Positions 1-64,000 of a stretch of DNA of 64,000 bases are shown here, piece after piece. The position numbers and the translations under genes are program-made. Every line of letters begins with the position of its first letter. Position 1 is the stretch's first letter. Below the pieces are notes generated by a model, which made no database searches, was not told the DNA's origin, and was given only the letters and a program-made list of their open reading frames with translations. Source of the stretch: Odoribacter sp. (GTDB taxonomy: Bacteria > Bacteroidota > Bacteroidia > Bacteroidales > Prolixibacteraceae). The stretch lies in the NCBI GenBank assembly GCA_013824715.1, contig PNOH01000002.1, positions 1 to 64,000 on the forward strand, written 5' to 3'.

Positions 1-168
1 TCACGCCGAAGTCTCACGCCGAAGTCACGAAATATTTGTAGAACAACTAGCAGCAAAGCCTGGAGTGCCGTAGGTACGAAACATTTCGATTTCAATATTC
101 ACCAACTGCCTTCAACCGTTTCCCTTGCATCCTCCAGTTATTCGTTTATGGGCTGTATGCCAACATAC
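1..168. repeat. Repeat-rich intergenic DNA at left edge
   Basis: No gene is visible. Bases 1-24 carry the same 11-12 base unit (CACGCCGAAGT type) twice. Bases 69-86 resemble a dispersed GCCGTAGGTACGAAACAT-type repeat. Bases 134-154 match, with one difference, a segment at 56033-56054 that starts CCAGTTATT and ends TTTATGGGCT. All three look like interspersed non-coding repeats. Confidence 0.5.
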
Positions 169-218
169 TTATCTATAGTTTCCATTAAAAGAAATAGGTA
201 CGCATTATTGTGATGACT
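169..218 (+). repeat. 50-bp direct repeat, left copy
   Basis: Near-identical (about 46 of 50 positions, one indel) to 3343-3393. Shared core GGTACGCATTATTGTGATGA. The two copies bracket the PAS gene block at 241-3236. Confidence 0.75.
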
Positions 219-240
219 CCTTTTTTCGGAACTATTATTC

Positions 241-1230
241 TCACGCATCCTTCTGGTCGCTTTCGGATTTATCGCGGTGGCGGCTATATCGGTCAGGTAC
301 AAAAGTCTGGTCTGTGATCGGCGGTCTGACATAAGCCGGATATTCCTTGCGTGGTGGCAAAACGATGGGTTCAGAGGGAACAGGTTCATAAGGAATCTGG
401 CTCAGGAGATGGCTGATACAATTGAGCCGGGCCAGTTTTTTATTATCGGCAGGTACAACATACCAGGGAGATTGTTTCAAGTCAGTATGTTTAAACATTT
501 CGTCCTTGGTTTTGGAGTATTCGACCCATTTCTCCGCCAGCCGGTAAATGTTCGACATACCGCTGAAAATACCATTGTGTTTTTTCTTTTTCGGTTGGAG
601 TTCTGAATAACCAAGCATTGAGCAAAACGCGGGATTGACAAACTTATAATTCCCGTGGGTATCAGCAAGTGTAATGCCTTCTGTTGATTGGTTGGTAATT
701 TCTTTAAACCTGATTTCGCTTTCTTCGATTTTTACTTTTGCACTAATCAGCGCTTCTTCGGCCTGCTTGCGTTCTGTGATGTCTATAAGCGTCCCCCGGA
801 CCAGAATGCCTTGTCCGTCAGCATTTCGTTCAACTACCTGCCCGGTTACCATCAGCCAATGAATGGATTGATCGGGATAGATTACCCTGAAATCATAATT
901 GTGATGATCGGGGCCACCATTGGCTATCAAATTAGAAATGCTTTTTTGTGAATTCTCACGGTCGTCGGGATGGGTCGCGTTCAGGTAGGTATTAAAGTCC
1001 CATTTTTCCTGAAGCTCCAGACCATAAAGTTTATCGTGATTTTTTGAGCAAATCATGGTACCAGTGATGGTATCATATTCCCAAACAGCCACATTGGCAA
1101 ATTCGGTAGATAAACGCAAACGTTCTTCGCTTTTTTGCAATTCTACCTTCGCCAGTTTTTCGTCTTCTAAAATACTAAGAAGCGCTTTGCGTTCCTGGTC
1201 GGATTCCGATGATGGATATTTCTGTTGCAT
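241..1230 (-). CDS. PAS sensor / PPK2-tail chimeric ORF
   Basis: 329 aa. Residues 1-35 are a coiled helix. A PAS domain follows at about 36-155, ending in the PAC-type signature DITERKQAEEAL. A second PAS domain begins near 173 but is cut at about residue 211, inside FCSMLGYSEL. After a basic linker (QPKKKKHNG) residues 231-329 are not PAS at all. KWVEYSKTKDEMFKHTD, SPWYVV and KKLARLNCISHLLSQIPYE are the conserved C-terminal third of class 2 polyphosphate kinases (PPK2). The PPK2 nucleotide-binding Walker region is absent, so kinase activity is not expected. The ORF looks like a deletion or recombination fusion of two unrelated genes, with the junction at about 540-600. No output domain is present. 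It could be a pseudogene that is still open, or an expressed fusion. The PPK2 assignment is by motif recognition. Confidence 0.75.
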   Translation of the reverse strand: MQQKYPSSESDQERKALLSILEDEKLAKVELQKSEERLRLSTEFANVAVWEYDTITGTMICSKNHDKLYGLELQEKWDFNTYLNATHPDDRENSQKSISNLIANGGPDHHNYDFRVIYPDQSIHWLMVTGQVVERNADGQGILVRGTLIDITERKQAEEALISAKVKIEESEIRFKEITNQSTEGITLADTHGNYKFVNPAFCSMLGYSELQPKKKKHNGIFSGMSNIYRLAEKWVEYSKTKDEMFKHTDLKQSPWYVVPADNKKLARLNCISHLLSQIPYEPVPSEPIVLPPRKEYPAYVRPPITDQTFVPDRYSRHRDKSESDQKDA

Positions 1231-1242
1231 GGTTATAATTTT

Positions 1243-1323
1243 TTACCACAAAGGTACTAAGGGCACAGAGGTTCACTAAGTTTTTTCTTAGTGTTTCTTA
1301 GTGTTCTTTGTGTCTTAGTGGTT
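1243..1323. repeat. Imperfect palindrome of the ACCACAAAG family
   Basis: The left arm starts TTACCACAAAGG and the right arm ends CTTAGTGGTTA. The arms are separated by a short T-rich loop. Its heads resemble the palindromes at 15691-16176, 19509-19590 and 23590-23661. It lies just upstream of the PAS/PPK2 ORF. Confidence 0.55.
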
Positions 1324-1348
1324 ATCTTTTTTCACTTAGTGGTTCTTT

Positions 1349-1408
1349 TCAAGATTTGTATATCTCCGGTTTTTCTGATTGTCTCAACAGTTCGTTCACT
1401 TCATTTTA
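1349..1408 (-). pseudogene. Remnant of a PAS-protein 3' end
   Basis: Read on the minus strand this segment gives NEVNELLRQSEKPEIYKS and a stop. That parallels the last residues of the intact neighbour at 1701-3236 (HEVNELLKQTGKPEKYKS). The frame is closed by a stop just upstream. About 60 bases of a deleted paralogue therefore survive downstream of the intact gene. Confidence 0.7.
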
Positions 1409-1700
1409 AACAAAACACCGCGTACAATGGTATTGATTTTATCTGGTTCCCGTAACCGAAATTTTTTCCGGAAATCCGGATTGATTGGGACACAAAAACA
1501 GATGGGAATAACTAATATCTAAGAATTAATCAAAAAATTCTGATTTATTCCCACAGTTTGATCATTTTAGCTGCGTGCCAATTTATAAATGGAACGCTGA
1601 TCCGCGAGCTGGCGGACGCTGATCTCCGAACGCTGATTGACACGGATTTTAATTTTTATCCGCGTTATCCGCGTGCCATTGTTTTTGAACGCTGATTTTT
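1409..1700. repeat. Spacer with four AACGCTGAT-type direct repeats
   Basis: No gene is visible. The unit [AG]ACGCTGAT occurs at 1593, 1615, 1629 and 1688. It is interleaved with CCGCG-containing segments. This resembles widespread non-coding repeats of Bacteroidetes genomes. Confidence 0.5.
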
Positions 1701-3236
1701 TCAGGATTTATATTTTTCCGGTTTGCCCGTTTGTTTTAACAGTTCGTTCACTTCGTGCTTGAGTTCGATGTTGCGGGATTCCCTGCCAATCATTACTGCC
1801 TGCCAGCGCTTTAATTCATCTAACTGTTCGGTTATTTGTTCTTCGGCTTGTTTTCGTTCAGTGATATCTCTAATACCTCCCTGAAAGACAATGTCAAAAC
1901 CATACACGTTTTTCATGCAAGAAACATTAATTTCAACCGGAATTGAATTGCCCGCTCTCGTTAATAAATGTGCCTCGAATGGAGGGATTGTCTCACCCTT
2001 TAGCAAAAGCATAATTCTTTCCCTTGATTCAGGTAAACTTGCTTCAACGAAAATATCCGGCAATTTTAGCGAAAAAAGTTCCTCCTTCGAATAATCGGTC
2101 AGTCGGATCATTTCTTCGTTTGCCGAAAGCAGTCGTTGCTCTTTTGTAAAAACAAGAATTCCATCTCTGGCCTTTTCAAACGAAATCTTGAACCGCTCTT
2201 CAGTTTCTTTTAAAGCTTCATCCGCCAGTTTGCGTTCAGAAATATCATCGCAAATTACAAGGATGTATTTTTTCCCGGAATGATCTGTCAGCACACGGGC
2301 AGTTTCCTGTACCCACATCAGTTTCCCCTGTTTGGTAATTTTCCGGAGTTCCCACGAGTTTATTTCGTCGGGGCAGAGCAGGCATTTTTCTTTTTGACCG
2401 ATTACTTTTGGAATGTCGTCTTCATGGAATAGTTTCAAAACCGAATGACCTACCAGCTCTTCCCTCGAATAGCCAAGCTGTTCTATTCCGGTTTCGTTTA
2501 CTGACAGGATTGTGCCATCCGGATTTAAAGTAAAAATCATTAAGGGATTGTTGTCGTATAATGCACGGAAGCGTTCTTCACCTGCAAGCACGGCAGCAGT
2601 CGCATTGTTCCGCTGTTTTTCTTTTTCAAACTTATCGAGGGCGAAAGAAATATCATTGGCAATCTCCTGAAGAAGTTTGAATTCATCATCAACGAAAAAG
2701 AAAGGTTCCGGGGCGTAAATATTGAACACACCCACCACATTCCCGTTCAAAACCAGGGGAATGGAGCACGATGAACGGTATCCGCGTTTGATTGCTTCAT
2801 CACGCCAGGGAGCTGCCACCGGGTCGTTCGCGAGATCATTGATATATGAAACAGATTTACTACGAATGGCCTTGCCGGTGGGACCCCTGCCTTCCGGCAC
2901 ATCGTTAGCAGTCAGTTTTGGTATGGTCGAAAGATAACCGTCTTCGTTTCCATGCCATGCTACCGGAGTTACTGTGTTGTCCTGTTCATCAATCAGCCCG
3001 ATCCAGGCCATGCGGAATTTACCATGTGAAATGGCCACCTTACAAATTTCGCTGAACAGGGTTTCCTTGTCGGGGGCATGTACAATGGTCTGGTTCACCT
3101 GGCTCAGGAAAGCGTAAAGGCGGTTGAGCTGACGAAGATTATCCCCGGCCCGGTTTTGTGAAGGTTGTTTGCGGCGATCTGGTTTAAAATTCAACGTATT
3201 TAAAATTGCCCTTGCTGCATTTTTGAATTTATTCAT
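1701..3236 (-). CDS. GAF-PAS-PAS sensory protein without a kinase domain
   Basis: 511 aa, with no signal peptide or membrane segment. A GAF domain lies at about residues 55-205. PAS domain 1 is at about 220-335 (FTLNPDGTILSVNETG, then DISERKLADEAL). PAS domain 2 is at about 345-465 (DITERKQAEEQ). A coiled C-terminal helix (KRWQAVMIGRESRNIELKHE) ends the protein. That helix usually links PAS domains to a histidine kinase or another output, but none follows, so this is a sensor module that must act on a partner or is truncated. No kinase or regulator gene is adjacent. Domain calls are firm; ligand and output are unknown. Confidence 0.85.
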   Translation of the reverse strand: MNKFKNAARAILNTLNFKPDRRKQPSQNRAGDNLRQLNRLYAFLSQVNQTIVHAPDKETLFSEICKVAISHGKFRMAWIGLIDEQDNTVTPVAWHGNEDGYLSTIPKLTANDVPEGRGPTGKAIRSKSVSYINDLANDPVAAPWRDEAIKRGYRSSCSIPLVLNGNVVGVFNIYAPEPFFFVDDEFKLLQEIANDISFALDKFEKEKQRNNATAAVLAGEERFRALYDNNPLMIFTLNPDGTILSVNETGIEQLGYSREELVGHSVLKLFHEDDIPKVIGQKEKCLLCPDEINSWELRKITKQGKLMWVQETARVLTDHSGKKYILVICDDISERKLADEALKETEERFKISFEKARDGILVFTKEQRLLSANEEMIRLTDYSKEELFSLKLPDIFVEASLPESRERIMLLLKGETIPPFEAHLLTRAGNSIPVEINVSCMKNVYGFDIVFQGGIRDITERKQAEEQITEQLDELKRWQAVMIGRESRNIELKHEVNELLKQTGKPEKYKS

Positions 3237-3342
3237 GGTAGCAATTTTTAACCTGTAAGTCGGTTTTCCCGAAATCTAATAAAAATTTACATCGGCTGAT
3301 TGGATTTTGGAAAGTAAATTTCAGGATAGGCTTTCAATATAA

Positions 3343-3393
3343 TTATCTATGGTTTCCATTATAAAGAAACAGGTACGCATTATTGTGATGACC
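3343..3393 (+). repeat. 50-bp direct repeat, right copy
   Basis: Partner of 169-218, in the same orientation, 3.17 kb away. Together they flank the two sensor genes and the PAS gene remnant. Confidence 0.75.
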
Positions 3394-3533
3394 CTTCTTC
3401 TGTGATTGTTGGGATGCCGAAATAATCCTGAAATGAATTCAGGATGACTCGGCATGACGCTCCGATATTGGTAAATCAAAGACTGGAACGTCCTCCTGAA
3501 CTTGTTTCAGGATCCCAACTCATTAAGCGACAG

Positions 3534-3565
3534 ACCCCGAAATCCCGAGCACTCGGGATCGGGGT
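3534..3565. repeat. Palindromic intergenic repeat upstream of mfd
   Basis: ACCCCGAAATCCCGAG faces CACTCGGGATCGGGGT as an inverted pair. It lies within repeat-like DNA (3394-3580) that also holds two CCTGAA...TTCAGGAT motifs. No gene is visible between 3237 and 3664. Confidence 0.55.
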
Positions 3566-3664
3566 GACGGGTTAGTTAGTATTTTGCATGAACGGTCTAT
3601 GGTTGTAAAATGGTCAGAACTTCCCTCATTATTGCTTACATTTGCAGTCAAACTATTTTTGATT

Positions 3665-6600
3665 TTGGAGCGGAAGGATTTCAGAGGCCTGTTCAGGAAG
3701 CACGATCTGATCGGCGGATTATGCCAAATGTTGAATACCCCGGGTGAAAAGGTTCACCTGCAGGGACTTGTTGGCTCATCGCGAAGCATCCTCACGGTTT
3801 TACTTTCCGAAGAAATACAAAAAACCTTTGTTATTTGCCTGAACGACAAGGAAGAAGCCGCCTATTTTTACGATGATCTGAATATCCTGGCTTCCGAAGT
3901 TCCGGCGCTGTTTTTCCCTTCCTCGTACAAGCGCTCGGTGCATTACGAAACCATCGAACAGGAAAATATCATCCTGCGAACCGAAGTCCTCAACCGTTTG
4001 AAATCCGAAAATCAATTGTTGATAGTAACTTATCCCGAAGCTTTGACCGAGAAAGTAATTTCGGGAGAAGGGCTTGCGTCACATACGTTTCAGGTGTCGA
4101 GAGGCGATAAACTGTCCATCGGATTTGTGAACGAAGTGCTGTTTGAATACGGTTTCGAGCGCGTTGATTTTGTGTATGAGCCCGGCCAGTATTCCATTCG
4201 AGGAGGTATCGTAGATGTTTATTCGTTTTCGAGTGAAGATCCATACCGGCTCGATTTTTTTGGCGACGAAGTGGACACCATCCGGAGTTTCAACCTTGAC
4301 AACCAGATTTCGAAGGAAGCGCTGACCCGGATCAGCATCATCCCCAACATTCAGAAAGATTTGAAAGGCGAAGAACACATCAGTTTTCTCGAATTTATTC
4401 CGGCCAGTACTTTGCTGTTCCTGAATGATATTCAGTTGATTGTTGAACAGATGGAGTATAATTTCAGGCAAACTATTGAAAAGGCCGAAAATGAGGAAGA
4501 GCGAAAAACCTGGTTCGCCAATCTGCTTTCAGGAAAAGCTTTTTCCGAAGAAATTGAGCGCTTTACCTGTGCCGAATTCGGACAAAAATCGTTTTTCAAA
4601 AAGTCAAAAATGGCCACTTTTCGTACCAGCCACCAGCCTGTTTTTAAGAAGAATTTCGATTTGCTGGCCCAAAACCTAATTGATCACCAGACCGAAGGAT
4701 TCACCAATTATATTTTATCGTCCAACGTTTCGCAGACCGACCGGCTGAAGGCCATTTTCGACGACAAAGGCCTGAAAGTGAATTTCCGTCCGGTCAATTT
4801 CACTTTGCACGAAGGGTTTATTGATCACGACCGGAAGATTTGCTGCTACACCGACCACCAGATTTTTGAACGGTATCACCGTTTCCAGATAAAAACCAGA
4901 AAGGCCGAGCGCGACAGCATTACATTTAAAGAGCTGAACAAGCTTCATCAGGGTGATTGGGTGGTGCATGTTGATCATGGCATCGGGAAATTTATGGGAC
5001 TGGTAAAAACCGAGGTTGACGGCAAACTTCAGGAGGCCATCAGGCTGAATTACAAGGATAATGATGTGTTGCTGGTGAGCATTCACAACCTGCACCGCAT
5101 TTCGAAATATAAGGGCAAAGACGGCACCGAACCAAACATCAGCAAGCTGGGCAGCGGCGCCTGGCAAAAGCTGAAAGACCGTACCAAGCTGAAGGTGAAA
5201 GACATTGCCAAAGAACTGATCGAATTATACGCGCAACGCCTTCAGGAACGGGGATTTGCCTTTTCGCCTGATTCGTACCTGCAAACCGAGCTCGAGGCTT
5301 CGTTTATTTACGAGGATACGCCCGACCAGGTGAAGTCAACCATCGCGGTGAAGGAAGATATGGAAAAGGAAATCCCGATGGATCGGCTGGTTTGTGGCGA
5401 TGTGGGTTTTGGGAAAACCGAAATCGCTATTCGTGCGGCATTTAAAGCAGTGGCCGACAGCAAACAGGTGGCCGTGCTGGTTCCAACGACTTTGCTTGCG
5501 CTTCAGCATTTCAAGACATTTACCGACAGGTTGGCCGATTTTCCGGCGAGGGTCGAGTACATCAGCCGGTTGCGGAAACCTGCCGATGTGAAACAGGTTC
5601 TGGACGACACCAAAGCCGGAAAAGTGGATATCCTGATTGGCACGCACAAACTGGTTGGGAAAGCCGTAATCTTTAAAGACCTCGGTTTGCTAATCGTGGA
5701 CGAGGAACAGAAATTCGGTGTTTCGGTGAAAGAAAAGCTGAAACAAATGAAAGTAAACGTGGACACGCTGACGCTGACGGCCACGCCAATTCCGCGTACT
5801 TTGCAATTTTCGATGATGGGAGCCCGCGATTTATCAATCATCCAAACACCACCACCCAACCGGTATCCGATTGCTACCGAACTGCACGGTTTTAACGTGG
5901 ATATTATCCGCGAGGCGATTCAAGACGAACTGGCCCGCGATGGTCAGGTTTTTTTTATTCACAACCGCGTCTCGAATATCTATGAAGTGGAAGCCGAAAT
6001 TAAAAAGATTGTGCCTGAAGCCCGCACAGCGGTTGGGCATGGACAAATGGAAGGCGAAAAGCTCGAAAAACTGATGATGGACTTCATCAACGGCGAAACT
6101 GATGTGCTTGTTGCAACCACCATCATCGAGTCGGGGCTCGACATTCCGAATGCCAATACGATCATCATCAATCATGCGGAGAGCTTCGGGCTGAGCGACC
6201 TCCACCAGTTACGTGGAAGGGTTGGGCGCTCAAACAAAAAAGCGTTCTGCTATTTGCTGGCGCCACCGCTTTCAACAGTTACCAACGAAGCGCGCCGGCG
6301 TTTGCGGGCAATTGAAGAATTTTCGGAACTGGGAAGCGGTTTCAACATTGCCATGCAGGACCTGGACATTCGTGGCGCCGGAAACCTGCTGGGCGCCGAA
6401 CAGAGCGGTTTCATTGCCGACATCGGTTTCGAAACCTATCACCGCATCCTGAACGAAGCTATTCAGGAGTTGAAACAAACCGATTTTAAAGAGCTTTTTC
6501 AGGACGAAAAAGAAGATACTTCGCAGGCATTCCTGAATGTTAAATTTGGCAGCGACTGCCAGATTGATACCGATTTGCAATTGCTGTTTCCGGATGATTA

Positions 6601-7003
6601 TATCCAAAGTACTTCGGAACGGATGCTGCTTTACCGTGAGCTCGACAATCTGGAAAGCGAAGAAGCTTTGGTGCAGTTCGAAGCTGGTCTGACCGACCGT
6701 TTTGGCAAATTACCTGACGAAAGTATTGAACTGATTGAGGTGGTCCGCCTGCGTTGGGCAGCCATTAAGATAGGAATGGAGAAAATTATCCTGAAGAACC
6801 ACAAGTTGGTTTGCCACTTTATTTCCGACCCGCAATCTTTATTTTACCAGTCGCCTACATTTGGAAAAGTGCTTCAATACGTGCAAACCCATCCCCAAAC
6901 CTGCCGCATGAAAGAAGGCAACAACCGGCTATCGCTGACTTTTGAAAAGGTAAAAAGTGTAAAAAAGGCGAAAGAGATGTTGGTAGGAGTGGGGGAGGAA
7001 TAA
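3665..7003 (+). CDS. mfd: Transcription-repair coupling factor Mfd
   Basis: A DNA translocase that removes stalled RNA polymerase and recruits UvrA to lesions. From the TTG at 3665 the protein is 1112 aa, the usual family length. The RNA polymerase-interacting domain is near residue 436 (HQGDWVVHVDHGIGKFMG). Walker A is near 578 (GDVGFGKTEIAIRAAF) and the DEEQ box near 678 (DEEQKFGV), followed by helicase motifs and the TRCF C-terminal domain. An ATG at 3584 would add 27 residues. I prefer 3665, because the N-terminus then matches the family (about 30 residues before the first conserved block) and because a TACATTTG promoter-like -7 element lies at 3637-3644, inside the longer version. The last 103 coding bases are duplicated at 8001-8103, beyond a HEPN/MNT cassette. 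Confidence 0.96.
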   Translation: MERKDFRGLFRKHDLIGGLCQMLNTPGEKVHLQGLVGSSRSILTVLLSEEIQKTFVICLNDKEEAAYFYDDLNILASEVPALFFPSSYKRSVHYETIEQENIILRTEVLNRLKSENQLLIVTYPEALTEKVISGEGLASHTFQVSRGDKLSIGFVNEVLFEYGFERVDFVYEPGQYSIRGGIVDVYSFSSEDPYRLDFFGDEVDTIRSFNLDNQISKEALTRISIIPNIQKDLKGEEHISFLEFIPASTLLFLNDIQLIVEQMEYNFRQTIEKAENEEERKTWFANLLSGKAFSEEIERFTCAEFGQKSFFKKSKMATFRTSHQPVFKKNFDLLAQNLIDHQTEGFTNYILSSNVSQTDRLKAIFDDKGLKVNFRPVNFTLHEGFIDHDRKICCYTDHQIFERYHRFQIKTRKAERDSITFKELNKLHQGDWVVHVDHGIGKFMGLVKTEVDGKLQEAIRLNYKDNDVLLVSIHNLHRISKYKGKDGTEPNISKLGSGAWQKLKDRTKLKVKDIAKELIELYAQRLQERGFAFSPDSYLQTELEASFIYEDTPDQVKSTIAVKEDMEKEIPMDRLVCGDVGFGKTEIAIRAAFKAVADSKQVAVLVPTTLLALQHFKTFTDRLADFPARVEYISRLRKPADVKQVLDDTKAGKVDILIGTHKLVGKAVIFKDLGLLIVDEEQKFGVSVKEKLKQMKVNVDTLTLTATPIPRTLQFSMMGARDLSIIQTPPPNRYPIATELHGFNVDIIREAIQDELARDGQVFFIHNRVSNIYEVEAEIKKIVPEARTAVGHGQMEGEKLEKLMMDFINGETDVLVATTIIESGLDIPNANTIIINHAESFGLSDLHQLRGRVGRSNKKAFCYLLAPPLSTVTNEARRRLRAIEEFSELGSGFNIAMQDLDIRGAGNLLGAEQSGFIADIGFETYHRILNEAIQELKQTDFKELFQDEKEDTSQAFLNVKFGSDCQIDTDLQLLFPDDYIQSTSERMLLYRELDNLESEEALVQFEAGLTDRFGKLPDESIELIEVVRLRWAAIKIGMEKIILKNHKLVCHFISDPQSLFYQSPTFGKVLQYVQTHPQTCRMKEGNNRLSLTFEKVKSVKKAKEMLVGVGEE

Positions 7004-7008
7004 AAGAA

Positions 7009-7332
7009 TCAGATTTCAATTTTAATCCCATATTTAATAATCTGATCGATAATAGGCACACGAAAATCAAATTCCTCCTTTGTAAAAGCATGAGGTTCAA
7101 TCATCGTTTCTTCGCCTTTTCGGATAACCATTAATTTAACTTCGGTTTCAAAAGTATGGCTGGTATTGCTGTTTAGCACGATAGCTAAATCAATATCACT
7201 ATTATCGTGCTGATTCCCTTTGGCAAAGGACCCGAATAGCCAGGCTTCCGAAAATCCCAAATCAGAATTCCGGACACGCTGCAAATATCCTTTACTTATT
7301 CTTAAAGCTTCGCTTTTATCCATAACCGGCAT
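7009..7332 (-). CDS. MNT-type nucleotidyltransferase (HEPN/MNT module)
   Basis: 107 aa. This is the minimal nucleotidyltransferase fold. The signature G34-S35-FAKG followed by SDIDLAIV supplies the catalytic D46 and D48. Proteins of this family act as antitoxins to HEPN proteins, commonly by AMPylating the partner. The start overlaps the end of the HEPN gene by 31 bases, so the two are translationally coupled. A second ATG at 7323 (MDKSE) is also possible. The stop lies only 6 bases from the mfd stop, tail to tail. The module sits between two copies of the mfd 3' end. Confidence 0.88.
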   Translation of the reverse strand: MPVMDKSEALRISKGYLQRVRNSDLGFSEAWLFGSFAKGNQHDNSDIDLAIVLNSNTSHTFETEVKLMVIRKGEETMIEPHAFTKEEFDFRVPIIDQIIKYGIKIEI

Positions 7333-7697
7333 TCTTTAATTTTGTCAATCCACTCTGTTGTAAAATTTTCTGTACAAAGCTGGTAAAAGCTTTGCTTATA
7401 ATCGTCATATCTGGCATTTATATTGAATCGTGAAATGCTGTCCAAAAGTATCTGTCGCGCCAAATCCAATTCAATATCAGCCTTTTCACAAATCCGTCTC
7501 AAATCATGAATCATAGGAGGGAATTCACCCTTAGACTTCACATAAACAGCTTTAAGCAGTTTCTCAATCACCAGATGCCCCATAAACAAAGCCCAATTGT
7601 TATTTTGGGTTTGATACAGATCAATCATGGCTTTGAAATCTTTATCAGAACTTTCAATCCAAAAATTTACAATTCGTTCTTGATCAAATTCTACCAT
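7302..7697 (-). CDS. HEPN domain protein (toxin partner of MNT)
   Basis: 131 aa from the ATG at 7697. An upstream TTG at 7742 lies inside the previous gene and is less likely. It has the all-helical HEPN architecture: WIESSDKDFKAM at the start, FMGHLVIEKLLKAVY in the middle, HDLRRICEKADIEL, then INARYDDYKQSF. HEPN proteins are usually RNases or RNA-binding toxins. I do not see a clear RX4-6H catalytic motif in the last helix, so activity is uncertain. The ATG overlaps the stop of the preceding small gene (TAATG), showing tight coupling. Confidence 0.85.
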   Translation of the reverse strand: MVEFDQERIVNFWIESSDKDFKAMIDLYQTQNNNWALFMGHLVIEKLLKAVYVKSKGEFPPMIHDLRRICEKADIELDLARQILLDSISRFNINARYDDYKQSFYQLCTENFTTEWIDKIKECRLWIKAKL

Positions 7698-7909
7698 TAT
7701 CGGTATTCGATAATAAATCTTTGTTTGTTCTTTTCCCACCAATTTTTATTTACCTCTTTTGCCAGAGCATCAACATCCGACTGTTTTGTCTGGCTAGTCG
7801 AGGTAAGCTCCTGGTATCTGAGATAATCTAAAAGCCGCTGCAATCCATAAGTGTTTACCTTTGAAGACACTCTGATTACGATTTCCGATTTTGTTCTTTC
7901 AATGATCAT
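7697..7909 (-). CDS. Small protein heading the HEPN/MNT operon
   Basis: 70 aa, first gene of a three-gene unit. The N-terminal half (MIIERTKSEIVIRVSSKVNT) looks like a beta-strand DNA-binding start of the kind seen in small antitoxins. The C-terminal half is basic and helical (KEVNKNWWEKNKQRF). I do not recognise a named family. Its stop and the HEPN start overlap as TAATG. A TAACTTTG -7 element lies at 7930-7937 on this strand, about 20 bases upstream. It may act as an additional regulator or third component of the module. Confidence 0.7.
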   Translation of the reverse strand: MIIERTKSEIVIRVSSKVNTYGLQRLLDYLRYQELTSTSQTKQSDVDALAKEVNKNWWEKNKQRFIIEYR

Positions 7910-7929
7910 GGCCTTTATTTATTTAAATC

Positions 7930-7937
7930 CAAAGTTA
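7930..7937 (-). promoter_or_regulatory. -7 element of the HEPN/MNT operon
   Basis: TAACTTTG on the minus strand fits the Bacteroidetes TAnnTTTG consensus. The ATG of the first gene is at 7909. No convincing TTG at -33 is seen. Confidence 0.4.
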
Positions 7938-8000
7938 GAATAAATCTGTTATGCGTTCTCCATGTTTTTGTGATTTTATATGTTGAAATGACAGGAAGGA

Positions 8001-8103
8001 AAACCTGCCGCATGAAAGAAGGCAACAACCGGCTATCGCTGACTTTTGAAAAGGTAAAAAGTGTAAAAAAGGCGAAAGAGGCGCTGGAGGGAGTGGGGGA
8101 GGA
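8001..8103 (+). repeat. Duplicated 3' end of mfd
   Basis: Aligns with 6897-6999 inside mfd at an offset of exactly 1104 bases. The first 80 bases are identical, then five substitutions fall within nine bases, and the last 13 bases are identical again (98/103). In the mfd frame it would end ...KKAKEALEGVGEDRP and stop. It is a non-coding relic or the original gene end. Confidence 0.95.
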
Positions 8104-8111
8104 TCGTCCTT

Positions 8112-8143
8112 AATCCTGTCAGGTTTCGAAACCTGACAGGATT
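8112..8143. repeat. Perfect 32-bp palindrome
   Basis: Arm AATCCTGTCAGGTTTC followed directly by its reverse complement. A variant with the GTC/GAC bases swapped is at 34217-34249. It starts nine bases after the duplicated mfd tail. Confidence 0.9.
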
Positions 8144-8182
8144 GGGAGACGAAGTTGGTTGCATCTGTTCGGAAGAACCAGT

Positions 8183-8345
8183 TTATTTACTTTTTTGACC
8201 AATTTTATAACCAATTTGTGGTCGCTTTTTGGCAATTGTTTGCTGTTGCATCAATTCCCTGATGGCTTGAAATACGATTGAAAATTGCTAGTCATATCTG
8301 GATTCAAGATCAAACAGCTTTCTTTCCAGTTCTTTATTGGCTGAT
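8183..8345 (-). pseudogene. Fragment of an ORF6N-domain protein 3' end
   Basis: Minus-strand translation gives ELERKLFDLESRYD, an in-frame stop (TAG), then QFSIVFQAIRELMQQQT and a basic tail KKRPQIGYKIGQKSK with a stop. This resembles the C-terminal coiled region of Bacteroidetes ORF6N-type DNA-binding proteins. No N-terminal domain remains. The family call is from memory of the motif and is tentative. Confidence 0.45.
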
Positions 8346-8398
8346 TATCGTGTCGCTCATTGTTTCGCAGGCAAGGGGCAAAGCCCCGTCATGTAAAA

Positions 8399-8427
8399 GC
8401 ATAGGATGGAGTGAAACGGAATCCTAT
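8399..8427. repeat. Short inverted repeat
   Basis: CATAGGAT and ATCCTATG arms around a 13-base centre. It is preceded by the small palindrome GGGGCAAAGCCCC near 8376. Typical dispersed intergenic repeat; no gene is visible from 8346 to 8477. Confidence 0.55.
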
Positions 8428-8477
8428 GAGAATTTATAACAGCCCTGGGGCAAAGTCGTACATCCAAACTGAAAGGT

Positions 8478-8936
8478 CTATTTATTTCCGGTCACAAGTA
8501 GCTTTCTGGTCATGGTATAATTTCCGGCATTCAGGCGGTAAAAATAGGCGCCACTCTTCAGGTTTTGAGCATTGAACTCAAATTCATAAGTCCCCGGAGA
8601 TTGTATTATATTTTCCAGATTAGCAATCTCTTTTCCGTAAACATCAAAAATTGAAAGTACAACCTTCCCGGTATTTGTAATGGTATATCTTATTTTGGTG
8701 GATATTCTGAATGGGTTCGGAAAGTTCTGTCCCAGGGAATTTGAATTAATAGCGGCATTCAATTCAGGTCGTGCTGAAGTAACAATATCGGAAAGTGGAC
8801 GGCGGTAAGCGTTGCCAAAAAAGCTGGTCAATGCCCATGGTAACGACCACAGGTATAAAAAATTGATTTTATTTATCAGGAAACCAGCGATTACCGGAAC
8901 TGGAATGCCATCAACGCCTGGGTAAAAAGTCTTCAA
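8478..8936 (-). pseudogene. Orphan type IX secretion C-terminal sorting domain
   Basis: 152 codons are open. Residues from about 66 on are a type A sorting domain: SLGQNFPNPF, KIRYTITNTGKVVLSIFDVYGKEI, SPGTYEFEFNAQNLKSGAYFYRL and a final TRKLLVTGNK. Such domains target secreted proteins through the SprA-type translocon and are normally preceded by a large cargo domain and a signal peptide. Here the first 65 residues are hydrophobic, unlike any cargo, and carry no clear signal peptide. It is read as the 3' remnant of a larger secreted-protein gene. Confidence 0.65.
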
Positions 8937-9032
8937 AAAAACCTATAAAAAAAGTGCCCCGTTAATTGAAGAAATTTAGTTCCTTTAGATACGTTTACTG
9001 TGTTTTGATGGATGTATGATTAATAATGGAGC

Positions 9033-9603
9033 ATGAATTTTATGAAACCCAATGACAAAAAAGAAAAACGCGTATTCTATTTATATCTGGCTGTATTTTT
9101 AATTATCGGAGCTTTAATTGTGCTTGCCGGATTTCAATATCATAGAAATTTCGAAAAAAATTACAGGACCAATATCGAGAATCAGCTTAGCTTAATCGCT
9201 GATTTAAAGGTGGATGAGCTTGAACATTGGCTGGAAGAACAGCGCGGCGATGCGGAGACCATATTCGGGAACGAAGTATTTTCCAATATTATCAAACACT
9301 ATTTCAAAAACCTGGACGACCGCGATTCAAAAAGGAAAATTGAAGTGTGGATGCAGGAATTTCAAACCGGATTTAAGTATGATGCGGTTTTATTTTCATT
9401 TGGAATATTTTTAATTTCCGGAATGGGTTTGGGATTTGTATGGAGGTATCAGCGAACCCAGCTCTGGATTGGGATTGATGCTCTGCAAGGAATTTGTTGA
9501 AAAACAAGGCGGCCGGATTTGGGCAGAAAGCGATCCCGATGGCTATCGGGAAGGGAAAGGAAGTACGTTTTATTTTACTGTTCCTATCAGTGTTGAAAAG
9601 TAA
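9033..9603 (+). pseudogene. Sensor histidine kinase with internal deletion
   Basis: The open frame from 9033 encodes a membrane segment at about residues 16-35, a periplasmic start (FEKNYRTNIENQLSLIADLK) and a second membrane segment near 120-138. It stops at 9500. A different frame (+1) from about 9450 encodes the end of a kinase ATPase domain: [18 protein letters not shown], then [11 protein letters not shown], with a stop at 9601-9603. The whole PAS/HisKA centre is missing and the two parts are joined out of frame near 9446-9452. The retained tail is close in DNA to the tail of the intact kinase at 9689-11653. Confidence 0.8.
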
Positions 9604-9688
9604 AATGAAAGTGGAAATTTAGCTGTCACTACTGATAAAAGATAAAATAAAAATAAAATTTCAAGAATTTAAGCCACAATAGTTAAAA

Positions 9689-11653
9689 ATGGAAACTGAT
9701 AAATCCTTATTTTTTAAAATCATCAAAAGAAAAGAATTTCTTCTTTTTCTTGTACTTCTAATTTCAGGTTCAAGTTTACTGGGTTGGCTATTTGGTAAAA
9801 TTATTATTGCCTCAGGTTCGTTGAAATTTATTCCTACCGCACCCTCAACAGCATTACTGTTTTGTATTTTAAGTTTTATTTTAATTGTAGATTTTAATTT
9901 CGGAAAATCACGTATTATACAATCAATCACACCTCCGGTAGTCTTGTTGGTAGCATTGTTTTGTCTTTTAATTGTCCTCGACTATATCTTCAATTTCAAA
10001 TGGGATATTGAAAACATTTTTATTGCTAATCCCGAAAAATTTGGGGAAGTTCACATAGGTCGAATGTCGCCAATCACTTCTGTCTTGTTTTTGTTTTCCT
10101 GCATTAGTATTTATGCAGGCAGGCAAAATAACTCAAATACTATCAAATATATAGGTGGCACCTTTTCATTATTGACGTGTTTTATAGCAACAGTTTTAGT
10201 TATTGGATATCTGTATAAGGCACCGCTTCTATATGGTAGTCATATTACCCCGGTTGCGTTACCATCTGCCATTTGTTTCCTGCTATTCAGCGTTACTTTG
10301 CTTCGGGTATCCGAATTGAAATTTTGGACATTTAACCTGATCAAAAAAAATCCGGTTAAATTTCTACTCTTAAAAACATTTTTGCCACTTGTTGTTTTTG
10401 TAGTTGTATTACAAGGTTTTATAGAAACAAACTTATCGGTCAATAATACTAATCATACACTAACTTCGGCAATAGTTTTATTGATTATGGTCGTCATTAC
10501 GATTTTTATTGTTATCAGAGCATCAGCTATTTTAGGTGATAAGTTAATGAATGCAGAAAAGAAACTCCGGGAAAGTGAGGAATTCAGCCGGTATTTACTG
10601 CAAACTATTCCGTTCGGGATGGATATCGTTGACGAAAATGGAGTTGTACTATTCCTGAATGAGAATTCGAAAAAATATTTTGGTGAGCAAGCTTTAGGAA
10701 ATAAATGCTGGAATCTATACCGTGATGATAAAACGCAGTGTTCTGACTGTCCGCTAATAGCCGGAATCAAAGTCGGTACATCTGAAATTTATGAATCGGC
10801 AGGCATTTTGGGTAACAAAACATTTGAAATTATTCACACGGGAATGATGTTTGAAGGCAAAAAAGCAATCCTCGAAATTTTCATAAATATCACCGAACGC
10901 AAGCTGGCGGAGCAGGAAATCAAACTTAAAAATGAAGAACTTCAACAACTCAACGCCGAAAAAAACAAATTCTTCTCTATTATTGCCCATGATCTGAGGG
11001 GTCCGTTCAGTGGATTTTTGGGACTGACCCAAGTCATGGCCGAAGAGTTGTCCAGCCTTACCATGGCTCAAATTCAGGAGCATGCCATTAGTATGAAAAA
11101 CTCGGCTACCATCCTGTACCGCTTGCTCAACAACTTGTTGGAATGGTCTCAAATTCAAAATGGATCGGTTCCTTTCAATCCTGAAGTTATCCAATTACGT
11201 CCAATCGCAGATGAAAGTATGGAAATGGTGCTGGAATCAGCCAAAACCAAGGAAATTGAAATTGTAAATTACATTCCTGCCGGATTAGAGGTTTTTGCGG
11301 ATACTAACATGCTTCAAACCGTGATCCGCAACCTTGTTTCGAATGCTGTGAAATTTACACACAAAGGAGGAAAAGTAAGTGTTTCAGCCAAAGTGAACAG
11401 CGATAAAAGCGTTAAAATATCTGTTCAGGACACAGGCATCGGAATGAGCCAGACGCTGGTTGAAAATTTATTTAGGATTGATGTTAAAACCGGAAGAAAA
11501 GGTACCGAAGGCGAACCCAGCACCGGATTGGGCTTATTGCTCTGCAAAGAATTTGTTGAAAAGCACGGGGGGGAAATATGGGTGGAAAGCAAAGTGGGGA
11601 AAGGAAGTACTTTCAGTTTTACGATACCATCAATAAATGGTAACAACTCCTGA
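9689..11653 (+). CDS. Membrane sensor histidine kinase, 8 TM + PAS
   Basis: 654 aa. About eight membrane segments occupy residues 10-290. Then comes a PAS domain (about 300-415) with an unusual Cys set, KCWNLYRDDKTQCSDCP, which could bind metal or sense redox state. ITERKLAEQE links to the dimerisation domain with the phospho-acceptor His434 (SIIAHDLRGP). The ATPase domain has the N box NLVSNAVKFTH, G1 DTGIGM and G2 [17 protein letters not shown]. It ends without a receiver domain, and no response regulator is adjacent, so it is an orphan kinase. The signal is unknown. Confidence 0.9.
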   Translation: METDKSLFFKIIKRKEFLLFLVLLISGSSLLGWLFGKIIIASGSLKFIPTAPSTALLFCILSFILIVDFNFGKSRIIQSITPPVVLLVALFCLLIVLDYIFNFKWDIENIFIANPEKFGEVHIGRMSPITSVLFLFSCISIYAGRQNNSNTIKYIGGTFSLLTCFIATVLVIGYLYKAPLLYGSHITPVALPSAICFLLFSVTLLRVSELKFWTFNLIKKNPVKFLLLKTFLPLVVFVVVLQGFIETNLSVNNTNHTLTSAIVLLIMVVITIFIVIRASAILGDKLMNAEKKLRESEEFSRYLLQTIPFGMDIVDENGVVLFLNENSKKYFGEQALGNKCWNLYRDDKTQCSDCPLIAGIKVGTSEIYESAGILGNKTFEIIHTGMMFEGKKAILEIFINITERKLAEQEIKLKNEELQQLNAEKNKFFSIIAHDLRGPFSGFLGLTQVMAEELSSLTMAQIQEHAISMKNSATILYRLLNNLLEWSQIQNGSVPFNPEVIQLRPIADESMEMVLESAKTKEIEIVNYIPAGLEVFADTNMLQTVIRNLVSNAVKFTHKGGKVSVSAKVNSDKSVKISVQDTGIGMSQTLVENLFRIDVKTGRKGTEGEPSTGLGLLLCKEFVEKHGGEIWVESKVGKGSTFSFTIPSINGNNS

Positions 11654-11848
11654 TTTTCAGAGATGGAAAGCAGGATGCGGTAAATATTATTACTAATTTT
11701 ACGACAAATTTCAAGTTTTTGCTTAAAGTTTGCCGTTCACTGACGACACTAACTAAACAACATTGGAATATAAACACGTAATTTCGCCTAAAACTGTTGA
11801 AAAAATGATTGCAGTTATATATAGCGAATTGGTTGACCTAAATATGTC

Positions 11849-12229
11849 ATGATAAACATCTTAAAGCAAATAGATTATTGGCAAAAAATTGCCGAAAGCG
11901 ATATAGATACCGCTTCTATTCTTGTTTCGTCAGGTAAATATGTTGAAGGAATGTTTTTCTGTCATTTATGTATCGAAAAGATAATTAAGGCTTTGGTTGT
12001 TAAACAGATTGGAGATATTCCACCCAAGTCGCACGATTTATTTTATATCGCCAATCTTGCTAAAATTGACCTTGATGTACCTCAGTCAGAGTTTATCCAA
12101 ATACTGATGAAATACCAGTTGGAAGGACGATATCCGGAGTATTTTCCCAAAGCTCCTTCTCCTGAAAAGATTAATGAGTATCTTTGCCTTACTAAAAACT
12201 TGTATCAATGCTTCAACAAGATGCTATAA
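11849..12229 (+). CDS. HEPN domain protein, second module
   Basis: 126 aa. The HEPN helices are KIAESDIDTASILVSSGKYV, FFCHLCIEKIIKALVV, KSHDLFYIANLAKI and LEGRYPEYFP. It is a distant relative of the HEPN protein at 7302-7697. The coding region overlaps the next gene by 22 bases. Predicted RNA-targeting toxin of a HEPN/MNT pair; a canonical RX4-6H motif is not evident. The 195 bases upstream show no clear promoter match. Confidence 0.85.
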   Translation: MINILKQIDYWQKIAESDIDTASILVSSGKYVEGMFFCHLCIEKIIKALVVKQIGDIPPKSHDLFYIANLAKIDLDVPQSEFIQILMKYQLEGRYPEYFPKAPSPEKINEYLCLTKNLYQCFNKML

Positions 12230-12525
12230 ATATTGTCCGACAGTATGTTATGAACCTAAATAATGGAGGCATTGTAATTTTCAAAGCTTATTTATATGGC
12301 AGTTATGCCCGAAATCAGGCAACCGAAAATAGCGATATTGATGTCATGCTGGTTTCTGATGTTTTTGATACTGATGACGATTTTATATTATCTAAACCCT
12401 GGTCGCCAAAATTCAGGGTTGATTATCGTATAGAGCCTATAGCAATTGGCAAGAAACGATTCCAATCTGATGATTCTTCCCCAATCATTGAAATGGTAAA
12501 GAGAGAGGGTTTAGAGATAAACTAA
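12208..12525 (+). CDS. MNT-type nucleotidyltransferase, second module
   Basis: 105 aa. The fold signature YLYGSYARNQATENSDIDVM carries the GS motif and the DxD catalytic pair. It is the antitoxin-type partner of the overlapping HEPN gene. It ends tail to tail, 21 bases from the ABC permease gene. The gene order (HEPN then MNT) matches the module at 7.0-7.9 kb, but protein similarity between the two modules is low, so they were acquired separately. Confidence 0.87.
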   Translation: MLQQDAINIVRQYVMNLNNGGIVIFKAYLYGSYARNQATENSDIDVMLVSDVFDTDDDFILSKPWSPKFRVDYRIEPIAIGKKRFQSDDSSPIIEMVKREGLEIN

Positions 12526-12546
12526 AGAGATCCTTTTGCCATAATT

Positions 12547-13665
12547 TCAGGCCGTTTTGCGGTATCTCCACACTGCCAGGCTTAAAAAAGTGAATCCCAG
12601 AATGCACAGCGCTACAAATTCGTGGATCAGGTCGCTGAAGCCGGAACCTTTTAGTACTACCATGCGCATGATCCGCATAAAATGATAGATCGGATTGGCC
12701 TGATCAATCCATTGTGCCCACTTTGGCATACTTTCAACAGGGGTAAAGATTCCCCCCATCAGGATAAAAACCATCATGAAGAAGAATGTTACAAACATAA
12801 CCTGTTGCTGCGTGTCGGCAATTGTCGAGATAAACAATCCCAATCCAAGAATACCGATCAGATACAGCGCCCCCATTCCGAAAATTAATGCTAAACTGCC
12901 AACAATAGGCAAATTGAAAACAAGCTTTGCAATTAAAAGTCCGAATGATAAATCAAACAGTGCAATGATTACAAAAGGGATCAGTTTGCCGGTTAAAAAC
13001 TGAATTTTTTTAATCGGGGTCACATTCAATTGTTCAATGGTGCCCTGTTCTTTTTCTTTCACCAGGCTCATTCCTGAAAGAAAGAGCCCGATTAAAGTGA
13101 CCAGAATAGAAAGTACTCCCGGAGCCATGTACCACTTATATTCGAGTTCGGAATTATACCAATAGCGTGAAACCGTATTGATTTGATAAGGCGCTTTAAA
13201 CTCGGGCAAACCTTTCCATTCGGCAATGATATTTTTATTAAAATCGCGGATTACCGAAGCTGCATACGAATATCCGAGCTGTGCCGCCTGCCCGTCGATG
13301 GCATTTACCAGCAATTGCAGGCTGGCTTTATCGTCACGTATTAAGTTACGCTCAAATCCATGAGGAATAACCAAAACCATGTCATCGGCATTGCGCAGAA
13401 GTTCTTTTTCCCCTTCCTCCGGATTGAACGAAGTGTTGTTTATAGTGAAAAAAGGCGAAGCTTCCAGTTTGGAAGCCAGCTCACGCGAGGTGGACGACAT
13501 ATCTTTATCAACCAGAAAAATATCGACATTTTTCAGATCGAAGGTTGCCGCAAATACCAAAACCAGCATCTGCATCAAGGGGATCATCACGATCATTCGT
13601 AGCATAACCTTGTTACGCTTCACCTGAATGAACTCTTTTTGTATGACGTAGAAGATTGTTTTCAT
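12547..13665 (-). CDS. ABC-2 type efflux permease (second permease)
   Basis: 372 aa. One N-terminal membrane helix (MIPLMQMLVLVFAATFDL) is followed by a large external domain (about 50-175) and a cluster of five C-terminal helices (SILVTLIGLFLSGMSLV onwards). KEKEQGTIEQLNVTP is the intracellular coupling signature of the YbhS/YhhJ-type drug and small-molecule exporters. It is the last gene of a seven-gene efflux operon and pairs with the permease at 13759-14868. The substrate is unknown. Confidence 0.9.
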   Translation of the reverse strand: MKTIFYVIQKEFIQVKRNKVMLRMIVMIPLMQMLVLVFAATFDLKNVDIFLVDKDMSSTSRELASKLEASPFFTINNTSFNPEEGEKELLRNADDMVLVIPHGFERNLIRDDKASLQLLVNAIDGQAAQLGYSYAASVIRDFNKNIIAEWKGLPEFKAPYQINTVSRYWYNSELEYKWYMAPGVLSILVTLIGLFLSGMSLVKEKEQGTIEQLNVTPIKKIQFLTGKLIPFVIIALFDLSFGLLIAKLVFNLPIVGSLALIFGMGALYLIGILGLGLFISTIADTQQQVMFVTFFFMMVFILMGGIFTPVESMPKWAQWIDQANPIYHFMRIMRMVVLKGSGFSDLIHEFVALCILGFTFLSLAVWRYRKTA

Positions 13666-13679
13666 ATTTTTTATTTACT

Positions 13680-13740
13680 ATTTTTTCATTTACCATTTAC
13701 GATTTGAACATCACATTGAGCTATATAAATGGTAAATCGT
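13680..13740. repeat. Inverted repeat in operon spacer
   Basis: CATTTACCATTTACGATTT faces AAATGGTAAATCGTC across a 25-base centre, between the two permease genes. Confidence 0.5.
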
Positions 13741-13758
13741 CAATAACTAAATTGTAAA

Positions 13759-14868
13759 TTATTCAAGCCTGATTTTGAAATTCTTAATACTCAAAGCAAT
13801 AAAAACAAAGGTCATGAACATTAAAATCAAGGTTTCTTTCCAGACAAACATGATGCCGGTCCCTTTGAGCATGATATTTTTGATAATGACGATGAACCAG
13901 CGTGGAGGCATGGCGTGACTGATGATGCGCAGTGGAAGAGGCATGTTTTCGATTGGGAATATAAAGCCTGATAACAAAATAGTCGGCAACATCAGCGCCA
14001 GCGCTGAGATAAACATGGCTACCATTTGGTTGGGTGCAACGGTCGAAATCAGGATTCCTAAACTAAGCGCCATCAGGATAAACAGGAAGCTTTCGGCAAC
14101 CAGCAAAATGAAACTTCCTTTGATGGGAACTCCAAAAAAGAAGACGCCAATAAGAATGATCGTCATAGCATTTATGAATGACAGCAACAGGTAGGGAGTT
14201 ACTTTTCCCAGCACAATCTGTATTGGTTTCAACGGCGAAGCCAGCAATACCTCCATAGTACCCAGTTCTTTTTCGCGGCTTATTGAAATGGAGGTCATCA
14301 TGGCCGAAATCAGCATCAGGATCATGGCCATAATGCCGGGAACAAACATGTAAACGCTTTTTAGCCCTTCATTGTAAAGCATCCGAACTTCGGTATTAAT
14401 CTGATTTGGTAACTGAATGTTCTGAAGTTTTTCCTTTTTCACATAGTCGTTTATGATTCCCGAAGCGTAGCTGGTCAGTATCCGTGCAATGTTCGGATCG
14501 GAAGCATCGGCAATAAGCTGGACATCGGCTTTGCCCTCGCGTTCGAGTTTATGCTCAAAATTTGAACCGAAGGCAACCACCATTTTCACTTTTCCTTTAC
14601 GAAATACATCTTCCACATCATCACCGGGAAACAATTCTTCGCCCAAAACAAAATAACCTGACGACAGTAGTTTCGAAGTGATTTCGCGGGTGGTATTGTC
14701 GTGCGACTGATCGAGAATGGCGATTTTCGAATCCTGGATATCGGTGTTGATGACCTTCCCAAACAACAAAAGTTGCACGATCGGCAGGCCGAAAATGATG
14801 ATCATCGTTCGCGGGTCGCGAAAAATGTGCAAAAATTCTTTCCGGAGAAATCCTATAAATTGTTTCAT
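13759..14868 (-). CDS. ABC-2 type efflux permease (first permease)
   Basis: 369 aa. It has the same architecture as its neighbour: a first helix near residues 23-40 (MIIIFGLPIVQLLLFGKV), an external domain to about 175, then five helices. SREKELGTMEVLLASPLKP is the YbhR/YbhS coupling signature. It most likely forms a heterodimer with the 12547-13665 product, powered by the two ATPases encoded upstream. Confidence 0.9.
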   Translation of the reverse strand: MKQFIGFLRKEFLHIFRDPRTMIIIFGLPIVQLLLFGKVINTDIQDSKIAILDQSHDNTTREITSKLLSSGYFVLGEELFPGDDVEDVFRKGKVKMVVAFGSNFEHKLEREGKADVQLIADASDPNIARILTSYASGIINDYVKKEKLQNIQLPNQINTEVRMLYNEGLKSVYMFVPGIMAMILMLISAMMTSISISREKELGTMEVLLASPLKPIQIVLGKVTPYLLLSFINAMTIILIGVFFFGVPIKGSFILLVAESFLFILMALSLGILISTVAPNQMVAMFISALALMLPTILLSGFIFPIENMPLPLRIISHAMPPRWFIVIIKNIMLKGTGIMFVWKETLILMFMTFVFIALSIKNFKIRLE

Positions 14869-14877
14869 AATTAAAAA

Positions 14878-14943
14878 GTTACGGGGTGCAGGTTTCGAGT
14901 TACGGGTTGTTAAACACGTAACCCGTATCGCGTAACCCGCAAC
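14878..14943. repeat. Inverted repeat, GAGTTACGGGTT family
   Basis: GAGTTACGGGTT faces AACCCGTATCGCGTAACCC. The same repeat family, with GTTGCGAGTTAACCCG and CTCGTAACCCGAACCCCG, fills the trpC/trpD spacer at 41201-41257. It is non-coding and lies between an ATPase and a permease gene. Confidence 0.6.
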
Positions 14944-14948
14944 GTTTT

Positions 14949-15680
14949 TTATTCTGCTTTCCTCACAATCTTCAAAAAAACCTCATCCATATTTTTTGCT
15001 GAATATTGTTTCTTCAGGTTTTCAGGTGTATCGAGCGCTTCAATCCTGCCTTCGTTCATAATCGAAACCCGGTTGCAATACTCGGCTTCGTCCATGTAAT
15101 GTGTGGTTACAAAAACGGTGATTCCGCGGTTTGCTGTTTCGTAAATAAGGTCCCAGAATTTACGACGGGTAATCGGGTCAACACCACCGGTAGGCTCGTC
15201 CAGAAAAACAATTTTTGGGTCGTGAAAAATTGCCACCGAAAATGCCAGTTTTTGTTTCCATCCTAATGGCAATGAGCCAATCAATGAATCTTTTGACGAT
15301 TCGATGTCCAGATTTTTGAGCAATACTTCCTGTTTTGCTTTGCGGTTTTTTGGCGTAATACCATAAATTCCGGAGAAAAACCGGATGTTTTCGGCAATGG
15401 TCAGGTCTTCGTAGAGCGAAAACTTCTGGCTCATGTAGCCGATGTTGCGTTTCACTTTTTCGGTTTCCCTGTAAATATCAAAACCTGCAACTTTTACTTC
15501 TCCTGAAGTAGGTGAGGACAGGCCGCACAGAATCTTCATTGCTGTGGTTTTCCCAGCGCCATTGGCTCCCAGAAACCCGAATATTTCGCCCTTGAAAACA
15601 TCAAAATTCAGGTCGTCGTTTGCCACGAACGAGCCGAATTTCTTGACCAGGTTGCGTACTTCAATTACTTTTTCTTTCAT
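14949..15680 (-). CDS. ABC transporter ATPase (efflux), second
   Basis: 243 aa from the ATG at 15680; a TTG at 15689 is also in frame. Walker A is GANGAGKTTAMKIL, Walker B IVFLDEP, and the H-loop lies in VTTHYMDEAEYCNR. The signature loop is SLPLGWKQKLAF, a degenerate form of LSGGQ seen in YbhF-type ATPases. It energises the ABC-2 permeases downstream. It is separated from the first ATPase gene by the GxxExxY cassette. Confidence 0.92.
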   Translation of the reverse strand: MKEKVIEVRNLVKKFGSFVANDDLNFDVFKGEIFGFLGANGAGKTTAMKILCGLSSPTSGEVKVAGFDIYRETEKVKRNIGYMSQKFSLYEDLTIAENIRFFSGIYGITPKNRKAKQEVLLKNLDIESSKDSLIGSLPLGWKQKLAFSVAIFHDPKIVFLDEPTGGVDPITRRKFWDLIYETANRGITVFVTTHYMDEAEYCNRVSIMNEGRIEALDTPENLKKQYSAKNMDEVFLKIVRKAE

Positions 15681-15690
15681 TTTCTTCAAG

Positions 15691-15725
15691 TTTTACCACA
15701 GAGTTTCACAGAGTGAGGCACAGAG
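15691..15725 (+). repeat. 35-bp terminal inverted repeat, left arm
   Basis: Starts TTTTACCACAGAGTTTCAC and ends GAGGCACAGAG. The reverse complement of 16141-16176 is identical apart from one extra A. The two arms enclose only the GxxExxY gene. Confidence 0.92.
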
Positions 15726-15736
15726 GAAAAGGAGTT

Positions 15737-16108
15737 TTAGTTTGCCAATCGCTTAATACCATTCTTTAGCGAAGCGACATTGAAATTTAAAAGGAGACCA
15801 ATTTTACATCCTGACAATTTAAGGTATGTAAGTACTTGCGCTATATGTACATCGGTAAATGCTTCGATTGATTTTATTTCTACCACAACCTTGTTCTCTA
15901 CTAATAAATCAATTCGATAACCAGCATCCAGTTTAACTTCTTTGTAAACTAATGGCAATGACTTTTGTTTTTCAACCTTCAACCCAACTTGCTGTAATTC
16001 ATAGTATAAACATTCTTCATAAGCACTTTCCAACAAACCCGGTCCAAGTGCAGAATGAACAGAATAAGCACATTTAAGTATTAGTTCAGTAATTTGGTTG
16101 ATTTCCAT
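15737..16108 (-). CDS. GxxExxY protein
   Basis: 123 aa. The family signature G24-LL-E27-SA-Y30 is exact. The core RIDLLVENKVVVEIKS provides D67 and E77-x-K79, the layout of PD-(D/E)XK nuclease-like folds. The function of the family is not established. The gene lies inside the efflux operon, in the operon's orientation, within a 486-bp unit bounded by 35-bp inverted repeats, so it looks like an inserted cassette and not a transporter component. No transposase is present. Confidence 0.92.
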   Translation of the reverse strand: MEINQITELILKCAYSVHSALGPGLLESAYEECLYYELQQVGLKVEKQKSLPLVYKEVKLDAGYRIDLLVENKVVVEIKSIEAFTDVHIAQVLTYLKLSGCKIGLLLNFNVASLKNGIKRLAN

Positions 16109-16140
16109 GACAAAATATTTTAATGGTTAACTCATTATAA

Positions 16141-16176
16141 CTCTGTGCCTCACTCTGTGAAACTCTGTGGTTAAAA
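16141..16176 (-). repeat. 35-bp terminal inverted repeat, right arm
   Basis: CTCTGTGCCTCACTCTGTGA then AACTCTGTGGTTAAAA. Pairs with 15691-15725 with a single-base indel. No target-site duplication is obvious outside the arms. Confidence 0.92.
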
Positions 16177-16181
16177 AGAAC

Positions 16182-17165
16182 TTACTCGTTCATCATATCC
16201 ATAAAAACATCCTCAATGCTTGGTTGAATATCGAAAACCTGTAATTCGACATGATCTTTTTTCAGGAGATAGTTTTCGAATTCAGTGGCTTCCACTTCGT
16301 CTTCTTTGCCGGTTACATGCAGGAATTGTCCGAAAGCATAGGCCGAGTCTGTTTTTTCATACGACCTTAAATCCTGAATCAGCCGGTGCATGTCATCAGA
16401 TTTGATGGCATACAGTTTCCGGGTATAATTTTCAACCAGCTTTTGTGGCGTGTCAATATCCAGTATCTTACCCTTCTGCATCAAGGCCACTCGGTTGCAG
16501 AGCATGGCTTCGTCCATATAAGGAGTTGAAACTAAAATGGTAATTCCTTTTTGCTGAAGCCTTTTCAGCATTTCCCAGAATTCCTTGCGTGATACCGCAT
16601 CCACTCCTGTAGTTGGTTCGTCCAGAATCAGGATTTCAGGTTTGTGTATCAGGGCACACGACAAAGCCAGTTTTTGCTTCATCCCTCCCGAAAGTTTTCC
16701 GGCCAGACGGTTCTTGAAAGGTTCAATCTGAACGTAAATATCGCGGATCAGCTCGTAGTTTTCGGCAACAGTAGTCTTAAAAACAGTAGCAAAAAAGTTC
16801 AGGTTTTCTTCCACGGTCAGATCCTGGTACAATGAAAAACGTCCCGGCATATAGCCAACCATGTTCCTGATTTGTTTGTAGTCTTTAATGACATCAAAAC
16901 CGCCCATGCTTGCCCGGCCTTCGTCCTGAATGAGCAAAGTCATCAGGATGCGCATCAGGGTTGTTTTGCCAGCGCCGTCAGGACCAATGAGCCCAAAAAG
17001 TTCGCCTTTCTGCACTTCGAGCGAAATGTCGCGCACTGCATGAACGTCTTTATAGGATTTGCTGATATGTTGAATGCTGATAGAAGCCTCCCCCAACCCC
17101 CTCCTCAAGAGGGGGCTTTCGGAATCGGGGTGCGATGGGTTATTTTTTGATTTCAATACATTCAT
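16182..17165 (-). CDS. ABC transporter ATPase (efflux), first
   Basis: 327 aa. Walker A GPDGAGKTTLMRIL, signature LSGGMKQKLAL, Walker B ILILDEP, and H-loop region STPYMDEAMLCNR. A C-terminal extension of about 80 residues follows, as in YbhF half-domains. The ATPase fold begins only at about residue 29 (SISIQHISKSYKDVHAV). The preceding SHPDSESPLLRRGLGEA is the translation of a dispersed intergenic hairpin (CCTCCCCCAACCCCCTCCTC type), so the N-terminus seems to be repeat-derived. It acts with the 14949-15680 ATPase. Confidence 0.92.
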   Translation of the reverse strand: MNVLKSKNNPSHPDSESPLLRRGLGEASISIQHISKSYKDVHAVRDISLEVQKGELFGLIGPDGAGKTTLMRILMTLLIQDEGRASMGGFDVIKDYKQIRNMVGYMPGRFSLYQDLTVEENLNFFATVFKTTVAENYELIRDIYVQIEPFKNRLAGKLSGGMKQKLALSCALIHKPEILILDEPTTGVDAVSRKEFWEMLKRLQQKGITILVSTPYMDEAMLCNRVALMQKGKILDIDTPQKLVENYTRKLYAIKSDDMHRLIQDLRSYEKTDSAYAFGQFLHVTGKEDEVEATEFENYLLKKDHVELQVFDIQPSIEDVFMDMMNE

Positions 17166-17202
17166 AATTAAAAGATTATAAGCTCAGAGTCTTCATTGAT
17201 CT

Positions 17203-17240
17203 AACTCCCTTCTCCTTTGGAGAAGGGCTGGGGATGAGGC
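17203..17240. repeat. G/C-rich hairpin repeat
   Basis: CTCCCTTCTCCTTTGGAGAA and GGGCTGGGGATGAGGC. It belongs to the CCTCTCC-type intergenic hairpin family that also occurs at 17090-17130, 22759-22798, 22891-22923, 39549-39586 and 44798-44829. Confidence 0.6.
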
Positions 17241-17260
17241 TTGCCGTTTTGGGAGGGGCT

Positions 17261-18139
17261 TTAGAACACCACTTCCCCCGGCATCCCAATTTTCAGGGAA
17301 CCATCATTGGGAACTATGATTTTTACTGCATACATCAGTTTTACCCGTTCCTCTTTGGTCTGTATTATTTTTGGGGTGAATTCCGATTCCGACGAAATCC
17401 AGGTGATAATTCCGGTTTTTGACTGCATTTCTTTTGTAGCCGAATCAATCAGGACTTTGACTTCATTACCAAGTTTTACTCCTGAAAGCTGAGTGCCCGA
17501 AACATAAACTTTCAGTTCCAGATTGCTTAGGTCAGCCATTTTCAAAACAGGTTTGCCGGGAGTAGCCAGTTCTCCGGTTTCTAGGTAAGTTTCGAGAACC
17601 GTTCCATGGATCGGGCTGATGATAGAGCATTTAGTCAATTGTTCGCTGATCAGATCCAATTGCCTTTTAATCACTTCCATTTCGCTGCCAATCAATTGAA
17701 ACTGGGTGTCGGTTGCTGAAATTTGTTTTTCCAGAACATTAACCTGGCCGTTAATGTCGTCCATTTGCTGTTGTGTGGCGGCTTTGTCGGCAAACATTCT
17801 GGCGATGCGTTGCTGGGTGGTTTGCGCGTTTTTCTTTTGCTCTTTCAGTACGTTGATTTGAGCAGTAACATTTTGTTTTTTTGTTTCACTCGCTGCCAAT
17901 TGTGCCTGAGTTTGAAGTTCCCTCAGGATTAATTCTGTGGTATCAATTCGGGCGATCAATTTGCCCGGTTCAAGTAAATCGCCTTGTTTGACTTCCATCG
18001 AAAGCAATTTCCCGGCCATTTCCGACGAAACGATAGTTTCCACCGCCTCAAAATTCCCATAGGCATCCGATTTTTTTTCACCGTTTTTGCATGCACCGAA
18101 TGCCAGGAATGCCACTGCTATGATTTGTAATTTTTTCAT
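17261..18139 (-). CDS. Membrane fusion (HlyD-family) efflux lipoprotein
   Basis: 292 aa. The signal peptide ends in a lipobox (AFLAFGAC, Cys17), so it is an inner-membrane lipoprotein facing the periplasm. A lipoyl-like half (VEVKQGDLLEPGKLIARIDT) is followed by a long coiled-coil hairpin (about 75-165) and the second lipoyl half (TKCSIISPIHGTVLETYLETG), then a beta-barrel. It connects the ABC transporter to the TolC-like outer-membrane channel encoded upstream. Homologous in plan to YbhG/YhiI. Confidence 0.92.
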   Translation of the reverse strand: MKKLQIIAVAFLAFGACKNGEKKSDAYGNFEAVETIVSSEMAGKLLSMEVKQGDLLEPGKLIARIDTTELILRELQTQAQLAASETKKQNVTAQINVLKEQKKNAQTTQQRIARMFADKAATQQQMDDINGQVNVLEKQISATDTQFQLIGSEMEVIKRQLDLISEQLTKCSIISPIHGTVLETYLETGELATPGKPVLKMADLSNLELKVYVSGTQLSGVKLGNEVKVLIDSATKEMQSKTGIITWISSESEFTPKIIQTKEERVKLMYAVKIIVPNDGSLKIGMPGEVVF

Positions 18140-18164
18140 TTTTATTTTGTGTTTGTTTTATTTA

Positions 18165-18197
18165 ATTCATCATTCAAAATTCATCATTCATCATTCT
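18165..18197. repeat. ATTCATCATT spacer repeat
   Basis: Tandem AATTCATCATTCAAA-type units. The same unit fills the narJ/narH spacer at 49665-49697. Confidence 0.6.
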
Positions 18198-19470
18198 ATT
18201 GGTTTCCCCTGATATTCGCCAATTTGATCAGAGCCTCTTTTAACTGAATTTTGCGGGTTTCGAGCATCAACCGTGAAGTCATTTCTGCATTTAAATCCAG
18301 AATGTAATCGGCCATGGTTATTGCCCCGTTTTCAAGCTTCGAAGCTGAGGTTTTGGTGATCCGTTCCCTGATAGCGATCAGTTCCTGATCTGTTTTCAAT
18401 AATTCCTGAATTTGGATGATCTGTTTGTTTTGCTGGTCGGTTGCCAGATCAATATTCCTTACAAATGATTCCAGTTTGGTTTGAACTAAGTCCTGCTGAA
18501 GTTGAATTATTTTCTGTTGCCTGCTGGTTGTTTTCCAATCTAAAACATTCCAGCTAAAACCAAGTCCAAGCAGGTAATAAGTATCAAATGAATTGTTCAG
18601 CATGTTTAATCCAGGTTTTCCATAACCAGCTTGTCCAAATCCGAAAAGTTTCGGATTGCGTTGTTTCTGAAGTAATTCGGAATTGGCGCTTAGGAGTTTG
18701 TTTTGATAGCTAAACAGATCAAGTTCCGGTCGTTTCAGCGGCATATCGGTAATGACAGGTTCTTCAGGTAATATCAGATTTTCGAGATGACCGGAAGTTT
18801 TTCCGGTGAGGATTGACAAGGCAAACAAAACGGTTTCCTTGTTGCTTTTTAATTCGATGACCATTTGCCCGGTTTTGATGAGTTCGGCCAATAACTGGTC
18901 TAATTCAGATGATAAAACCATCCCGTTATTAACTGCCGATTCCAGTATTTTTCGGCGTTCGGTCAATGTTTCGGTTTTCTTTTCCAGAATTTTAAGGTTT
19001 TCCTGAATGAGAAAGGAGTTGAAGAAGAATTGGTTTACTTTCTCTTTCACCTGAAAAAGTTCGACTTCGGTTTGTAGAAGGTTTCCGGCATTCTCGGCAT
19101 GATTAATCAGTTCTTTAGCTTTGCTCAATCCACCGTCCCAAATCGTTTGTTTGAAATCAAGATAAAACTTGTATTGGTCCTTGTCAACAGTCGGGATATT
19201 CATACCTGGTAACGACAGTGCAATTTTGGTCACATCCGACTGATAGGTAGCCTGTCCATTCAGGTTCACCTGAGGTAAAAAGCTGGTGGCATTGTTCGCG
19301 TTTTTAAGATCCAGAATTTGCTGGTACAAATCGAGTTGTTTCAGAACCGGGTGATTTTCACGAGCCCAGATTTGGCATTGTTCCAGTGTAACAGCTTCCT
19401 GTGCCATCAGCAGATGAACCGGAAGAAGCAAAACGATGAACAGGAGTTTATTTGTTTTCATTAGTTTCAT
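18196..19470 (-). CDS. TolC-family outer-membrane efflux protein
   Basis: 424 aa; a second ATG at 19461 (MKTNKLL) is equally possible. The signal peptide (FIVLLLPVHLLMAQ) is followed by two repeats of the OEP helix-strand-helix layout, rich in long Gln/Leu helices and ending in LIKLANIRGNQ. It is the outer-membrane exit duct for the tripartite efflux pump. Order in the operon: TetR, TolC, fusion protein, two ATPases, two permeases. Confidence 0.9.
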   Translation of the reverse strand: MKLMKTNKLLFIVLLLPVHLLMAQEAVTLEQCQIWARENHPVLKQLDLYQQILDLKNANNATSFLPQVNLNGQATYQSDVTKIALSLPGMNIPTVDKDQYKFYLDFKQTIWDGGLSKAKELINHAENAGNLLQTEVELFQVKEKVNQFFFNSFLIQENLKILEKKTETLTERRKILESAVNNGMVLSSELDQLLAELIKTGQMVIELKSNKETVLFALSILTGKTSGHLENLILPEEPVITDMPLKRPELDLFSYQNKLLSANSELLQKQRNPKLFGFGQAGYGKPGLNMLNNSFDTYYLLGLGFSWNVLDWKTTSRQQKIIQLQQDLVQTKLESFVRNIDLATDQQNKQIIQIQELLKTDQELIAIRERITKTSASKLENGAITMADYILDLNAEMTSRLMLETRKIQLKEALIKLANIRGNQ

Positions 19471-19508
19471 TTGTCTGTTATTTCAATCAAGTTTTCTATA
19501 TATATCTT

Positions 19509-19590
19509 TACCACATAGGCACATAGTTCACATAGGTTTTTTATTCTTTATACTTTTTTTCTATGTGTCCTATGTGTCTATGTGGTTTTT
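19509..19590. repeat. Palindrome of the ACCACATAG family
   Basis: Left arm ACCACATAGGCACATAG and right arm CTATGTGTCTATGTGGT, 23 of 26 matching, around a 25-base AT-rich loop. The right arm overlaps the tetR stop codon and encodes the last residues of TetR (KNHIDT). Its heads resemble the GxxExxY cassette repeats. Confidence 0.75.
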
Positions 19591-20199
19591 ATTGATAACG
19601 ATGGCATTGATTACGAACTTTTTAATCACCTCAGCACGCTCAGCATAAAATGCATCGAGCGCTTTCTGATCGTCTTTAAACACCACAAAACTTAAAACCG
19701 GCCGTGCCGCAAAAGGGAAAATGCACATCGAAACAACATTGGCAGCGAGATGCTGCGGTTTCATTTGAATTATCTCACCTCTATCCATTGCTTCCTGAAT
19801 GTGAGAGAAAACGGGCTGGGGATCCAATCCAAATTTGACGACCAGTTTGAACAGGCCCGATGGATCCCTGTTCAGTTCTTTCATAACAAATCCAGGGATG
19901 AAAGGATGTTTGAGCAGTATTTCGATGTAAGCATCCACAAACTGTTCGATTTTGGTTACAATACCTGAGTCGGATAGGATTATTCGTGATAGCTTCGGAA
20001 AGGCGAACTTAAAAATTTCCGAAAAGATAGCTTCAAACAGGCGTTCCTTCGACCTGAAATAGTAATGCAACAGCGCTTTATTTATTCCTGCCTCATCAGC
20101 AATTTCCTGCATTCGGGCGCCTTCCATTCCTTTGGTAACAAAAACATTCTTTGCTGCTTCAAGGATTTTTTCTTCGGTACTGTCTTTCTTTGCTTCCAT
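19570..20199 (-). CDS. TetR-family repressor of the efflux operon
   Basis: 209 aa. The N-terminal helix-turn-helix ARMQEIADEAGINKALLHYY is preceded by KILEAAKNVFVTKGMEG. The C-terminal ligand domain is typical (HPFIPGFVMKELNRDP). It is the first gene of the efflux operon, so it probably represses its own transcript until a substrate binds. Two operator-like palindromes flank the predicted promoter upstream. The last six residues come from a dispersed repeat. Confidence 0.93.
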   Translation of the reverse strand: MEAKKDSTEEKILEAAKNVFVTKGMEGARMQEIADEAGINKALLHYYFRSKERLFEAIFSEIFKFAFPKLSRIILSDSGIVTKIEQFVDAYIEILLKHPFIPGFVMKELNRDPSGLFKLVVKFGLDPQPVFSHIQEAMDRGEIIQMKPQHLAANVVSMCIFPFAARPVLSFVVFKDDQKALDAFYAERAEVIKKFVINAIVINKNHIDT

Positions 20200-20210
20200 T
20201 TTACTTTTCG

Positions 20211-20230
20211 GTTTAACTGAATGGTTAAAT
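20211..20230. promoter_or_regulatory. TetR operator candidate, proximal
   Basis: GTTTAACTGAATGGTTAAAT, a weaker copy of the distal palindrome with the same TTTAAC...GGTTAAAT half-sites. It lies just downstream of the -7 element, where a repressor would block initiation. Confidence 0.6.
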
Positions 20231-20238
20231 CATACGGT

Positions 20239-20269
20239 CAAAAGTAAAACCTCGAAATGAATTCTCCAA
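20239..20269 (-). promoter_or_regulatory. Promoter of the tetR/efflux operon
   Basis: On the minus strand TTG (20267-20269), a 20-base spacer and TACTTTTG (20239-20246) match the Bacteroidetes -33/-7 consensus. It sits between the two operator palindromes, 40 bases from the tetR ATG. Confidence 0.65.
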
Positions 20270-20282
20270 ATATTCTAACCAA

Positions 20283-20308
20283 AATATTTAACCGGATGGT
20301 TAAATATT
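20283..20308. promoter_or_regulatory. TetR operator candidate, distal
   Basis: Perfect inverted repeat with 11-base arms, AATATTTAACC and GGTTAAATATT, around GGAT. It lies upstream of the -33 element. Confidence 0.65.
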
Positions 20309-20439
20309 TACAATGTAATAAATTATTAAGTGTATTGTTGTTTAAACGGTGATGAGTCAAAATAATACAAGAGAGAAGAGAGATTTCAATTTATAAGTTG
20401 CAAAGTGCTGTCAATCAAAAACATTAGTTAGTCAAATAA

Positions 20440-20796
20440 TCAAGCCATTGCCGAGTGCTTGCTTTCATAAATAACTATTCCTTTACTTAAAATCTCTTTT
20501 GAAAACGAACTACCAGTTTTTAGAAATTGTTCATACATAGGTAATGTATAAATAATCAAATCAACTGGTACTTGTTTAGAAATATTCAAAATATGTTCGC
20601 TTACTGCGATATATAAATTTGTTTTTTCTTTGAATGTTTGGGGTATATATTTATCGTTCGTAACTACAAGTAAATCAATATCGCTATCCTTGTGAGGTGT
20701 ACCGTATGCATAAGACCCAAAGAGAAATACCAAATATGGATTCAGTTCTTTTAAGTTCTCTTTAAGTTGTTGTATGTAAGTATTATCGCTTTGCAT
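20440..20796 (-). CDS. Orphan MNT-type nucleotidyltransferase
   Basis: 118 aa. The signature FLFGSYAYGTPHKDSDIDLL gives the GS and DxD motifs. The C-terminal half (EHILNISKQVPVDLIIYT, FSKEILSKGIVIY) is typical of MNT antitoxins. No HEPN gene is adjacent on either side, unlike the two modules further left, so it is either the survivor of a broken module or a stand-alone transferase. Confidence 0.85.
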   Translation of the reverse strand: MQSDNTYIQQLKENLKELNPYLVFLFGSYAYGTPHKDSDIDLLVVTNDKYIPQTFKEKTNLYIAVSEHILNISKQVPVDLIIYTLPMYEQFLKTGSSFSKEILSKGIVIYESKHSAMA

Positions 20797-20906
20797 ATTT
20801 CAAATTTCCAATTTTATGCAAGTTACAAAGTATTTTGAATATCTGATCACCAAGCCCAACACCTTACCGTCAAATCCAGTTACAACATTTCTCGAAAATA
20901 TTATAA

Positions 20907-21017
20907 TTACTTGGTTAAGAGTAATACTGCATTATCAAATCGTTTGAACCCTTTGGTAATCAAGTAGCTAATCCAAAGATTTGTATCCACTACTATTTTA
21001 CTTTGCTTTGTTTGCAT
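20907..21017 (-). pseudogene. Truncated PIN-domain toxin
   Basis: 36 codons from the ATG at 21017 to a TAA. KIVVDTNLWISYLITKGFKR is the N-terminal strand of a PIN-domain RNase toxin with its first catalytic Asp. PIN toxins are about 130-150 aa, so the rest of the active site is missing. The start overlaps the end of the upstream antitoxin-like gene by 20 bases, the usual toxin-antitoxin arrangement. Confidence 0.75.
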
Positions 21018-21225
21018 AGCGCGAAGCTCTTACCTTTTCAACTTCTAAAGTTATCTCATCTAATGAAGGTGCTGAATCGGCATTGGAACGCAGTTTTGAC
21101 AATAACTCTTTAAACTCAACTTTAGAGTCCAACGATTTGCCAATAGTTATTAAATTTAAATCAGCCAAATCTTTTAAAAGCCTTTTAGCCTTTGGATTTA
21201 CTATTTTGATACGTAAAGTTTCCAT
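20998..21225 (-). CDS. Antitoxin-like protein of a degraded PIN module
   Basis: 75 aa. METLRIKIVNPKAKRLLKDL is the start seen in many small Bacteroidetes antitoxins encoded before PIN toxins. The C-terminus is acidic and then basic (SLDEITLEVEKVRASRYA). It overlaps the truncated PIN gene. A good promoter lies 18-46 bases upstream. It may persist as an orphan antitoxin. Confidence 0.75.
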   Translation of the reverse strand: METLRIKIVNPKAKRLLKDLADLNLITIGKSLDSKVEFKELLSKLRSNADSAPSLDEITLEVEKVRASRYANKAK

Positions 21226-21242
21226 CGTTCACATTTTAAATC

Positions 21243-21271
21243 CAAAGGTAAGGATTTCGATTTGAAATCAA
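21243..21271 (-). promoter_or_regulatory. Promoter of the PIN antitoxin module
   Basis: Minus-strand TTG (21269-21271), 18-base spacer, TACCTTTG (21243-21250). The antitoxin ATG is at 21225. From 21272 to 21594 no gene or repeat was recognised. Confidence 0.5.
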
Positions 21272-21570
21272 ATCAGTTATCTTCAAAAGCTGTTCCCATT
21301 CTTTTAAACCTCATTCTTCAAAAACCTTGGATGATTGATTTTCCACGCATACTTCTTACTTGCACTACACCGCTTTACGACACCCTGCGAACGGGTTAGC
21401 TGGAATAATAAAACCTCCAAAATACAAAAACCTTGCAGTTCCAATTTCAAAAAACAATTGACTAATCAAATCTTAATTTAATCAATCTATTGTTAAAAGT
21501 CAATAGTTTTTTAGCCGAATCAGTTGTGAAACACAAATTTGTATGAGTATTTAAAACATTGTCCCCTAAT

Positions 21571-21602
21571 TTGTGCTGTTTTTATAAAAAATCGTAATTT
21601 TG
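21571..21602 (+). promoter_or_regulatory. Promoter of the Lys-rich small protein
   Basis: TTG (21571-21573), 21-base spacer, TAATTTTG (21595-21602). The next start codon on this strand is 21690, leaving an 80-base leader. Confidence 0.45.
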
Positions 21603-21689
21603 ATTAATTGTTGCTGAAAGGCGAAGTTCAATTGAATAGTAAACCAATAGTGTTCAGGACCAGATTAATAACCTTTAAAATTGTTTGTT

Positions 21690-21791
21690 ATGGGTAAAAG
21701 TTTAGATGCAAAAAAAGAAGCAAAAAAGGAACCAACCAAATCGTTAAAGGAAAAAAGATTAGAGAAAAAAGCAAAAAAAGACAAGAAATAG
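21690..21791 (+). CDS. 33-aa lysine-rich small protein
   Basis: Begins MGKSLDAKKEAKKEPTKSLK and ends KKAKKDKK. Roughly 45 percent Lys and predicted helical throughout. A promoter-like element lies upstream and a strong terminator 37 bases downstream, so it is its own transcription unit. A nucleic-acid or ribosome-binding role is plausible from charge alone; the function is unknown. It is not low-complexity noise, because the start, stop, promoter and terminator agree. Confidence 0.7.
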   Translation: MGKSLDAKKEAKKEPTKSLKEKRLEKKAKKDKK

Positions 21792-21827
21792 AGTCTGTTT
21801 TGCCTGGTATTTTCTTTTTTTTATTTT

Positions 21828-21865
21828 AGCAAAGAGCCGGATTGTAGTCCAGCTCTTTGCTTTTT
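21828..21865 (+). terminator. Intrinsic terminator of the Lys-rich gene
   Basis: AGCAAAGAGC pairs with GCTCTTTGCT (10 bp, perfect) across a 14-base loop, followed by a T run. Confidence 0.85.
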
Positions 21866-21961
21866 GAGACTATTACAGCGAGGAATATTTTCGAAAAAAA
21901 TAATTATCTTTCAACACCGAAACCTACACCAATTTCTAAACCAACTAACACAACCATCATC

Positions 21962-22753
21962 ATGAAACGATTTTCAGTACAAGTTATTTTTTTTATTTTG
22001 GTACTTGCTTTGGCAATGTCGTGTACTTCGAACAAACCTAAAAATGAAGGATGGATTCAATTGTTTAACGGGAAAGACCTGAATGATTGGAATATCAAAA
22101 TTACCGGGTTTCCTTTGAATGAAAATTTCAATAACACGTTCAGGGTGGAGGATAGTTTGCTGAAAGTCAGGTACGATCAGTACGACAAATTCAATGGGCA
22201 TTTCGGGCATATTTTTTATAAACAGCCTTATTCACATTACAAAATTCGTGTTGAATACCGTTTTGTAGGTGAACAGTGTCCTGAAGGAGCAGGCTGGGCT
22301 TTACGCAACAGTGGAATCATGGTTCACGGGCAAAGCGCCGAAAGCATGGAGGTGAACCAGGATTTTCCTGTTTCCATTGAAGTTCAGTTGTTGGGAGGAA
22401 ACGGCGCTGATCCACGTTCTACACTCAATGTATGCACGCCGGGAACCAATATTGTACTGAACGATTCACTCTGGACACAGCATTGCACCAATTCAACCTC
22501 TAAAACCTATCATGGCGACCAGTGGGTAACAGTTGAAGTTGAGGTTCAGGGCGATTCCATTATCAAACACATCATTGACGGACAGGTTGTTTTGGAATAT
22601 ACTAAACCACAGTTAGATGCGCGTAATCCCAGTTTTCAAAAATTACTTCCGCCCGATAAAAATATTCTCCTCACAAAAGGTTCAATATCCTTACAGGCTG
22701 AAAGCCACCCAATTGATTTCAGGAAGGTTGAATTGCTGAATTTGGGAGAATAA
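21962..22753 (+). CDS. DUF1080 (3-keto-disaccharide hydrolase-type) lipoprotein
   Basis: 263 aa from the ATG at 21962. An in-frame TTG start at 21857 would add 35 residues without signal-peptide character. The lipobox is LALAMSC, so the mature protein is anchored. GWIQLFNGKDLNDWNIKITG is the DUF1080 opening, and GAGWALRNSGIMVHGQ and PVSIEVQLLGG are the central jelly-roll motifs. Family members bind or hydrolyse sugars, some acting on 3-keto-glucosides. No sugar-utilisation genes are adjacent, so the substrate is unknown. Confidence 0.88.
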   Translation: MKRFSVQVIFFILVLALAMSCTSNKPKNEGWIQLFNGKDLNDWNIKITGFPLNENFNNTFRVEDSLLKVRYDQYDKFNGHFGHIFYKQPYSHYKIRVEYRFVGEQCPEGAGWALRNSGIMVHGQSAESMEVNQDFPVSIEVQLLGGNGADPRSTLNVCTPGTNIVLNDSLWTQHCTNSTSKTYHGDQWVTVEVEVQGDSIIKHIIDGQVVLEYTKPQLDARNPSFQKLLPPDKNILLTKGSISLQAESHPIDFRKVELLNLGE

Positions 22754-22758
22754 AGAAG

Positions 22759-22798
22759 CCCCTCTCCAACCTCTCCCCGATAAGGGAGAGGCTAGGCG
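22759..22798. repeat. CCCTCTCC-type hairpin repeat
   Basis: CCCCTCTCCAACCTCTCCCC faces GGGAGAGGCTAGG. Same dispersed family as 17203-17240. Confidence 0.55.
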
Positions 22799-22890
22799 CA
22801 GAGAAGATTATAAAGGATTGATAAAAAAGTAAAGTCAACCAAGAATATTTTGAAGATTAAAGTATATTTTTGATGGTGACAATTTTTAAA

Positions 22891-22923
22891 GCCCCCTCTT
22901 TTGGAGGGGGTTTGGGGGAGGCT
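22891..22923. repeat. CCCCCTC-type hairpin repeat
   Basis: GCCCCCTC-TTTT-GGAGGGGG stem, then TTTGGGGGAGGC. It ends three bases before the start codon of the next gene, the position where the same family was captured into the coding region of the 16182-17165 ATPase. Confidence 0.65.
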
Positions 22924-22925
22924 AT

Positions 22926-23426
22926 ATGGAACGTTATTTATGGTCGAAAGGGATATTTAAGAATCAGCTTGAGATTATGCATGGTTCTGAGCAAATCGGC
23001 TCAATCGTGTGGGAAAGCCTGGTTGGATCCAAGGCACATGGCATGATCAAAGGCCGCCGTTTTATCCTGAACCGCGAATTTTTTCTTTCCAAACTGGAAA
23101 TTTACGATGCCAATAATCAAGCACTTTTAGGAACCATCATGATTAACCTCTTCAATCCGAAAAGCGATATCATCATCAACGGGAAAAGATTTGAGCTGGA
23201 AGTAAAGAACTTCTGGCAGTCGCGTTGGTCATGGAAGTTTAATGGAGACGAATTGATTACCTATCAGAGCGATGAGTTTTTATCGAAAGACAAAGGCTCC
23301 ATTGAAGTGTTCACAGCCTGTACCGAAGAAATTGAGATATTGCTTCTGCTGGGACTTTTTGTCCGGAATCAGTTTATTTTATTTATGCTGATGGTTTTAA
23401 TCCTGCTTCTTATTGTCATACTTTAG
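22926..23426 (+). CDS. Hypothetical tail-anchored protein
   Basis: 166 aa with no recognised family. The first 130 residues form a beta-rich soluble part (IGSIVWESLVGSKAHGMIKG, KLEIYDANNQALLGTIMINL) reminiscent of scramblase/Tubby-like folds. A single very hydrophobic C-terminal helix (residues 137-166) would anchor it in the membrane with the bulk in the cytoplasm. The start is immediately downstream of a dispersed hairpin repeat. Confidence 0.7.
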   Translation: MERYLWSKGIFKNQLEIMHGSEQIGSIVWESLVGSKAHGMIKGRRFILNREFFLSKLEIYDANNQALLGTIMINLFNPKSDIIINGKRFELEVKNFWQSRWSWKFNGDELITYQSDEFLSKDKGSIEVFTACTEEIEILLLLGLFVRNQFILFMLMVLILLLIVIL

Positions 23427-23499
23427 TGTGACTGCTTTTTTGATATCTTGCCAGGGAAACAGGCATTCATTAAGATTCTGTCTAAAAATTTCCCGTAGG

Positions 23500-23765
23500 G
23501 AAAATCTGTCGGTAAATTCATTGAATTCCATCCTTTGGATTGTCACGTACGGGCAATGTCATTAAGTTAAGGTTTTTATTGTTTGTTTTCTTTGAGAAAC
23601 TTTGTGTTTTTGAGTCTTAGTGGCTATTTTTTCTTGCCACAAAGTCACCAAGCCACAAAGGTAATACGAAGAATTTCGTTAACTTAACGACATTGCCCTT
23701 ACTGGACAAAAGGCAAGCTTACAATCATCCATTCTACCGACCTTTGGTTCCTGACGGAACCATTA
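23500..23765. repeat. Nested palindromic element (MITE-like)
   Basis: Three nested levels of inversion. The outer level is CCGTAGGGAAA...GTCGGTAAAT against ATTCTACCGAC...CCTGACGG. The middle is GGGCAATGTCATTAAGTTAA (23551-23570) against its complement at 23679-23698, 19 of 20 matching. The inner is CTTTGTG...TTAGTGGC against GCCACAAAG...CACAAAGG. No ORF lies inside. It occupies most of the 454-base gap before pdxA. Confidence 0.8.
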
Positions 23766-23808
23766 AAAAAACAAATTATCTGCGAATGAAATAGTTTAAA
23801 TAATAGAT

Positions 23809-23816
23809 TAAATTTG
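23809..23816 (+). promoter_or_regulatory. -7 element upstream of pdxA
   Basis: TAAATTTG, matching TAnnTTTG, 65 bases before the pdxA ATG. No clear TTG at -33. Confidence 0.4.
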
Positions 23817-23880
23817 CGCGACAAAATTCAAGATATAGTCAAAATATTTTCAACCACAACCTTCAACAAGGAGAAAAACA

Positions 23881-24978
23881 ATGAAACGAGATAAAATAGT
23901 TATTGGCATTTCACAAGGCGATATTAATGGCATTGGCTACGAGGTAATCATTAAAACCTTAATGGAACCCCGGATTCTGGAAATGTGTACACCAATTGTT
24001 TACGGCTCGCCCAAAGTAGCAGCCTACCATAAAAAAGCGCTGAATATTGAAACTTTCAATTTCAATCATATCCGTTCAGCCAGCGAAGCAGATTCAAGGA
24101 AAGCCAATATCATCAATTGCATTGACGACAATATCCGGGTTGAATTGGGGAAATCGAGCGAAATGGCTGGTGAAGCCTCCTACATGGCCCTCGAAAAAGC
24201 AGTTGTTGACTTGAAAAATGGCGAAATTGATGCATTGATTACTGCACCCATCAATAAAGATAACATTCAGTCTGAAAAATTTAACTTCCCCGGGCACACC
24301 GAATATTTAGCCGAACAATTTAATACCCGAGATTATGTGATGCTTATGGTGAGTGAATCAATGAAAGTGGGTGTCGTTGTTGGGCATGTTCCTATTTCAG
24401 AAGTTTCATCAAAAATAACTAAAGGTGCAATCCTGAATAAATTACGCATTATCAATCAATCGCTCGAAAAAGACTTTTTTATTAAACGGCCACGTATTGC
24501 GGTACTCGGTTTAAACCCACATGCCGGCGACAATGGTTTATTGGGCAACGAAGAAAACGACATTATCATTCCGGCTATTCAACGGGCTAAAGATGAAGGT
24601 ATTATTGCTATTGGGCCTTATCCGGCCGATGGATTTTTTGGTTCGGGCGATTTTGTGAAATTCGATGCTATTCTGGCTATGTACCACGATCAGGGTCTCA
24701 TCCCATTCAAAATGGCTTCGTTCCACCGGGGAGTGAACTATACTGCCGGTTTGCCCGTTATCCGCACATCTCCTGCACATGGAACTGCCTTCAATATTGC
24801 GGGTGAGGACAAAGCTTCACCCGATTCATTCCGCGAAGCCTTGTACCTGGCCATTGATATCCATAAAAACCGGGCCTTATATAAGGAAATCACTAAAAAT
24901 CCATTGAAAAAATACGAAATCAATCAGGGACAAGTTGACGAATCGATTGATTTTGAGGCTATCGACGAAGAAATTTAA
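23881..24978 (+). CDS. pdxA: 4-hydroxythreonine-4-phosphate dehydrogenase PdxA
   Basis: 365 aa, slightly longer than the usual 330. It oxidises 4-phosphohydroxy-L-threonine in the DXP-dependent vitamin B6 pathway. GISQGDINGIGYEVIIK is the family start. The three metal-binding His lie in NFPGHTEYLAE, AMYHDQGLIPFK and SPAHGTAFNIAG. Ribosome site AAGGAGAAAAACA precedes the ATG. ruvA follows 14 bases later and sprA 12 bases after that, so the three are likely one transcript. Confidence 0.95.
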   Translation: MKRDKIVIGISQGDINGIGYEVIIKTLMEPRILEMCTPIVYGSPKVAAYHKKALNIETFNFNHIRSASEADSRKANIINCIDDNIRVELGKSSEMAGEASYMALEKAVVDLKNGEIDALITAPINKDNIQSEKFNFPGHTEYLAEQFNTRDYVMLMVSESMKVGVVVGHVPISEVSSKITKGAILNKLRIINQSLEKDFFIKRPRIAVLGLNPHAGDNGLLGNEENDIIIPAIQRAKDEGIIAIGPYPADGFFGSGDFVKFDAILAMYHDQGLIPFKMASFHRGVNYTAGLPVIRTSPAHGTAFNIAGEDKASPDSFREALYLAIDIHKNRALYKEITKNPLKKYEINQGQVDESIDFEAIDEEI

Positions 24979-24992
24979 TACTTTTTCAGGGT

Positions 24993-25574
24993 ATGTTTGA
25001 ATATATTAAAGGCGCTGTAACTTCGCTGAAACCATCTCATATCATATTGGAAGCCAATTCGGTAGGCTATTTCATTACCATCTCCCTCAATACTTATACC
25101 CAGTTACACGGAAGGGAAAACGTTAAACTGTACATACATCAGGTTATTCGCGAAGATGCCCACCTGTTTTACGGTTTTGCGACCGAAAGCGAGCGCGAAC
25201 TGTTCCGGATGCTCATTTCTGTAAGCGGTATCGGGTCAAATACGGCGATTATGATGTTTTCGTCACTTTCGCCCGACGAAATCAGCCAGGCAATACTGAA
25301 CGAAAACGTAGCCCTTTTAAAAAGCATTAAAGGCATCGGCATTAAAACGGCTCAGCGGGTGATTATTGATCTAAAAGATAAAGTTGGAAAGTCTCCTGCA
25401 AGTGAACAAATTGTAGCTTCGGCAGACAATACATTGCGAAATGAAGCGTTATCTGCTTTAGTAATGCTGGGATTTGCGAAGAAGCCGGCCGAAAAGGAAT
25501 TGGATAAAATCCTGGCCGCCCAACCAAATCTATCAGTTGAAAGTGTGATCAAATTGGCGCTGAAAAGCCTTTAA
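24993..25574 (+). CDS. ruvA: Holliday junction helicase subunit RuvA
   Basis: 193 aa, normal length. It binds four-way junctions and guides the RuvB motor. The N-terminal OB fold is MFEYIKGAVTSLKPSHIILE. Two helix-hairpin-helix motifs follow (LISVSGIGSNTAIMMF and LLKSIKGIGIKTAQRVIIDL). The C-terminal domain that touches RuvB ends SVESVIKLALKSL. It is followed by sprA, an order known in other Bacteroidetes. Confidence 0.96.
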   Translation: MFEYIKGAVTSLKPSHIILEANSVGYFITISLNTYTQLHGRENVKLYIHQVIREDAHLFYGFATESERELFRMLISVSGIGSNTAIMMFSSLSPDEISQAILNENVALLKSIKGIGIKTAQRVIIDLKDKVGKSPASEQIVASADNTLRNEALSALVMLGFAKKPAEKELDKILAAQPNLSVESVIKLALKSL

Positions 25575-25586
25575 TCAGAAAAAGAT

Positions 25587-28500
25587 TTGGAATTGAAAAA
25601 GTACGGCCGAAACATACTTCTACTTCTTATTGTATCTTTTATTTATGCTTTCGGAGGAAGTCCCTCCGAATCAAGGACTACGCTCAGAAATTATGGAGAA
25701 CTGACTATTTTGCCGGCTCCTGAGGATACGGTTAAAATTGATACTACCGGAGTTTTACCTTACAAGTTTAAGGATGAACCCGAATTTGCCTATCCCGATA
25801 AAAAAGACAGCTCCGGTCTGTTCCTGAAAAGACCTTCGAATATCCGTACCGAAATTGAATATGATCCGGTTACAGGTGAGTATAATTTTGTGGATAAAAT
25901 TGGTGATTTTAATTACAGATTGCCAAAAACCATGTCGAAAAAAGAATTTCAGAAGTATGATTTTGAACAGGCGATCCAGAACTACTGGCGTAACCAGACC
26001 CGCATAAAAGGCATTGAAGATAAGGGTGGTCTGATTCCCCGGCTTACAATCGGAGGCGAAACATTCAATAAAATATTCGGAAGCAATACTATCGATATCC
26101 GTCCACAGGGATATGTTGAAGTTAGTTTCGGTTACCAGATGAATGAAACCGCAAATCCTACTATTCCTGAACGGTTGCGTAAAGTGCCCACCTTCGACTT
26201 CGACCAGAAAATTCAGATGAACGTAATGGGCAAGATTGGCGACCGGATGGAAATGCGCGTCAATTATAACACCGAAGCGACCTTCGATTACGAAAATAAA
26301 ATGAACCTCGGCTATACCGGCGACGAAGACCAGATTATCAAGAAAATCGAAGCCGGTAATGTTTCACTTCCTTTGAACGGTTCACTGATAACCGGTGGAT
26401 CGAACCTTTTTGGGGTAAAAACCGAAATGCAGTTTGGAAAACTGAATTTGACCACTATTTTTTCGCAGCATAAAGGCGAAACACAGGTGGTCGAGTCGGA
26501 AGGCGGAGCTCAGAAAAAGACCTTCGAGATTTCGGCTTCCGAATACGATGCAAACCGTCACTTTTTCCTGGCCCAATATTTTCGCGACCAATACAACGTG
26601 GCGCTCCAAAATCTTCCCATTGTGCGGTCGTCAATTACCATCAATAAAATTGAAGTTTGGGTAACCAATAAATCGAGCAACTTTAAAGAAGCACGCAATA
26701 TTCTGGCTTTCATGGATTTGGGCGAACACGACCCGAATATCCACAATAAAATCGGCGCTTTTCAGGAAAGTTCCGGATTGCAATATCCCGAAAGCATTTT
26801 CCCTTTTAACGATGCGAACGGATTGTACAGCCAAATCACAGCTAACTACGCCGGAATCAGACAATCGGATAACATCAACAAAACCCTTTCACCGCTTTCA
26901 GCATTTAATTTTTCAGGAGGAAAAGATTTTGAAAAGATTGAACAGGCCCGTTTGTTGAGCGAATCGGAGTATTCCGTTAATCTGAATCTGGGGTACATTT
27001 CGTTGCGGTCGGCCCTGAACTCTGACGAAATTCTGGCCGTCGCCTTCAACTACACAGCCAATGGGAAAACTTACCAGGTGGGGGAGTTTTCGACCGATGG
27101 AATTAATGCTCCTGAAACCCTTGTGTTGAAACTGATAAAGGGGACAAATCTGTCACCAAAGATTCCGACATGGAAACTGATGATGAAAAATATTTACGAC
27201 CTGAATGCCTATCAGTTGACCAAGGAAGAATTTATCCTGGATATCATGTATCAGAACGATGAGACAGGTACGTACATCAATTATTTGCCACAGGGACGAT
27301 TGGATGGTCATATTTTGTTACGCGTCATGAACCTCGACAAGCTAAATTCCCAACTTGACCTGATGAGTGACGGTGTATTCGACTTTGTGGAAGGAATTAC
27401 GGTCAGTTCTTCTTCCGGAAGAATTATCTTCCCGGTTTTAGAACCTTTTGGTAAAAGTCTGGCCGATTCGATTGGCGATCCGTCGCTGATTAACAAGTTC
27501 GTTTACAGTACGCTGTACGATTCAACCCGGACTGTTGCCGAACAGGATGCAGAGCACAACAAATTCAAAATGAAAGGTTCCTACAAAGGTTCTTCGAGTT
27601 CCGAAATTATGATCGGTTCGCAAAACCTGGCCAAAGGGTCGGTAAAAGTTACTGCCGGCGGCCGTGCTTTAACCGAAAACATTGATTACACCGTTGATTA
27701 CACCTCCGGAATAGTAAAGATTATTAATTCAGGCTTACTCGAATCGGGAACTCCACTTCAGGTTTCTACCGAAAGTCAGGATCTGTTTAGTATGCAGCGT
27801 AAAACCATGGTTGGCGCACATGCCAACTATGCCTTCAGCGATCGTTTTAATTTGGGTGCAACGGTATTACACATGCAGGAAAGGCCATTAACACAGAAGG
27901 TGAATTACGGCGACGATCCGATTTCGAATACCATGCTGGGCCTGGATATGTCCTATTCCAACGAATCACAGTTTTTAACTACTATGATTGACAAACTGCC
28001 ATTTTATTCGACCAAGGAAAAATCATCCATCTCGTTCGACGGTGAGTTTGCCCAATTGGTTCCGGGGCATTCGAAGGTGATCAAGAAAAGCGGAACGGCA
28101 TACATCGACGATTTTGAGGCAACCAAAACTTCACTCGATCTGAAATCAAGGTCGGCCTGGGTATTGGCCAGTACCCCGCAAAAACAAAGCATGTTTCCTG
28201 AAGCTGAAACCAACGATGAGCTTGCTTACGGATATAACCGGGCAAAACTGGCCTGGTATGTAATCGATCCGTTGTTTTTGAGAAGCAGCCCCACCACTCC
28301 CGATCACATTAAAAATGATAAAGACCTTCAGTCGAACCACCTTGTACGCGAGGTTTATGAAAATGAGATATTTCCCGACCGTGAAACTCCGGTAGGTTTG
28401 CCAACCAATATTCCTGTTCTCGATTTAGCTTTTTATCCTCAGGAAAGAGGCCCCTATAATTTTGACACTAATCCATCGCAGTATGCACGTGGAGTAAATC

Positions 28501-31500
28501 CTGACGGAACACTTCGCGACCCTGAAACACGGTGGGGCGGAATGATGCGAAAAATTGAAACCAGCGATTTTGAGGCTGCCAATATCGAATTTATTGAATT
28601 CTGGGTGATGGATCCTTTTGTGAACGATACCCTTAGAGATAATAAAGGTGGAGACTTGTTTTTTAACCTTGGCGATATTTCGGAAGATGTTCTGAAAGAT
28701 TCGAGAAAATCGTTCGAAAACGGGTTGCCAGTTACCGCCCAACTTAAAGATGTGGATACAACTTTGTGGGGCCGGGTTTCCACTCAACAGTCGCTGGTTA
28801 AGGAATTCGACAACAACATTGAAAGCCGCCGTTACCAGGATATTGGTTTCGATGGATTAAACGACGATGATGAAAAGACCTTCCTCAATAGTTATCTGGA
28901 AACGATGAAAAAAATCCTGAATCAGGACGTGCTGACTAAATTTCTGGCAGACCCTTCCAGCGATAATTATCACTATTATCGCGGTTCCGACTTTGACCAG
29001 GAAAAATTAGGTATTCTGGAAAGGTATAAAAACTTTAACGGGCCCGACGGCAATTCACCAACCGCCGAAATGTCGCCCGAATCGTATCCGACATCAGCAT
29101 CAACCCAGCCCGACATGGAAGACATCAACGGCGATAATACCCTGAATGAATACGAAAGGTACTACCAGTATAAAGTCAGCTTCCGCCGCGAAGACATGGT
29201 TATTGGTAGAAACTCGATTGCCGACATCAAGGAAGCAAACGTAAAACTTAAAAATGGCAAATTTTCAAAAGTAAACTGGTACCAGTTTAAAATTCCTGTA
29301 CGGACTCCAAACGAATCGTTTGGTTCGATTTCAGATTTTAAATCAATACGGTTTTTAAGGATGTTCATGAGAGGGTTTTCGGAGACAACCATACTTCGTT
29401 TTGCTACGCTTGACCTTGTCCGTGCCGATTGGAGAAAATATACCAAAGATGTTGACGGGAAAATTGGCGTCAATTCGCTGACCACCAAATTCGACATTTC
29501 TGCTGTAAATATCGAAGAAAATGCCAGTCGTAAACCAATCAATTACGTGTTGCCTCCGGGTATCGAACGGGTAATTGATCCGGCCAACCCTCAGTTACGC
29601 CAGTTAAATGAACAGTCGTTACTGGTTCGTACTGTTGATCTGGAAGAAACTGAAGCCCGCGCTGCCTACAAGAATTTAAGTATGGATTTCCGTAATTACA
29701 AACGCCTGCAAATGGAAGTTCATGCTGAAGCGATTAAAGGTAAGCCGCTCAAGGATAATGATTTGTCGTTGTTTATTCGTATCGGGTCTGATTACAATTA
29801 CAACTATTACGAATACGAGATACCGCTTTCACTTACTCCTGAAGGTTTGTACAACAGCGATAATGAAGCCGACCGGTATGCTGTTTGGCCGGATGCCAAC
29901 CGGCTCGATTTCCAGTTAAGCGCTTTTTCCGATTTGAAACTGAAGCGCAATGACGAAATGCGGCAGGCTGGATCAACAGTTAATCTGACTAAAGTCTATC
30001 CGGTTGTTGATGGAAACCGCACCATCAAGATCAAGGGGAATCCGAATCTGGGCAATGTTGAGGTGATGATGGTTGGTATCCGCTACAATAAGAAAGATGC
30101 CAATAATTACGGTCCCCGGTCAATCGAAGTGTGGTTAAACGAACTTCGGCTTTCTGATTTTGAAGAAGGCGGTGGCTGGGCAGCTACCGGAAGGGTGACA
30201 GCACGCCTGGCCGATCTGGGTTCGGTGATATTCGCCGGAAGAACCAGAAGCGCCGGCTTCGGAAGCATCGATCAAAAAGTAAACGAACGTGCTATGGACG
30301 ATTTAACCGAAATGGACATTTCGGCCAACATCGAATTGGGTAAATTCTTTCCTGAAAAGGCGCAAGTCCGAATTCCGGTTTATTTGGGTTATTCGCAAAG
30401 CAAAAGTAACCCGAAATACAACCCACTCGATCCGGATATTAAAATGAAAGACGCGCTCAGTATGGCAGGTGGAAAGGTGGAAAGGGATTCGATAAAAAGA
30501 TTGGCTCAGGACCTGGTTACCCGAAAAAGTATCAACTTCACCAATGTGAAGATTGACCGGAGCAGTAAAGACGGGAAACCCAAAATTTACGATCCGACCA
30601 ACTTCTCGTTGACTTATTCATACAACGAGATGATGAAGCGGAGTATCAATATTGAGCAGAACCTGGATAAAAATCACCGGGGATTGTTTAGCTACAGCTT
30701 CAATGGCCGGCCTGACGTAATTGAACCTTTTAAGAATTCAAAGCTACTGAATAAAAGTATTTTCAGGCTTATCCGCGATTTTAATATCTATCCGCTACCT
30801 TCCCAGTTTTCGTTTCGGACCGATATCTGGCGGCATTACAACGAAATTCAACTCCGGAATATCTCCAATCCCAACATGATAATTCCGCGAACTTTCAATA
30901 AGGATTTTATTTTGAACCGTTATTTCGATCTTCGTTACAATCTGACCCGAAGCCTCGAATTCGACTTCTCGTCAGAGAATACTGCCCGTATTGATGAACC
31001 CGAAGGCCGGATTAATCGTTTCGACGATGATTATGCCATGAAAAAAGATTCGATCCTGACTAATCTGTTCAATCTTGGACGGCCAACTTTGTACCATCAC
31101 ATGATCAATGCCAGCTATATGGTGCCGGTAAATAAACTGCCGTTACTCGACTGGACTTCACTTTCAGTACGTTATCAGGGTATGTACGACTGGCAGGCAG
31201 GTCCTTTAACCAACAAATCTGTGGTACTTGGAAATGTGATTGAAAACTCGCGGCAGGTACAGTTAACCGGACAGCTCAATTTGGTAAGCTTATACAATAA
31301 AGTCGGTTTCCTGAAAGACATCAACCAGAAATACGGAACCAGTTCCAGGCAGCAGCAGCGCATGCAACGGCCCCGGCAAGGGCAGCCGGCCCAGCAACAA
31401 CAAGCTGCTCCATCAAAAGAAAAAGATACCCCGCGAATCAAGGAAGTTCAATACTCTGCCGAAAATGTCAGGTTGAAAGCGAATACGCCCAAGTCAATCT

Positions 31501-33137
31501 TTCATAAGCTGAATACTAAGGACGTGGAACTCACAGCAGTTACCAAAGACGGAACAAAAGTGGACGGGCAATTGGCCATCATTAATGAAAACCGCGTTAC
31601 TTTCACTCCTGAAAAGAGTGTTTCAGGAGTGAAGTTTATTGTCAAAGGAAAAGTTGAAGTAAACGGCGACCTTGGACAGAAGATTATTCAATATACTGCC
31701 AGGGCTTTAATGAGCGTGCGTAGTATTTCTTTAAGTTATTCGGGTACCGATGGTACCGTATTGCCTGGATTTATGCCTGAACCCCGGATTTTTGGCAGTG
31801 GAAAATATACCCCTGATCAGAGTATGTTCAGCAATATTTCGAGCCAAAGTATTGCCCCCGGCCTACCTTTCCTTTTGGGATGGCAGGACAGGGATTTTGC
31901 AGTGAAGGCAGCCCGGAACGGATGGATTACCCGTGACTCGTCGCTCAATTCGCCATTTGTAATGTCACGCAGCGAAAACTGGAATTTCAGGGCCAATGTT
32001 GAACCTTTCCCCGATTTGCGCATTGATGTGAATGCCAACCGGACTTATTCGGAGCGCACGACCGAATTTTACAACTATAACAACAATACAGGCGATTTCG
32101 ATCCGGTCAACCGTTCGGTCCGGGGTAATTTCACCATGTCAATCAATTCCATGAAAACTGCTTTTAGCAAAATGGGAAATGATAAAAAAACTCCACCTTC
32201 GCAAGCATTTCAAAATCTGAAAGATTACCGGATTGTTATAGCCCAGCGTCTGGCAAGTCAGCGCGTAGCCAACCCCCAGCTTGGTTACAACCCTTCAGAA
32301 AAAGACCTGGTAACAGGATTCCCCGTTGGTTACGGTCCAACTTCGCCACAGGTCATGATTCCAGCATTTATTGCCGCTTACACCGGCCAAACAGCCCAGA
32401 AGGTAGCTCTAAGCCCTTTCCCTTCGCTGAAATACATGCGTCCAAACTGGCGTATTACCTACGAAGGGATTGTTGCACAATCAGAATTCCTGAAGAAGTA
32501 TATGAAAACACTTAGTTTTAATCATGCCTACCGTTCGAGCTATAACGTGGGGGCATTTATTTCAAATCTCGATTACGACGAAGGTTTATATTCCGACGGA
32601 TTTAGTTATGTCCGAAATAAAACCGGTGACTTTACTGGCCCGAGTGATATCAATTCGGTCAGTATTTCAGAACAGTTCAGTCCCCTGATTAACATGGATA
32701 TTACCTGGATCAACGATTTTGAAACCCGGGCCGAGCTTAAAACTTCACGGAACCTGGCGCTGAGTTTTGCAAATAATCAGATTACCGAAGTACTGAGCAA
32801 CGAAATGGTTTTTGGTGTAGGCTACCGGTTTACCCGAATGGATTTGATCGTCAAAACAAAAAAATCGCAGAAGGCATATTCGAACGATTTAAATATCAGG
32901 GCTGATTTATCGTTCCGAAAAAACAAGACGATTTTAAGGCGGATTGTTGAAGAAGATGAGCAATTAACGGCCGGTCAGGGCGCAGTAACGTTGAAGACTA
33001 CAGCAGATTATATGCTTAGTGACCGATTCCAACTTCGGCTGTATTTCGATAAGATTATGAATAACCCCTACAAAGGTTCATTCAAGACTTCAAATACCAA
33101 TTTTGGGGTTAGCTTCCGGTTTACCCTTGCACAGTAA
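25587..33137 (+). CDS. sprA: SprA, outer-membrane translocon of type IX secretion
   Basis: 2516 aa, in the family range (about 2300-2500). SprA forms the very large single-chain beta-barrel through which proteins bearing C-terminal sorting domains leave the cell; in gliding species it also exports adhesins. An N-terminal signal segment (ILLLLIVSFIYAFGG) is followed by conserved SprA blocks, for example NIRTEIEYDPVTGEYNFVDK and NYWRNQTRIKG near the start. The ending FGVSFRFTLAQ is a barrel-closing strand. A Gln-rich stretch lies at about residues 1920-1945 (RQQQRMQRPRQGQPAQQQQ). The start is TTG at 25587, or TTG at 25593 (giving MKKYGRN). The sorting-domain fragment at 8478-8936 is a client remnant. 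Confidence 0.96.
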   Translation: MELKKYGRNILLLLIVSFIYAFGGSPSESRTTLRNYGELTILPAPEDTVKIDTTGVLPYKFKDEPEFAYPDKKDSSGLFLKRPSNIRTEIEYDPVTGEYNFVDKIGDFNYRLPKTMSKKEFQKYDFEQAIQNYWRNQTRIKGIEDKGGLIPRLTIGGETFNKIFGSNTIDIRPQGYVEVSFGYQMNETANPTIPERLRKVPTFDFDQKIQMNVMGKIGDRMEMRVNYNTEATFDYENKMNLGYTGDEDQIIKKIEAGNVSLPLNGSLITGGSNLFGVKTEMQFGKLNLTTIFSQHKGETQVVESEGGAQKKTFEISASEYDANRHFFLAQYFRDQYNVALQNLPIVRSSITINKIEVWVTNKSSNFKEARNILAFMDLGEHDPNIHNKIGAFQESSGLQYPESIFPFNDANGLYSQITANYAGIRQSDNINKTLSPLSAFNFSGGKDFEKIEQARLLSESEYSVNLNLGYISLRSALNSDEILAVAFNYTANGKTYQVGEFSTDGINAPETLVLKLIKGTNLSPKIPTWKLMMKNIYDLNAYQLTKEEFILDIMYQNDETGTYINYLPQGRLDGHILLRVMNLDKLNSQLDLMSDGVFDFVEGITVSSSSGRIIFPVLEPFGKSLADSIGDPSLINKFVYSTLYDSTRTVAEQDAEHNKFKMKGSYKGSSSSEIMIGSQNLAKGSVKVTAGGRALTENIDYTVDYTSGIVKIINSGLLESGTPLQVSTESQDLFSMQRKTMVGAHANYAFSDRFNLGATVLHMQERPLTQKVNYGDDPISNTMLGLDMSYSNESQFLTTMIDKLPFYSTKEKSSISFDGEFAQLVPGHSKVIKKSGTAYIDDFEATKTSLDLKSRSAWVLASTPQKQSMFPEAETNDELAYGYNRAKLAWYVIDPLFLRSSPTTPDHIKNDKDLQSNHLVREVYENEIFPDRETPVGLPTNIPVLDLAFYPQERGPYNFDTNPSQYARGVNPDGTLRDPETRWGGMMRKIETSDFEAANIEFIEFWVMDPFVNDTLRDNKGGDLFFNLGDISEDVLKDSRKSFENGLPVTAQLKDVDTTLWGRVSTQQSLVKEFDNNIESRRYQDIGFDGLNDDDEKTFLNSYLETMKKILNQDVLTKFLADPSSDNYHYYRGSDFDQEKLGILERYKNFNGPDGNSPTAEMSPESYPTSASTQPDMEDINGDNTLNEYERYYQYKVSFRREDMVIGRNSIADIKEANVKLKNGKFSKVNWYQFKIPVRTPNESFGSISDFKSIRFLRMFMRGFSETTILRFATLDLVRADWRKYTKDVDGKIGVNSLTTKFDISAVNIEENASRKPINYVLPPGIERVIDPANPQLRQLNEQSLLVRTVDLEETEARAAYKNLSMDFRNYKRLQMEVHAEAIKGKPLKDNDLSLFIRIGSDYNYNYYEYEIPLSLTPEGLYNSDNEADRYAVWPDANRLDFQLSAFSDLKLKRNDEMRQAGSTVNLTKVYPVVDGNRTIKIKGNPNLGNVEVMMVGIRYNKKDANNYGPRSIEVWLNELRLSDFEEGGGWAATGRVTARLADLGSVIFAGRTRSAGFGSIDQKVNERAMDDLTEMDISANIELGKFFPEKAQVRIPVYLGYSQSKSNPKYNPLDPDIKMKDALSMAGGKVERDSIKRLAQDLVTRKSINFTNVKIDRSSKDGKPKIYDPTNFSLTYSYNEMMKRSINIEQNLDKNHRGLFSYSFNGRPDVIEPFKNSKLLNKSIFRLIRDFNIYPLPSQFSFRTDIWRHYNEIQLRNISNPNMIIPRTFNKDFILNRYFDLRYNLTRSLEFDFSSENTARIDEPEGRINRFDDDYAMKKDSILTNLFNLGRPTLYHHMINASYMVPVNKLPLLDWTSLSVRYQGMYDWQAGPLTNKSVVLGNVIENSRQVQLTGQLNLVSLYNKVGFLKDINQKYGTSSRQQQRMQRPRQGQPAQQQQAAPSKEKDTPRIKEVQYSAENVRLKANTPKSIFHKLNTKDVELTAVTKDGTKVDGQLAIINENRVTFTPEKSVSGVKFIVKGKVEVNGDLGQKIIQYTARALMSVRSISLSYSGTDGTVLPGFMPEPRIFGSGKYTPDQSMFSNISSQSIAPGLPFLLGWQDRDFAVKAARNGWITRDSSLNSPFVMSRSENWNFRANVEPFPDLRIDVNANRTYSERTTEFYNYNNNTGDFDPVNRSVRGNFTMSINSMKTAFSKMGNDKKTPPSQAFQNLKDYRIVIAQRLASQRVANPQLGYNPSEKDLVTGFPVGYGPTSPQVMIPAFIAAYTGQTAQKVALSPFPSLKYMRPNWRITYEGIVAQSEFLKKYMKTLSFNHAYRSSYNVGAFISNLDYDEGLYSDGFSYVRNKTGDFTGPSDINSVSISEQFSPLINMDITWINDFETRAELKTSRNLALSFANNQITEVLSNEMVFGVGYRFTRMDLIVKTKKSQKAYSNDLNIRADLSFRKNKTILRRIVEEDEQLTAGQGAVTLKTTADYMLSDRFQLRLYFDKIMNNPYKGSFKTSNTNFGVSFRFTLAQ

Positions 33138-33405
33138 GTTTACGCTTTACAAACAAAACCGGTTCCAATCTGGATTTATCTTCCTGAAAGGGCTGCTTAA
33201 TCTAACCCGAGTTCGATATAAACCACATGATAATACTTTGTAAATAAGGTGCTAAGGTTATTGTCTTGGGTAAATGAATCTCTACTAAGGTTCAAAAGTG
33301 CATGATAGGGTATGATGATCATCTAAAAATCGTCTGCGTCAATTCTTTGAAAGGGGTGGAAAATACTTTTCAGCCGGGATGAAATGTTTTAATTTGTCTA
33401 AATTG

Positions 33406-33435
33406 TTGTCAGAATGTCAACTTTCTTTAACTTTG
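33406..33435 (+). promoter_or_regulatory. Promoter and probable operator of higBA
   Basis: TTG (33406-33408), a 19-base spacer and TAACTTTG (33428-33435): a textbook Bacteroidetes promoter, 33 bases before the higB ATG. TTGTCAGAATGTCAA at 33406-33420 is a near-perfect palindrome over the -33 box, where HigA would be expected to bind. The rest of 33138-33405 shows no gene. Confidence 0.7.
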
Positions 33436-33468
33436 CTTGTTTTAAAATTGATTTGATACGATAATACA

Positions 33469-33762
33469 ATGCGGATTATTTCAACTAAGATTTTCAGGGA
33501 ATTTGCAATCCGGCATCCGGATTGTGGTAAGCAACTTAATCTGTTAGAGAAAGATATTGAAAAACAAAATTTCGAAAACCCCAACCAGTTTAAGAATTAT
33601 TTCCCAAATGTTAGTCTTCTTAATGACAACCGCGTTGTTATAAATATCCACGGCAACGATTACCGATTGGTTTTAAAGATCAATTATCAGGCTAAAATTG
33701 TATTTGTCAGATTTTTAGGTACTCATACCGAATATGACAAGATAGATGCCAATAAAATCTAA
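33469..33762 (+). CDS. higB: HigB-type mRNA interferase toxin
   Basis: 97 aa. KIFREFAIRHPDCGKQLNLL, NDNRVVINIHGNDYRLVLKI and VRFLGTHTEYDKID are the conserved segments of ribosome-dependent HigB/RelE-fold toxins, including the terminal HTEYDKID. The toxin precedes the antitoxin, the reversed order typical of hig loci. Confidence 0.92.
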   Translation: MRIISTKIFREFAIRHPDCGKQLNLLEKDIEKQNFENPNQFKNYFPNVSLLNDNRVVINIHGNDYRLVLKINYQAKIVFVRFLGTHTEYDKIDANKI

Positions 33763-33776
33763 AAGGAGGAATGAAG

Positions 33777-34133
33777 ATGACAATAAGTGTAATAAAAACC
33801 GACGAGGAATACGAAAATGCTTTGGCGCGGATTGAACAAATCATGGATGCTGTCCCAAATACGTCAGAAGGCGACGAACTTGAATTGCTTAGCTTGCTTG
33901 TTGAAAAATATGAGCAAGAAAAATACCCACTGCCGGAAGCCGATCCGGTTGATGTGATCCGGTATTACTTAGAGCAAAGAGGCCTGAAGGCAAAAGATTT
34001 GATTGGAATTATTGGCGACAAGGCTATTGTTTCAAAAATCATGAACCGGGAACGCAAACTAAACTTACAAATGGTGCGAAACCTCCACCAAAAGGCAAAA
34101 ATTCCTTATAATCTATTGATGAATGAGTATTAA
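33777..34133 (+). CDS. higA: HigA antitoxin
   Basis: 118 aa from the ATG at 33777. The first in-frame ATG (33771) touches the strong ribosome site AAGGAGGA (33763-33770), so the second, six bases further on, is better placed. A C-terminal XRE-type helix-turn-helix (LKAKDLIGIIGDKAIVSKIM) follows an acidic N-terminal half. It neutralises HigB and represses the operon. Confidence 0.92.
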   Translation: MTISVIKTDEEYENALARIEQIMDAVPNTSEGDELELLSLLVEKYEQEKYPLPEADPVDVIRYYLEQRGLKAKDLIGIIGDKAIVSKIMNRERKLNLQMVRNLHQKAKIPYNLLMNEY

Positions 34134-34216
34134 TGCCTTCGGCGACCACAATCGGATTTGCACCTGCAAACCGACTGAGAGCTACAAATAAAAAGCCGGT
34201 AGTTTTATTATAGGTT

Positions 34217-34249
34217 AATCCTGACAGGTTTTCAAAACCTGTCAGGATT
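34217..34249. repeat. Perfect palindrome, second copy
   Basis: AATCCTGACAGGTTTT, one C, then the exact reverse complement of the arm. Same family as 8112-8143. It lies between higA and the convergent TonB-receptor gene and may serve as a terminator. Confidence 0.9.
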
Positions 34250-34293
34250 TATTTGTCTATATAGCGGTTTGTATCTGTATTTTAAAAAACACC

Positions 34294-36693
34294 TCAAAAA
34301 CTATACTTCAACGACAAAATCAAATTTCGTCCTCCCGAAACAATGCCGGAGGAATAAGGCCGGTAACGTTTGTTCAGGATATTTTCCAGTCCGGCATTCA
34401 TGGTAAAATTTTTGGAAAGCTGAAAAGATGATTTCAGATTGAATGTCCACCAGGCTGGAGAATAGGGTTTCCCATTGGCATCGCTGGCGTAAATCTCAGG
34501 TTTTTGCAATTCGACGGGCGATAGATTCCGGTTCGAAATTTCGCCGTTGAAACGTGCATAACAAGCAATCCTGAATTTTTCACCTGAATAATTGAGGTGT
34601 GAACTTCCGAAGAATGGAGCCGCATGTCGCAACGGGTCACCGAAACTGTCCTCTCCCCAGGTATAGCTGAACGAATTCTTCAGGGAAATCTTTGGCAAAA
34701 AGAAAACTTCCATGGAGAAACTTCCACCATACAGGCGTGCATAATCGGCATTGACCAGCGCTTCCACTTTGCTCAACGATCCGTCATACAGGATGGAATC
34801 CTTTCCATTGAAACTGAAATCGCTGCGAATCATGGCATCGTTCAGGAAAGTGTAAAAAGCATCGAGTTCGAACTTGGCTATTTTCTGGAACCGACGAATG
34901 ATCCCAATCTCCACATTTTGGGCATATTCGGGTTTAAGGTTCGGATTGGGGACCATGACATTACCGGGCGTTGACTCAAAAACTTTGGCCATATCATCAA
35001 TATTGGGCGAACGGAATCCGGTTGACGCGCTGGCATTCAACTGCCAGTTGTCGGTGGGGTGATAAACCAGTCCCAAATTACCGGTGGCAGCGCTGTGTGT
35101 ATTGCTGAATTCCGAAAAAGGAAAATCATAAAACTCGCTTGAAAACGTCCCTTTTAATCCGGCTAAAGTATATCGTCCGCCAGCATGCAGCGTAAACCGG
35201 CGATTCAGTAACCATTTATAGCTCAGATAGGCTGCCAGGCTGGTGGTGCTTGAACCATCGGGATATCGGGTATCAATAGTTTTTTGTTCGCCGGTGGTAA
35301 GATTGCGTGAAACACCTTCAGAACCCACCAGATTGAAATTTCCTTCAACCCCATAATAAACGACATGGCGTTTGTCAATGGTTTTGTCCAAATCAATATT
35401 CAGGCTAAAGACATCCACATTTTCGGTTCGTTCATTGAGTTCCTTCTTGTTGAGTTTCCGGTCGAGGCGGCTTTCAGTATATTTTTGCCAGCCAGCCAGA
35501 AGGCTCACACGGTCGAAGATGCTGGTTTTTTCGGTGTACTGCAACTGTAACGAATGTAAGCTCCAGATTTGCGGCCCGTAATACCAATCGCCATACTTCA
35601 GTTTGTTGTTGCTGTGCTGAATGAGGCGGTCGTAACGTGGAATATCGGAGGTTGCTGAATAATGAAATGCGTAATTAAAATCCATCTTTTCGGAAGGGCG
35701 GTATCGAAGTTTTAGCATCGAATTCAATTGCGAGTAGCCTGTATAAATCTGTTTTCGGGGATCGGAATTTTCAATAATCTCGTCACTTCCGGAGTTTATC
35801 ATTGAATTATTCAGTACATACCGGAGCCTGAGATATTCGGCGGGGCCGGAATTTCCCATTTTCAGATCATCAAAATCAGTATAAGTCAGGCTAATTAAAG
35901 CGGCCCATTTCGCTGAGCCAAAATTGACATCACCATGTACAGTTTTCTCGAAATTGGCGCTTGAATACCGGGCGAAGATATTTCCCCGGTGATGGTATTG
36001 CTCCGAACTCGATAGTTTGGGTTTCAGGGTCTGATAGCTCATGACCCCACCCAACGCGTCGCTTCCATATATTACAGATCCCGGTCCGAAAATCACTTCG
36101 GTGCTTTCAATGCTTCCGGCATCCAACGAAATCACGTTTTGGAGGTTTCCGTTGCGGTATATCGCATTGTTCATCCGGATACCATCCACAACCAACAGCA
36201 ACCTGTTGGCCGAAAAGCCCCGAATCATCGGACTTCCGCCACCCATCTGGCTTTTCTGAACAAAAACCCCGCTTTTATATTCGAGCAGGTCGGCAGCCGT
36301 CTGCGGGTTTTGAAAATCAATGTCTTTCCGGCTAATGGAAATAATTTTATTCGGAATTTCGAGTCTTGATTGTTCGCGCCGGCTGGCCGAAATCACAATT
36401 TCATCAATACGCACAGGATCTTCGGTGAATCGCACCACAAAATTATTTGACCAAAGATTCTGATAATTGGTGCGTAATCCGACATAGGAAGGATGGGCAA
36501 AAGTAATCCGGGCCGCATCTTTAAAAGAAGTTATATCAGCTTTTCCATCTTTGTTGGTACGTATTGATAGCTGATTGGCATAAATCAAAACTCCTTCAAC
36601 CGGCTTCCCGGTTTTTGAATCGCAAACAAACACCAATTGGGCCTGAGCAAGCTGGAAGCTAAATAGCAGTAAAAGAATGAATAAAAGTTTCAA
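34294..36693 (-). CDS. TonB-dependent outer-membrane receptor
   Basis: 799 aa. The signal peptide (FILLLLFSFQLAQA) is followed by a carboxypeptidase-like beta domain (about 20-95; VFVCDSKTGKPVEGVLIYAN). The plug domain begins at about 105 (IDEIVISASRREQSRLEIPN) and contains FVQKSQMGGGSPMIRGFSAN and LLLVVDGIRMNNAIYR. The barrel ends NLILSLKYSF. The motif pattern is that of the hemoglobin/heme-type receptors, but no metal-binding or heme gene is adjacent, so the ligand is unproven. The start codon is TTG. Confidence 0.9.
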   Translation of the reverse strand: MKLLFILLLLFSFQLAQAQLVFVCDSKTGKPVEGVLIYANQLSIRTNKDGKADITSFKDAARITFAHPSYVGLRTNYQNLWSNNFVVRFTEDPVRIDEIVISASRREQSRLEIPNKIISISRKDIDFQNPQTAADLLEYKSGVFVQKSQMGGGSPMIRGFSANRLLLVVDGIRMNNAIYRNGNLQNVISLDAGSIESTEVIFGPGSVIYGSDALGGVMSYQTLKPKLSSSEQYHHRGNIFARYSSANFEKTVHGDVNFGSAKWAALISLTYTDFDDLKMGNSGPAEYLRLRYVLNNSMINSGSDEIIENSDPRKQIYTGYSQLNSMLKLRYRPSEKMDFNYAFHYSATSDIPRYDRLIQHSNNKLKYGDWYYGPQIWSLHSLQLQYTEKTSIFDRVSLLAGWQKYTESRLDRKLNKKELNERTENVDVFSLNIDLDKTIDKRHVVYYGVEGNFNLVGSEGVSRNLTTGEQKTIDTRYPDGSSTTSLAAYLSYKWLLNRRFTLHAGGRYTLAGLKGTFSSEFYDFPFSEFSNTHSAATGNLGLVYHPTDNWQLNASASTGFRSPNIDDMAKVFESTPGNVMVPNPNLKPEYAQNVEIGIIRRFQKIAKFELDAFYTFLNDAMIRSDFSFNGKDSILYDGSLSKVEALVNADYARLYGGSFSMEVFFLPKISLKNSFSYTWGEDSFGDPLRHAAPFFGSSHLNYSGEKFRIACYARFNGEISNRNLSPVELQKPEIYASDANGKPYSPAWWTFNLKSSFQLSKNFTMNAGLENILNKRYRPYSSGIVSGGRNLILSLKYSF

Positions 36694-36706
36694 TCCGGAT
36701 TTTTTA

Positions 36707-36737
36707 CAAAAATAGAAATTCGGAGGAGGATTAGCAA
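36707..36737 (-). promoter_or_regulatory. Promoter of the TonB receptor
   Basis: Minus-strand TTG (36735-36737), 20-base spacer, TATTTTTG (36707-36714). It predicts transcription starting only about ten bases before the TTG start codon, so the mRNA would be nearly leaderless. Confidence 0.5.
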
Positions 36738-36940
36738 TTATTATGCCTTTTCAGAATGTGAACCCGATTGCACCTTTTTCAAGAAAGGATATTTAAAAGC
36801 ATAAGGCTCATCTTTCATCAGATCATTTAATGAAAAAGGCCCCCGTTTATGGAAGCCTTCCTGTTTTTTAATCATCCCTCAATCGGGTTTTGATTTTTTT
36901 GCAATTGCCTGAAAAATTTTAAAAACTCACCAGTTTAGTT

Positions 36941-37174
36941 TTAAGCCACTTTCATTTCAAAAGCCTCGGTAAGAATATCGGGATACATTTCTTTGAAATT
37001 TTCAAAACACCATTCTTTTAAACTATTCACTTCCGAATCTCCTACCCAGTTAATACACTTTACCAATTCTTTACGAAATAATTCCCGGCTAAAACTAACT
37101 TTTGGTAAAATAACTCTTGCATACTCCAGCATAGTTTCTGTATATTTTTCTAATTGTTCTCTAAATTTAACCAA
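36941..37174 (-). CDS. Small conserved-looking hypothetical protein
   Basis: 77 aa. KFREQLEKYTETMLEYARVI then LPKVSFSRELFRKELVKCIN and SLKEWCFENFKEMYPDIL. Amphipathic and helical, with no membrane segment. I do not recognise a named family. It stands alone between the TonB receptor and trpA, and ordinary codon use argues for a real gene. Confidence 0.6.
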   Translation of the reverse strand: MVKFREQLEKYTETMLEYARVILPKVSFSRELFRKELVKCINWVGDSEVNSLKEWCFENFKEMYPDILTEAFEMKVA

Positions 37175-37356
37175 TACAAGAATGAATTTGTATGCTAAAA
37201 AGCAGTATTGGTAAAGTTTATCTGAAAAAATTGAATTCTAAAATATATTCTAGAAATAACATGTTGAAATACAGTCTGATACTCTGTTAGCTCCAGTTTA
37301 ATGCTAGAAAACATTCTTTCAGGATTAGTTCCCGAAACAAAGAAACAGGCACCTTA

Positions 37357-38139
37357 TTAAATATCTGCTGCGATCGAACGGATAAATCCTGAAACTTTTT
37401 GCTCAAGAGGTTCGTTGCCCTCCATTGCTTTTACAAAAGCGCTTCCAATGATGGCTCCGTTGGCAAACTGGCAGGCGTTGGCAAAAGTTTCCGCATTCGA
37501 AATCCCAAAACCGATCAGTCGCGGATTTTTTAGCGAAGACAATTTTATACGTTCAAAATATTCCCTTTGAAAATCGGTAACACTCGATTTCGCGCCTGTT
37601 GTGGCATTACTCGAAACCATATAAATAAATCCTGATGAAAAATCGTCAATCACCTTCATGCGTTCTGCCGAAGTTTGGGGCGTGATCAGGAAAATATTGT
37701 GCAGATTATTGGCTTCAAAAATTGTTTTGAACTCTTCAAGGTACACGTCCAAAGGAAGGTCGGGAATAATCAGCCCATCAATGCCAATTTTATTGCATTT
37801 TTCACAGAAAGCTTCCACGCCATACTGAAGCACCGGATTGATGTAGCCCATCAGGATGAGTGGAATATCAACCGATTGGCGGATATCTGATAGCTGGTCA
37901 AACAGTTTGCGGACGCTCATCCCATTTCGCAGCGAAATAAGGCTGCTGTGTTGAATGACGGGACCGTCGGCCACCGGATCGGAAAAAGGCATACCAATTT
38001 CGATCAGGTCAACGCCGTTTTTTACCAGTTCCTGAATAATTGGGACTGTATCTTCCAGATTCGGGTATCCGGCTGTAAAATAAACGGATAAAATTCGTTC
38101 TTTTTTCGATTGAAAGAGTTGATTTATTCTGTTGTTCAT
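37357..38139 (-). CDS. trpA: Tryptophan synthase alpha subunit TrpA
   Basis: 260 aa. It cleaves indole-3-glycerol phosphate to indole and glyceraldehyde 3-phosphate, passing indole to TrpB. The catalytic Glu and Asp lie in LIEIGMPFSDPVADGP. Further matches are IDGLIIPDLPLD and IGFGISNAETFA. It is the last gene of the operon trpEGDCFBA. Confidence 0.97.
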   Translation of the reverse strand: MNNRINQLFQSKKERILSVYFTAGYPNLEDTVPIIQELVKNGVDLIEIGMPFSDPVADGPVIQHSSLISLRNGMSVRKLFDQLSDIRQSVDIPLILMGYINPVLQYGVEAFCEKCNKIGIDGLIIPDLPLDVYLEEFKTIFEANNLHNIFLITPQTSAERMKVIDDFSSGFIYMVSSNATTGAKSSVTDFQREYFERIKLSSLKNPRLIGFGISNAETFANACQFANGAIIGSAFVKAMEGNEPLEQKVSGFIRSIAADI

Positions 38140-38200
38140 CGTTTTTTGTTTTTTTTATTCCTTTTGATTCTTTGTCCTCTGACCAAATGGTTTAAATGAA

Positions 38201-38267
38201 ATCCCGAAGGGATGATAAGATTATAGTAATTGTATAAAAACAAGAGAAAGTAAATCCCGAAGGGATG
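38201..38267. repeat. Paired ATCCCGAAGGGAT repeats
   Basis: The palindrome ATCCCGAAGGGATG occurs at 38201-38214 and 38254-38267, with an inverted relative (CACCCCTTCAGGG) at 38281. It fills the trpB/trpA spacer. Confidence 0.75.
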
Positions 38268-38351
38268 AAATAAATTCTATCACCCCTTCAGGGTTCCGTT
38301 ATCCATAAATCAATTGTTATCTATAATCATTTCACACCTTCGGCGTTATTT

Positions 38352-39533
38352 TTAATATCCAAAATGTTTCAAATAGGCTTCCATGTCTTTATCTCCCCGT
38401 CCGGAGAGATTAATCACAGTCACTTCTTCAGGTTTTAGCTTTATTTTCTTCAATACTGCCAGCGCATGCGCCGATTCCAGAGCCGGAATAATTCCTTCGA
38501 GCTGGGTCAGTTCCAGGGCAGCGTCTAGTACTTCCGCGTCGGTTGCCCACAGATATTTTGCCCGTTTGGCAGCAAATAAATTGGCGTGCATCGGTCCAAT
38601 TCCGGGATAATCCAGTCCAGCCGAAATCGAATAGGGTTCTGTAATTTGTCCGTCTTCAGTTTGCATCAGAATGGAACGCGAGCTGTGCAAAACTCCCGGC
38701 GAGCCAAGTGTCAGCGTTGCTGCAGTTTCAGAAGTGTCAATACCTTTTCCGGCGGCTTCAACGCCAATTAATTCCACTTCTTCCTGATTGAGAAAATGAT
38801 AAAAAGCCCCGGCAGCATTGCTCCCGCCACCCACACAGGCAATCACCCGGGTCGGGTTTTCCTTGCCGGTTTGCTCATCCAACTGCCAGCGGATTTCTTC
38901 GGAAATTACCGATTGAAACCGGGCAACCATATCGGGATAAGGATGCGGGCCAACCACTGAACCAATGATGTAATGCGTGTCAACCGGATTGTTGATCCAG
39001 TCGCGCATGGCCTCGTTGGTGGCATCCTTCAGTGTCTGGTTACCACTGATTGCCGGAATCACCTCGGCACCGAGCATCTTCATTTTTTTTACATTCGGCG
39101 CCTGACGCTCCACATCAACAGCCCCCATATACACAATGCATTTCAGTCCCATCAGCGCGCAAACTGTAGCGGTAGCCAGTCCGTGCTGTCCGGCGCCTGT
39201 CTCGGCAATGATGCGATGTTTGCCCAATTTTTTCGCCACCAGGATTTGCCCAATCGTATTGTTTATTTTATGTGAGCCGGTATGGTTCAAGTCTTCGCGT
39301 TTCAGATAAATATTGCTCTGGTACTTTTCTGAAAGCCTTTTAGCGAAATACAACGGAGATGGCCGTCCTACGTAATGCTTGAGCAAACCAATAAACTCCT
39401 GCCTGAAATCGTATGAGTTGATAATTTCAAGGTATTTCAGACGGAGTTCTTCGATATTCGGCACCATCATTTCGGGGATATATGCCCCGCCGAACTCGCC
39501 ATAGTAACCTTTTTCGTTTACCTGATAATTCAT
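38352..39533 (-). CDS. trpB: Tryptophan synthase beta subunit TrpB
   Basis: 393 aa, PLP enzyme joining indole and L-serine. The PLP lysine is in HTGSHKINN, and the phosphate loop is GGGSNAAGAF. ETGAGQHGLATATVCALMG is the TrpB1-type signature, so it partners TrpA. It is separated from trpF by 171 bases of palindromic repeats. Confidence 0.97.
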   Translation of the reverse strand: MNYQVNEKGYYGEFGGAYIPEMMVPNIEELRLKYLEIINSYDFRQEFIGLLKHYVGRPSPLYFAKRLSEKYQSNIYLKREDLNHTGSHKINNTIGQILVAKKLGKHRIIAETGAGQHGLATATVCALMGLKCIVYMGAVDVERQAPNVKKMKMLGAEVIPAISGNQTLKDATNEAMRDWINNPVDTHYIIGSVVGPHPYPDMVARFQSVISEEIRWQLDEQTGKENPTRVIACVGGGSNAAGAFYHFLNQEEVELIGVEAAGKGIDTSETAATLTLGSPGVLHSSRSILMQTEDGQITEPYSISAGLDYPGIGPMHANLFAAKRAKYLWATDAEVLDAALELTQLEGIIPALESAHALAVLKKIKLKPEEVTVINLSGRGDKDMEAYLKHFGY

Positions 39534-39548
39534 ATCTAAAATTTAAAA

Positions 39549-39586
39549 GCCCCCTTCCCGTTCCCCCGTAGGGGGAAGGCTTTGGA
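39549..39586. repeat. CCCCCTTCCC-type hairpin repeat
   Basis: GCCCCCTTCCCGTTCCCCC faces GTAGGGGGAAGGC. Located immediately upstream of trpB. Confidence 0.55.
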
Positions 39587-39644
39587 CTTGCGTTATACTT
39601 ATTCAAACATTTTTTAGAGGCTGTTTAAATTTAGTTTTCTTGTT

Positions 39645-39680
39645 CAGTAGGGAATCCGCCAGTTGGCGGATTCCCTACTG
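39645..39680. repeat. Perfect 17-bp-arm hairpin
   Basis: CAGTAGGGAATCCGCCA, a two-base loop, and its exact reverse complement. It is flanked by an outer inverted pair, CTGTTTAA and TTAAACAG. It lies in the trpF/trpB spacer. Confidence 0.85.
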
Positions 39681-39704
39681 GAAATTATTAAACAGTTTCT
39701 TAAT

Positions 39705-40358
39705 TCAGCATTGAAATTCTCGTTCCATTTTCCTGATTTCAGAAATAAATTTCCTGACTTTTTTAACGTCCTTCAGCGCCGGACTAACTTCGAAACCGCT
39801 ATTGATGTCGATTCCAAATATTTTCGGATGACTGAAATTCCTGATTGATTCCACATCGCCGGGACCAATGCCACCACTTAGGAAAAAAGGAACTTCGTCT
39901 TTATAATTCTCAAGCAATTGCCAGTTGAATTTTTGTCCGGTTCCTCCAGGAAGCTGACCTTTGGTGTCGAACAAAAAATAATCGCAAACTCCGGAATACG
40001 ATTTTAAGCCTGAGAAATCGAAAGATTCATCCAATGAAAATGCTTTAAAAACCGTAATCCCGAAATTCTGAATTTGTTGGCAATATTCCGGAGATTCCTT
40101 TCCATGCAACTGCACAACCTCAAGCTTCCAGCTTTGGCAAATTTCAATTACTTTCTCCGGTATTTCATCAACAAAAACGCCAACCTTTTTTACTGAATCC
40201 GGGATATCAGCCAACAATTCCAGAGAAGGTTCAAACCCAACAAACCGTTTGCTTTTCGGGTAAAAGATGAATCCAAGATAATCGGGCAATACGGCGACTA
40301 CTCCTGAAATATTCTCAGGATCGCGCATTCCGCAGACTTTGATTTTTAGTTCGCTCAT
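39705..40358 (-). CDS. trpF: Phosphoribosylanthranilate isomerase TrpF
   Basis: 217 aa from the ATG at 40358. A longer frame to 40388 would translate the repeat upstream. The catalytic Cys is in KVCGMRDPENIS and the general acid Asp in FLSGGIGPGDVESI / IFGIDINSGFE. It isomerises N-phosphoribosyl anthranilate, with TrpC acting next. Confidence 0.95.
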   Translation of the reverse strand: MSELKIKVCGMRDPENISGVVAVLPDYLGFIFYPKSKRFVGFEPSLELLADIPDSVKKVGVFVDEIPEKVIEICQSWKLEVVQLHGKESPEYCQQIQNFGITVFKAFSLDESFDFSGLKSYSGVCDYFLFDTKGQLPGGTGQKFNWQLLENYKDEVPFFLSGGIGPGDVESIRNFSHPKIFGIDINSGFEVSPALKDVKKVRKFISEIRKMEREFQC

Positions 40359-40369
40359 CGTCTTTTTTA

Positions 40370-40402
40370 ATTCCGGGCGCGACTCCAAGTCGCACCCGGA
40401 AT
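40370..40402. repeat. Hairpin in the trpC/trpF spacer
   Basis: ATTCCGGGCGCGACT and AGTCGCACCCGGAAT, 14 of 15 complementary, with a three-base loop. It lies directly upstream of the trpF start. Confidence 0.8.
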
Positions 40403-40412
40403 ACGAGTATTT

Positions 40413-41198
40413 CTATTTCAATTTCTCAATAAATTCTTTACATGCTTTGCCCGGATTGTCGGTTTTCATGAAGGTTTCGCCAATCAGGAAACCTTTAAAA
40501 CCCACAGCCCGAAGCTGGGCGATACTTTCAGGATTCGAAATCCCACTCTCCGATATTTTCACAAATTGCTCAGGAATAAGTTTGCTCAGGCGAACCGAAG
40601 TCTGAACATCCACCTTAAAAGTTCTTAGGTTACGGTTGTTTACGCCAACCAAGTCAACCATTGGATTCAGTTTTTCCAGTTCTTCAGTGCTGTGGACTTC
40701 AACCAGCACTTCCAACCCGATTTCTTTGGCCGTTTCAGTCAGTTCGAGCAACAACGATTTACTCAGACTTTCGGCAATCAGCAGAATCACATCGGCGCCG
40801 TGGGCGCGTGCTTCGTAAACCTGATACGGATCGAGCAGAAAATCTTTACGCAATATCGGAGTTTTTGGATTTGCCCAGCGTGCTTTTGCCAAATCTTCAA
40901 AAGAACCTCCGAAGAACCTGTCATCGGTTAAAACCGATAAACCGCTTGCTCCGGCAGCAACATATCCGGCGGTAACTTGCGAAGCTTCTGCTTCAGCATT
41001 AATCACGCCTTTCGAAGGTGATTTGGTTTTAAATTCTGCAATTACACCACTGGCACCTTCAGCCAATAAAGCGGCTTTCAGCGAGTTTGTTGTCCGAAGA
41101 AAGTACGGCGATGCTTTCAATTCTTCAATCGAAACGCGGCTTTTTGCCTCAGCAATTTCTGTCCGTTTATGGTTGTTTATTTCGTCAAGTATATTCAT
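40413..41198 (-). CDS. trpC: Indole-3-glycerol phosphate synthase TrpC
   Basis: 261 aa from the ATG at 41198. The frame is open to 41261, but those 21 residues are translated repeat. MNILDEINNHKRTEIAEAKS opens the family. The catalytic Lys/Glu set lies in VIAEFKTKSPSKG, ILRKDFLLDPYQV and VLVEVHSTEEL. It closes the indole ring in the penultimate step. Confidence 0.96.
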   Translation of the reverse strand: MNILDEINNHKRTEIAEAKSRVSIEELKASPYFLRTTNSLKAALLAEGASGVIAEFKTKSPSKGVINAEAEASQVTAGYVAAGASGLSVLTDDRFFGGSFEDLAKARWANPKTPILRKDFLLDPYQVYEARAHGADVILLIAESLSKSLLLELTETAKEIGLEVLVEVHSTEELEKLNPMVDLVGVNNRNLRTFKVDVQTSVRLSKLIPEQFVKISESGISNPESIAQLRAVGFKGFLIGETFMKTDNPGKACKEFIEKLK

Positions 41199-41200
41199 AT

Positions 41201-41257
41201 TCGGGTTGCGAGATTCGGGTTGCGAGTTAACCCGTAACTCGTAACCCGAACCCCGTA
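41201..41257. repeat. CGGGTTGCGAGTT-family repeat
   Basis: GATTCGGGTTGCGAGTTAAC faces CCGTAACTCGTAACCCGAA. Same family as 14878-14943. It lies in the trpD/trpC spacer. Confidence 0.65.
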
Positions 41258-41263
41258 TCAATT

Positions 41264-42259
41264 TTATAAATTTAATTCCATCAGTTTCTTAAACGCACCC
41301 AATGCTTTTTTGCTTTTCAGTGATTCGTCAGCTTCATCAACACAATCGGCCAGCGATTTCTCCGGAAACATACACTTAATACCCAGGGCAGCATTGGCAA
41401 TTACAACATTCTGCTGAGATTCGGTTCCGGTTCCTTCCAATACGTTCCTGAAAATTTCAGCAGCAATCTCAATCGTTGCACCTCCATAAAGTGCATCCGG
41501 CAAAACAGGTGAGAATCCAAAATCGGCGGGCGAAAGGTTATCTTCAGTCAGGTTCGAAACAAAACGTGCATCGCCGGTGAGCGAAATCTCATCGTATCCA
41601 TCCAGGCTGTTTACAATGATGTAATTCTGACCGCTCTCACTGAAAACCTGATGATAAAGGTCCATCACATCCAGATCGTAAACGCCTACCAGTTGGTTTT
41701 TTGGAAAGGAAGGGTTGATAATCGGCCCCATGATATTGAAAAGAGTTTTTACTTTCAGCGCTTTGCGCACCGGACCGACACTTTTCATAGCCGGATGAAA
41801 CAGGGGAGCATGAAGGAAACAAATTCCGGCCTCTTCCACTTCGCGGCGCAATTTATTCTGATCGTTGCTGAACTGGTATCCAAAATACCCGAACATGTTC
41901 GACGATCCGCTCACCGAGGATAGTCCGTAATTGCCATGTTTGGTCACCTTGTAACCTGCTCCGGCCAACACAAAGGCACTAAGCGTGGAGATATTAAATG
42001 TATCTTTTCCATCGCCTCCTGTGCCGACTATATCAATTGTATTATATTCCGAAAAGTCGATGGTGACACATAATTCGAGCAGAGCCTGTCGGAATCCGGC
42101 CAATTCACCGGCCTTAATCCTGCGCATCCTGAAAACAGTTAAAAAAGAAGCAATTTCAGCGTCCGAATATTGACCTTCCGCAATGTTGACAAGTATGGTG
42201 CGAGCTTCCTCTTTGGAAAGCGTTTCACCGGAAAATAAGTAATTTAAAATATCCTTCAT
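41264..42259 (-). CDS. trpD: Anthranilate phosphoribosyltransferase TrpD
   Basis: 331 aa. The PRPP-binding loop is VGTGGDGKDTFNIST, and KHGNYGLSSVSGSSNMFGYF and FLHAPLFHPAMKSVGPVRK are the anthranilate-site motifs. It is a stand-alone enzyme, not fused to TrpG. Confidence 0.97.
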   Translation of the reverse strand: MKDILNYLFSGETLSKEEARTILVNIAEGQYSDAEIASFLTVFRMRRIKAGELAGFRQALLELCVTIDFSEYNTIDIVGTGGDGKDTFNISTLSAFVLAGAGYKVTKHGNYGLSSVSGSSNMFGYFGYQFSNDQNKLRREVEEAGICFLHAPLFHPAMKSVGPVRKALKVKTLFNIMGPIINPSFPKNQLVGVYDLDVMDLYHQVFSESGQNYIIVNSLDGYDEISLTGDARFVSNLTEDNLSPADFGFSPVLPDALYGGATIEIAAEIFRNVLEGTGTESQQNVVIANAALGIKCMFPEKSLADCVDEADESLKSKKALGAFKKLMELNL

Positions 42260-42303
42260 AAAAACTTATTAATGGTTAGAAGTCCGAAGTCCAGATTGGT
42301 GAT

Positions 42304-42378
42304 TGGTTATTCATTATTCAATATTGGATATTTGAGTTTTAATTTCCAATATCCAATATCCAACAACCAATATCCAAA
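42304..42378. repeat. ATTGGATATT inverted repeat
   Basis: TTATTCAATATTGGATATT faces several CCAATATCC units. It lies between trpG and trpD, ending just before the trpG stop codon. Confidence 0.65.
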
Positions 42379-42963
42379 TTACGCCCCTACTTTGGGGAGG
42401 CCAAGCCAATTCGCAATTATCTGTTCCCCCAGTGGTGTCAGCACCGACTCAGGATGGAACTGTACACCTTCCACATCAAAAGTAGTATGTTTCAGCGACA
42501 TGATCATGCCTTTATCATCGTAACTGGTTATCTGCAAACATTTCGGAAGATCAGTTTCGTTAACAATCCACGAATGGTAACGGCCAGCCTGAAAAGTATC
42601 CGGAAGCCCATCGAATAAAGTTGTTGGGATTTGGGTTCTGATTACTTTAGTTGCAATTCCGTGCAAAACCCGGTTCATGTTGGTGAGTGTTCCGCCAAAA
42701 GCTTCGCCAATGGCCTGATGTCCGAGACATACACCCAAAATGCTTTTGGTTGGAGCATACCTCCGGATAATGTCGAGCAACAAACCTGCTTCTTCTGGAA
42801 TTCCCGGTCCGGGCGACAATACAATTTTATCGTAATGTTCCAAATCTTCCAGCTCAATTTCATCGTTTCGGAACACATCAACCGGCAAGCCAGATATTTT
42901 TTTGATGGCATGCACCAGATTGTATGTGAACGAATCGTAATTGTCTATGACTACTATTTTCAT
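42379..42963 (-). CDS. trpG: Anthranilate synthase glutaminase TrpG
   Basis: 194 aa from the ATG at 42963 (MKIVVIDNYDSFTYNLV). The catalytic Cys is in GVCLGHQAIGEAFGG, and the His/Glu pair in VQFHPESVLTPLG. It supplies ammonia to TrpE. Confidence 0.96.
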   Translation of the reverse strand: MKIVVIDNYDSFTYNLVHAIKKISGLPVDVFRNDEIELEDLEHYDKIVLSPGPGIPEEAGLLLDIIRRYAPTKSILGVCLGHQAIGEAFGGTLTNMNRVLHGIATKVIRTQIPTTLFDGLPDTFQAGRYHSWIVNETDLPKCLQITSYDDKGMIMSLKHTTFDVEGVQFHPESVLTPLGEQIIANWLGLPKVGA

Positions 42964-43024
42964 GATGGTATAAATTTCAAGTTTCAGGTTCAAAAATTTC
43001 AAATTTGTCATTAATTGTCATTGA

Positions 43025-43092
43025 GTCATTTGTAGTCATTAATTGTCGTGTGACGCGAAGCTAGTGACAATGAATGACGTGAAACAAATGAC
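43025..43092. repeat. GTCATTTGT inverted repeat
   Basis: GTCATTTGTAGTCATTAATT faces AATGAATGACGTGAAACAAA. The loop contains GACGCGAAGC. It fills much of the trpE/trpG spacer. Confidence 0.7.
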
Positions 43093-43131
43093 CAAGACTG
43101 ACCTAAGGTTACTGACCACAGCGACTGTCAA

Positions 43132-44541
43132 CTAATTAATCTCCTTCGCCATTTCCAGCGCTTTTTTCAGAGCAGCCAGTTTGTTGTTTACCTCCTGAAG
43201 TTCGCTTTCTTCCTGCGAATCGGCAACAATACCGGCTCCGGCCTGATAGAATAGGGTGTTTCCCTTACTCAGAAAAGATCGTATCATGATGGCATGATTC
43301 AGGGTTTGGTCGAACCCCAGATAACCAATACAACCGCCGTAATAACTTCGTCGCTGGTTTTCGTAAGTGTCAATCAATTGCATGGCACGGTGTTTCGGGG
43401 CTCCTGATAAAGTTCCGGCCGGGAACGAATCGCCCAAAACAGTGATCATGTTGGTATTTTCGGGCAATTTACCTGAAACTTCTGACACCAAATGAATGAC
43501 GTGCGAAAAATACTGAACCTGGCGGTAACTGTCAACACGTACATCGCTGGCATTACGGCTCAAATCGTTTCGGGCTAAATCGACTAACATGACATGTTCA
43601 GCATTTTCTTTCGGATCGGCGCACAATCGTTCGGCCGAAATTCGGTCTTCATCATCATTTCCTGATCGTTTGAATGTTCCGGCAATCGGGTTGATGATAG
43701 CCCGGTCTTTTTTAATTCTTAGCTCGGCTTCGGGACTTGAACCAAAAATCCGGTAGGTTCCATAGTCGAAATAGAATAAATAAGGAGAAGGGTTCACCGA
43801 GCGCAAAGCCCTGTAAACATTGAACTCGTCGCCTTTAAACGGCTGCGAAAACTGGCGTGAAAGCACAATCTGGAAAACATCGCCACGAAAACAATGTTCC
43901 TTGCCTTTGCTCACCATGTACTTGTATTGCTCGTTGGTAATGTTCGAAACTTCATCGCCAACCGTATCGAAATGAGTAGGAGAAAAGCTCAGGTTCCGGA
44001 GTAAGGACTCGATCTGACCAATTTCTTTGGTTTCGCCTTCCATCAGGTTTTCGATCAGGTAAATCATGTCTTTGTGATGGTCGATAGCCACGATATACTT
44101 ATAAAAACTATATTTCACTTCCGGAACCGAATAGGCTTCTTTGGCTTCGGCGGTAATATCAATTTTCTCGAAATACTTCACTGCGTCGTAACTGATGTAA
44201 CCAAATAATCCGTTGGCAGGCAGGCCATCTATTTCTCCTGAAAGGGTGAACGATTTAAAGAAATCATCCAACTGTTGATCGACCCGAACTTCCGAAGAAA
44301 TGGATTTCATTTCCTTTTCACGGCCATTATACTCGATGGTAATCTTTCCGCCATCAGCAGTGAAAGCTGCCATTGGCTTGATGCAGATGAATGAGTAAGC
44401 GTTTTCGTGGCCGTGATAGTCGGAACTTTCGAGCAAGATTGAATTCGGGAACAAGTCCCTGAATTTCAGGTAAACACTCACCGGGGTTAAAGTGTCGGCA
44501 AGGATTTTTTTTACGCTGACGAGTACGTTGATTGGGTTCAT
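43132..44541 (-). CDS. trpE: Anthranilate synthase component I TrpE
   Basis: 469 aa from the ATG at 44541 (MNPINVLVSVKKILADTLTP). The chorismate site is NPIAGTFKRSGNDDEDR, FPAGTLSGAPKHRAMQLID and RRSYYGGCIGYLG. LLESSDYHG near the N-terminus is the feedback-inhibition (Trp-binding) element. The frame stays open upstream through five 9-base repeats, each encoding Met-Thr-Thr, to 44601, so extended N-termini are possible. It is the first enzyme gene after the tandem attenuators. Confidence 0.96.
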   Translation of the reverse strand: MNPINVLVSVKKILADTLTPVSVYLKFRDLFPNSILLESSDYHGHENAYSFICIKPMAAFTADGGKITIEYNGREKEMKSISSEVRVDQQLDDFFKSFTLSGEIDGLPANGLFGYISYDAVKYFEKIDITAEAKEAYSVPEVKYSFYKYIVAIDHHKDMIYLIENLMEGETKEIGQIESLLRNLSFSPTHFDTVGDEVSNITNEQYKYMVSKGKEHCFRGDVFQIVLSRQFSQPFKGDEFNVYRALRSVNPSPYLFYFDYGTYRIFGSSPEAELRIKKDRAIINPIAGTFKRSGNDDEDRISAERLCADPKENAEHVMLVDLARNDLSRNASDVRVDSYRQVQYFSHVIHLVSEVSGKLPENTNMITVLGDSFPAGTLSGAPKHRAMQLIDTYENQRRSYYGGCIGYLGFDQTLNHAIMIRSFLSKGNTLFYQAGAGIVADSQEESELQEVNNKLAALKKALEMAKEIN

Positions 44542-44555
44542 GGGGTATGTTGTTT

Positions 44556-44608
44556 TTGTTGTCATTGTTGTCATTGTTGTCATTGTTGTCATTGTTGTCA
44601 TTGTTGAA
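44556..44608 (-). repeat. 9-bp tandem repeat before trpE
   Basis: Five perfect units and one partial unit of TGACAACAA on the minus strand. Each unit holds an in-frame ATG (Met-Thr-Thr). Changes in copy number would keep the trpE frame but change the number of start codons. Confidence 0.9.
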
Positions 44609-44621
44609 CACGATTATTGCA

Positions 44622-44765
44622 ATTCCGTCCGAAAGAAGGTTGTTGCTTTGAGAAACATTTTCCCGCGGACGGGTTCTTTTTCACCTTTTTTCCACAGGGC
44701 GTTGCCGTTCGACTGAGCTCACGCCGAAGCCCTGTGCTGATATATACCGCCCTTTCAGGACTAAT
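44622..44765. repeat. ATTCCGTCCGAAAGAAGGTT repeat, copy 1
   Basis: The first 20 bases (44622-44641) are identical to 55865-55884. In both copies a TTTTTTC segment, an inverted CAGGG/CCCTG pair and an ATATTTCGCCC or ATACCGCCC-like end follow. Not coding. Confidence 0.75.
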
Positions 44766-44797
44766 AAGTCGGTTCATTGCATCAGGCAGTCCTCAAG

Positions 44798-44829
44798 TCC
44801 CCTCCCTGTGGAGGGGATTTAGGGGAGGC
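44798..44829. repeat. CCCCTCCCTG-type hairpin repeat
   Basis: TCCCCTCC-CTGT-GGAGGGGA stem plus TTTAGGGGAGGC. It lies directly downstream of the second trp attenuator in transcription order. Confidence 0.6.
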
Positions 44830-44832
44830 TTC

Positions 44833-44867
44833 AAAAAAAAGCGGCTTACCGTGTTCCGATAAGCCGC
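44833..44867 (-). terminator. trp attenuator 2 terminator
   Basis: On the minus strand GCGGCTTA pairs with TAAGCCGC across an 11-base loop, followed by eight T. It lies 28 bases after the stop of the WWW leader peptide. Candidate antiterminator pairings are AAGTAGCT at the leader stop with AGCGGCTT (7 of 8, one G-U), or TACCGTG (44907-44913) with CACGGTA in the loop and 3' arm. Confidence 0.9.
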
Positions 44868-44895
44868 TTTTTTGTTCATTTTTTTACAATGATAG

Positions 44896-44964
44896 CTACT
44901 TCCTTCCACGGTATTGCGAAAAGTTTCTGTGCCACCACCAAATATTTGTAATTCTGTTCATCAT
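44896..44964 (-). CDS. Trp leader peptide 2 (three consecutive Trp)
   Basis: 22 codons, ATG at 44964-44962 to TAG at 44898-44896. It starts MMNRITNIWWWHRN and ends QYRGRK. Three adjacent TGG codons (44932-44940) in a 22-aa peptide directly before a strong terminator and the trp operon are the hallmark of ribosome-mediated attenuation. When charged Trp-tRNA is scarce, the ribosome should stall on WWW and favour the antiterminator. Confidence 0.85.
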   Translation of the reverse strand: MMNRITNIWWWHRNFSQYRGRK

Positions 44965-44969
44965 TCTTT

Positions 44970-45006
44970 TAAAAATTAAAAACCTGCTTTTCAGAAGAGA
45001 AGCAGG
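44970..45006 (-). terminator. trp attenuator 1 terminator
   Basis: Minus strand CCTGCTT pairs with AAGCAGG across a 10-base loop, followed by TTTTTAATTTTT. It separates leader peptide 1 from leader peptide 2. AACAGG near the end of leader 1 (45045-45050) can pair with the 5' arm, leaving one bulged C, as an antiterminator. Confidence 0.8.
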
Positions 45007-45038
45007 CGATATATGGATAAAAAATACCAATATGGCTC

Positions 45039-45104
45039 TTACTTCCTGTTATTTGCAGAAAGACCCCACCACGGAAGCCATATTGTATTTGTATTTTGGA
45101 TCAT
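45039..45104 (-). CDS. Trp leader peptide 1 (Trp-rich)
   Basis: 21 codons, ATG at 45104-45102 to TAA at 45041-45039. It starts MIQNTNTIWLPWWGLS and ends ANNRK. Three Trp codons at positions 9, 12 and 13. The shared pattern with peptide 2 (N-x-I-W near residue 9, clustered Trp, basic end) suggests duplication of a whole attenuator. No consensus promoter was found upstream (45105-45322). Confidence 0.8.
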   Translation of the reverse strand: MIQNTNTIWLPWWGLSANNRK

Positions 45105-45322
45105 GTTTTTAAAATCTGGTGTAAAAAAATGAAATTAATAACAGATTAACAAGTGTTCGGGATAGAAAGTTTAAAATTAGTGAAAGTCCATCTTCTTTTG
45201 TTAAAATTCAGGAGATATACAAAAGCATGGCAGAGGTTTCTGTTAAGGATGAATTTAAAACGGAATCAGGAGAATTGAAAGCAAAAAGTAAGTTCAAATT
45301 TAATAGGTATGGTGCAACACAA

Positions 45323-45360
45323 CAAAAAAACAGAAGCTGCCTTTTCGGGGCAGCCGTCTG
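45323..45360 (-). terminator. Terminator of the nar/narK transcript
   Basis: Minus strand CAGACGGCTGCC pairs with GGCAGCTTCTG (small internal mismatch) followed by TTTTTTTG. It lies 34 bases after the stop of the last narK gene. Confidence 0.8.
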
Positions 45361-45393
45361 TAGTTTTATGAATAAAATAAATGAATTTTCGTC

Positions 45394-46737
45394 CTAACTC
45401 GGTTTTTCACAGCCTTTGCGGTTATAGAAATACCAGTTTACCAGTGTGGCAAGTATAACAAAAGCCAGTAAACCAATAAAGAAGGCTTTTGCATTTCCGC
45501 TTGCCGAAATAACAGCGCCAATAATGGTTGCGAAAACAAACGGGCCGTAGGCTGCTATTGCTGCTGTCCAGCCAATCACACCGGCTGCCTGGCGTGGGTT
45601 ATGCCCAAAAATAATGGGGAATTGCCTGAAAGTTGCGGCATTGCCCATACCGGTAAAAAAGAACAAAGCCAGAATAACTGTTACAAACATGGGGAATTGT
45701 GCCATGCCGGTAGGTGCAACAAGTCCCATAGTGACCAGCATTGTGGTTCCAATTGCCAATCCAATCCCTGTAATGGTGGTTAATATTGCCCCACCGGTTT
45801 TATCGGCAACAAATCCGAACAGAACGCGGCTTGCCGAACCAATCAACGGACCATAAAAGGCGTAAACAAGTGGATCGGGCGCTCCTTCAAAACCTCCGTA
45901 AAGAGTTTTAATCATTAATGGAAAAGCCGCTGACAGTCCGGCGAACGTACCGAAAGTCATCATGTAAGTGATGGTACAAAACCAGGTGTGCTTATTCCTG
46001 AAAATATCAAGTTGTTCTTTAAATGAGGCTTTTACAGGAATTCTCCGCAAATAGATCCATGCAAGAATTGCTATCACAATCAAAACCGGAACATACCAGA
46101 ATGCCGCACTTTGCAGGTAAATATCTGATGTTGCGATAACTTCTTTTGTCTTTGGATTGACTTTGGTAAAAACCTGAGATGCGCCATAAAGTGAAACGCC
46201 GATCATGATTGGCGTTAAAAACTGCGCCACACTTACCCCAAAGTTTCCGATTCCTGCCTGAATTCCTAAAGCTGTTCCCTGAAGCCTTTTCGGGAAAAAT
46301 ACGCTGGTACTGGGCATAAACGACGAGAAGTCGCCGCCACCAAAACCTGCACTTAAAGCCAGTATCATGAAAACCCAGTAAGGAGTCGTGGGGTCCATAA
46401 TAGCCAGACCTATTCCAATCACAGGAATTAATTTCAGGAGAGTAGCAAAAGTTACAATATTCCGGGTACCATAAATGGGCAATAAAAAGGTGTGGATTAT
46501 TCGTAAAGTTCCACCTGCCAGCCCGGGCATCGCTGCCAGCCAAAATAACTGATTCGTGGTAAATTTGAAGCCTATTCCCGGTAGCTTAACCACAATAACG
46601 CTCATCATAAACCAGGTTGCAAACGAGAACATCAGGGCCAGAGTGGTAACTGTCAGTGTTTTCCATGCAATCTTTTTTCCGGTCGTTTCCCAGAATTGTT
46701 TGTTCTCAACATTCCAGTTTTCAATAATTGCTGCCAT
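45394..46737 (-). CDS. narK: NarK-family nitrate/nitrite transporter (second)
   Basis: 447 aa, twelve membrane segments, major facilitator superfamily. The two nitrate-signature regions are SAGFGGGDFSSFMPSTSVFF with LQGTALGIQAGIGNFGVS, and FTGMGNAATFRQFPIIFG with AAGVIGWTAAIAAYGPF. The sequence resembles the NarK2 type (nitrate/nitrite antiport). It is the last gene of the nar locus, 22 bases after the first narK, and is followed by a terminator. Confidence 0.9.
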   Translation of the reverse strand: MAAIIENWNVENKQFWETTGKKIAWKTLTVTTLALMFSFATWFMMSVIVVKLPGIGFKFTTNQLFWLAAMPGLAGGTLRIIHTFLLPIYGTRNIVTFATLLKLIPVIGIGLAIMDPTTPYWVFMILALSAGFGGGDFSSFMPSTSVFFPKRLQGTALGIQAGIGNFGVSVAQFLTPIMIGVSLYGASQVFTKVNPKTKEVIATSDIYLQSAAFWYVPVLIVIAILAWIYLRRIPVKASFKEQLDIFRNKHTWFCTITYMMTFGTFAGLSAAFPLMIKTLYGGFEGAPDPLVYAFYGPLIGSASRVLFGFVADKTGGAILTTITGIGLAIGTTMLVTMGLVAPTGMAQFPMFVTVILALFFFTGMGNAATFRQFPIIFGHNPRQAAGVIGWTAAIAAYGPFVFATIIGAVISASGNAKAFFIGLLAFVILATLVNWYFYNRKGCEKPS

Positions 46738-46759
46738 AAGTTTGTTTTTAGTTATTTTT

Positions 46760-48250
46760 TTATTGTGTATCTATTGTCAGTTTTGGTGGCGGATTGTCTT
46801 TCCGGTTTAGTTTCTGCACTACATTATACATCCATATCAGGCAAATGGCCGACAGGAAAAACATGAACATCCAGCAACTGGTCCATAAACCTGTTCCTTC
46901 GAGCAGGTAGCCAAAAATGATCGGGCAGACGAATCCGCCCAGGCCGCCAATTACGCCTACCATTCCGCCCACAACGCCCACTTCGTTCGGAAAATAATCA
47001 GGAATAAGCCTGTAAACCGCGGCTTTCCCGATACCCCAGATACTTCCGATGGCGAAAACCAATGCAACAAAAATCCAAATGTTGGCCTGAAAGTAAATCA
47101 CTGAATTTCCTTTAACAATGAGCTGATTTTTTTTAACCTTTTCCCCAACCTGAACGATTGGCTCCTGCCATACCTCTTTGGTTGGGAAAACAAGCAATCC
47201 GGATTCCAGCCGGTCCAATTTCCCGCTTTTATGTCCAAATTTATAATCAATGTTTCCAATCTTTACTGTTGATTCGTTAACTTCGGTAACTGTTCCGGGA
47301 ACACGTGCGTTGATACCTCTTCCGGGTGAATGGATTTCCATCTTAGGAACTATCAGCATGAAACAGATTATCATTGACGAGCCTAAAACCCAGTACATAA
47401 TTTTACGGCCTCCAAACTTGTCTGACATCCATCCGCCAAAAGCCCTGATTAATCCCGAAGGAAGGCTGAAGGCTGTGGCAAAAAATCCGGCAGTAACCAG
47501 TGGAAGGTAATATACGTTCGTAAAATACGGGACCAGCCATTGCGAGAAAGCAACAAAGCAGCCAAAAACAAGAAAATAGTACAACCCAAACCGCCAAACG
47601 CGCGCACTTTTCAGTGGTTGCAACATCTGCATAACTGTTTTTCCGTGCGACTGAGGTTTTTTATTTTTGGTAAAAATCAGAAAGATCACTCCCATAACTA
47701 CCAGCGCCGCAGCATAAATGACTGGTAAAGTTCTCCATCCTTCGATGTTGGCTCCATCGTTGGTCAGGTTTTTCAGAAGAGTGGGGGCCAGCATGGTGGT
47801 AATGGCTGCACCTGCATTTCCGGCGCCGAAAATACCGAGCGCTGTGCCCTGCCAGTTTTTAGGGTACCATACCGAAGTAAAGGCAATTCCAACTGCGAAA
47901 CCTACTCCGGTAAGTCCAAAACCGAAGCTGCACAAGGCAAAGCTGAAGAAACTGTTGGCCTGGGAAAGTAGGTACATTGGAATGGCACACAACAGAAGCA
48001 AGATTCCAAAGACCGGCCTTCCGCCAAATTTATCGGTCAACATTCCGGCGGGGAGCCTGAAGATGGATCCTGTCAGTACCGGAATACCCAGAAGCCAGCC
48101 AATTTCTATAGGGCCCCAGTCGAAAACCTGATTTCCGGCCAAAAAAGTGACCAACACGCCATTCAGCATCCAACATGCGAAACATACGGTAAAAGCGATG
48201 GTATTTAGCGCTAGTATCCGGTGAGCCCTTCCTGTGACAACTGCTTCCAT
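46760..48250 (-). CDS. narK: NarK-family transporter with inserted soluble domain
   Basis: 496 aa from the ATG at 48250. NarK1-type signatures are GFAVGIAFTSVWYPKNWQGT, ALGIFGAGNAGAAIT and GVVGGMVGVIGGLGGF. Between two central membrane helices it carries an insertion of about 85 residues (MEIHSPGRGINARVPGTVTE through VQVGEKVKKNQLIVKG). This insertion is beta-rich and ends like the turn of a biotinyl/lipoyl-type hammerhead. Ordinary NarK proteins have only a short loop here. It starts 4 bases after narI, so it is co-transcribed. It imports nitrate for NarGHI or exports nitrite. Confidence 0.9.
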   Translation of the reverse strand: MEAVVTGRAHRILALNTIAFTVCFACWMLNGVLVTFLAGNQVFDWGPIEIGWLLGIPVLTGSIFRLPAGMLTDKFGGRPVFGILLLLCAIPMYLLSQANSFFSFALCSFGFGLTGVGFAVGIAFTSVWYPKNWQGTALGIFGAGNAGAAITTMLAPTLLKNLTNDGANIEGWRTLPVIYAAALVVMGVIFLIFTKNKKPQSHGKTVMQMLQPLKSARVWRFGLYYFLVFGCFVAFSQWLVPYFTNVYYLPLVTAGFFATAFSLPSGLIRAFGGWMSDKFGGRKIMYWVLGSSMIICFMLIVPKMEIHSPGRGINARVPGTVTEVNESTVKIGNIDYKFGHKSGKLDRLESGLLVFPTKEVWQEPIVQVGEKVKKNQLIVKGNSVIYFQANIWIFVALVFAIGSIWGIGKAAVYRLIPDYFPNEVGVVGGMVGVIGGLGGFVCPIIFGYLLEGTGLWTSCWMFMFFLSAICLIWMYNVVQKLNRKDNPPPKLTIDTQ

Positions 48251-48254
48251 ATTC

Positions 48255-48977
48255 TTAATTATTAACTGGTTTAACTCCCTCTCTGGTATTTTTTGAGGCA
48301 CGCATGGCTTTCTGGTCCCTGTTCCAGATATCAAGCTGATAGTTGCGCCATAAGTAGTAAACCGGCCAAACCAGAAAATGCATCAGCCTTGTAAATGGGA
48401 TTAATCCGACTAATACAAATGCCGAAATAGCATGAAGTTTAACTAACAAGCTCATGCTTGAAATCACCGAAATATCGGGCGCGAAAATAAATATGGAGCG
48501 CAAATAGGGAACCAAGGCGGATGCAAACCATACTGATCCCCAGCGATTGTAATAAGCGACCATAAGTCCTGTAACTACCTGAAATAATATGACCAGATAA
48601 ACGACTATATCCATTTTCGAAGTAACCGAATAAAGGCGTTTTACGATTATTCTTCGAATGATCAGAAATACCAAACCAACGAAAGTGAGTACTCCAAAAG
48701 CCAATGCCATTACCTCAACCATAATTAATCCTGAAGTTGATGATGTCAGTGAAATTATGATTCCCGGCATCAGGAATCCGATTAAATGGCCTAAAAAAAG
48801 CATCACAATTCCAAGATGAAAAAGCCGGCTTCCCCAAAATAACATGTCGGATTCGAGAAATTGCGACGAATGGCTGGTGACTGAATATCCATAAAACCTA
48901 TATCTTAAAATACTGCCAATCAGGAAAATAAAAATAGCAGCGTAAGGCAATCCGATAAGTAAAAATGAATCAATCAT
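48255..48977 (-). CDS. narI: Nitrate reductase gamma subunit NarI (cytochrome b)
   Basis: 240 aa from the ATG at 48977. Five membrane helices. The heme-ligating His pairs are in RLFHLGIVMLFLGHLIGF and in LLVKLHAISAFVLVGLIPFT with RLMHFLVWP. It oxidises menaquinol and passes electrons to NarH. Spaced 10 bases from narJ. Confidence 0.95.
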   Translation of the reverse strand: MIDSFLLIGLPYAAIFIFLIGSILRYRFYGYSVTSHSSQFLESDMLFWGSRLFHLGIVMLFLGHLIGFLMPGIIISLTSSTSGLIMVEVMALAFGVLTFVGLVFLIIRRIIVKRLYSVTSKMDIVVYLVILFQVVTGLMVAYYNRWGSVWFASALVPYLRSIFIFAPDISVISSMSLLVKLHAISAFVLVGLIPFTRLMHFLVWPVYYLWRNYQLDIWNRDQKAMRASKNTREGVKPVNN

Positions 48978-48987
48978 ATCTTTGGTT

Positions 48988-49596
48988 TTAGTATTTTTTT
49001 GTCTTGAGTTTGGTAAAGTCCATCCCGCAGGAATATGCCCCGGCACATTCAATTTCTTTTTGGTTGATCTGGTACGGTTCGAATGCAGTGTCTTTAAAGT
49101 CGGTTTCGAGCAGCTCAACAAGTATTTTCAGTAAATACCTGTAAATGTTTTCTTCAGTCCTGAAATTTGCGAGCATGTGTTTAAGCGCCGGAAGTATCAT
49201 GGTAACCACCAGTTCTTCCCTGAACGTTGGATCTTCAATCCTGGGAAGCAAGGTAAGTACGTTGGGCAAATGATCGGGAAACTCAGTTCCGCAGTCGTTT
49301 GCTGCTTTCAGTTGTTCGCTTTTCATGTTCAACAAAAATTGACCGCGTTTGGATTCTTCGCCAAACAGCACATATCCTATATCAAGATAACAGGTCGCAT
49401 TGACATCAAACGTGCGGATGTAATATTCCTGAAGTTCAGGTGTCGGTGTTGATGTAAAATGTGCGGCCACCGGCAAAAAATCGTCAACCAGCGATTCACC
49501 GTATTCCTGAAGTTCCAAATGCAATTTTTCAACAACCGTTCGGTAATCGCCCTTCGGATAATTAAATAAATGCGCTATATGATTGTAAATCTGCAT
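48988..49596 (-). CDS. narJ: Nitrate reductase assembly chaperone NarJ
   Basis: 202 aa from the ATG at 49596 (MQIYNHIAHLFNYPKGDYRT). Helical NarJ/DmsD fold with YIRTFDVNATCYLDIGYVLF and HLPNVLTLLPRIED. It holds NarG for cofactor insertion. The C-terminus has two Cys (ECAGAYSCGMDF), also seen in some NarJ relatives. Confidence 0.93.
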   Translation of the reverse strand: MQIYNHIAHLFNYPKGDYRTVVEKLHLELQEYGESLVDDFLPVAAHFTSTPTPELQEYYIRTFDVNATCYLDIGYVLFGEESKRGQFLLNMKSEQLKAANDCGTEFPDHLPNVLTLLPRIEDPTFREELVVTMILPALKHMLANFRTEENIYRYLLKILVELLETDFKDTAFEPYQINQKEIECAGAYSCGMDFTKLKTKKY

Positions 49597-49664
49597 CGTT
49601 TTGTTATTGGAATGATTATATTTCAATCTGATTTTTTGTAACGCACTACATTCAGGGTCAAAGC

Positions 49665-49697
49665 CATTCATCATTCAAAATTCATCATTCAAAATTC
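49665..49697. repeat. ATTCATCATT spacer repeat, second copy
   Basis: Tandem TTCATCATTCAAAA units in the narH/narJ gap. Same family as 18165-18197 in the efflux operon. Confidence 0.6.
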
Positions 49698-49698
49698 T

Positions 49699-51189
49699 TT
49701 AAAACACCCTTCTTGTTCCTAATTTCTCGCCAAAACCTGCGCTTCCTTTTCGGTCGTCGGTGCTTTCGATCATTTCGATGGCTTCTTCGCGGTGGGCAGC
49801 AGGGATCACAAACCTTTCGTCGTATTTGACCAAAGAAGTAAGCCTGTAAATGGTATCAGCCACATCAGCCGTTAATCCGGTAGAGTTAAAAGCCTCATCA
49901 ATCAGCGAATCATCAATATCATTCACCGTAACTTTCCGGCGATGGTAGCGCACGGTCATCAGCTTTTTCATTACTTCCTTTATTTTATCGGGCTTGCCAG
50001 CCGAAAACAGATTGGCCAGATATTGCATCGGGAGCCTTGATTCTTCAATTTTCCCCCATAAATTTTCGGTGGTCGAATCGTATAAACCGTTTGTCATTTT
50101 GCCCATCACAGGCAACATTGGCGGAACATAAAATAAACTTGGCATCGTCCGGAATTCGGCATGCAGCGGAAGCGCGATCTTCCATTCTTTTACAAACTTG
50201 TAAACCGGCGATTTTTGGGCTGCTTCAATAGTCGAATCAGCTATTCCGTTCTTTTTGGCTTCTTTAATCACCTTGTCGCTGAACGGGTTCAGATAAATAT
50301 CCAACTGCCTGTCAATAATTTGGTTTTCAGGACAAGAGGCATATTCTTTTATTTTATCGGCATCGTACAAAAGAACCCCAAGGTAACGGATCCGGCCCAC
50401 GCACGAATGCATGCAGGCCGGAGCCTGCCCTGTTTCCAGTCGCGGATAGCAAAGCAAACATTTTTCAGACTTGCCGCTGGTCCAGTTGTAGTACGATTTT
50501 TTGTACGGGCAAGCTGTAACACACAACCGCCAGGCTCGGCATTTTTCCTGACTGATGAGCACCACGCCATCTTCGCCACGTTTGTAAACCGCTCCGCTCG
50601 GGCAGGCAGCTACACAGGCAGGGTTCAGGCAATGATTGCAAATGCGCGGCAAATAATGCATGGTCATACGTTCAAGCTGAAATATCGCTTCCTGATCTTC
50701 GGCGCTCACATTGTTGAAATTGATGTCATTTCGGCCATAATCAGGGGTTCCGCTTAAATCGTCGTCCCAGTTTGGCCCGCCTTTTACATCAATCGGGTCG
50801 CCGGTAACCAGCGAAATGGTGCGGGCTGTTGGCTGGTCGGTTCCGGCGGGAGCTTCAAACAAATGATCGTAATCGTAAGTCCAGGGCTCGTAATAATCGT
50901 CCATCACCGGCATATCCGGATTGTGATACAATTTGGTCAGTCCGGTAGGTTTCCCTGCCACACGAAGTTCAAGCTTGTCACCGTTTTTCACCCAACCGCC
51001 TTTGTATATTTTCTGATCTTCCCATTTGGTAGGGTAACCGGTGCCCGGTTTTGTCTCCACATTGTTCCACCACATGTACTCGGCGCCTTTACGGTCGGTC
51101 CAGATATTTTTACAGGCAATTGAACAGGTATGGCAGCCGATGCACTTATCGAGGTGAAATACCATTGCTATTTGTGATCTGATATCCAT
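49699..51189 (-). CDS. narH: Nitrate reductase beta subunit NarH
   Basis: 496 aa. Four cluster motifs: DKCIGCHTCSIACKNIW, ICNHCLNPACVAACPSGAVY, EKCRAWRLCVTACPYKK (Trp in place of the second Cys, the [3Fe-4S] site) and KCLLCYPRLETGQAPACMHS. It wires NarI to NarG. No signal peptide, so it is on the cytoplasmic side. Confidence 0.97.
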   Translation of the reverse strand: MDIRSQIAMVFHLDKCIGCHTCSIACKNIWTDRKGAEYMWWNNVETKPGTGYPTKWEDQKIYKGGWVKNGDKLELRVAGKPTGLTKLYHNPDMPVMDDYYEPWTYDYDHLFEAPAGTDQPTARTISLVTGDPIDVKGGPNWDDDLSGTPDYGRNDINFNNVSAEDQEAIFQLERMTMHYLPRICNHCLNPACVAACPSGAVYKRGEDGVVLISQEKCRAWRLCVTACPYKKSYYNWTSGKSEKCLLCYPRLETGQAPACMHSCVGRIRYLGVLLYDADKIKEYASCPENQIIDRQLDIYLNPFSDKVIKEAKKNGIADSTIEAAQKSPVYKFVKEWKIALPLHAEFRTMPSLFYVPPMLPVMGKMTNGLYDSTTENLWGKIEESRLPMQYLANLFSAGKPDKIKEVMKKLMTVRYHRRKVTVNDIDDSLIDEAFNSTGLTADVADTIYRLTSLVKYDERFVIPAAHREEAIEMIESTDDRKGSAGFGEKLGTRRVF

Positions 51190-51207
51190 AGTTTCTCTTT
51201 TTCTAAA

Positions 51208-54200
51208 TTAAAACTCCAGTTTTTTCAATTTCTGAACAATCACAAAGGTGTCGCGATTTACACCTACTGGTCCCCAATAATTAAAATGGTAGGAGAACTG
51301 ACCGTATCCGCCTGCCAAAAGATTGGGTTTTAAACGCACTCTTGTTAAGCTGTTGTGCCCTCCTGAACGTTTTCCGCCCCTGACTTCCGACTTCGGAACA
51401 GTATAAGTTCGTTCGGTAGCATGGTAAATCAGGCAGATTCCTTTTGGGATACGGGCGCTGACAATGGCACGGGTGCTGTAAACCCCGTAATCGTTGAATA
51501 CTTCAACCCAGTCGTTATCCAAAATACCCAGCGCGTCGGCATCTTCTTCGCTCATCCAGCAGGGGCCAATTCCCCTCGAAAGGGTGTGCATCCTGATATT
51601 ATCGGTATAAGTGGAGTGAATACCCCATTTGCCATGCGGTGTAAGTACATTCAAAACAATTGATTTTCCGGTTGCTTCGGAGTTTTTCAAATCGCCGAGC
51701 ACTCCCGGTTTGGGCGAGGGTTTGAAAGTCGGCAGGTGTTCGCCAAACTTGATGTACAGTTCGTGATCAAGATAAAAATGCTGCCTTCCGGTTAGGGTGC
51801 GCCATGGAACTGATTTCTCGATATTGTAGGTAAATCCTGAATAAGCTTTTCCTTCGCCCATCGTTCCCGACCAAACAGGCGAATTGATGTACCTGCGGGG
51901 CTGCGATTTCAGATCGTCGAAATTCAGCTTTACGCTTTTATTTCCTTCCGACAAATCGGTCAGTTTTAAGCCTGTGCGTTTTTCTGCATTCTCGTAAGCC
52001 CTGTTTGCAAGCACTCCGTTGGTAAGCGACGAAAGGTGCAGGATGGCGTTGATGGCTTCTTCATCGTCTTTTAACGACGGGTACATTTTTCCGTTTACTT
52101 CCTGAAGATGATCTTTGTCGTTGAACATCGAATCGTAATAATCGGAACAATTGTAACTGTTGCCGTGCGCTCCCATGCCGTTTCGGACATTCGGGCCAAG
52201 AGCGATAAACTTGTTGTAAATCTGCGTATAGTCGCGTTCAAGAACCACAATGTTGTGCATGGTTTTTCCAGGAATTAGTTCACACTCACCCATGCTCCAG
52301 TCTTTTACTGTAGTTTGACTTATTTCGCCGATCGAATCATGAGCGATAGGCAGATTGACAATATCCTTAACAGGCAAAGGAATATGCACTTTGGCGAACT
52401 CAGACGTAACCTGTGCTATGTTCTTAAAAATATCCCAGTCTGATTTTGACTCCCACGAAGGTTTTACTGCTGCCGATAGCGGATGAATGAACGAGTGCAT
52501 ATCGGTACTGTTCAGGTCGTTCTTTTCGTACCACGATGCTGTCGGGAGCACGATATCGGAGTATAAAGCCGATGTGTCCATTCTGAAATTGATATCCACG
52601 ATCAGATCGAGTTTCCCTTGTGGCGCTTCATCGTGCCATTGTATATCTTTTACGAGGTCTTTCGCAACATCTTCGGCTACCGAATTGTGATGTGTTCCCA
52701 AATAATGTTTCAGGAAAAACTCGTGCCCTTTGGCGCTCGACATCAATGCATTTCCGCGCCAGATGTACCACACACGCGGAAAATTAACTTCGGCATCGGG
52801 ATTGGCAACCGAGTGGGTTAGTTTTTTAGATTTCAGTTGCTCAACTACATAGCTTACTATTTCTTTGTCGTCTTTTGCACCGGCAGCAATGGCATCTTTG
52901 GCAATTTCCAGATTGTTTTTATCGTACTGCGGATAAAAAGGCATCCAGCCATTTCTGACAGCCTTCACGATCATGTCGGCGGTATGTTTTTCGGTAAGTT
53001 CGTTTTTCGGAACGGTATTGTAATCGGAGTGGTTCCCATCGTATCGCCACTGATCTGAATTCAGATAATGCCAGATTGGTGTTTGCTGCAGGCGGGCGGG
53101 GCCCTGCCAGTCCTTACCTGACATGATTGTTCCCCAGGAATCAACAGGCGCCAATTTTTCCTGACCGACATAGTGGTTCATGCCGCCTCCATTTTTGCCA
53201 ATGCAACCAGTCAAAGCAAGCGCCATTTGTCCGGCGCGGTATATTAAATTGCAATGGTACCAGTGATTGATTCCGGCGCCTATAATGATCATGCACTTTC
53301 CTTTGGTAGCCTCGGCAGTGCGTATCCATTCGGCTGCAAACTGCAAAAGTGTATCGCTTCCAATGCCTGTAAACATTTCCTGCCAGGCTGGTGTGTAGGC
53401 AGCGAATTTGTCGTTGTAATCGTTTGGGTAATCGCCTTCTAATCCGCGGCCAACACCGTATTGAGCCATGATTAAATCGTAGGCGGTTGTAACCGGTACT
53501 TTCCCGTCAATCGTGTCAATGTATTTTACCGGAACGCCTCTCAGGCGCTTCTTGTCCATTCCGTATTCAATAAATTCTACCTGAAAAACATCGTCTTTCT
53601 GATCGAGCAAAGTCAAAAGCGGATAGTAATCGGTATTGTCTTCTCCATCAACAGTCAGTGTACTCCAATTTCCGTCTTTGCTGTCCCAGCGATGGCCAAC
53701 ACTTCCCCGCGGACAAACCAGCCTGCCGGTTTCCTGATCAATATTCAGGAATTTCCAGTCGCCATGCTCAGCCGATTTGAATTTTTCGACCCGGTTGGCA
53801 CGCAAAAGTTTTCCCGGAATATAAGTTTCTCCCGTTTTTTCAAGTTCAACCAAAAAAGGGCTATCGGTAAATTTGGCCACATAGTCGAGAAAATACGGGG
53901 TTTGTTTTTCGTGATGTGCTTCTTTTAGAATGATGTGCGTAACAGCCATCCAGAAAGCGCCATCCTGGCCGGGATGAACAGGAATCCAGGTGTCGGCATA
54001 TTTGGCAACCATGTTAAAATCAGGAGAAAAAACTATTGTTTTGGTTCCATTGTGGCGCGATTCGGCAAAGAAATGGACATCGGGTGTACGGGTCATGGCC
54101 AGGTTGGCGCCCATAACAGCAACAAATTTTGAGTTGAACCAGTCGGCGCTTTCGGCAACGTCGGTTTGTTCGCCCCACATTTCAGGAAAAGAAGGTGGTA

Positions 54201-54819
54201 AATCGCAATACCAATCGTAAAAGCTGAGGTTTAAGCCGCCCATGAGTTGCAAAAAACGTGAACCTGCGGCATAGCTAAGCATCGACATGGCCGGAATTGG
54301 CGAGAACCCGGCCAACCGGTCGGGGCCATATTTCTGAACCGTATAAATGTTGGCGGCTGCAATAAGTTCAAGCGCTTCGGCCCAGGTCACCCTGCGCAAT
54401 CCGCCTTTGCCTCTGGCCTGCTGATACTGCCGGCGCTTTTCAGGATTCTCCTGTAAGTTTTTCCAGGCGGCAACCGGATCGCCGATTTTATACTTTTCTG
54501 CCTGAAACAAGTCAAGCAGGGCTCCACGCATAAGCGGATATTTAACCCGGATCGGGCTGTAAAGATACCATGAAGCGGAAATCCCACGCTGACAGCCTCG
54601 TGGTTCATAAGGTGGCAGTTCTTTGTCAAATACAGGATAATCAATTGCCTGGGTTTCCCAAACTACGATACCATCTTTTACATGGATATTCCAGCTACAG
54701 CCACCGGTGCAGTTTACGCCATGCGAACTGCGGACTACCTTATCGTACTGCCAGCGGCTGCGGTAAAAATCTTCCCATTTCCGGGTCTGTGGCGAAATTA
54801 AATCTTTAATCCAACTCAT
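51208..54819 (-). CDS. narG: Nitrate reductase alpha subunit NarG
   Basis: 1203 aa, molybdenum bis-MGD catalytic subunit. The FS0 cluster motif is [18 protein letters not shown]. The Mo-ligating Asp region is [19 protein letters not shown], followed by [10 protein letters not shown]. No Tat signal is present at the N-terminus ([19 protein letters not shown]), so this is the cytoplasm-facing, respiratory type. It follows the diheme cytochrome gene by 21 bases and precedes narH by 18 bases. Confidence 0.97.
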
Positions 54820-54840
54820 ATTGGTTTGAATAGGTTGTTT

Positions 54841-55707
54841 TTATTTTGAATATCTTATTTGCCTTTGGATAATGTCATTATTAACACTAAGGCGCTTCCG
54901 TTTAAACCAGATCGCAGCAATTACGAATGCTATAAACAGGCTGAGTAAAAAGGCCGGATACACCAACCAGGCTTTCTCTATAATAGGTGCAGCAGGATTC
55001 CGGGCATCCGTACTTTTCAGAAATAACTGGAGGTACGCATTTTCTTCGTCAGTAACAGGATTGTTTTTATAAGTTACAGCCATTGATGGGAATGGTGGCG
55101 AACCTATTAACCCTTTTATTCCGGCAAATCCTCCTAACAGGGAATAGGCTTTGGTGAGGTCTTTGGCTAAATTACCGCCTTTACTCCTGTTGTTGTAGGT
55201 TGCATTGTGGCAGGCAATACAGGCAGCGCCTCCGTTTTCAAGTCGCCTTTTGCCGGTGAACAACTCATAGCCTGTAAGAATGTCTTGCTGAGAATTTGTT
55301 TTAAGCAGCGAGTCAATCCGGTGTTGCATGATGGCCAGTTTAGGATCAACATCGGCAGCGCCGCCTTTTCCGCCATCTATATGAGCCAGAATCAGATTAA
55401 CCTGATCAGTAGTCAAGGCGTTGTCGGGCATCGGGACATTGTTGAACTCTTTAAATATCGCCTTTGCATCGGCATCGCCTGATTTGAGTACCGCTGCCGG
55501 CGATTGAATAAAACGGACCAGCCAGTCATTGGTCCTTCGTTTGGTAACTCCTTTCAGATCGGGACCGATTCTGCGCCCCCCTCCAATGGAGTGACACGCC
55601 TCGCATGCTTTGAATAATTTAGCGCCCTCATCAGCTATAGCTTCCTGGTTAAACGTTCCAGTGATCAGGAGGCCTGCAAGCGCGATGGTATAAAGGTTCA
55701 TTTTCAT
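54841..55707 (-). CDS. Membrane-anchored diheme cytochrome c
   Basis: 288 aa. Signal peptide (LYTIALAGLLITGTFN). First heme site CEACHSIGGGRRIGPDL near residue 36, with VPMPDNAL as Met-ligand region. Second heme site CIACHNATY near 186. A C-terminal helix (VYPAFLLSLFIAFVIAAIWF) anchors it, with hemes in the periplasm. It lies directly upstream of narG and is probably part of the same transcript. The partner and direction of electron flow are unknown. Confidence 0.9.
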   Translation of the reverse strand: MKMNLYTIALAGLLITGTFNQEAIADEGAKLFKACEACHSIGGGRRIGPDLKGVTKRRTNDWLVRFIQSPAAVLKSGDADAKAIFKEFNNVPMPDNALTTDQVNLILAHIDGGKGGAADVDPKLAIMQHRIDSLLKTNSQQDILTGYELFTGKRRLENGGAACIACHNATYNNRSKGGNLAKDLTKAYSLLGGFAGIKGLIGSPPFPSMAVTYKNNPVTDEENAYLQLFLKSTDARNPAAPIIEKAWLVYPAFLLSLFIAFVIAAIWFKRKRLSVNNDIIQRQIRYSK

Positions 55708-55864
55708 CTGTTTATTTTTTTATTTTTTAATTGCCAGATGGAACTCGCCATCGATAATCATGTGTCTGTGTGAGATTATCTCGCATGGCTCGTTTCATTA
55801 CGAATGGTACTTTAGTGGTTCTAAATACGTCTTTTATGTTACTGCAATTTTGATCGCGAATTCC

Positions 55865-56060
55865 ATTCCGTCCGAAAGAAGGTTTATGTCTTGAAAAACC
55901 TGGTCGTCCGGACGGTTTTTTTTCGTCCTTTCTAACCCAGGGCGACACTTCCCGAGTTCTCGGGATCGTTTGCCCTGGGCTACAAATATTTCGCCCATAC
56001 TGGGCTAAAATCCATATCGCATCCAATAATTCCCCAGTTATTTGTTTATGGGCTTTATAT
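55865..56060. repeat. ATTCCGTCCGAAAGAAGGTT repeat, copy 2
   Basis: Opens with 20 bases identical to 44622-44641. It continues with an inverted pair CCCAGGGCGA / TTTGCCCTGGG and the ATATTTCGCCC segment, and ends with CCAGTTATT...TATGGGCT (56033-56054), also found at 134-154. It fills the gap between the cytochrome genes. No gene is visible from 55708 to 56101. Confidence 0.75.
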
Positions 56061-56101
56061 CCTGACATACTGAGGAACTCCTACACAACCGGTATTTATT
56101 G

Positions 56102-56578
56102 TTATTCGGTTAATTCAAACTGTGTTTCCCAGGTTTTTCCGGTTTCCTGAGACATCACCTTGAGTTCAAATAATTTTTTGTCCTCTTTTGAAATCGTTGC
56201 CTTGCGGCTAATCACTTTCCCCTGACCGTTAACTTTGTGGTTCACGAAGTCTCCCAATCGTGGCATGAAAGGATATGAAATGGTAAGCTGCTGGTCTTCG
56301 TCATCAACCAGCTTATAAGCTTCGTTGAAAAGAATGGTTTCAAACATTTCAACGAATTCATTCTCATTCATTTCATTCAGCTCTTTTACTTTCAGACCTG
56401 ATATCCATTCAAAAAATATTTCGCTGGTCCGTTCCCTGACCGTATCTTTTATTGCGTAAGGGAAAGGGCTTCGAATATGTTGGTGATTGGTAAACCAATA
56501 TTCAAAGCCGGGTTCAATAAATTTAGCCGAAATGATTGAACGGGTTTGAGCCGTATCTGGTTGTGTCGTTTGATTCAT
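56102..56578 (-). CDS. Hypothetical protein in the nitrate locus
   Basis: 158 aa, no signal peptide, no membrane segment, no recognised family. Visible features: FIEPGFEYWFTNHQHIRSPF, an acidic helical middle (NEMNENEFVEMFETILFNEA) and a beta-rich end with LGDFVNHKVNGQGKVISRK. Encoded between the two cytochrome c genes in the same direction, so a role in the respiratory module (assembly or regulation) is an inference from position only. Confidence 0.7.
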   Translation of the reverse strand: MNQTTQPDTAQTRSIISAKFIEPGFEYWFTNHQHIRSPFPYAIKDTVRERTSEIFFEWISGLKVKELNEMNENEFVEMFETILFNEAYKLVDDEDQQLTISYPFMPRLGDFVNHKVNGQGKVISRKATISKEDKKLFELKVMSQETGKTWETQFELTE

Positions 56579-56596
56579 TGTTGTATTTATTCTTTT

Positions 56597-56801
56597 ATGA
56601 GTATCGGATATTGTACCTAAAGATCAAAATATTGAGCAATTATCCTTTGCCGTTGACTTCAGTCAACGGTTAAAAGATAGATGAGGGACCTGGGCTTTAG
56701 CCCAATAGCCTGTGGCTAAAGCCATTAGGCATGCTTGTCAATCTATCCGTCAGCTGAAGCTGACGGCAAAGGATAACTAAGGTACAAAACCAGATACTCA
56801 T
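56597..56801. repeat. 205-bp nested palindromic element
   Basis: Outer arms ATGAGTATCGGATATTGTAC and its relative ending GATACTCAT. Middle arms TTATCCTTTGCCGT and ACGGCAAAGGATAA. Inner hairpins GTTGACTTCAGTCAAC, GCTTTAGCCC...GGCTAAAGCC and GTCAGCTGAAGCTGAC. It ends one base before the cytochrome c stop codon. No ORF inside. Confidence 0.85.
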
Positions 56802-56802
56802 T

Positions 56803-57708
56803 TTATTCTTTGATAAAAATCTTACCTGCCTTTTTTATCCTGAAAAGGTTATAAATAATGTACAGAATGACACCCCAGATACCAACGATGATTCCGTTGG
56901 CCAGTAAAAGTAGCCATACCGGGCTTTTATCGCGCGAGCCCCACAGGGCGCGCTGGTTGAATTTTTCATCTTCGGTTACCATCTGTTCGCCCCATTTCCG
57001 GAACACTTCCGATTCCGCATCGTTGTATATGAAACTATTTTCAACTTTTGCCAGAATAGTAACATTTCCCTCCTGATCACCAATGATTTTTTCAGGAAAA
57101 ACCACCTTCACTTTTCCATCAGCCCCGGTGAGATTGGACGATTCGCCGATGCGCATCAATCCAAATTCCCGTTTGATGTAGAAACTCACATCAACTTCCG
57201 GGAAAGGCAGTTTTGCGGAATCGGCGCTGTGTACGAATGCAGTAATGGACTTGATCTCATCTCCGGTTGAAACTTCGAGCTTAACATCTTTAGCAGGAGG
57301 AAGCGCTGAACGGTTTACCATGACCCTCAGATAATTGATCACCGACCAGATTTCGTCTTCTTTCAGCATACCCTTAAAAGGAGGCATTTTATCCCTTCCT
57401 GCATTGATTTTGAAGAATATTGAACCATCGGATTGTTTCTGAAATGTTTCATCTATCAGGCTGGCGCTTTGGATAAGGCCTTTCCCGTCAGCTTTGGCGC
57501 CATGACAGGCCACACACGTTCGCGTGAAAATATTCCTGCCAATTCCAAGATTCTTCAGTTCAATAGGTATCGAATTAATCTTACCGGCATCTTCAGCAGA
57601 AACCTGCCAGGGTGTAACTTGCGAATTTGCATTCGGTATGCAAGTCAACATGATTATCGAAATCAGCAGCGTAATTTTTGCCATTTTACGAGTTGTTAAT
57701 GATTTCAT
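56803..57708 (-). CDS. Membrane-anchored monoheme cytochrome c
   Basis: 301 aa. Signal peptide (TLLISIIMLTCIPNANS). Heme site TRTCVACHGAKADGKG near residue 65, with DKMPPFKGML as Met ligand. A beta-sandwich middle (about 140-245) is followed by a C-terminal helix (VWLLLLANGIIVGIWGVILY). Overlaps the start of the preceding NrfD-like gene's 3' end by 23 bases. It is probably the electron acceptor or donor for the Fe-S/NrfD pair. Confidence 0.9.
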   Translation of the reverse strand: MKSLTTRKMAKITLLISIIMLTCIPNANSQVTPWQVSAEDAGKINSIPIELKNLGIGRNIFTRTCVACHGAKADGKGLIQSASLIDETFQKQSDGSIFFKINAGRDKMPPFKGMLKEDEIWSVINYLRVMVNRSALPPAKDVKLEVSTGDEIKSITAFVHSADSAKLPFPEVDVSFYIKREFGLMRIGESSNLTGADGKVKVVFPEKIIGDQEGNVTILAKVENSFIYNDAESEVFRKWGEQMVTEDEKFNQRALWGSRDKSPVWLLLLANGIIVGIWGVILYIIYNLFRIKKAGKIFIKE

Positions 57709-59041
57709 TCGGAAAGCCTTTTTCGTGGGCCGTTTCGCTTACTGGAATGATCGGGAACAGCCTTGTGAAAATTGAGATAACCAAAGCGATGCCGGCAATG
57801 CTCCCTACCGTAATCATCATTTCAGAAAAAGTCGGGTTGTAATGGTGGTAACTTTCAGGATAATTCTGGATCGGAAGGAACGGGTGCAGTAAGGTCGGGG
57901 TAACTATCAGGAACCGTTTGAGAAATGCAGCGATTACAATCAGGACAGATATAACAAGCATTGGTTTTGGTTTGCGGAAAGGCTTAAAAGCCATCAAAAA
58001 AATTGGCGCAATCATGCCAATGACCTGTACCGACCAGAACATCAGCGAATAATCGCCAACCAGCAGTCCCAGAATGTGCGCGCTTTCGCCCGATTTCATT
58101 TTATAGGCCGGAACCATAAATTCGTTCAGGTTAAAGTAAAGATAAACCAGTGAGGTGAGTACGAGCAGCTTTCCCATCAGGTTAAAATGTTCGTCAGTAA
58201 TGTATTCTTTGAAATGATACGCCTCCCTGATGATATACATGGTCACTATTACGGTGGCAGCTCCAACCATAAAAGCTCCGGCAACGAAATAGGGACCGAA
58301 AATAGTACTGTCCCAGCCTGGCCGGAGAGTGGAGGCAAACAGCCAGGACGTAACCGTGTGAATGGATAGTGCAACCGGGATAATAACCACCATCAGCGCT
58401 TTAAGCGAAAGGTTGAGTACCTTAACCTGATCTGCGGTTCCCTGCCAGCCCAGGGATAATATTTTATACATTTTTTGCTGCCATTTGGGTTTGTGGCCCA
58501 TCGTTTTCCGAAGTAAGGCAATATCTGGAATTAAGGGAATGTATAAGAGCAAAAGACTAATTACCAGATAAGTGTTGACAACCAGAATATCCCAGACAAT
58601 AGGCGACTGAAGCCGTCCGTAAACGAAAATATGCCACAACCGGTCGGGACGGCCCATGTCAACCACGATGATGAGCAATGCAGAAAAAAGCGCTGCCACT
58701 GCAATAATTTCGGAAATCCGGGTTAATGGAGTTGCCCATTTAATATTACTGAGTTTCAGGATGGCGGTAATGAGCGAACCCACGAGGCTGACTGCGATCA
58801 GGAAAACAAAATCGGCAATGTATAATCCCCATGAAGCAATGTCGCGCATATCGGTTGTTCCCAAACCATATCTCAACTGGCGAACATACATAAATGCCGC
58901 AGTAGCCATGAGCAGGAGCAAAAATCCGATCCAGATTTTAAATGATAAACCGGTCCGGTTCAGGGGAGAATGGAGTTCAGCGACAAGTTCCTGAAACTGT
59001 TCTTTTTTAATTTCTATTTCTTTTCTGTGCAGATCAGTCAT
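57686..59041 (-). CDS. NrfD/PsrC-type integral membrane subunit
   Basis: 451 aa with about ten membrane helices. WATPLTRISEIIAVAALFSA and VVDMGRPDRLWHIFVYGRLQ are the NrfD signature around the quinone site. The family exchanges electrons between (mena)quinone and a periplasmic Fe-S subunit without heme. Lies 11 bases after the Fe-S gene and overlaps the cytochrome c gene, so the three form one complex. Confidence 0.93.
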   Translation of the reverse strand: MTDLHRKEIEIKKEQFQELVAELHSPLNRTGLSFKIWIGFLLLLMATAAFMYVRQLRYGLGTTDMRDIASWGLYIADFVFLIAVSLVGSLITAILKLSNIKWATPLTRISEIIAVAALFSALLIIVVDMGRPDRLWHIFVYGRLQSPIVWDILVVNTYLVISLLLLYIPLIPDIALLRKTMGHKPKWQQKMYKILSLGWQGTADQVKVLNLSLKALMVVIIPVALSIHTVTSWLFASTLRPGWDSTIFGPYFVAGAFMVGAATVIVTMYIIREAYHFKEYITDEHFNLMGKLLVLTSLVYLYFNLNEFMVPAYKMKSGESAHILGLLVGDYSLMFWSVQVIGMIAPIFLMAFKPFRKPKPMLVISVLIVIAAFLKRFLIVTPTLLHPFLPIQNYPESYHHYNPTFSEMMITVGSIAGIALVISIFTRLFPIIPVSETAHEKGFPNEIINNS

Positions 59042-59052
59042 GGTGTGGCAAG

Positions 59053-59982
59053 TTAGCTTTGAGTATCTCCGATTTCAGGTATCAACGTAAGGTCTTTGGG
59101 TGGCAGGTAATAAACAGAGGGCGCAGTTCCCAGATCTTCCAGCAAACGATATCCTGAATTTTGTGCCAGGAGGTTGTTTAACGAAACCGTTTCGCCCGAT
59201 GTGCCATTGGTGACGGCATCTTCGTAAACATTTCCGAAGTAATAAACTCCGTTGGGACAGGCTGAAACACAGTAAGGTAGTTTTCCATCGCGCAAATAAT
59301 CGGCGCTGAACGTACATTTGGTCACCGTGCCTTTTTTCTGAGGAACATTCTTTTCGATGTCGTAAGCCACACCTTTGTATTTCTCTGCGTCTTTGGGTTC
59401 GTACCAGTTGAACGACCGGGCGGAGTATGGGCAGGCTGCAATGCAGAAGCGGCAGCCGATGCAGCGTTCGTTGTCTATCAGAACAATTCCGTCGGTTCTC
59501 TTGAAAGTAGCGTCAACCGGGCAAACTTTCACACAGGGAGGATTATCGCAATGCTGGCAGTGTTTCGGCATGTAGTAGGGAGCGGTATGTTCACTGTCTT
59601 TCATCAGCAAAACATTCAAATGGTGCTGATCGGGCCTCAACTGATGAACAGCCTGGCACTTGTCCATGCACTTCCTGGCGTTTTTGCATTTCCCCAGATC
59701 AACTACCAAAACGAATTTCTTGCCGGGCAAACCATTGCGGCTTTGGCTGTTGTGGTTGGGAGAAAGGTCTTTATTTAAGGTCGAAATGTAGGCTGAATCA
59801 ACTTCTACCAACTCATTTTTACTGTTCAGGAGAGTGATTTTTTTGCCGGATCCGGGCGCTTTCGGATTTGAGCTGCAACTTTCGGTAAGTGCAGAAGAAA
59901 CAGCCATTGCGCCTAGCCCCAGTGATCCAAATTTTTGAAGGAACCTTCTTCTCGATTTGACGGAATTATCCTGACCTTCCAT
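59053..59982 (-). CDS. Tat-exported ferredoxin-like Fe-S subunit
   Basis: 309 aa. The N-terminus KSRRRFLQKFGSLGLGAMAV is a twin-arginine signal, followed by a lipobox-like ALTESC, so it is periplasmic. Four Cys groups suit up to four [4Fe-4S] clusters: CKNARKCMDKC, CQHCDNPPCVKVCP, CIGCRFCIAACPY and the CTF...CVSACPNG pair. It resembles the B subunits of complex iron-sulfur molybdoenzymes, but no molybdopterin partner is encoded next to it. First gene of the module. Confidence 0.92.
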   Translation of the reverse strand: MEGQDNSVKSRRRFLQKFGSLGLGAMAVSSALTESCSSNPKAPGSGKKITLLNSKNELVEVDSAYISTLNKDLSPNHNSQSRNGLPGKKFVLVVDLGKCKNARKCMDKCQAVHQLRPDQHHLNVLLMKDSEHTAPYYMPKHCQHCDNPPCVKVCPVDATFKRTDGIVLIDNERCIGCRFCIAACPYSARSFNWYEPKDAEKYKGVAYDIEKNVPQKKGTVTKCTFSADYLRDGKLPYCVSACPNGVYYFGNVYEDAVTNGTSGETVSLNNLLAQNSGYRLLEDLGTAPSVYYLPPKDLTLIPEIGDTQS

Positions 59983-60040
59983 GATTTTAGTTTAGTAAAT
60001 GTATTCACTTTAAATCTACTTTAACTAAATCGTTTTTTTT

Positions 60041-60056
60041 GTATCAAATGTTACAT
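60041..60056. promoter_or_regulatory. Palindrome upstream of the Fe-S/nar genes
   Basis: TGTATCAAATGTTACA, a TGTA-N8-TACA inverted repeat about 60 bases before the Fe-S gene start. Possible site for an FNR/CRP-family regulator; no matching promoter consensus was found nearby. Confidence 0.3.
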
Positions 60057-60084
60057 CCTGATGAAATAAAATTGAGAATATAAT

Positions 60085-60117
60085 GAAAAAAGTAAAGGCT
60101 GCCTTTTCAGACAGCCT
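60085..60117 (-). terminator. Terminator of the ribonucleotide reductase gene
   Basis: Minus strand AGGCTG pairs with CAGCCT across a 10-base loop, then TTACTTTTTT. It lies 48 bases after the gene's stop codon. Confidence 0.75.
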
Positions 60118-60164
60118 CTTTAGAGTTTTGGTTTTTGATATAAGGTAAATTTGTAACAATCGTT

Positions 60165-62732
60165 TTAACCACATTTGGATGAGCCGCAGTCGGGGCAAAT
60201 TAAACAGCCTTCCTGATAAATTACATTGTGCGAGTTGCATTCACCGCAAATGGTACCTTCAGCAATCGTTCCATCAGGAACATATTTTTTCAGGGCCCGG
60301 GCTACACCGGCTTTCCAACTGTTAATGGTGTCGTTGTCGAACTGAAGGCTGGTAACTGTATTGACCACCTTGTGAATAGGCATTCCGTGCCGCAATACTC
60401 CGGAAATAAGTTTGGCATAGTTCCAGAATATGGGATTGAATTTGTATGACAATCCTTCGATGGTGGTCCGGTAACCTTGCTTGTTGGTGTATTGAAAATC
60501 GTATCGTTTTGAGCCATCAGGATTGATACTTTTGATGATTTTTCCGCTTTGCACTGAACGTGGTAATAAAATTCCATCTTCGTCGTCGGATAGCCCGGTG
60601 AAAATTTCGTATGGGCGTCCGTCAATCGTACCAATAAATGCAACCCATTTATCTTTCGAATTCTGGAAGCGGACCACATCGGCTTCCAATTCGATTGGCC
60701 TTTTTGTTGGAAAGATGGTGTCGGTTTTTTCTTCGTCATCCCCATCTTCTTTTTTATTTGAAATCAGAACGCCAGAGCGCGATCCTTCGCGGTAAACCGT
60801 GACTCCCTTGCAACCGCTTTTCCATGCTTCGAAGTAGAGCCTGCCAACAAGTTCTTCGTCGGCATCGGCTGGAAGGTTAATGGTTACACTGATGGAATGG
60901 TCAACCCATTTCTGAATTTTTCCCTGCATCCGAACCTTGTTCATCCAGTCAACATCGTTCGAAGTAGCTTTGTAATAAGGCGATTTGGCGATTAGTTCAT
61001 CTAAATCGGCTTCCGGATAATTCTTCTTAAGCTCGAATCCATTCACTTCCATCCATTCTTTAAATTTGTGGTGGAAAACAACATATTCTTCCCATGAATC
61101 GCCAATATCATCAACAAAATCAACTTTTACGTTTTTGTCGTTCGGGTTAACTTTCCGGCGGCGTTTGTAAACGGGCATGAATACCGGCTCGATTCCTGAA
61201 GTGGTTTGGGTCATCAGGCTGGTTGTACCAGTTGGTGCAATAGTGAGCAGGGCAATGTTCCGGCGTCCGTATTTGACCATATCCTGGTATAGAGTTTCGT
61301 CTTCGGCACGCAGACGTTTGATCATCGGATTGTTTTTTTCGCGCTCGGTATTGTAAATGGTAAATGCGCCACGCTCTTTTGCCATATTTACAGATGAACG
61401 ATAGGCTTCAAGCGCAACTGTTTTGTGGATTTCTTCGCTGAAATCAGTTGCATCGTCACTTCCGTAACGCAGCCCAAGTGCGGCAAGCATATCGCCCTCT
61501 GCAGTAATCCCAACACCGGTGCGGCGTCCTTCCTTGGCTTTGGTCTGGATTTTCAACCACATCGACCGCTCATTGTGTTTGATGTCTTCGTTTTCAGGAT
61601 CCTCGTCTATTTTATGCAAAATTCCGTCAATCTTCTCCAGCTCGAGATCAATGATGTCATCCATGATTCGTTGGGCAAGTCCGACATGCTTTTTGAAAAG
61701 CCCGAAATTAAATTTGGCCTGTGGTGTAAAAGCATTTTCAACATACTCATATAAGTTAACTGCTATCAAACGGCAGCTATCGTAAGGGCAAAGCGGAATT
61801 TCGCCGCAGGGATTAGTTGATACGGTTTTATACCCCAGATCGGCATAACAATCCGGAATTGATTCTCTGATAATCGTATCCCAGAACAGGATTCCAGGCT
61901 CGGCTGATTTCCAGGCATTGTGAACAATCTTTTTCCAAAGGTTCTCGGCATCAATTTCTTTCGTGTATTTAGGATGCTTGGCGTCAACAGGATATTGGGT
62001 CAGGTATTTTTCACCAGATTCAACGGTTCTCATAAAGTCATCGTGGATTTTCACCGAAACGTTTGCTCCGGTAACTTTTCCATGTTCGAGTTTGGCATCG
62101 ATGAAAGATTCGGCATCGGGATGTTTGATTGAAACCGATAACATTAGGGCGCCGCGGCGGCCATCCTGGGCCACTTCACGGGTTGAATTGGAATAGCGTT
62201 CCATAAATGGAACAATACCTGTTGAGGTCAGGGCTGAGTTTTTAACAGGCGAACCTTTTGGGCGGATGTGGGAAAGATCGTGCCCGACACCTCCGCGGCG
62301 TTTCATCAGTTGTACCTGTTCCTGGTCAACTTTCAGGATGCCTCCGTATGAATCGGAATGGCCTTCATTGCCAATCACAAAACAATTCGAAAGCGAAGCA
62401 ATCTGAAAATCGTTGCCAATTCCAGTCATTGGGCCACCTTGCGGAACGATGTACTTAAAATCTTTCAGAAGTGCAAAGATCTCATCTTCGGTCATCGGAT
62501 TTTCGTAGTTTTTTTCAATTCTGGCAATCTCCGAAGCGAGTCGTCGGTGCATATCATCAGGTGTAAGTTCGTACAGATGCCCGAACGAATCCTTTAATGC
62601 ATACTTGTTAACCCAGACCCTTGCAGCAAGGTCGTCTCCCTTAAAATAATCCAGCGAAGCCTGGAAGGCTTCATCCTGAGAGTAAGTTTTTGTGCCCTGT
62701 TGAGGCTCAATTGCTACGTTCTTGAATGTCAT
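60165..62732 (-). CDS. nrdJ: B12-dependent (class II) ribonucleotide reductase
   Basis: 855 aa from the ATG at 62732. The frame is open to 62837, but the extra 35 residues are not family-like. It makes dNTP precursors using adenosylcobalamin, independent of oxygen. STNPCGEIPLCPYDSC holds an active-site Cys, and APTGTTSLMTQTTSGIEPVF is the substrate-phosphate loop. The C-terminus is a Cys-rich ribbon (CGECNSHNV, CLICPDCGSSKCG) that may re-reduce the active site. No cobalamin riboswitch motif was recognised upstream. Confidence 0.95.
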   Translation of the reverse strand: MTFKNVAIEPQQGTKTYSQDEAFQASLDYFKGDDLAARVWVNKYALKDSFGHLYELTPDDMHRRLASEIARIEKNYENPMTEDEIFALLKDFKYIVPQGGPMTGIGNDFQIASLSNCFVIGNEGHSDSYGGILKVDQEQVQLMKRRGGVGHDLSHIRPKGSPVKNSALTSTGIVPFMERYSNSTREVAQDGRRGALMLSVSIKHPDAESFIDAKLEHGKVTGANVSVKIHDDFMRTVESGEKYLTQYPVDAKHPKYTKEIDAENLWKKIVHNAWKSAEPGILFWDTIIRESIPDCYADLGYKTVSTNPCGEIPLCPYDSCRLIAVNLYEYVENAFTPQAKFNFGLFKKHVGLAQRIMDDIIDLELEKIDGILHKIDEDPENEDIKHNERSMWLKIQTKAKEGRRTGVGITAEGDMLAALGLRYGSDDATDFSEEIHKTVALEAYRSSVNMAKERGAFTIYNTEREKNNPMIKRLRAEDETLYQDMVKYGRRNIALLTIAPTGTTSLMTQTTSGIEPVFMPVYKRRRKVNPNDKNVKVDFVDDIGDSWEEYVVFHHKFKEWMEVNGFELKKNYPEADLDELIAKSPYYKATSNDVDWMNKVRMQGKIQKWVDHSISVTINLPADADEELVGRLYFEAWKSGCKGVTVYREGSRSGVLISNKKEDGDDEEKTDTIFPTKRPIELEADVVRFQNSKDKWVAFIGTIDGRPYEIFTGLSDDEDGILLPRSVQSGKIIKSINPDGSKRYDFQYTNKQGYRTTIEGLSYKFNPIFWNYAKLISGVLRHGMPIHKVVNTVTSLQFDNDTINSWKAGVARALKKYVPDGTIAEGTICGECNSHNVIYQEGCLICPDCGSSKCG

Positions 62733-63056
62733 AAACCGAGAAATTTTGATCTTTAATAATTGATAATCGATTGTAAACGTGATGGAAATTGGACTCACGT
62801 TTGTGTGTTTTAGCTGTATGCAATATAAGGCCTGCATTTAAAAAAATGAATACTTTTTTTGAAAATAATTCTGAAAGTTATCAACGCTGTGATGTTAGTA
62901 TATTGACATGTAGTATGTTAACATTTGTTTTGTTGAAAAATGTTTACAGAAAAGAAAATTGATATTCTGAAGAATTGAATGTTTTGTTCAGGAAAGAACC
63001 TGAAAGAAAGCAATTTGGGAATGTTTATTGTTGCGTTGAATCAAGCTCTTACAATT

Positions 63057-64000
63057 TCAGGAATTGTTAAAAACTTTGTTTAATATTAATTGCGTGGCGC
63101 CAATGTTCTGTCGAATAAAAACAGTACACGCATTGGATATTAAATTTCTTTTTTGAGTATCGGTAAGTAAATGAGTTATGGTAGTTTGAAAAGTGGTATA
63201 ATCCGCAACAGGGAAGGCTATGCCCAATTTGACCATGCTGGTTGCTTCATGAAACTTCAGGTAATTCGGGCCAAAGACAATGGGAGTTCCGAAAATGGCA
63301 GCCTCGAGTGTATTATGTATTCCTACGCCAAAACCACCTCCAATGTAGGCTAAATCAGCATATTTATAGATGGACGACAGGATTCCGATGGTATCAACAA
63401 TCAGAACCTGTTTGTTCATAACCGATTCTTCGGTAGCTTCTGTATAACAAATAACCGGGCTTTTCAACAGACTTATTAACCTTTCAACGTTTGACTGCTT
63501 TGTTTCATGGGGTGCAATGATGAATTTAGTTTCAGGATGGCTGTGAATATACTGAATGAGCAACTCTTCATCAGGCTTCCATGTGCTTCCGGCTACCACC
63601 AATTGGCTGTCACCCTTAAATTTTTCGACTATCGGTATATTTTTTCCACTGAGGGCAATTTCAGCTACACGGTCGAATCGGGTGTCTCCCACTTGTGTTA
63701 CCTGGTGAATGCCAATTTGGTTAAGCAACTCAACCGATTTTTCATCCTGAACAAAGAGGTGTTCAAATCCTCCGAGTATTTTCCGGTACCATTTTCCCCA
63801 GGGTGAGTTCCTGAAGAAAATCTGATTTTCGCGAAAAATAGCTGAGAACAGATAAAGCGGGATATTAGCATTCCTCAGTTCATTGATATAATGGAACCAA
63901 AATTCGTATTTCACAAAGAATACTATTTCCGGACGTACCAATTCAATCAGCATAAGAGCATTCTTTTTAGTGTCGGCTGGCAGATAAAAAATATAATCGG
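63057..64000 (-). CDS. waaA: Kdo transferase WaaA/KdtA (5' end beyond window)
   Basis: Partial: about 314 residues of the C-terminal part are present and the frame continues past the right edge (DYIFYLPADTKKNALMLIEL precedes the first internal Met). It transfers Kdo from CMP-Kdo to lipid A precursor at the inner membrane. Conserved blocks are VFFVKYEFWFHYINEL, AGSTWKPDEELL, FIIAPHETK and YIGGGFGVGIHNTLEAA with FGPNYLKFHEA. It ends 325 bases from nrdJ. The spacer 62733-63056 shows no gene. Confidence 0.93.
   Translation of the reverse strand, partial: DYIFYLPADTKKNALMLIELVRPEIVFFVKYEFWFHYINELRNANIPLYLFSAIFRENQIFFRNSPWGKWYRKILGGFEHLFVQDEKSVELLNQIGIHQVTQVGDTRFDRVAEIALSGKNIPIVEKFKGDSQLVVAGSTWKPDEELLIQYIHSHPETKFIIAPHETKQSNVERLISLLKSPVICYTEATEESVMNKQVLIVDTIGILSSIYKYADLAYIGGGFGVGIHNTLEAAIFGTPIVFGPNYLKFHEATSMVKLGIAFPVADYTTFQTTITHLLTDTQKRNLISNACTVFIRQNIGATQLILNKVFNNS

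What the first reader, a model, noticed from the sequence alone, without database searches (positions are those of the whole stretch)
44833..45104. Two tandem Trp-leader attenuators in front of trpEGDCFBA
Seen: two short ORFs on the minus strand, 21 and 22 codons, each with three Trp codons (IWLPWWG; IWWWH), and each followed by a GC stem with a T tract (45006-44970; 44867-44833). The order is leader 1, terminator 1, leader 2, terminator 2, trpE. Candidate antiterminator segments overlap the end of each leader ORF. Known: in enterobacteria one such Trp leader regulates trp by ribosome stalling. Two in series, with related peptides, would give a two-stage or multiplicative response, and I am not aware of this as a described Bacteroidetes arrangement. 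Inference: a whole attenuator was duplicated.
Basis: partly seen in the sequence, partly recalled or inferred. Interest (0 to 1): 0.88.

Follow-up and report, generated by a model that had tools for sequence, protein, structure and literature searches.

The report
Two Trp attenuators in series
The tryptophan genes of this bacterium appear to be guarded by two tryptophan-sensing on/off RNA switches placed one after the other, an arrangement kept in many members of its family, and the RNA fold of the first switch is kept even in relatives that have lost its peptide and its stop signal, which is unexplained.

Summary
On the minus strand before trpEGDCFBA lie leader 1 (MIQNTNTIWLPWWGLSANNRK), terminator 1, leader 2 (MMNRITNIWWWHRNFSQYRGRK) and terminator 2. 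No shuffle of the region gave two such ORFs (0 of 20,000). Both attenuators have exclusive 1:2, 2:3 and 3:4 pairings; the 2:3 pairings covary in relatives, and in truncated-transcript folding they switch largely as stalling at Trp codons predicts. Leader 2 resembles the single WWW leader found widely in the phylum (Rfam Bacteroid-trp, but below its cut-off); leader 1 was seen only in this family, Prolixibacteraceae. No sequence similarity supports duplication in the window. Unexpected: of 99 family genomes scored, 82 have leader ORF 1 (terminator 1 found in 80 by script, seen by eye in the other two) and 17 have neither, yet the leader-1 RNA core stays almost invariant in 12 of these (identity 0.99/0.95 against about 0.53 in flanks). 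So element 1 probably has an RNA function beyond coding Trp stall codons. New variant of a known kind. The response to Trp is inferred, not measured.

The parts
45121..45152 (-). promoter-like stretch (TTG ... ATTTTTTTAC) directly upstream of leader 1; Bacteroidota-type, inferred
   Evidence: aligned in relatives; a loose pattern written after seeing it matches 74 of 99 relatives (57 of 82 with ORF 1, 17 of 17 without) against 177 of 1980 mononucleotide shuffles; not an exact TANNTTTG
45015..45095 (-). element 1: conserved RNA hairpin with P1 (AAAUAC-AAUAUGGCU/AGCCAUAUUG-GUAUUU), small hairpin UCC-GUGGUG-GGG and P2, predicted as a three-way junction; also regions 1 and 2 of attenuator 1
   Evidence: covariance model hits 102 of 140 family genomes; pair counts; fold z-score -3.10
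45039..45104 (-). leader ORF 1, MIQNTNTIWLPWWGLSANNRK, three Trp codons
   Evidence: in-frame ATG within 12 codons in 82 of 99 scored family genomes
45041..45046 (-). region 2 of attenuator 1 (GGAAGU), pairs within P2 or with the terminator-1 5' arm
   Evidence: swap test
44978..45007 (-). terminator 1 (regions 3:4) with T run
   Evidence: found in 80 of 82 ORF-bearing family genomes by script, in the other two by eye
44896..44964 (-). leader ORF 2, MMNRITNIWWWHRNFSQYRGRK, three consecutive Trp codons
   Evidence: sub-threshold Rfam Bacteroid-trp match 44984-44858, 32.1 bits, cut-off 49
44902..44923 (-). 1:2 hairpin of attenuator 2 (CUUUUCGC / GUGGAAGG)
   Evidence: pairing kept in relatives by eye on the alignment
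44895..44913 (-). region 2 of attenuator 2 (UACCGUG and AAGUAGC), pairing with 44853-44847 and 44867-44861
44833..44869 (-). terminator 2 (regions 3:4) with T run
43132..44541 (-). trpE (start ATG at 44541 chosen here), first gene of the operon
37357..43011 (-). [quoted passage not shown]

Best explanation
Two ribosome-mediated transcription attenuators in series, both reading charged tRNA-Trp, gate trpEGDCFBA. When Trp is plentiful the ribosome runs to the stop codon of leader 1, covers region 2, and terminator 1 forms. Without translation the P1/P2 hairpin holds region 2, and terminator 1 forms as well. When Trp is short the ribosome stalls on the Trp codons, P1 cannot form, region 2 pairs with the 5' arm of terminator 1, and polymerase goes on. 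It then makes leader 2, where the decision is taken again with WWW, the CUUUUCGC:GUGGAAGG hairpin, the UACCGUG:CACGGUA antiterminator and terminator 2. Read-through is then roughly the product of the two, giving tight shut-off and a steep response (inferred). Leader 2 is the older, widespread device and attenuator 1 was added in this family (inferred from ranges). The RNA core of element 1 has a further function that does not need its ORF or terminator (indicated by conservation; its nature is unknown, most likely a folding, pausing or recognition role at the 5' end of the trp transcript).
For: Anatomy and trp genes. Chance test 0 of 20,000. Two Trp leaders in 24 of 30 trpE loci of own genome, genus and family; of the other six, two have under 370 bases upstream and four show one leader (in one of these, L027, leader 1 lies further upstream). 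82 of 99 scored family genomes, in ten genera, have an in-frame ATG within 12 codons of the first Trp codon, 81 with three Trp codons and one with four; 80 of these 82 have terminator 1 by script, the other two by eye; 0 of the 17 ORF-less ones have one. Antiterminator pairing is stronger with the genome's own partner than with partners swapped within the genus: attenuator 1 -9.64 against -8.90 kcal/mol, 0 of 5000 permutations, n=66; attenuator 2 -16.53 against -16.15, p 0.0012, n=71. Truncated-transcript folds with a ribosome mask: attenuator 1 antiterminator probability 0.70-0.94 with a stall on any Trp codon until the 3' arm appears, 0.00 without a ribosome or at the stop codon; attenuator 2 outer pairing 0.96-0.98 at its best lengths with a stall on W3 or on W2 with the longer mask, 0 at the stop codon. 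Core conservation without the ORF.
Against: No expression data. Full-length equilibrium folding prefers both terminators whatever the mask, so antitermination must be kinetic. In attenuator 2 a stall on W1, or on W2 with the shorter mask, mostly leaves the 1:2 hairpin in place, and at one length (L129) the antiterminator appears even without a ribosome (0.59, against 0.85 with a W1 stall), so that stage discriminates less cleanly. Leader 2 plus terminator 2 was found by my script in only 73 of 99 family genomes (some records end early, some have other Trp spacing; not all misses were examined). The ORF-less genomes show that the leader-1 sequence is not kept for stalling alone. The swap test does not fully remove relatedness: the 82 genomes have only 15 distinct 33-base cores.
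Confidence: 0.85

Rival explanations
1. Element 1 is mainly a translation-independent RNA sensor (for example of tryptophan, tRNA-Trp or a protein), a junction whose P2 3' strand is shared with the antiterminator; leader ORF 1 is an overlay in most lineages.
For: The core is nearly invariant in 12 family genomes without ORF 1 and terminator 1 (0.993 and 0.945 against about 0.53 in flanks). In G033 and G064 only one in-frame Trp codon is left, but P1, P2 and GGUGGG remain. In ORF-bearing genomes Asn, Thr and Pro use one codon each (AAT 66 of 66, ACA 66 of 66, CCG 63 of 63). Seven of nine sequences folded give a three-way junction; pair counts exceed shuffles on most measures.
Against: ORF-bearing genomes keep an in-frame ATG, three or four Trp codons and a stop near region 2, as stalling requires. 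In the two g12 sequences folded (L210, L214) the small hairpin is not predicted. The count of pairs with changes on both sides is no better than shuffles (6 against 4.6, 68 of 500). No Rfam family matched at its threshold, and I found no natural tryptophan riboswitch in print (eight papers listed, one opened, PMC2245857, whose passage says none was predicted in Sinorhizobium meliloti or related alpha-proteobacteria). No obvious expression platform in the ORF-less genomes.
Confidence: 0.2
2. Only attenuator 2 works; leader 1 is a decaying or decoy upstream element.
For: A single Trp leader is what most other Bacteroidota trpE loci in the listing show, and 17 of 99 family genomes lack ORF 1 and terminator 1.
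Against: ORF 1, terminator 1 and their antiterminator pairing are kept and covary in 82 genomes of ten genera; G149 keeps attenuator 1 while its leader 2 looks degenerate.
Confidence: 0.06
3. The conserved 5' hairpin is, apart from its part in attenuator 1, only an mRNA stabiliser or a transcription-pause hairpin, and is kept for that in genomes without ORF 1.
For: It lies just downstream of the promoter-like box in both states; stable fold with a U-rich run after P1.
Against: A pure stabiliser need not keep the stretch UUCCGUGGUGGGG and the junction bases; P2 varies while these do not.
Confidence: 0.3
4. Recent duplication of one attenuator.
For: Both are Trp leaders followed by terminators. 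In one of nine genomes tested (one a genus), G164, the two align better than nearly all shuffles (3 of 500 as good); in two more, G082 and G178, 28 of 500.
Against: No similarity above shuffles in the window (321 of 2000 as good) or in the other six genomes (62 to 368 of 500). Different phylogenetic ranges.
Confidence: 0.05

Closest known systems
Enterobacterial trp attenuator (TrpL; recalled)
   Same: Trp-rich leader ORF, 1:2, 2:3 and 3:4 pairings, intrinsic terminator, trpE downstream
   Different: one attenuator there, two dissimilar ones in series here; the first has a conserved RNA core that outlives its ORF
Rfam RF01692 Bacteroid-trp (PMC2864571, table entry seen)
   Same: Bacteroidota trp leader with WWW; leader 2 looks like it
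   Different: leader 2 scores 32.1 bits against a cut-off of 49; no match listed over leader 1 even at E up to 10
Salmonella mgtCBR tandem attenuators (PMC3641672, abstract and outline seen)
   Same: two short ORFs with two attenuators in series in one leader
   Different: there the two sense different signals (ATP and proline) and add up; here both have Trp codons
Tandem T-boxes on Bacillota trp operons (PMC12452182, passages seen)
   Same: two Trp-responsive RNA elements in series on the trp operon
   Different: T-boxes bind tRNA directly (recalled); no Rfam family, T-box included, reached its threshold here
ermB with two leader peptides (PMC8274638, title and start of abstract in a listing)
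   Same: two leader peptides upstream of one gene
   Different: translational attenuation by an antibiotic, not amino-acid sensing

Membership tests
Ribosome-mediated Trp transcription attenuator (each of the two) | short leader ORF with clustered codons of the end-product amino acid | tested here: met
Ribosome-mediated Trp transcription attenuator (each of the two) | intrinsic terminator between leader and first gene | tested here: met
   by sequence, fold and conservation; the generic scan missed both
Ribosome-mediated Trp transcription attenuator (each of the two) | antiterminator exclusive with the terminator and released by stalling at the cognate codons | tested here: met
   by computation: (less cleanly for attenuator 2); equilibrium folding of the full length does not show it
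Ribosome-mediated Trp transcription attenuator (each of the two) | read-through rises when charged tRNA-Trp falls | not testable with these tools
   needs expression data
Rfam RF01692 Bacteroid-trp | covariance score at or above the curated gathering score | tested here: not met
   leader 2 32.1 bits against 49; leader 1 not matched
Rfam RF01692 Bacteroid-trp | upstream of trp genes with a Trp-rich leader | tested here: met
   of 13 Rfam hits in relatives 10 have trpB or trpE (named by eye) next downstream, 3 show no long ORF in the stretch held
Tandem attenuator leader | two complete attenuators in series before one operon, both functional | tested here: inconclusive
   both complete in sequence and conserved; function untested
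T-box | T-box covariance match | tested here: not met
   no Rfam match in the window at gathering score
Riboswitch (element 1) | conserved structured RNA independent of a leader ORF | tested here: met
   17 of 99 genomes without ORF
Riboswitch (element 1) | direct ligand binding | not testable with these tools
   needs in-line probing

The most novel reading that the evidence does not exclude
Element 1 is a translation-independent sensing RNA (a junction fold recognising tryptophan, tRNA-Trp or a dedicated protein) into which a Trp leader ORF has been written, so that one RNA stretch is at once coding stall signal, aptamer-like fold and antiterminator switch; in Sunxiuqinia, Gaoshiqia and relatives it acts without the ORF and without its own terminator.
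Probability: 0.18. Interest if true: 0.85.

Novelty: new variant of a known kind. Interest (0 to 1): 0.62.

Why it matters
It gives a natural, conserved case of two same-signal ribosome attenuators in series, so the question of what a second stage buys (tighter shut-off, steeper response, or a different threshold from W..WW against WWW) can be tested by removing one at a time. The 17 genomes that keep the first RNA fold but lack its ORF and terminator separate coding from RNA function inside one attenuator and point to a role of the 5' end of the trp transcript that I did not find described.

Tried and rejected
Duplication of one attenuator: not supported (exceptions told under the rivals). 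Translation of leader 1 from another start in the ORF-less genomes: considered unlikely; no in-frame ATG within 12 codons in 17 of 17, one ATG 30 codons away in G173, ATT, ATC, CTG or TTG in some, none of these in eight; two (G068, G005) have no stop until past leader 2. Overlapping frame starting at ATATGG: the ATG is forced by ATA TGG, and its peptide and stop are not conserved (by eye). Trans-acting RNA seed: an 11-base complement of the core loop occurs once in the own genome, in the leader itself (exact matches, own genome only). Element 1 elsewhere: no hit outside the family in the order sample (2 of 393 hit, both family members) or the phylum sample (1 of 395, the own genome). G067's weak family hit (E 0.0076) looks like a plain hairpin away from trpE. 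Of the 102 family hits 99 were scored: G067 was not in the list scored, G072 and G149 dropped out by regex; these two were read by eye and carry ORF 1 and terminator 1. Of the 99, 94 show trpE downstream on the same strand within the stretch held; of the five without, four stretches end within 130-432 bases (G126 also carries the inserted cassette) and G113 carries an inserted cassette before leader 2 and trpE. Equilibrium folding of the full leader was uninformative.

The junction fold has weak points: P1 hardly varies (2 of 9 pairs never, 6 on one side only, one with a change on both sides), the small hairpin varies chiefly in the IWLWWG-type genera, the alignment was fitted to the model, one of its 101 rows (L210, minus) is the antisense strand, and in the two g12 sequences folded the small hairpin is absent.

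Literature: ten searches; seen: PMC2864571 (two passages), PMC4833913, PMC2965389, PMC1183508, PMC9723704, PMC12452182 and PMC2245857 (passages), PMC3641672 (abstract and outline), others as listings only. Most subscription papers, for example surveys of attenuation cited in PMC4833913, are not held, so absence of a report is not proved. PMC9723704 notes clues of leader-peptide attenuation upstream of amino-acid operons in Flavobacterium psychrophilum (one passage).

Full report
What is there. On the minus strand upstream of trpEGDCFBA (genes by NCBIfam; trpE and trpF best hits but below curated cut-offs) the order is: promoter-like stretch, leader ORF 1 (45104-45039, MIQNTNTIWLPWWGLSANNRK), terminator 1, leader ORF 2 (44964-44896, MMNRITNIWWWHRNFSQYRGRK), terminator 2, a gap of about 290 bases, trpE. 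In 20,000 dinucleotide shuffles of the region none gave two ATG-started Trp-clustered short ORFs and 20 gave at least one. The generic terminator scan listed neither terminator, only one or two overlapping sites behind the upstream gene. No TANNTTTG lies on the minus strand between terminator 2 and trpE.

Whose it is. The closest named records with a similar TrpE are Prolixibacteraceae, among them Gaoshiqia, Sunxiuqinia, Maribellus, Draconibacterium and Mariniphaga (records very near the window's genome may be left out there). In the first 30 trpE loci (own genome, genus and family) 24 show both Trp leaders; two have under 370 bases upstream and four show one. Among the 80 named trpE loci, about 69 by my reading of the listing have a Trp-rich short ORF upstream of trpE, and 13 have the leader-1 type as an ATG-started ORF; all 13 are titled Prolixibacteraceae or one of its genera, except three uncultured Bacteroidia and one titled Chlorobiota whose contig has the same length as that of family genome G026. 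Rfam Bacteroid-trp is the known single leader of this phylum; of its 13 hits in relatives 10 have trpB or trpE next downstream, named by eye. Here leader 2 reaches 32.1 bits against a cut-off of 49.

How it works. For attenuator 1, region 2 (GGAAGU, at the leader's end) pairs either back within P2 or forward with the 5' arm of terminator 1. For attenuator 2, GUGGAAGG pairs back with CUUUUCGC, or UACCGUG and AAGUAGC pair forward with CACGGUA and GCGGCUU of terminator 2. Own partners pair better than partners swapped within the same genus: attenuator 1 -9.64 against -8.90 kcal/mol (0 of 5000 permutations, n=66), attenuator 2 -16.53 against -16.15 (p 0.0012, n=71 from 73 of 99 genomes in which the script found leader 2 and its terminator). 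With truncated transcripts and a ribosome mask, attenuator 1 goes to the antiterminator (0.70-0.94) with a stall on any Trp codon and to 0.00 without a ribosome or with one at the stop codon. Attenuator 2 does so at 0.96-0.98 at its best lengths with a stall on W3, or on W2 with the longer mask; with earlier stalls its 1:2 hairpin mostly stays, and at one length the antiterminator reaches 0.59 without a ribosome. At full length the terminators always win at equilibrium, so the choice must be kinetic. These are computations; the response to Trp is inferred.

Not a duplication, as far as sequence shows. The two attenuators do not align above shuffles in the window (321 of 2000 as good). Of nine genomes, one a genus, one was stronger than nearly all shuffles (G164, 3 of 500), two had 28 of 500 (G082, G178), and six had 62 to 368 of 500. 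Their ranges also differ: a covariance model of element 1 hits 102 of 140 family genomes, and elsewhere only family members in an order sample (2 of 393) and the own genome in a phylum sample (1 of 395), with stricter filters that lose weak matches.

The surprise. Of the 102 hits I scored 99. In 82, from ten genera, the Trp frame has an ATG within 12 codons, with three Trp codons in 81 and four in one, and terminator 1 is found in 80 by script, with the other two visible by eye. In 17 there is no such ATG and no terminator; in 16 of these 17 the script found leader 2, its ATG 28-34 bases after the start of the GCCATA box, and in the other (G033) a WW leader is seen. The 17 are g45 (Sunxiuqinia, six), g15 (four), g12 (four), Gaoshiqia, G005 and G064. 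In the TrpE tree nine of the fourteen such rows included form one clade (99/99) nested among ORF-bearing genomes, four (g12) form another, and one (G175, long branch) lies apart; the tree needs three changes. In the 12 genomes of g45, g15, Gaoshiqia and G005 the core is 0.993 (5' side) and 0.945 (3' side) identical, against 0.54 upstream of the promoter-like box, 0.53 between box and core, 0.64 in P2, 0.62 before leader 2 and 0.38 between terminator 2 and trpE; leader 2 from WWW is 0.89 and terminator 2 is 0.97. In G033 and G064 only one in-frame Trp codon is left while P1, P2 and GGUGGG remain. In the ORF-bearing genomes Asn, Thr and Pro of leader 1 use one codon each (AAT 66 of 66, ACA 66 of 66, CCG 63 of 63) and Leu mostly CTT (74 against 5 CTG), though only 15 distinct 33-base stretches are behind the 82.

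The common fold is P1 enclosing a small UCC-GUGGUG-GGG hairpin and P2; seven of nine sequences folded one by one show this three-way junction, the two from g12 show P1 and P2 only. On 83 distinct rows 96.0% of pair cells are paired and 42 cells are changed on both sides against 13.8 in shuffles, falling to 42-51% paired when slid; the number of pairs with changes on both sides (6 against 4.6) is not above shuffles (68 of 500 as high). P1 itself hardly varies, and the alignment was fitted to the model.

Reading. The tandem attenuator is the best-supported function in the window and in most family genomes with element 1. The ORF-less genomes indicate that the RNA of element 1 also does something that needs neither its ORF nor its terminator. 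A pause or stability hairpin would explain the stems but not the invariant loop; recognition of a ligand, tRNA or protein would explain both but has no direct evidence. I put the sensor reading at about 0.2.

Prior art. Single Bacteroidota trp leaders (PMC2864571, table), tandem attenuators with different signals (PMC3641672, abstract) and tandem trp T-boxes in Bacillota (PMC12452182, passages) are known. I found no report of tandem same-signal leader-peptide attenuators on trp in Bacteroidota in ten searches of an open-access library that lacks most subscription papers.

Noticed in passing
L239 (G031), L238 (G113), L180 (G126), minus strand: Between terminator 1 and leader 2 G031 carries a nucleotidyltransferase gene followed by a HepT-like gene, and G113 a nucleotidyltransferase gene (Pfam Polbeta/NTP_transf_2 and HepT-like); G126 has a similar sequence after terminator 1, its record ends before leader 2. 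The cassette would lie behind attenuator 1 alone.
   Followed up: partly
window 44548-44606: 9-base tandem repeat (6.6 copies) just upstream of the likely trpE start at 44541; the longer open frame reads MTT repeats there.
   Followed up: no
window 44560-44830: The gap between terminator 2 and trpE holds G/C-rich inverted repeat-like stretches that look like dispersed intergenic repeats (by eye, recalled resemblance); the distance from leader 2 to TrpE varies widely among relatives, from 82 to 339 bases in the same genus.
   Followed up: no
L233/L240 (G149): Attenuator 1 looks intact with a compensatory P1 change, while leader 2 and terminator 2 look degenerate (by eye).
   Followed up: partly
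L192-L200 and L202-L205 (genus g40), e.g. L195: Leader 2 has WSWRW-, WRW- or similar Trp spacing instead of WWW.
   Followed up: no
L220 (G064): The frame starting at ATATGG runs without a stop into leader 2, giving a possible fused leader with WW, W and WWW (read by eye).
   Followed up: no
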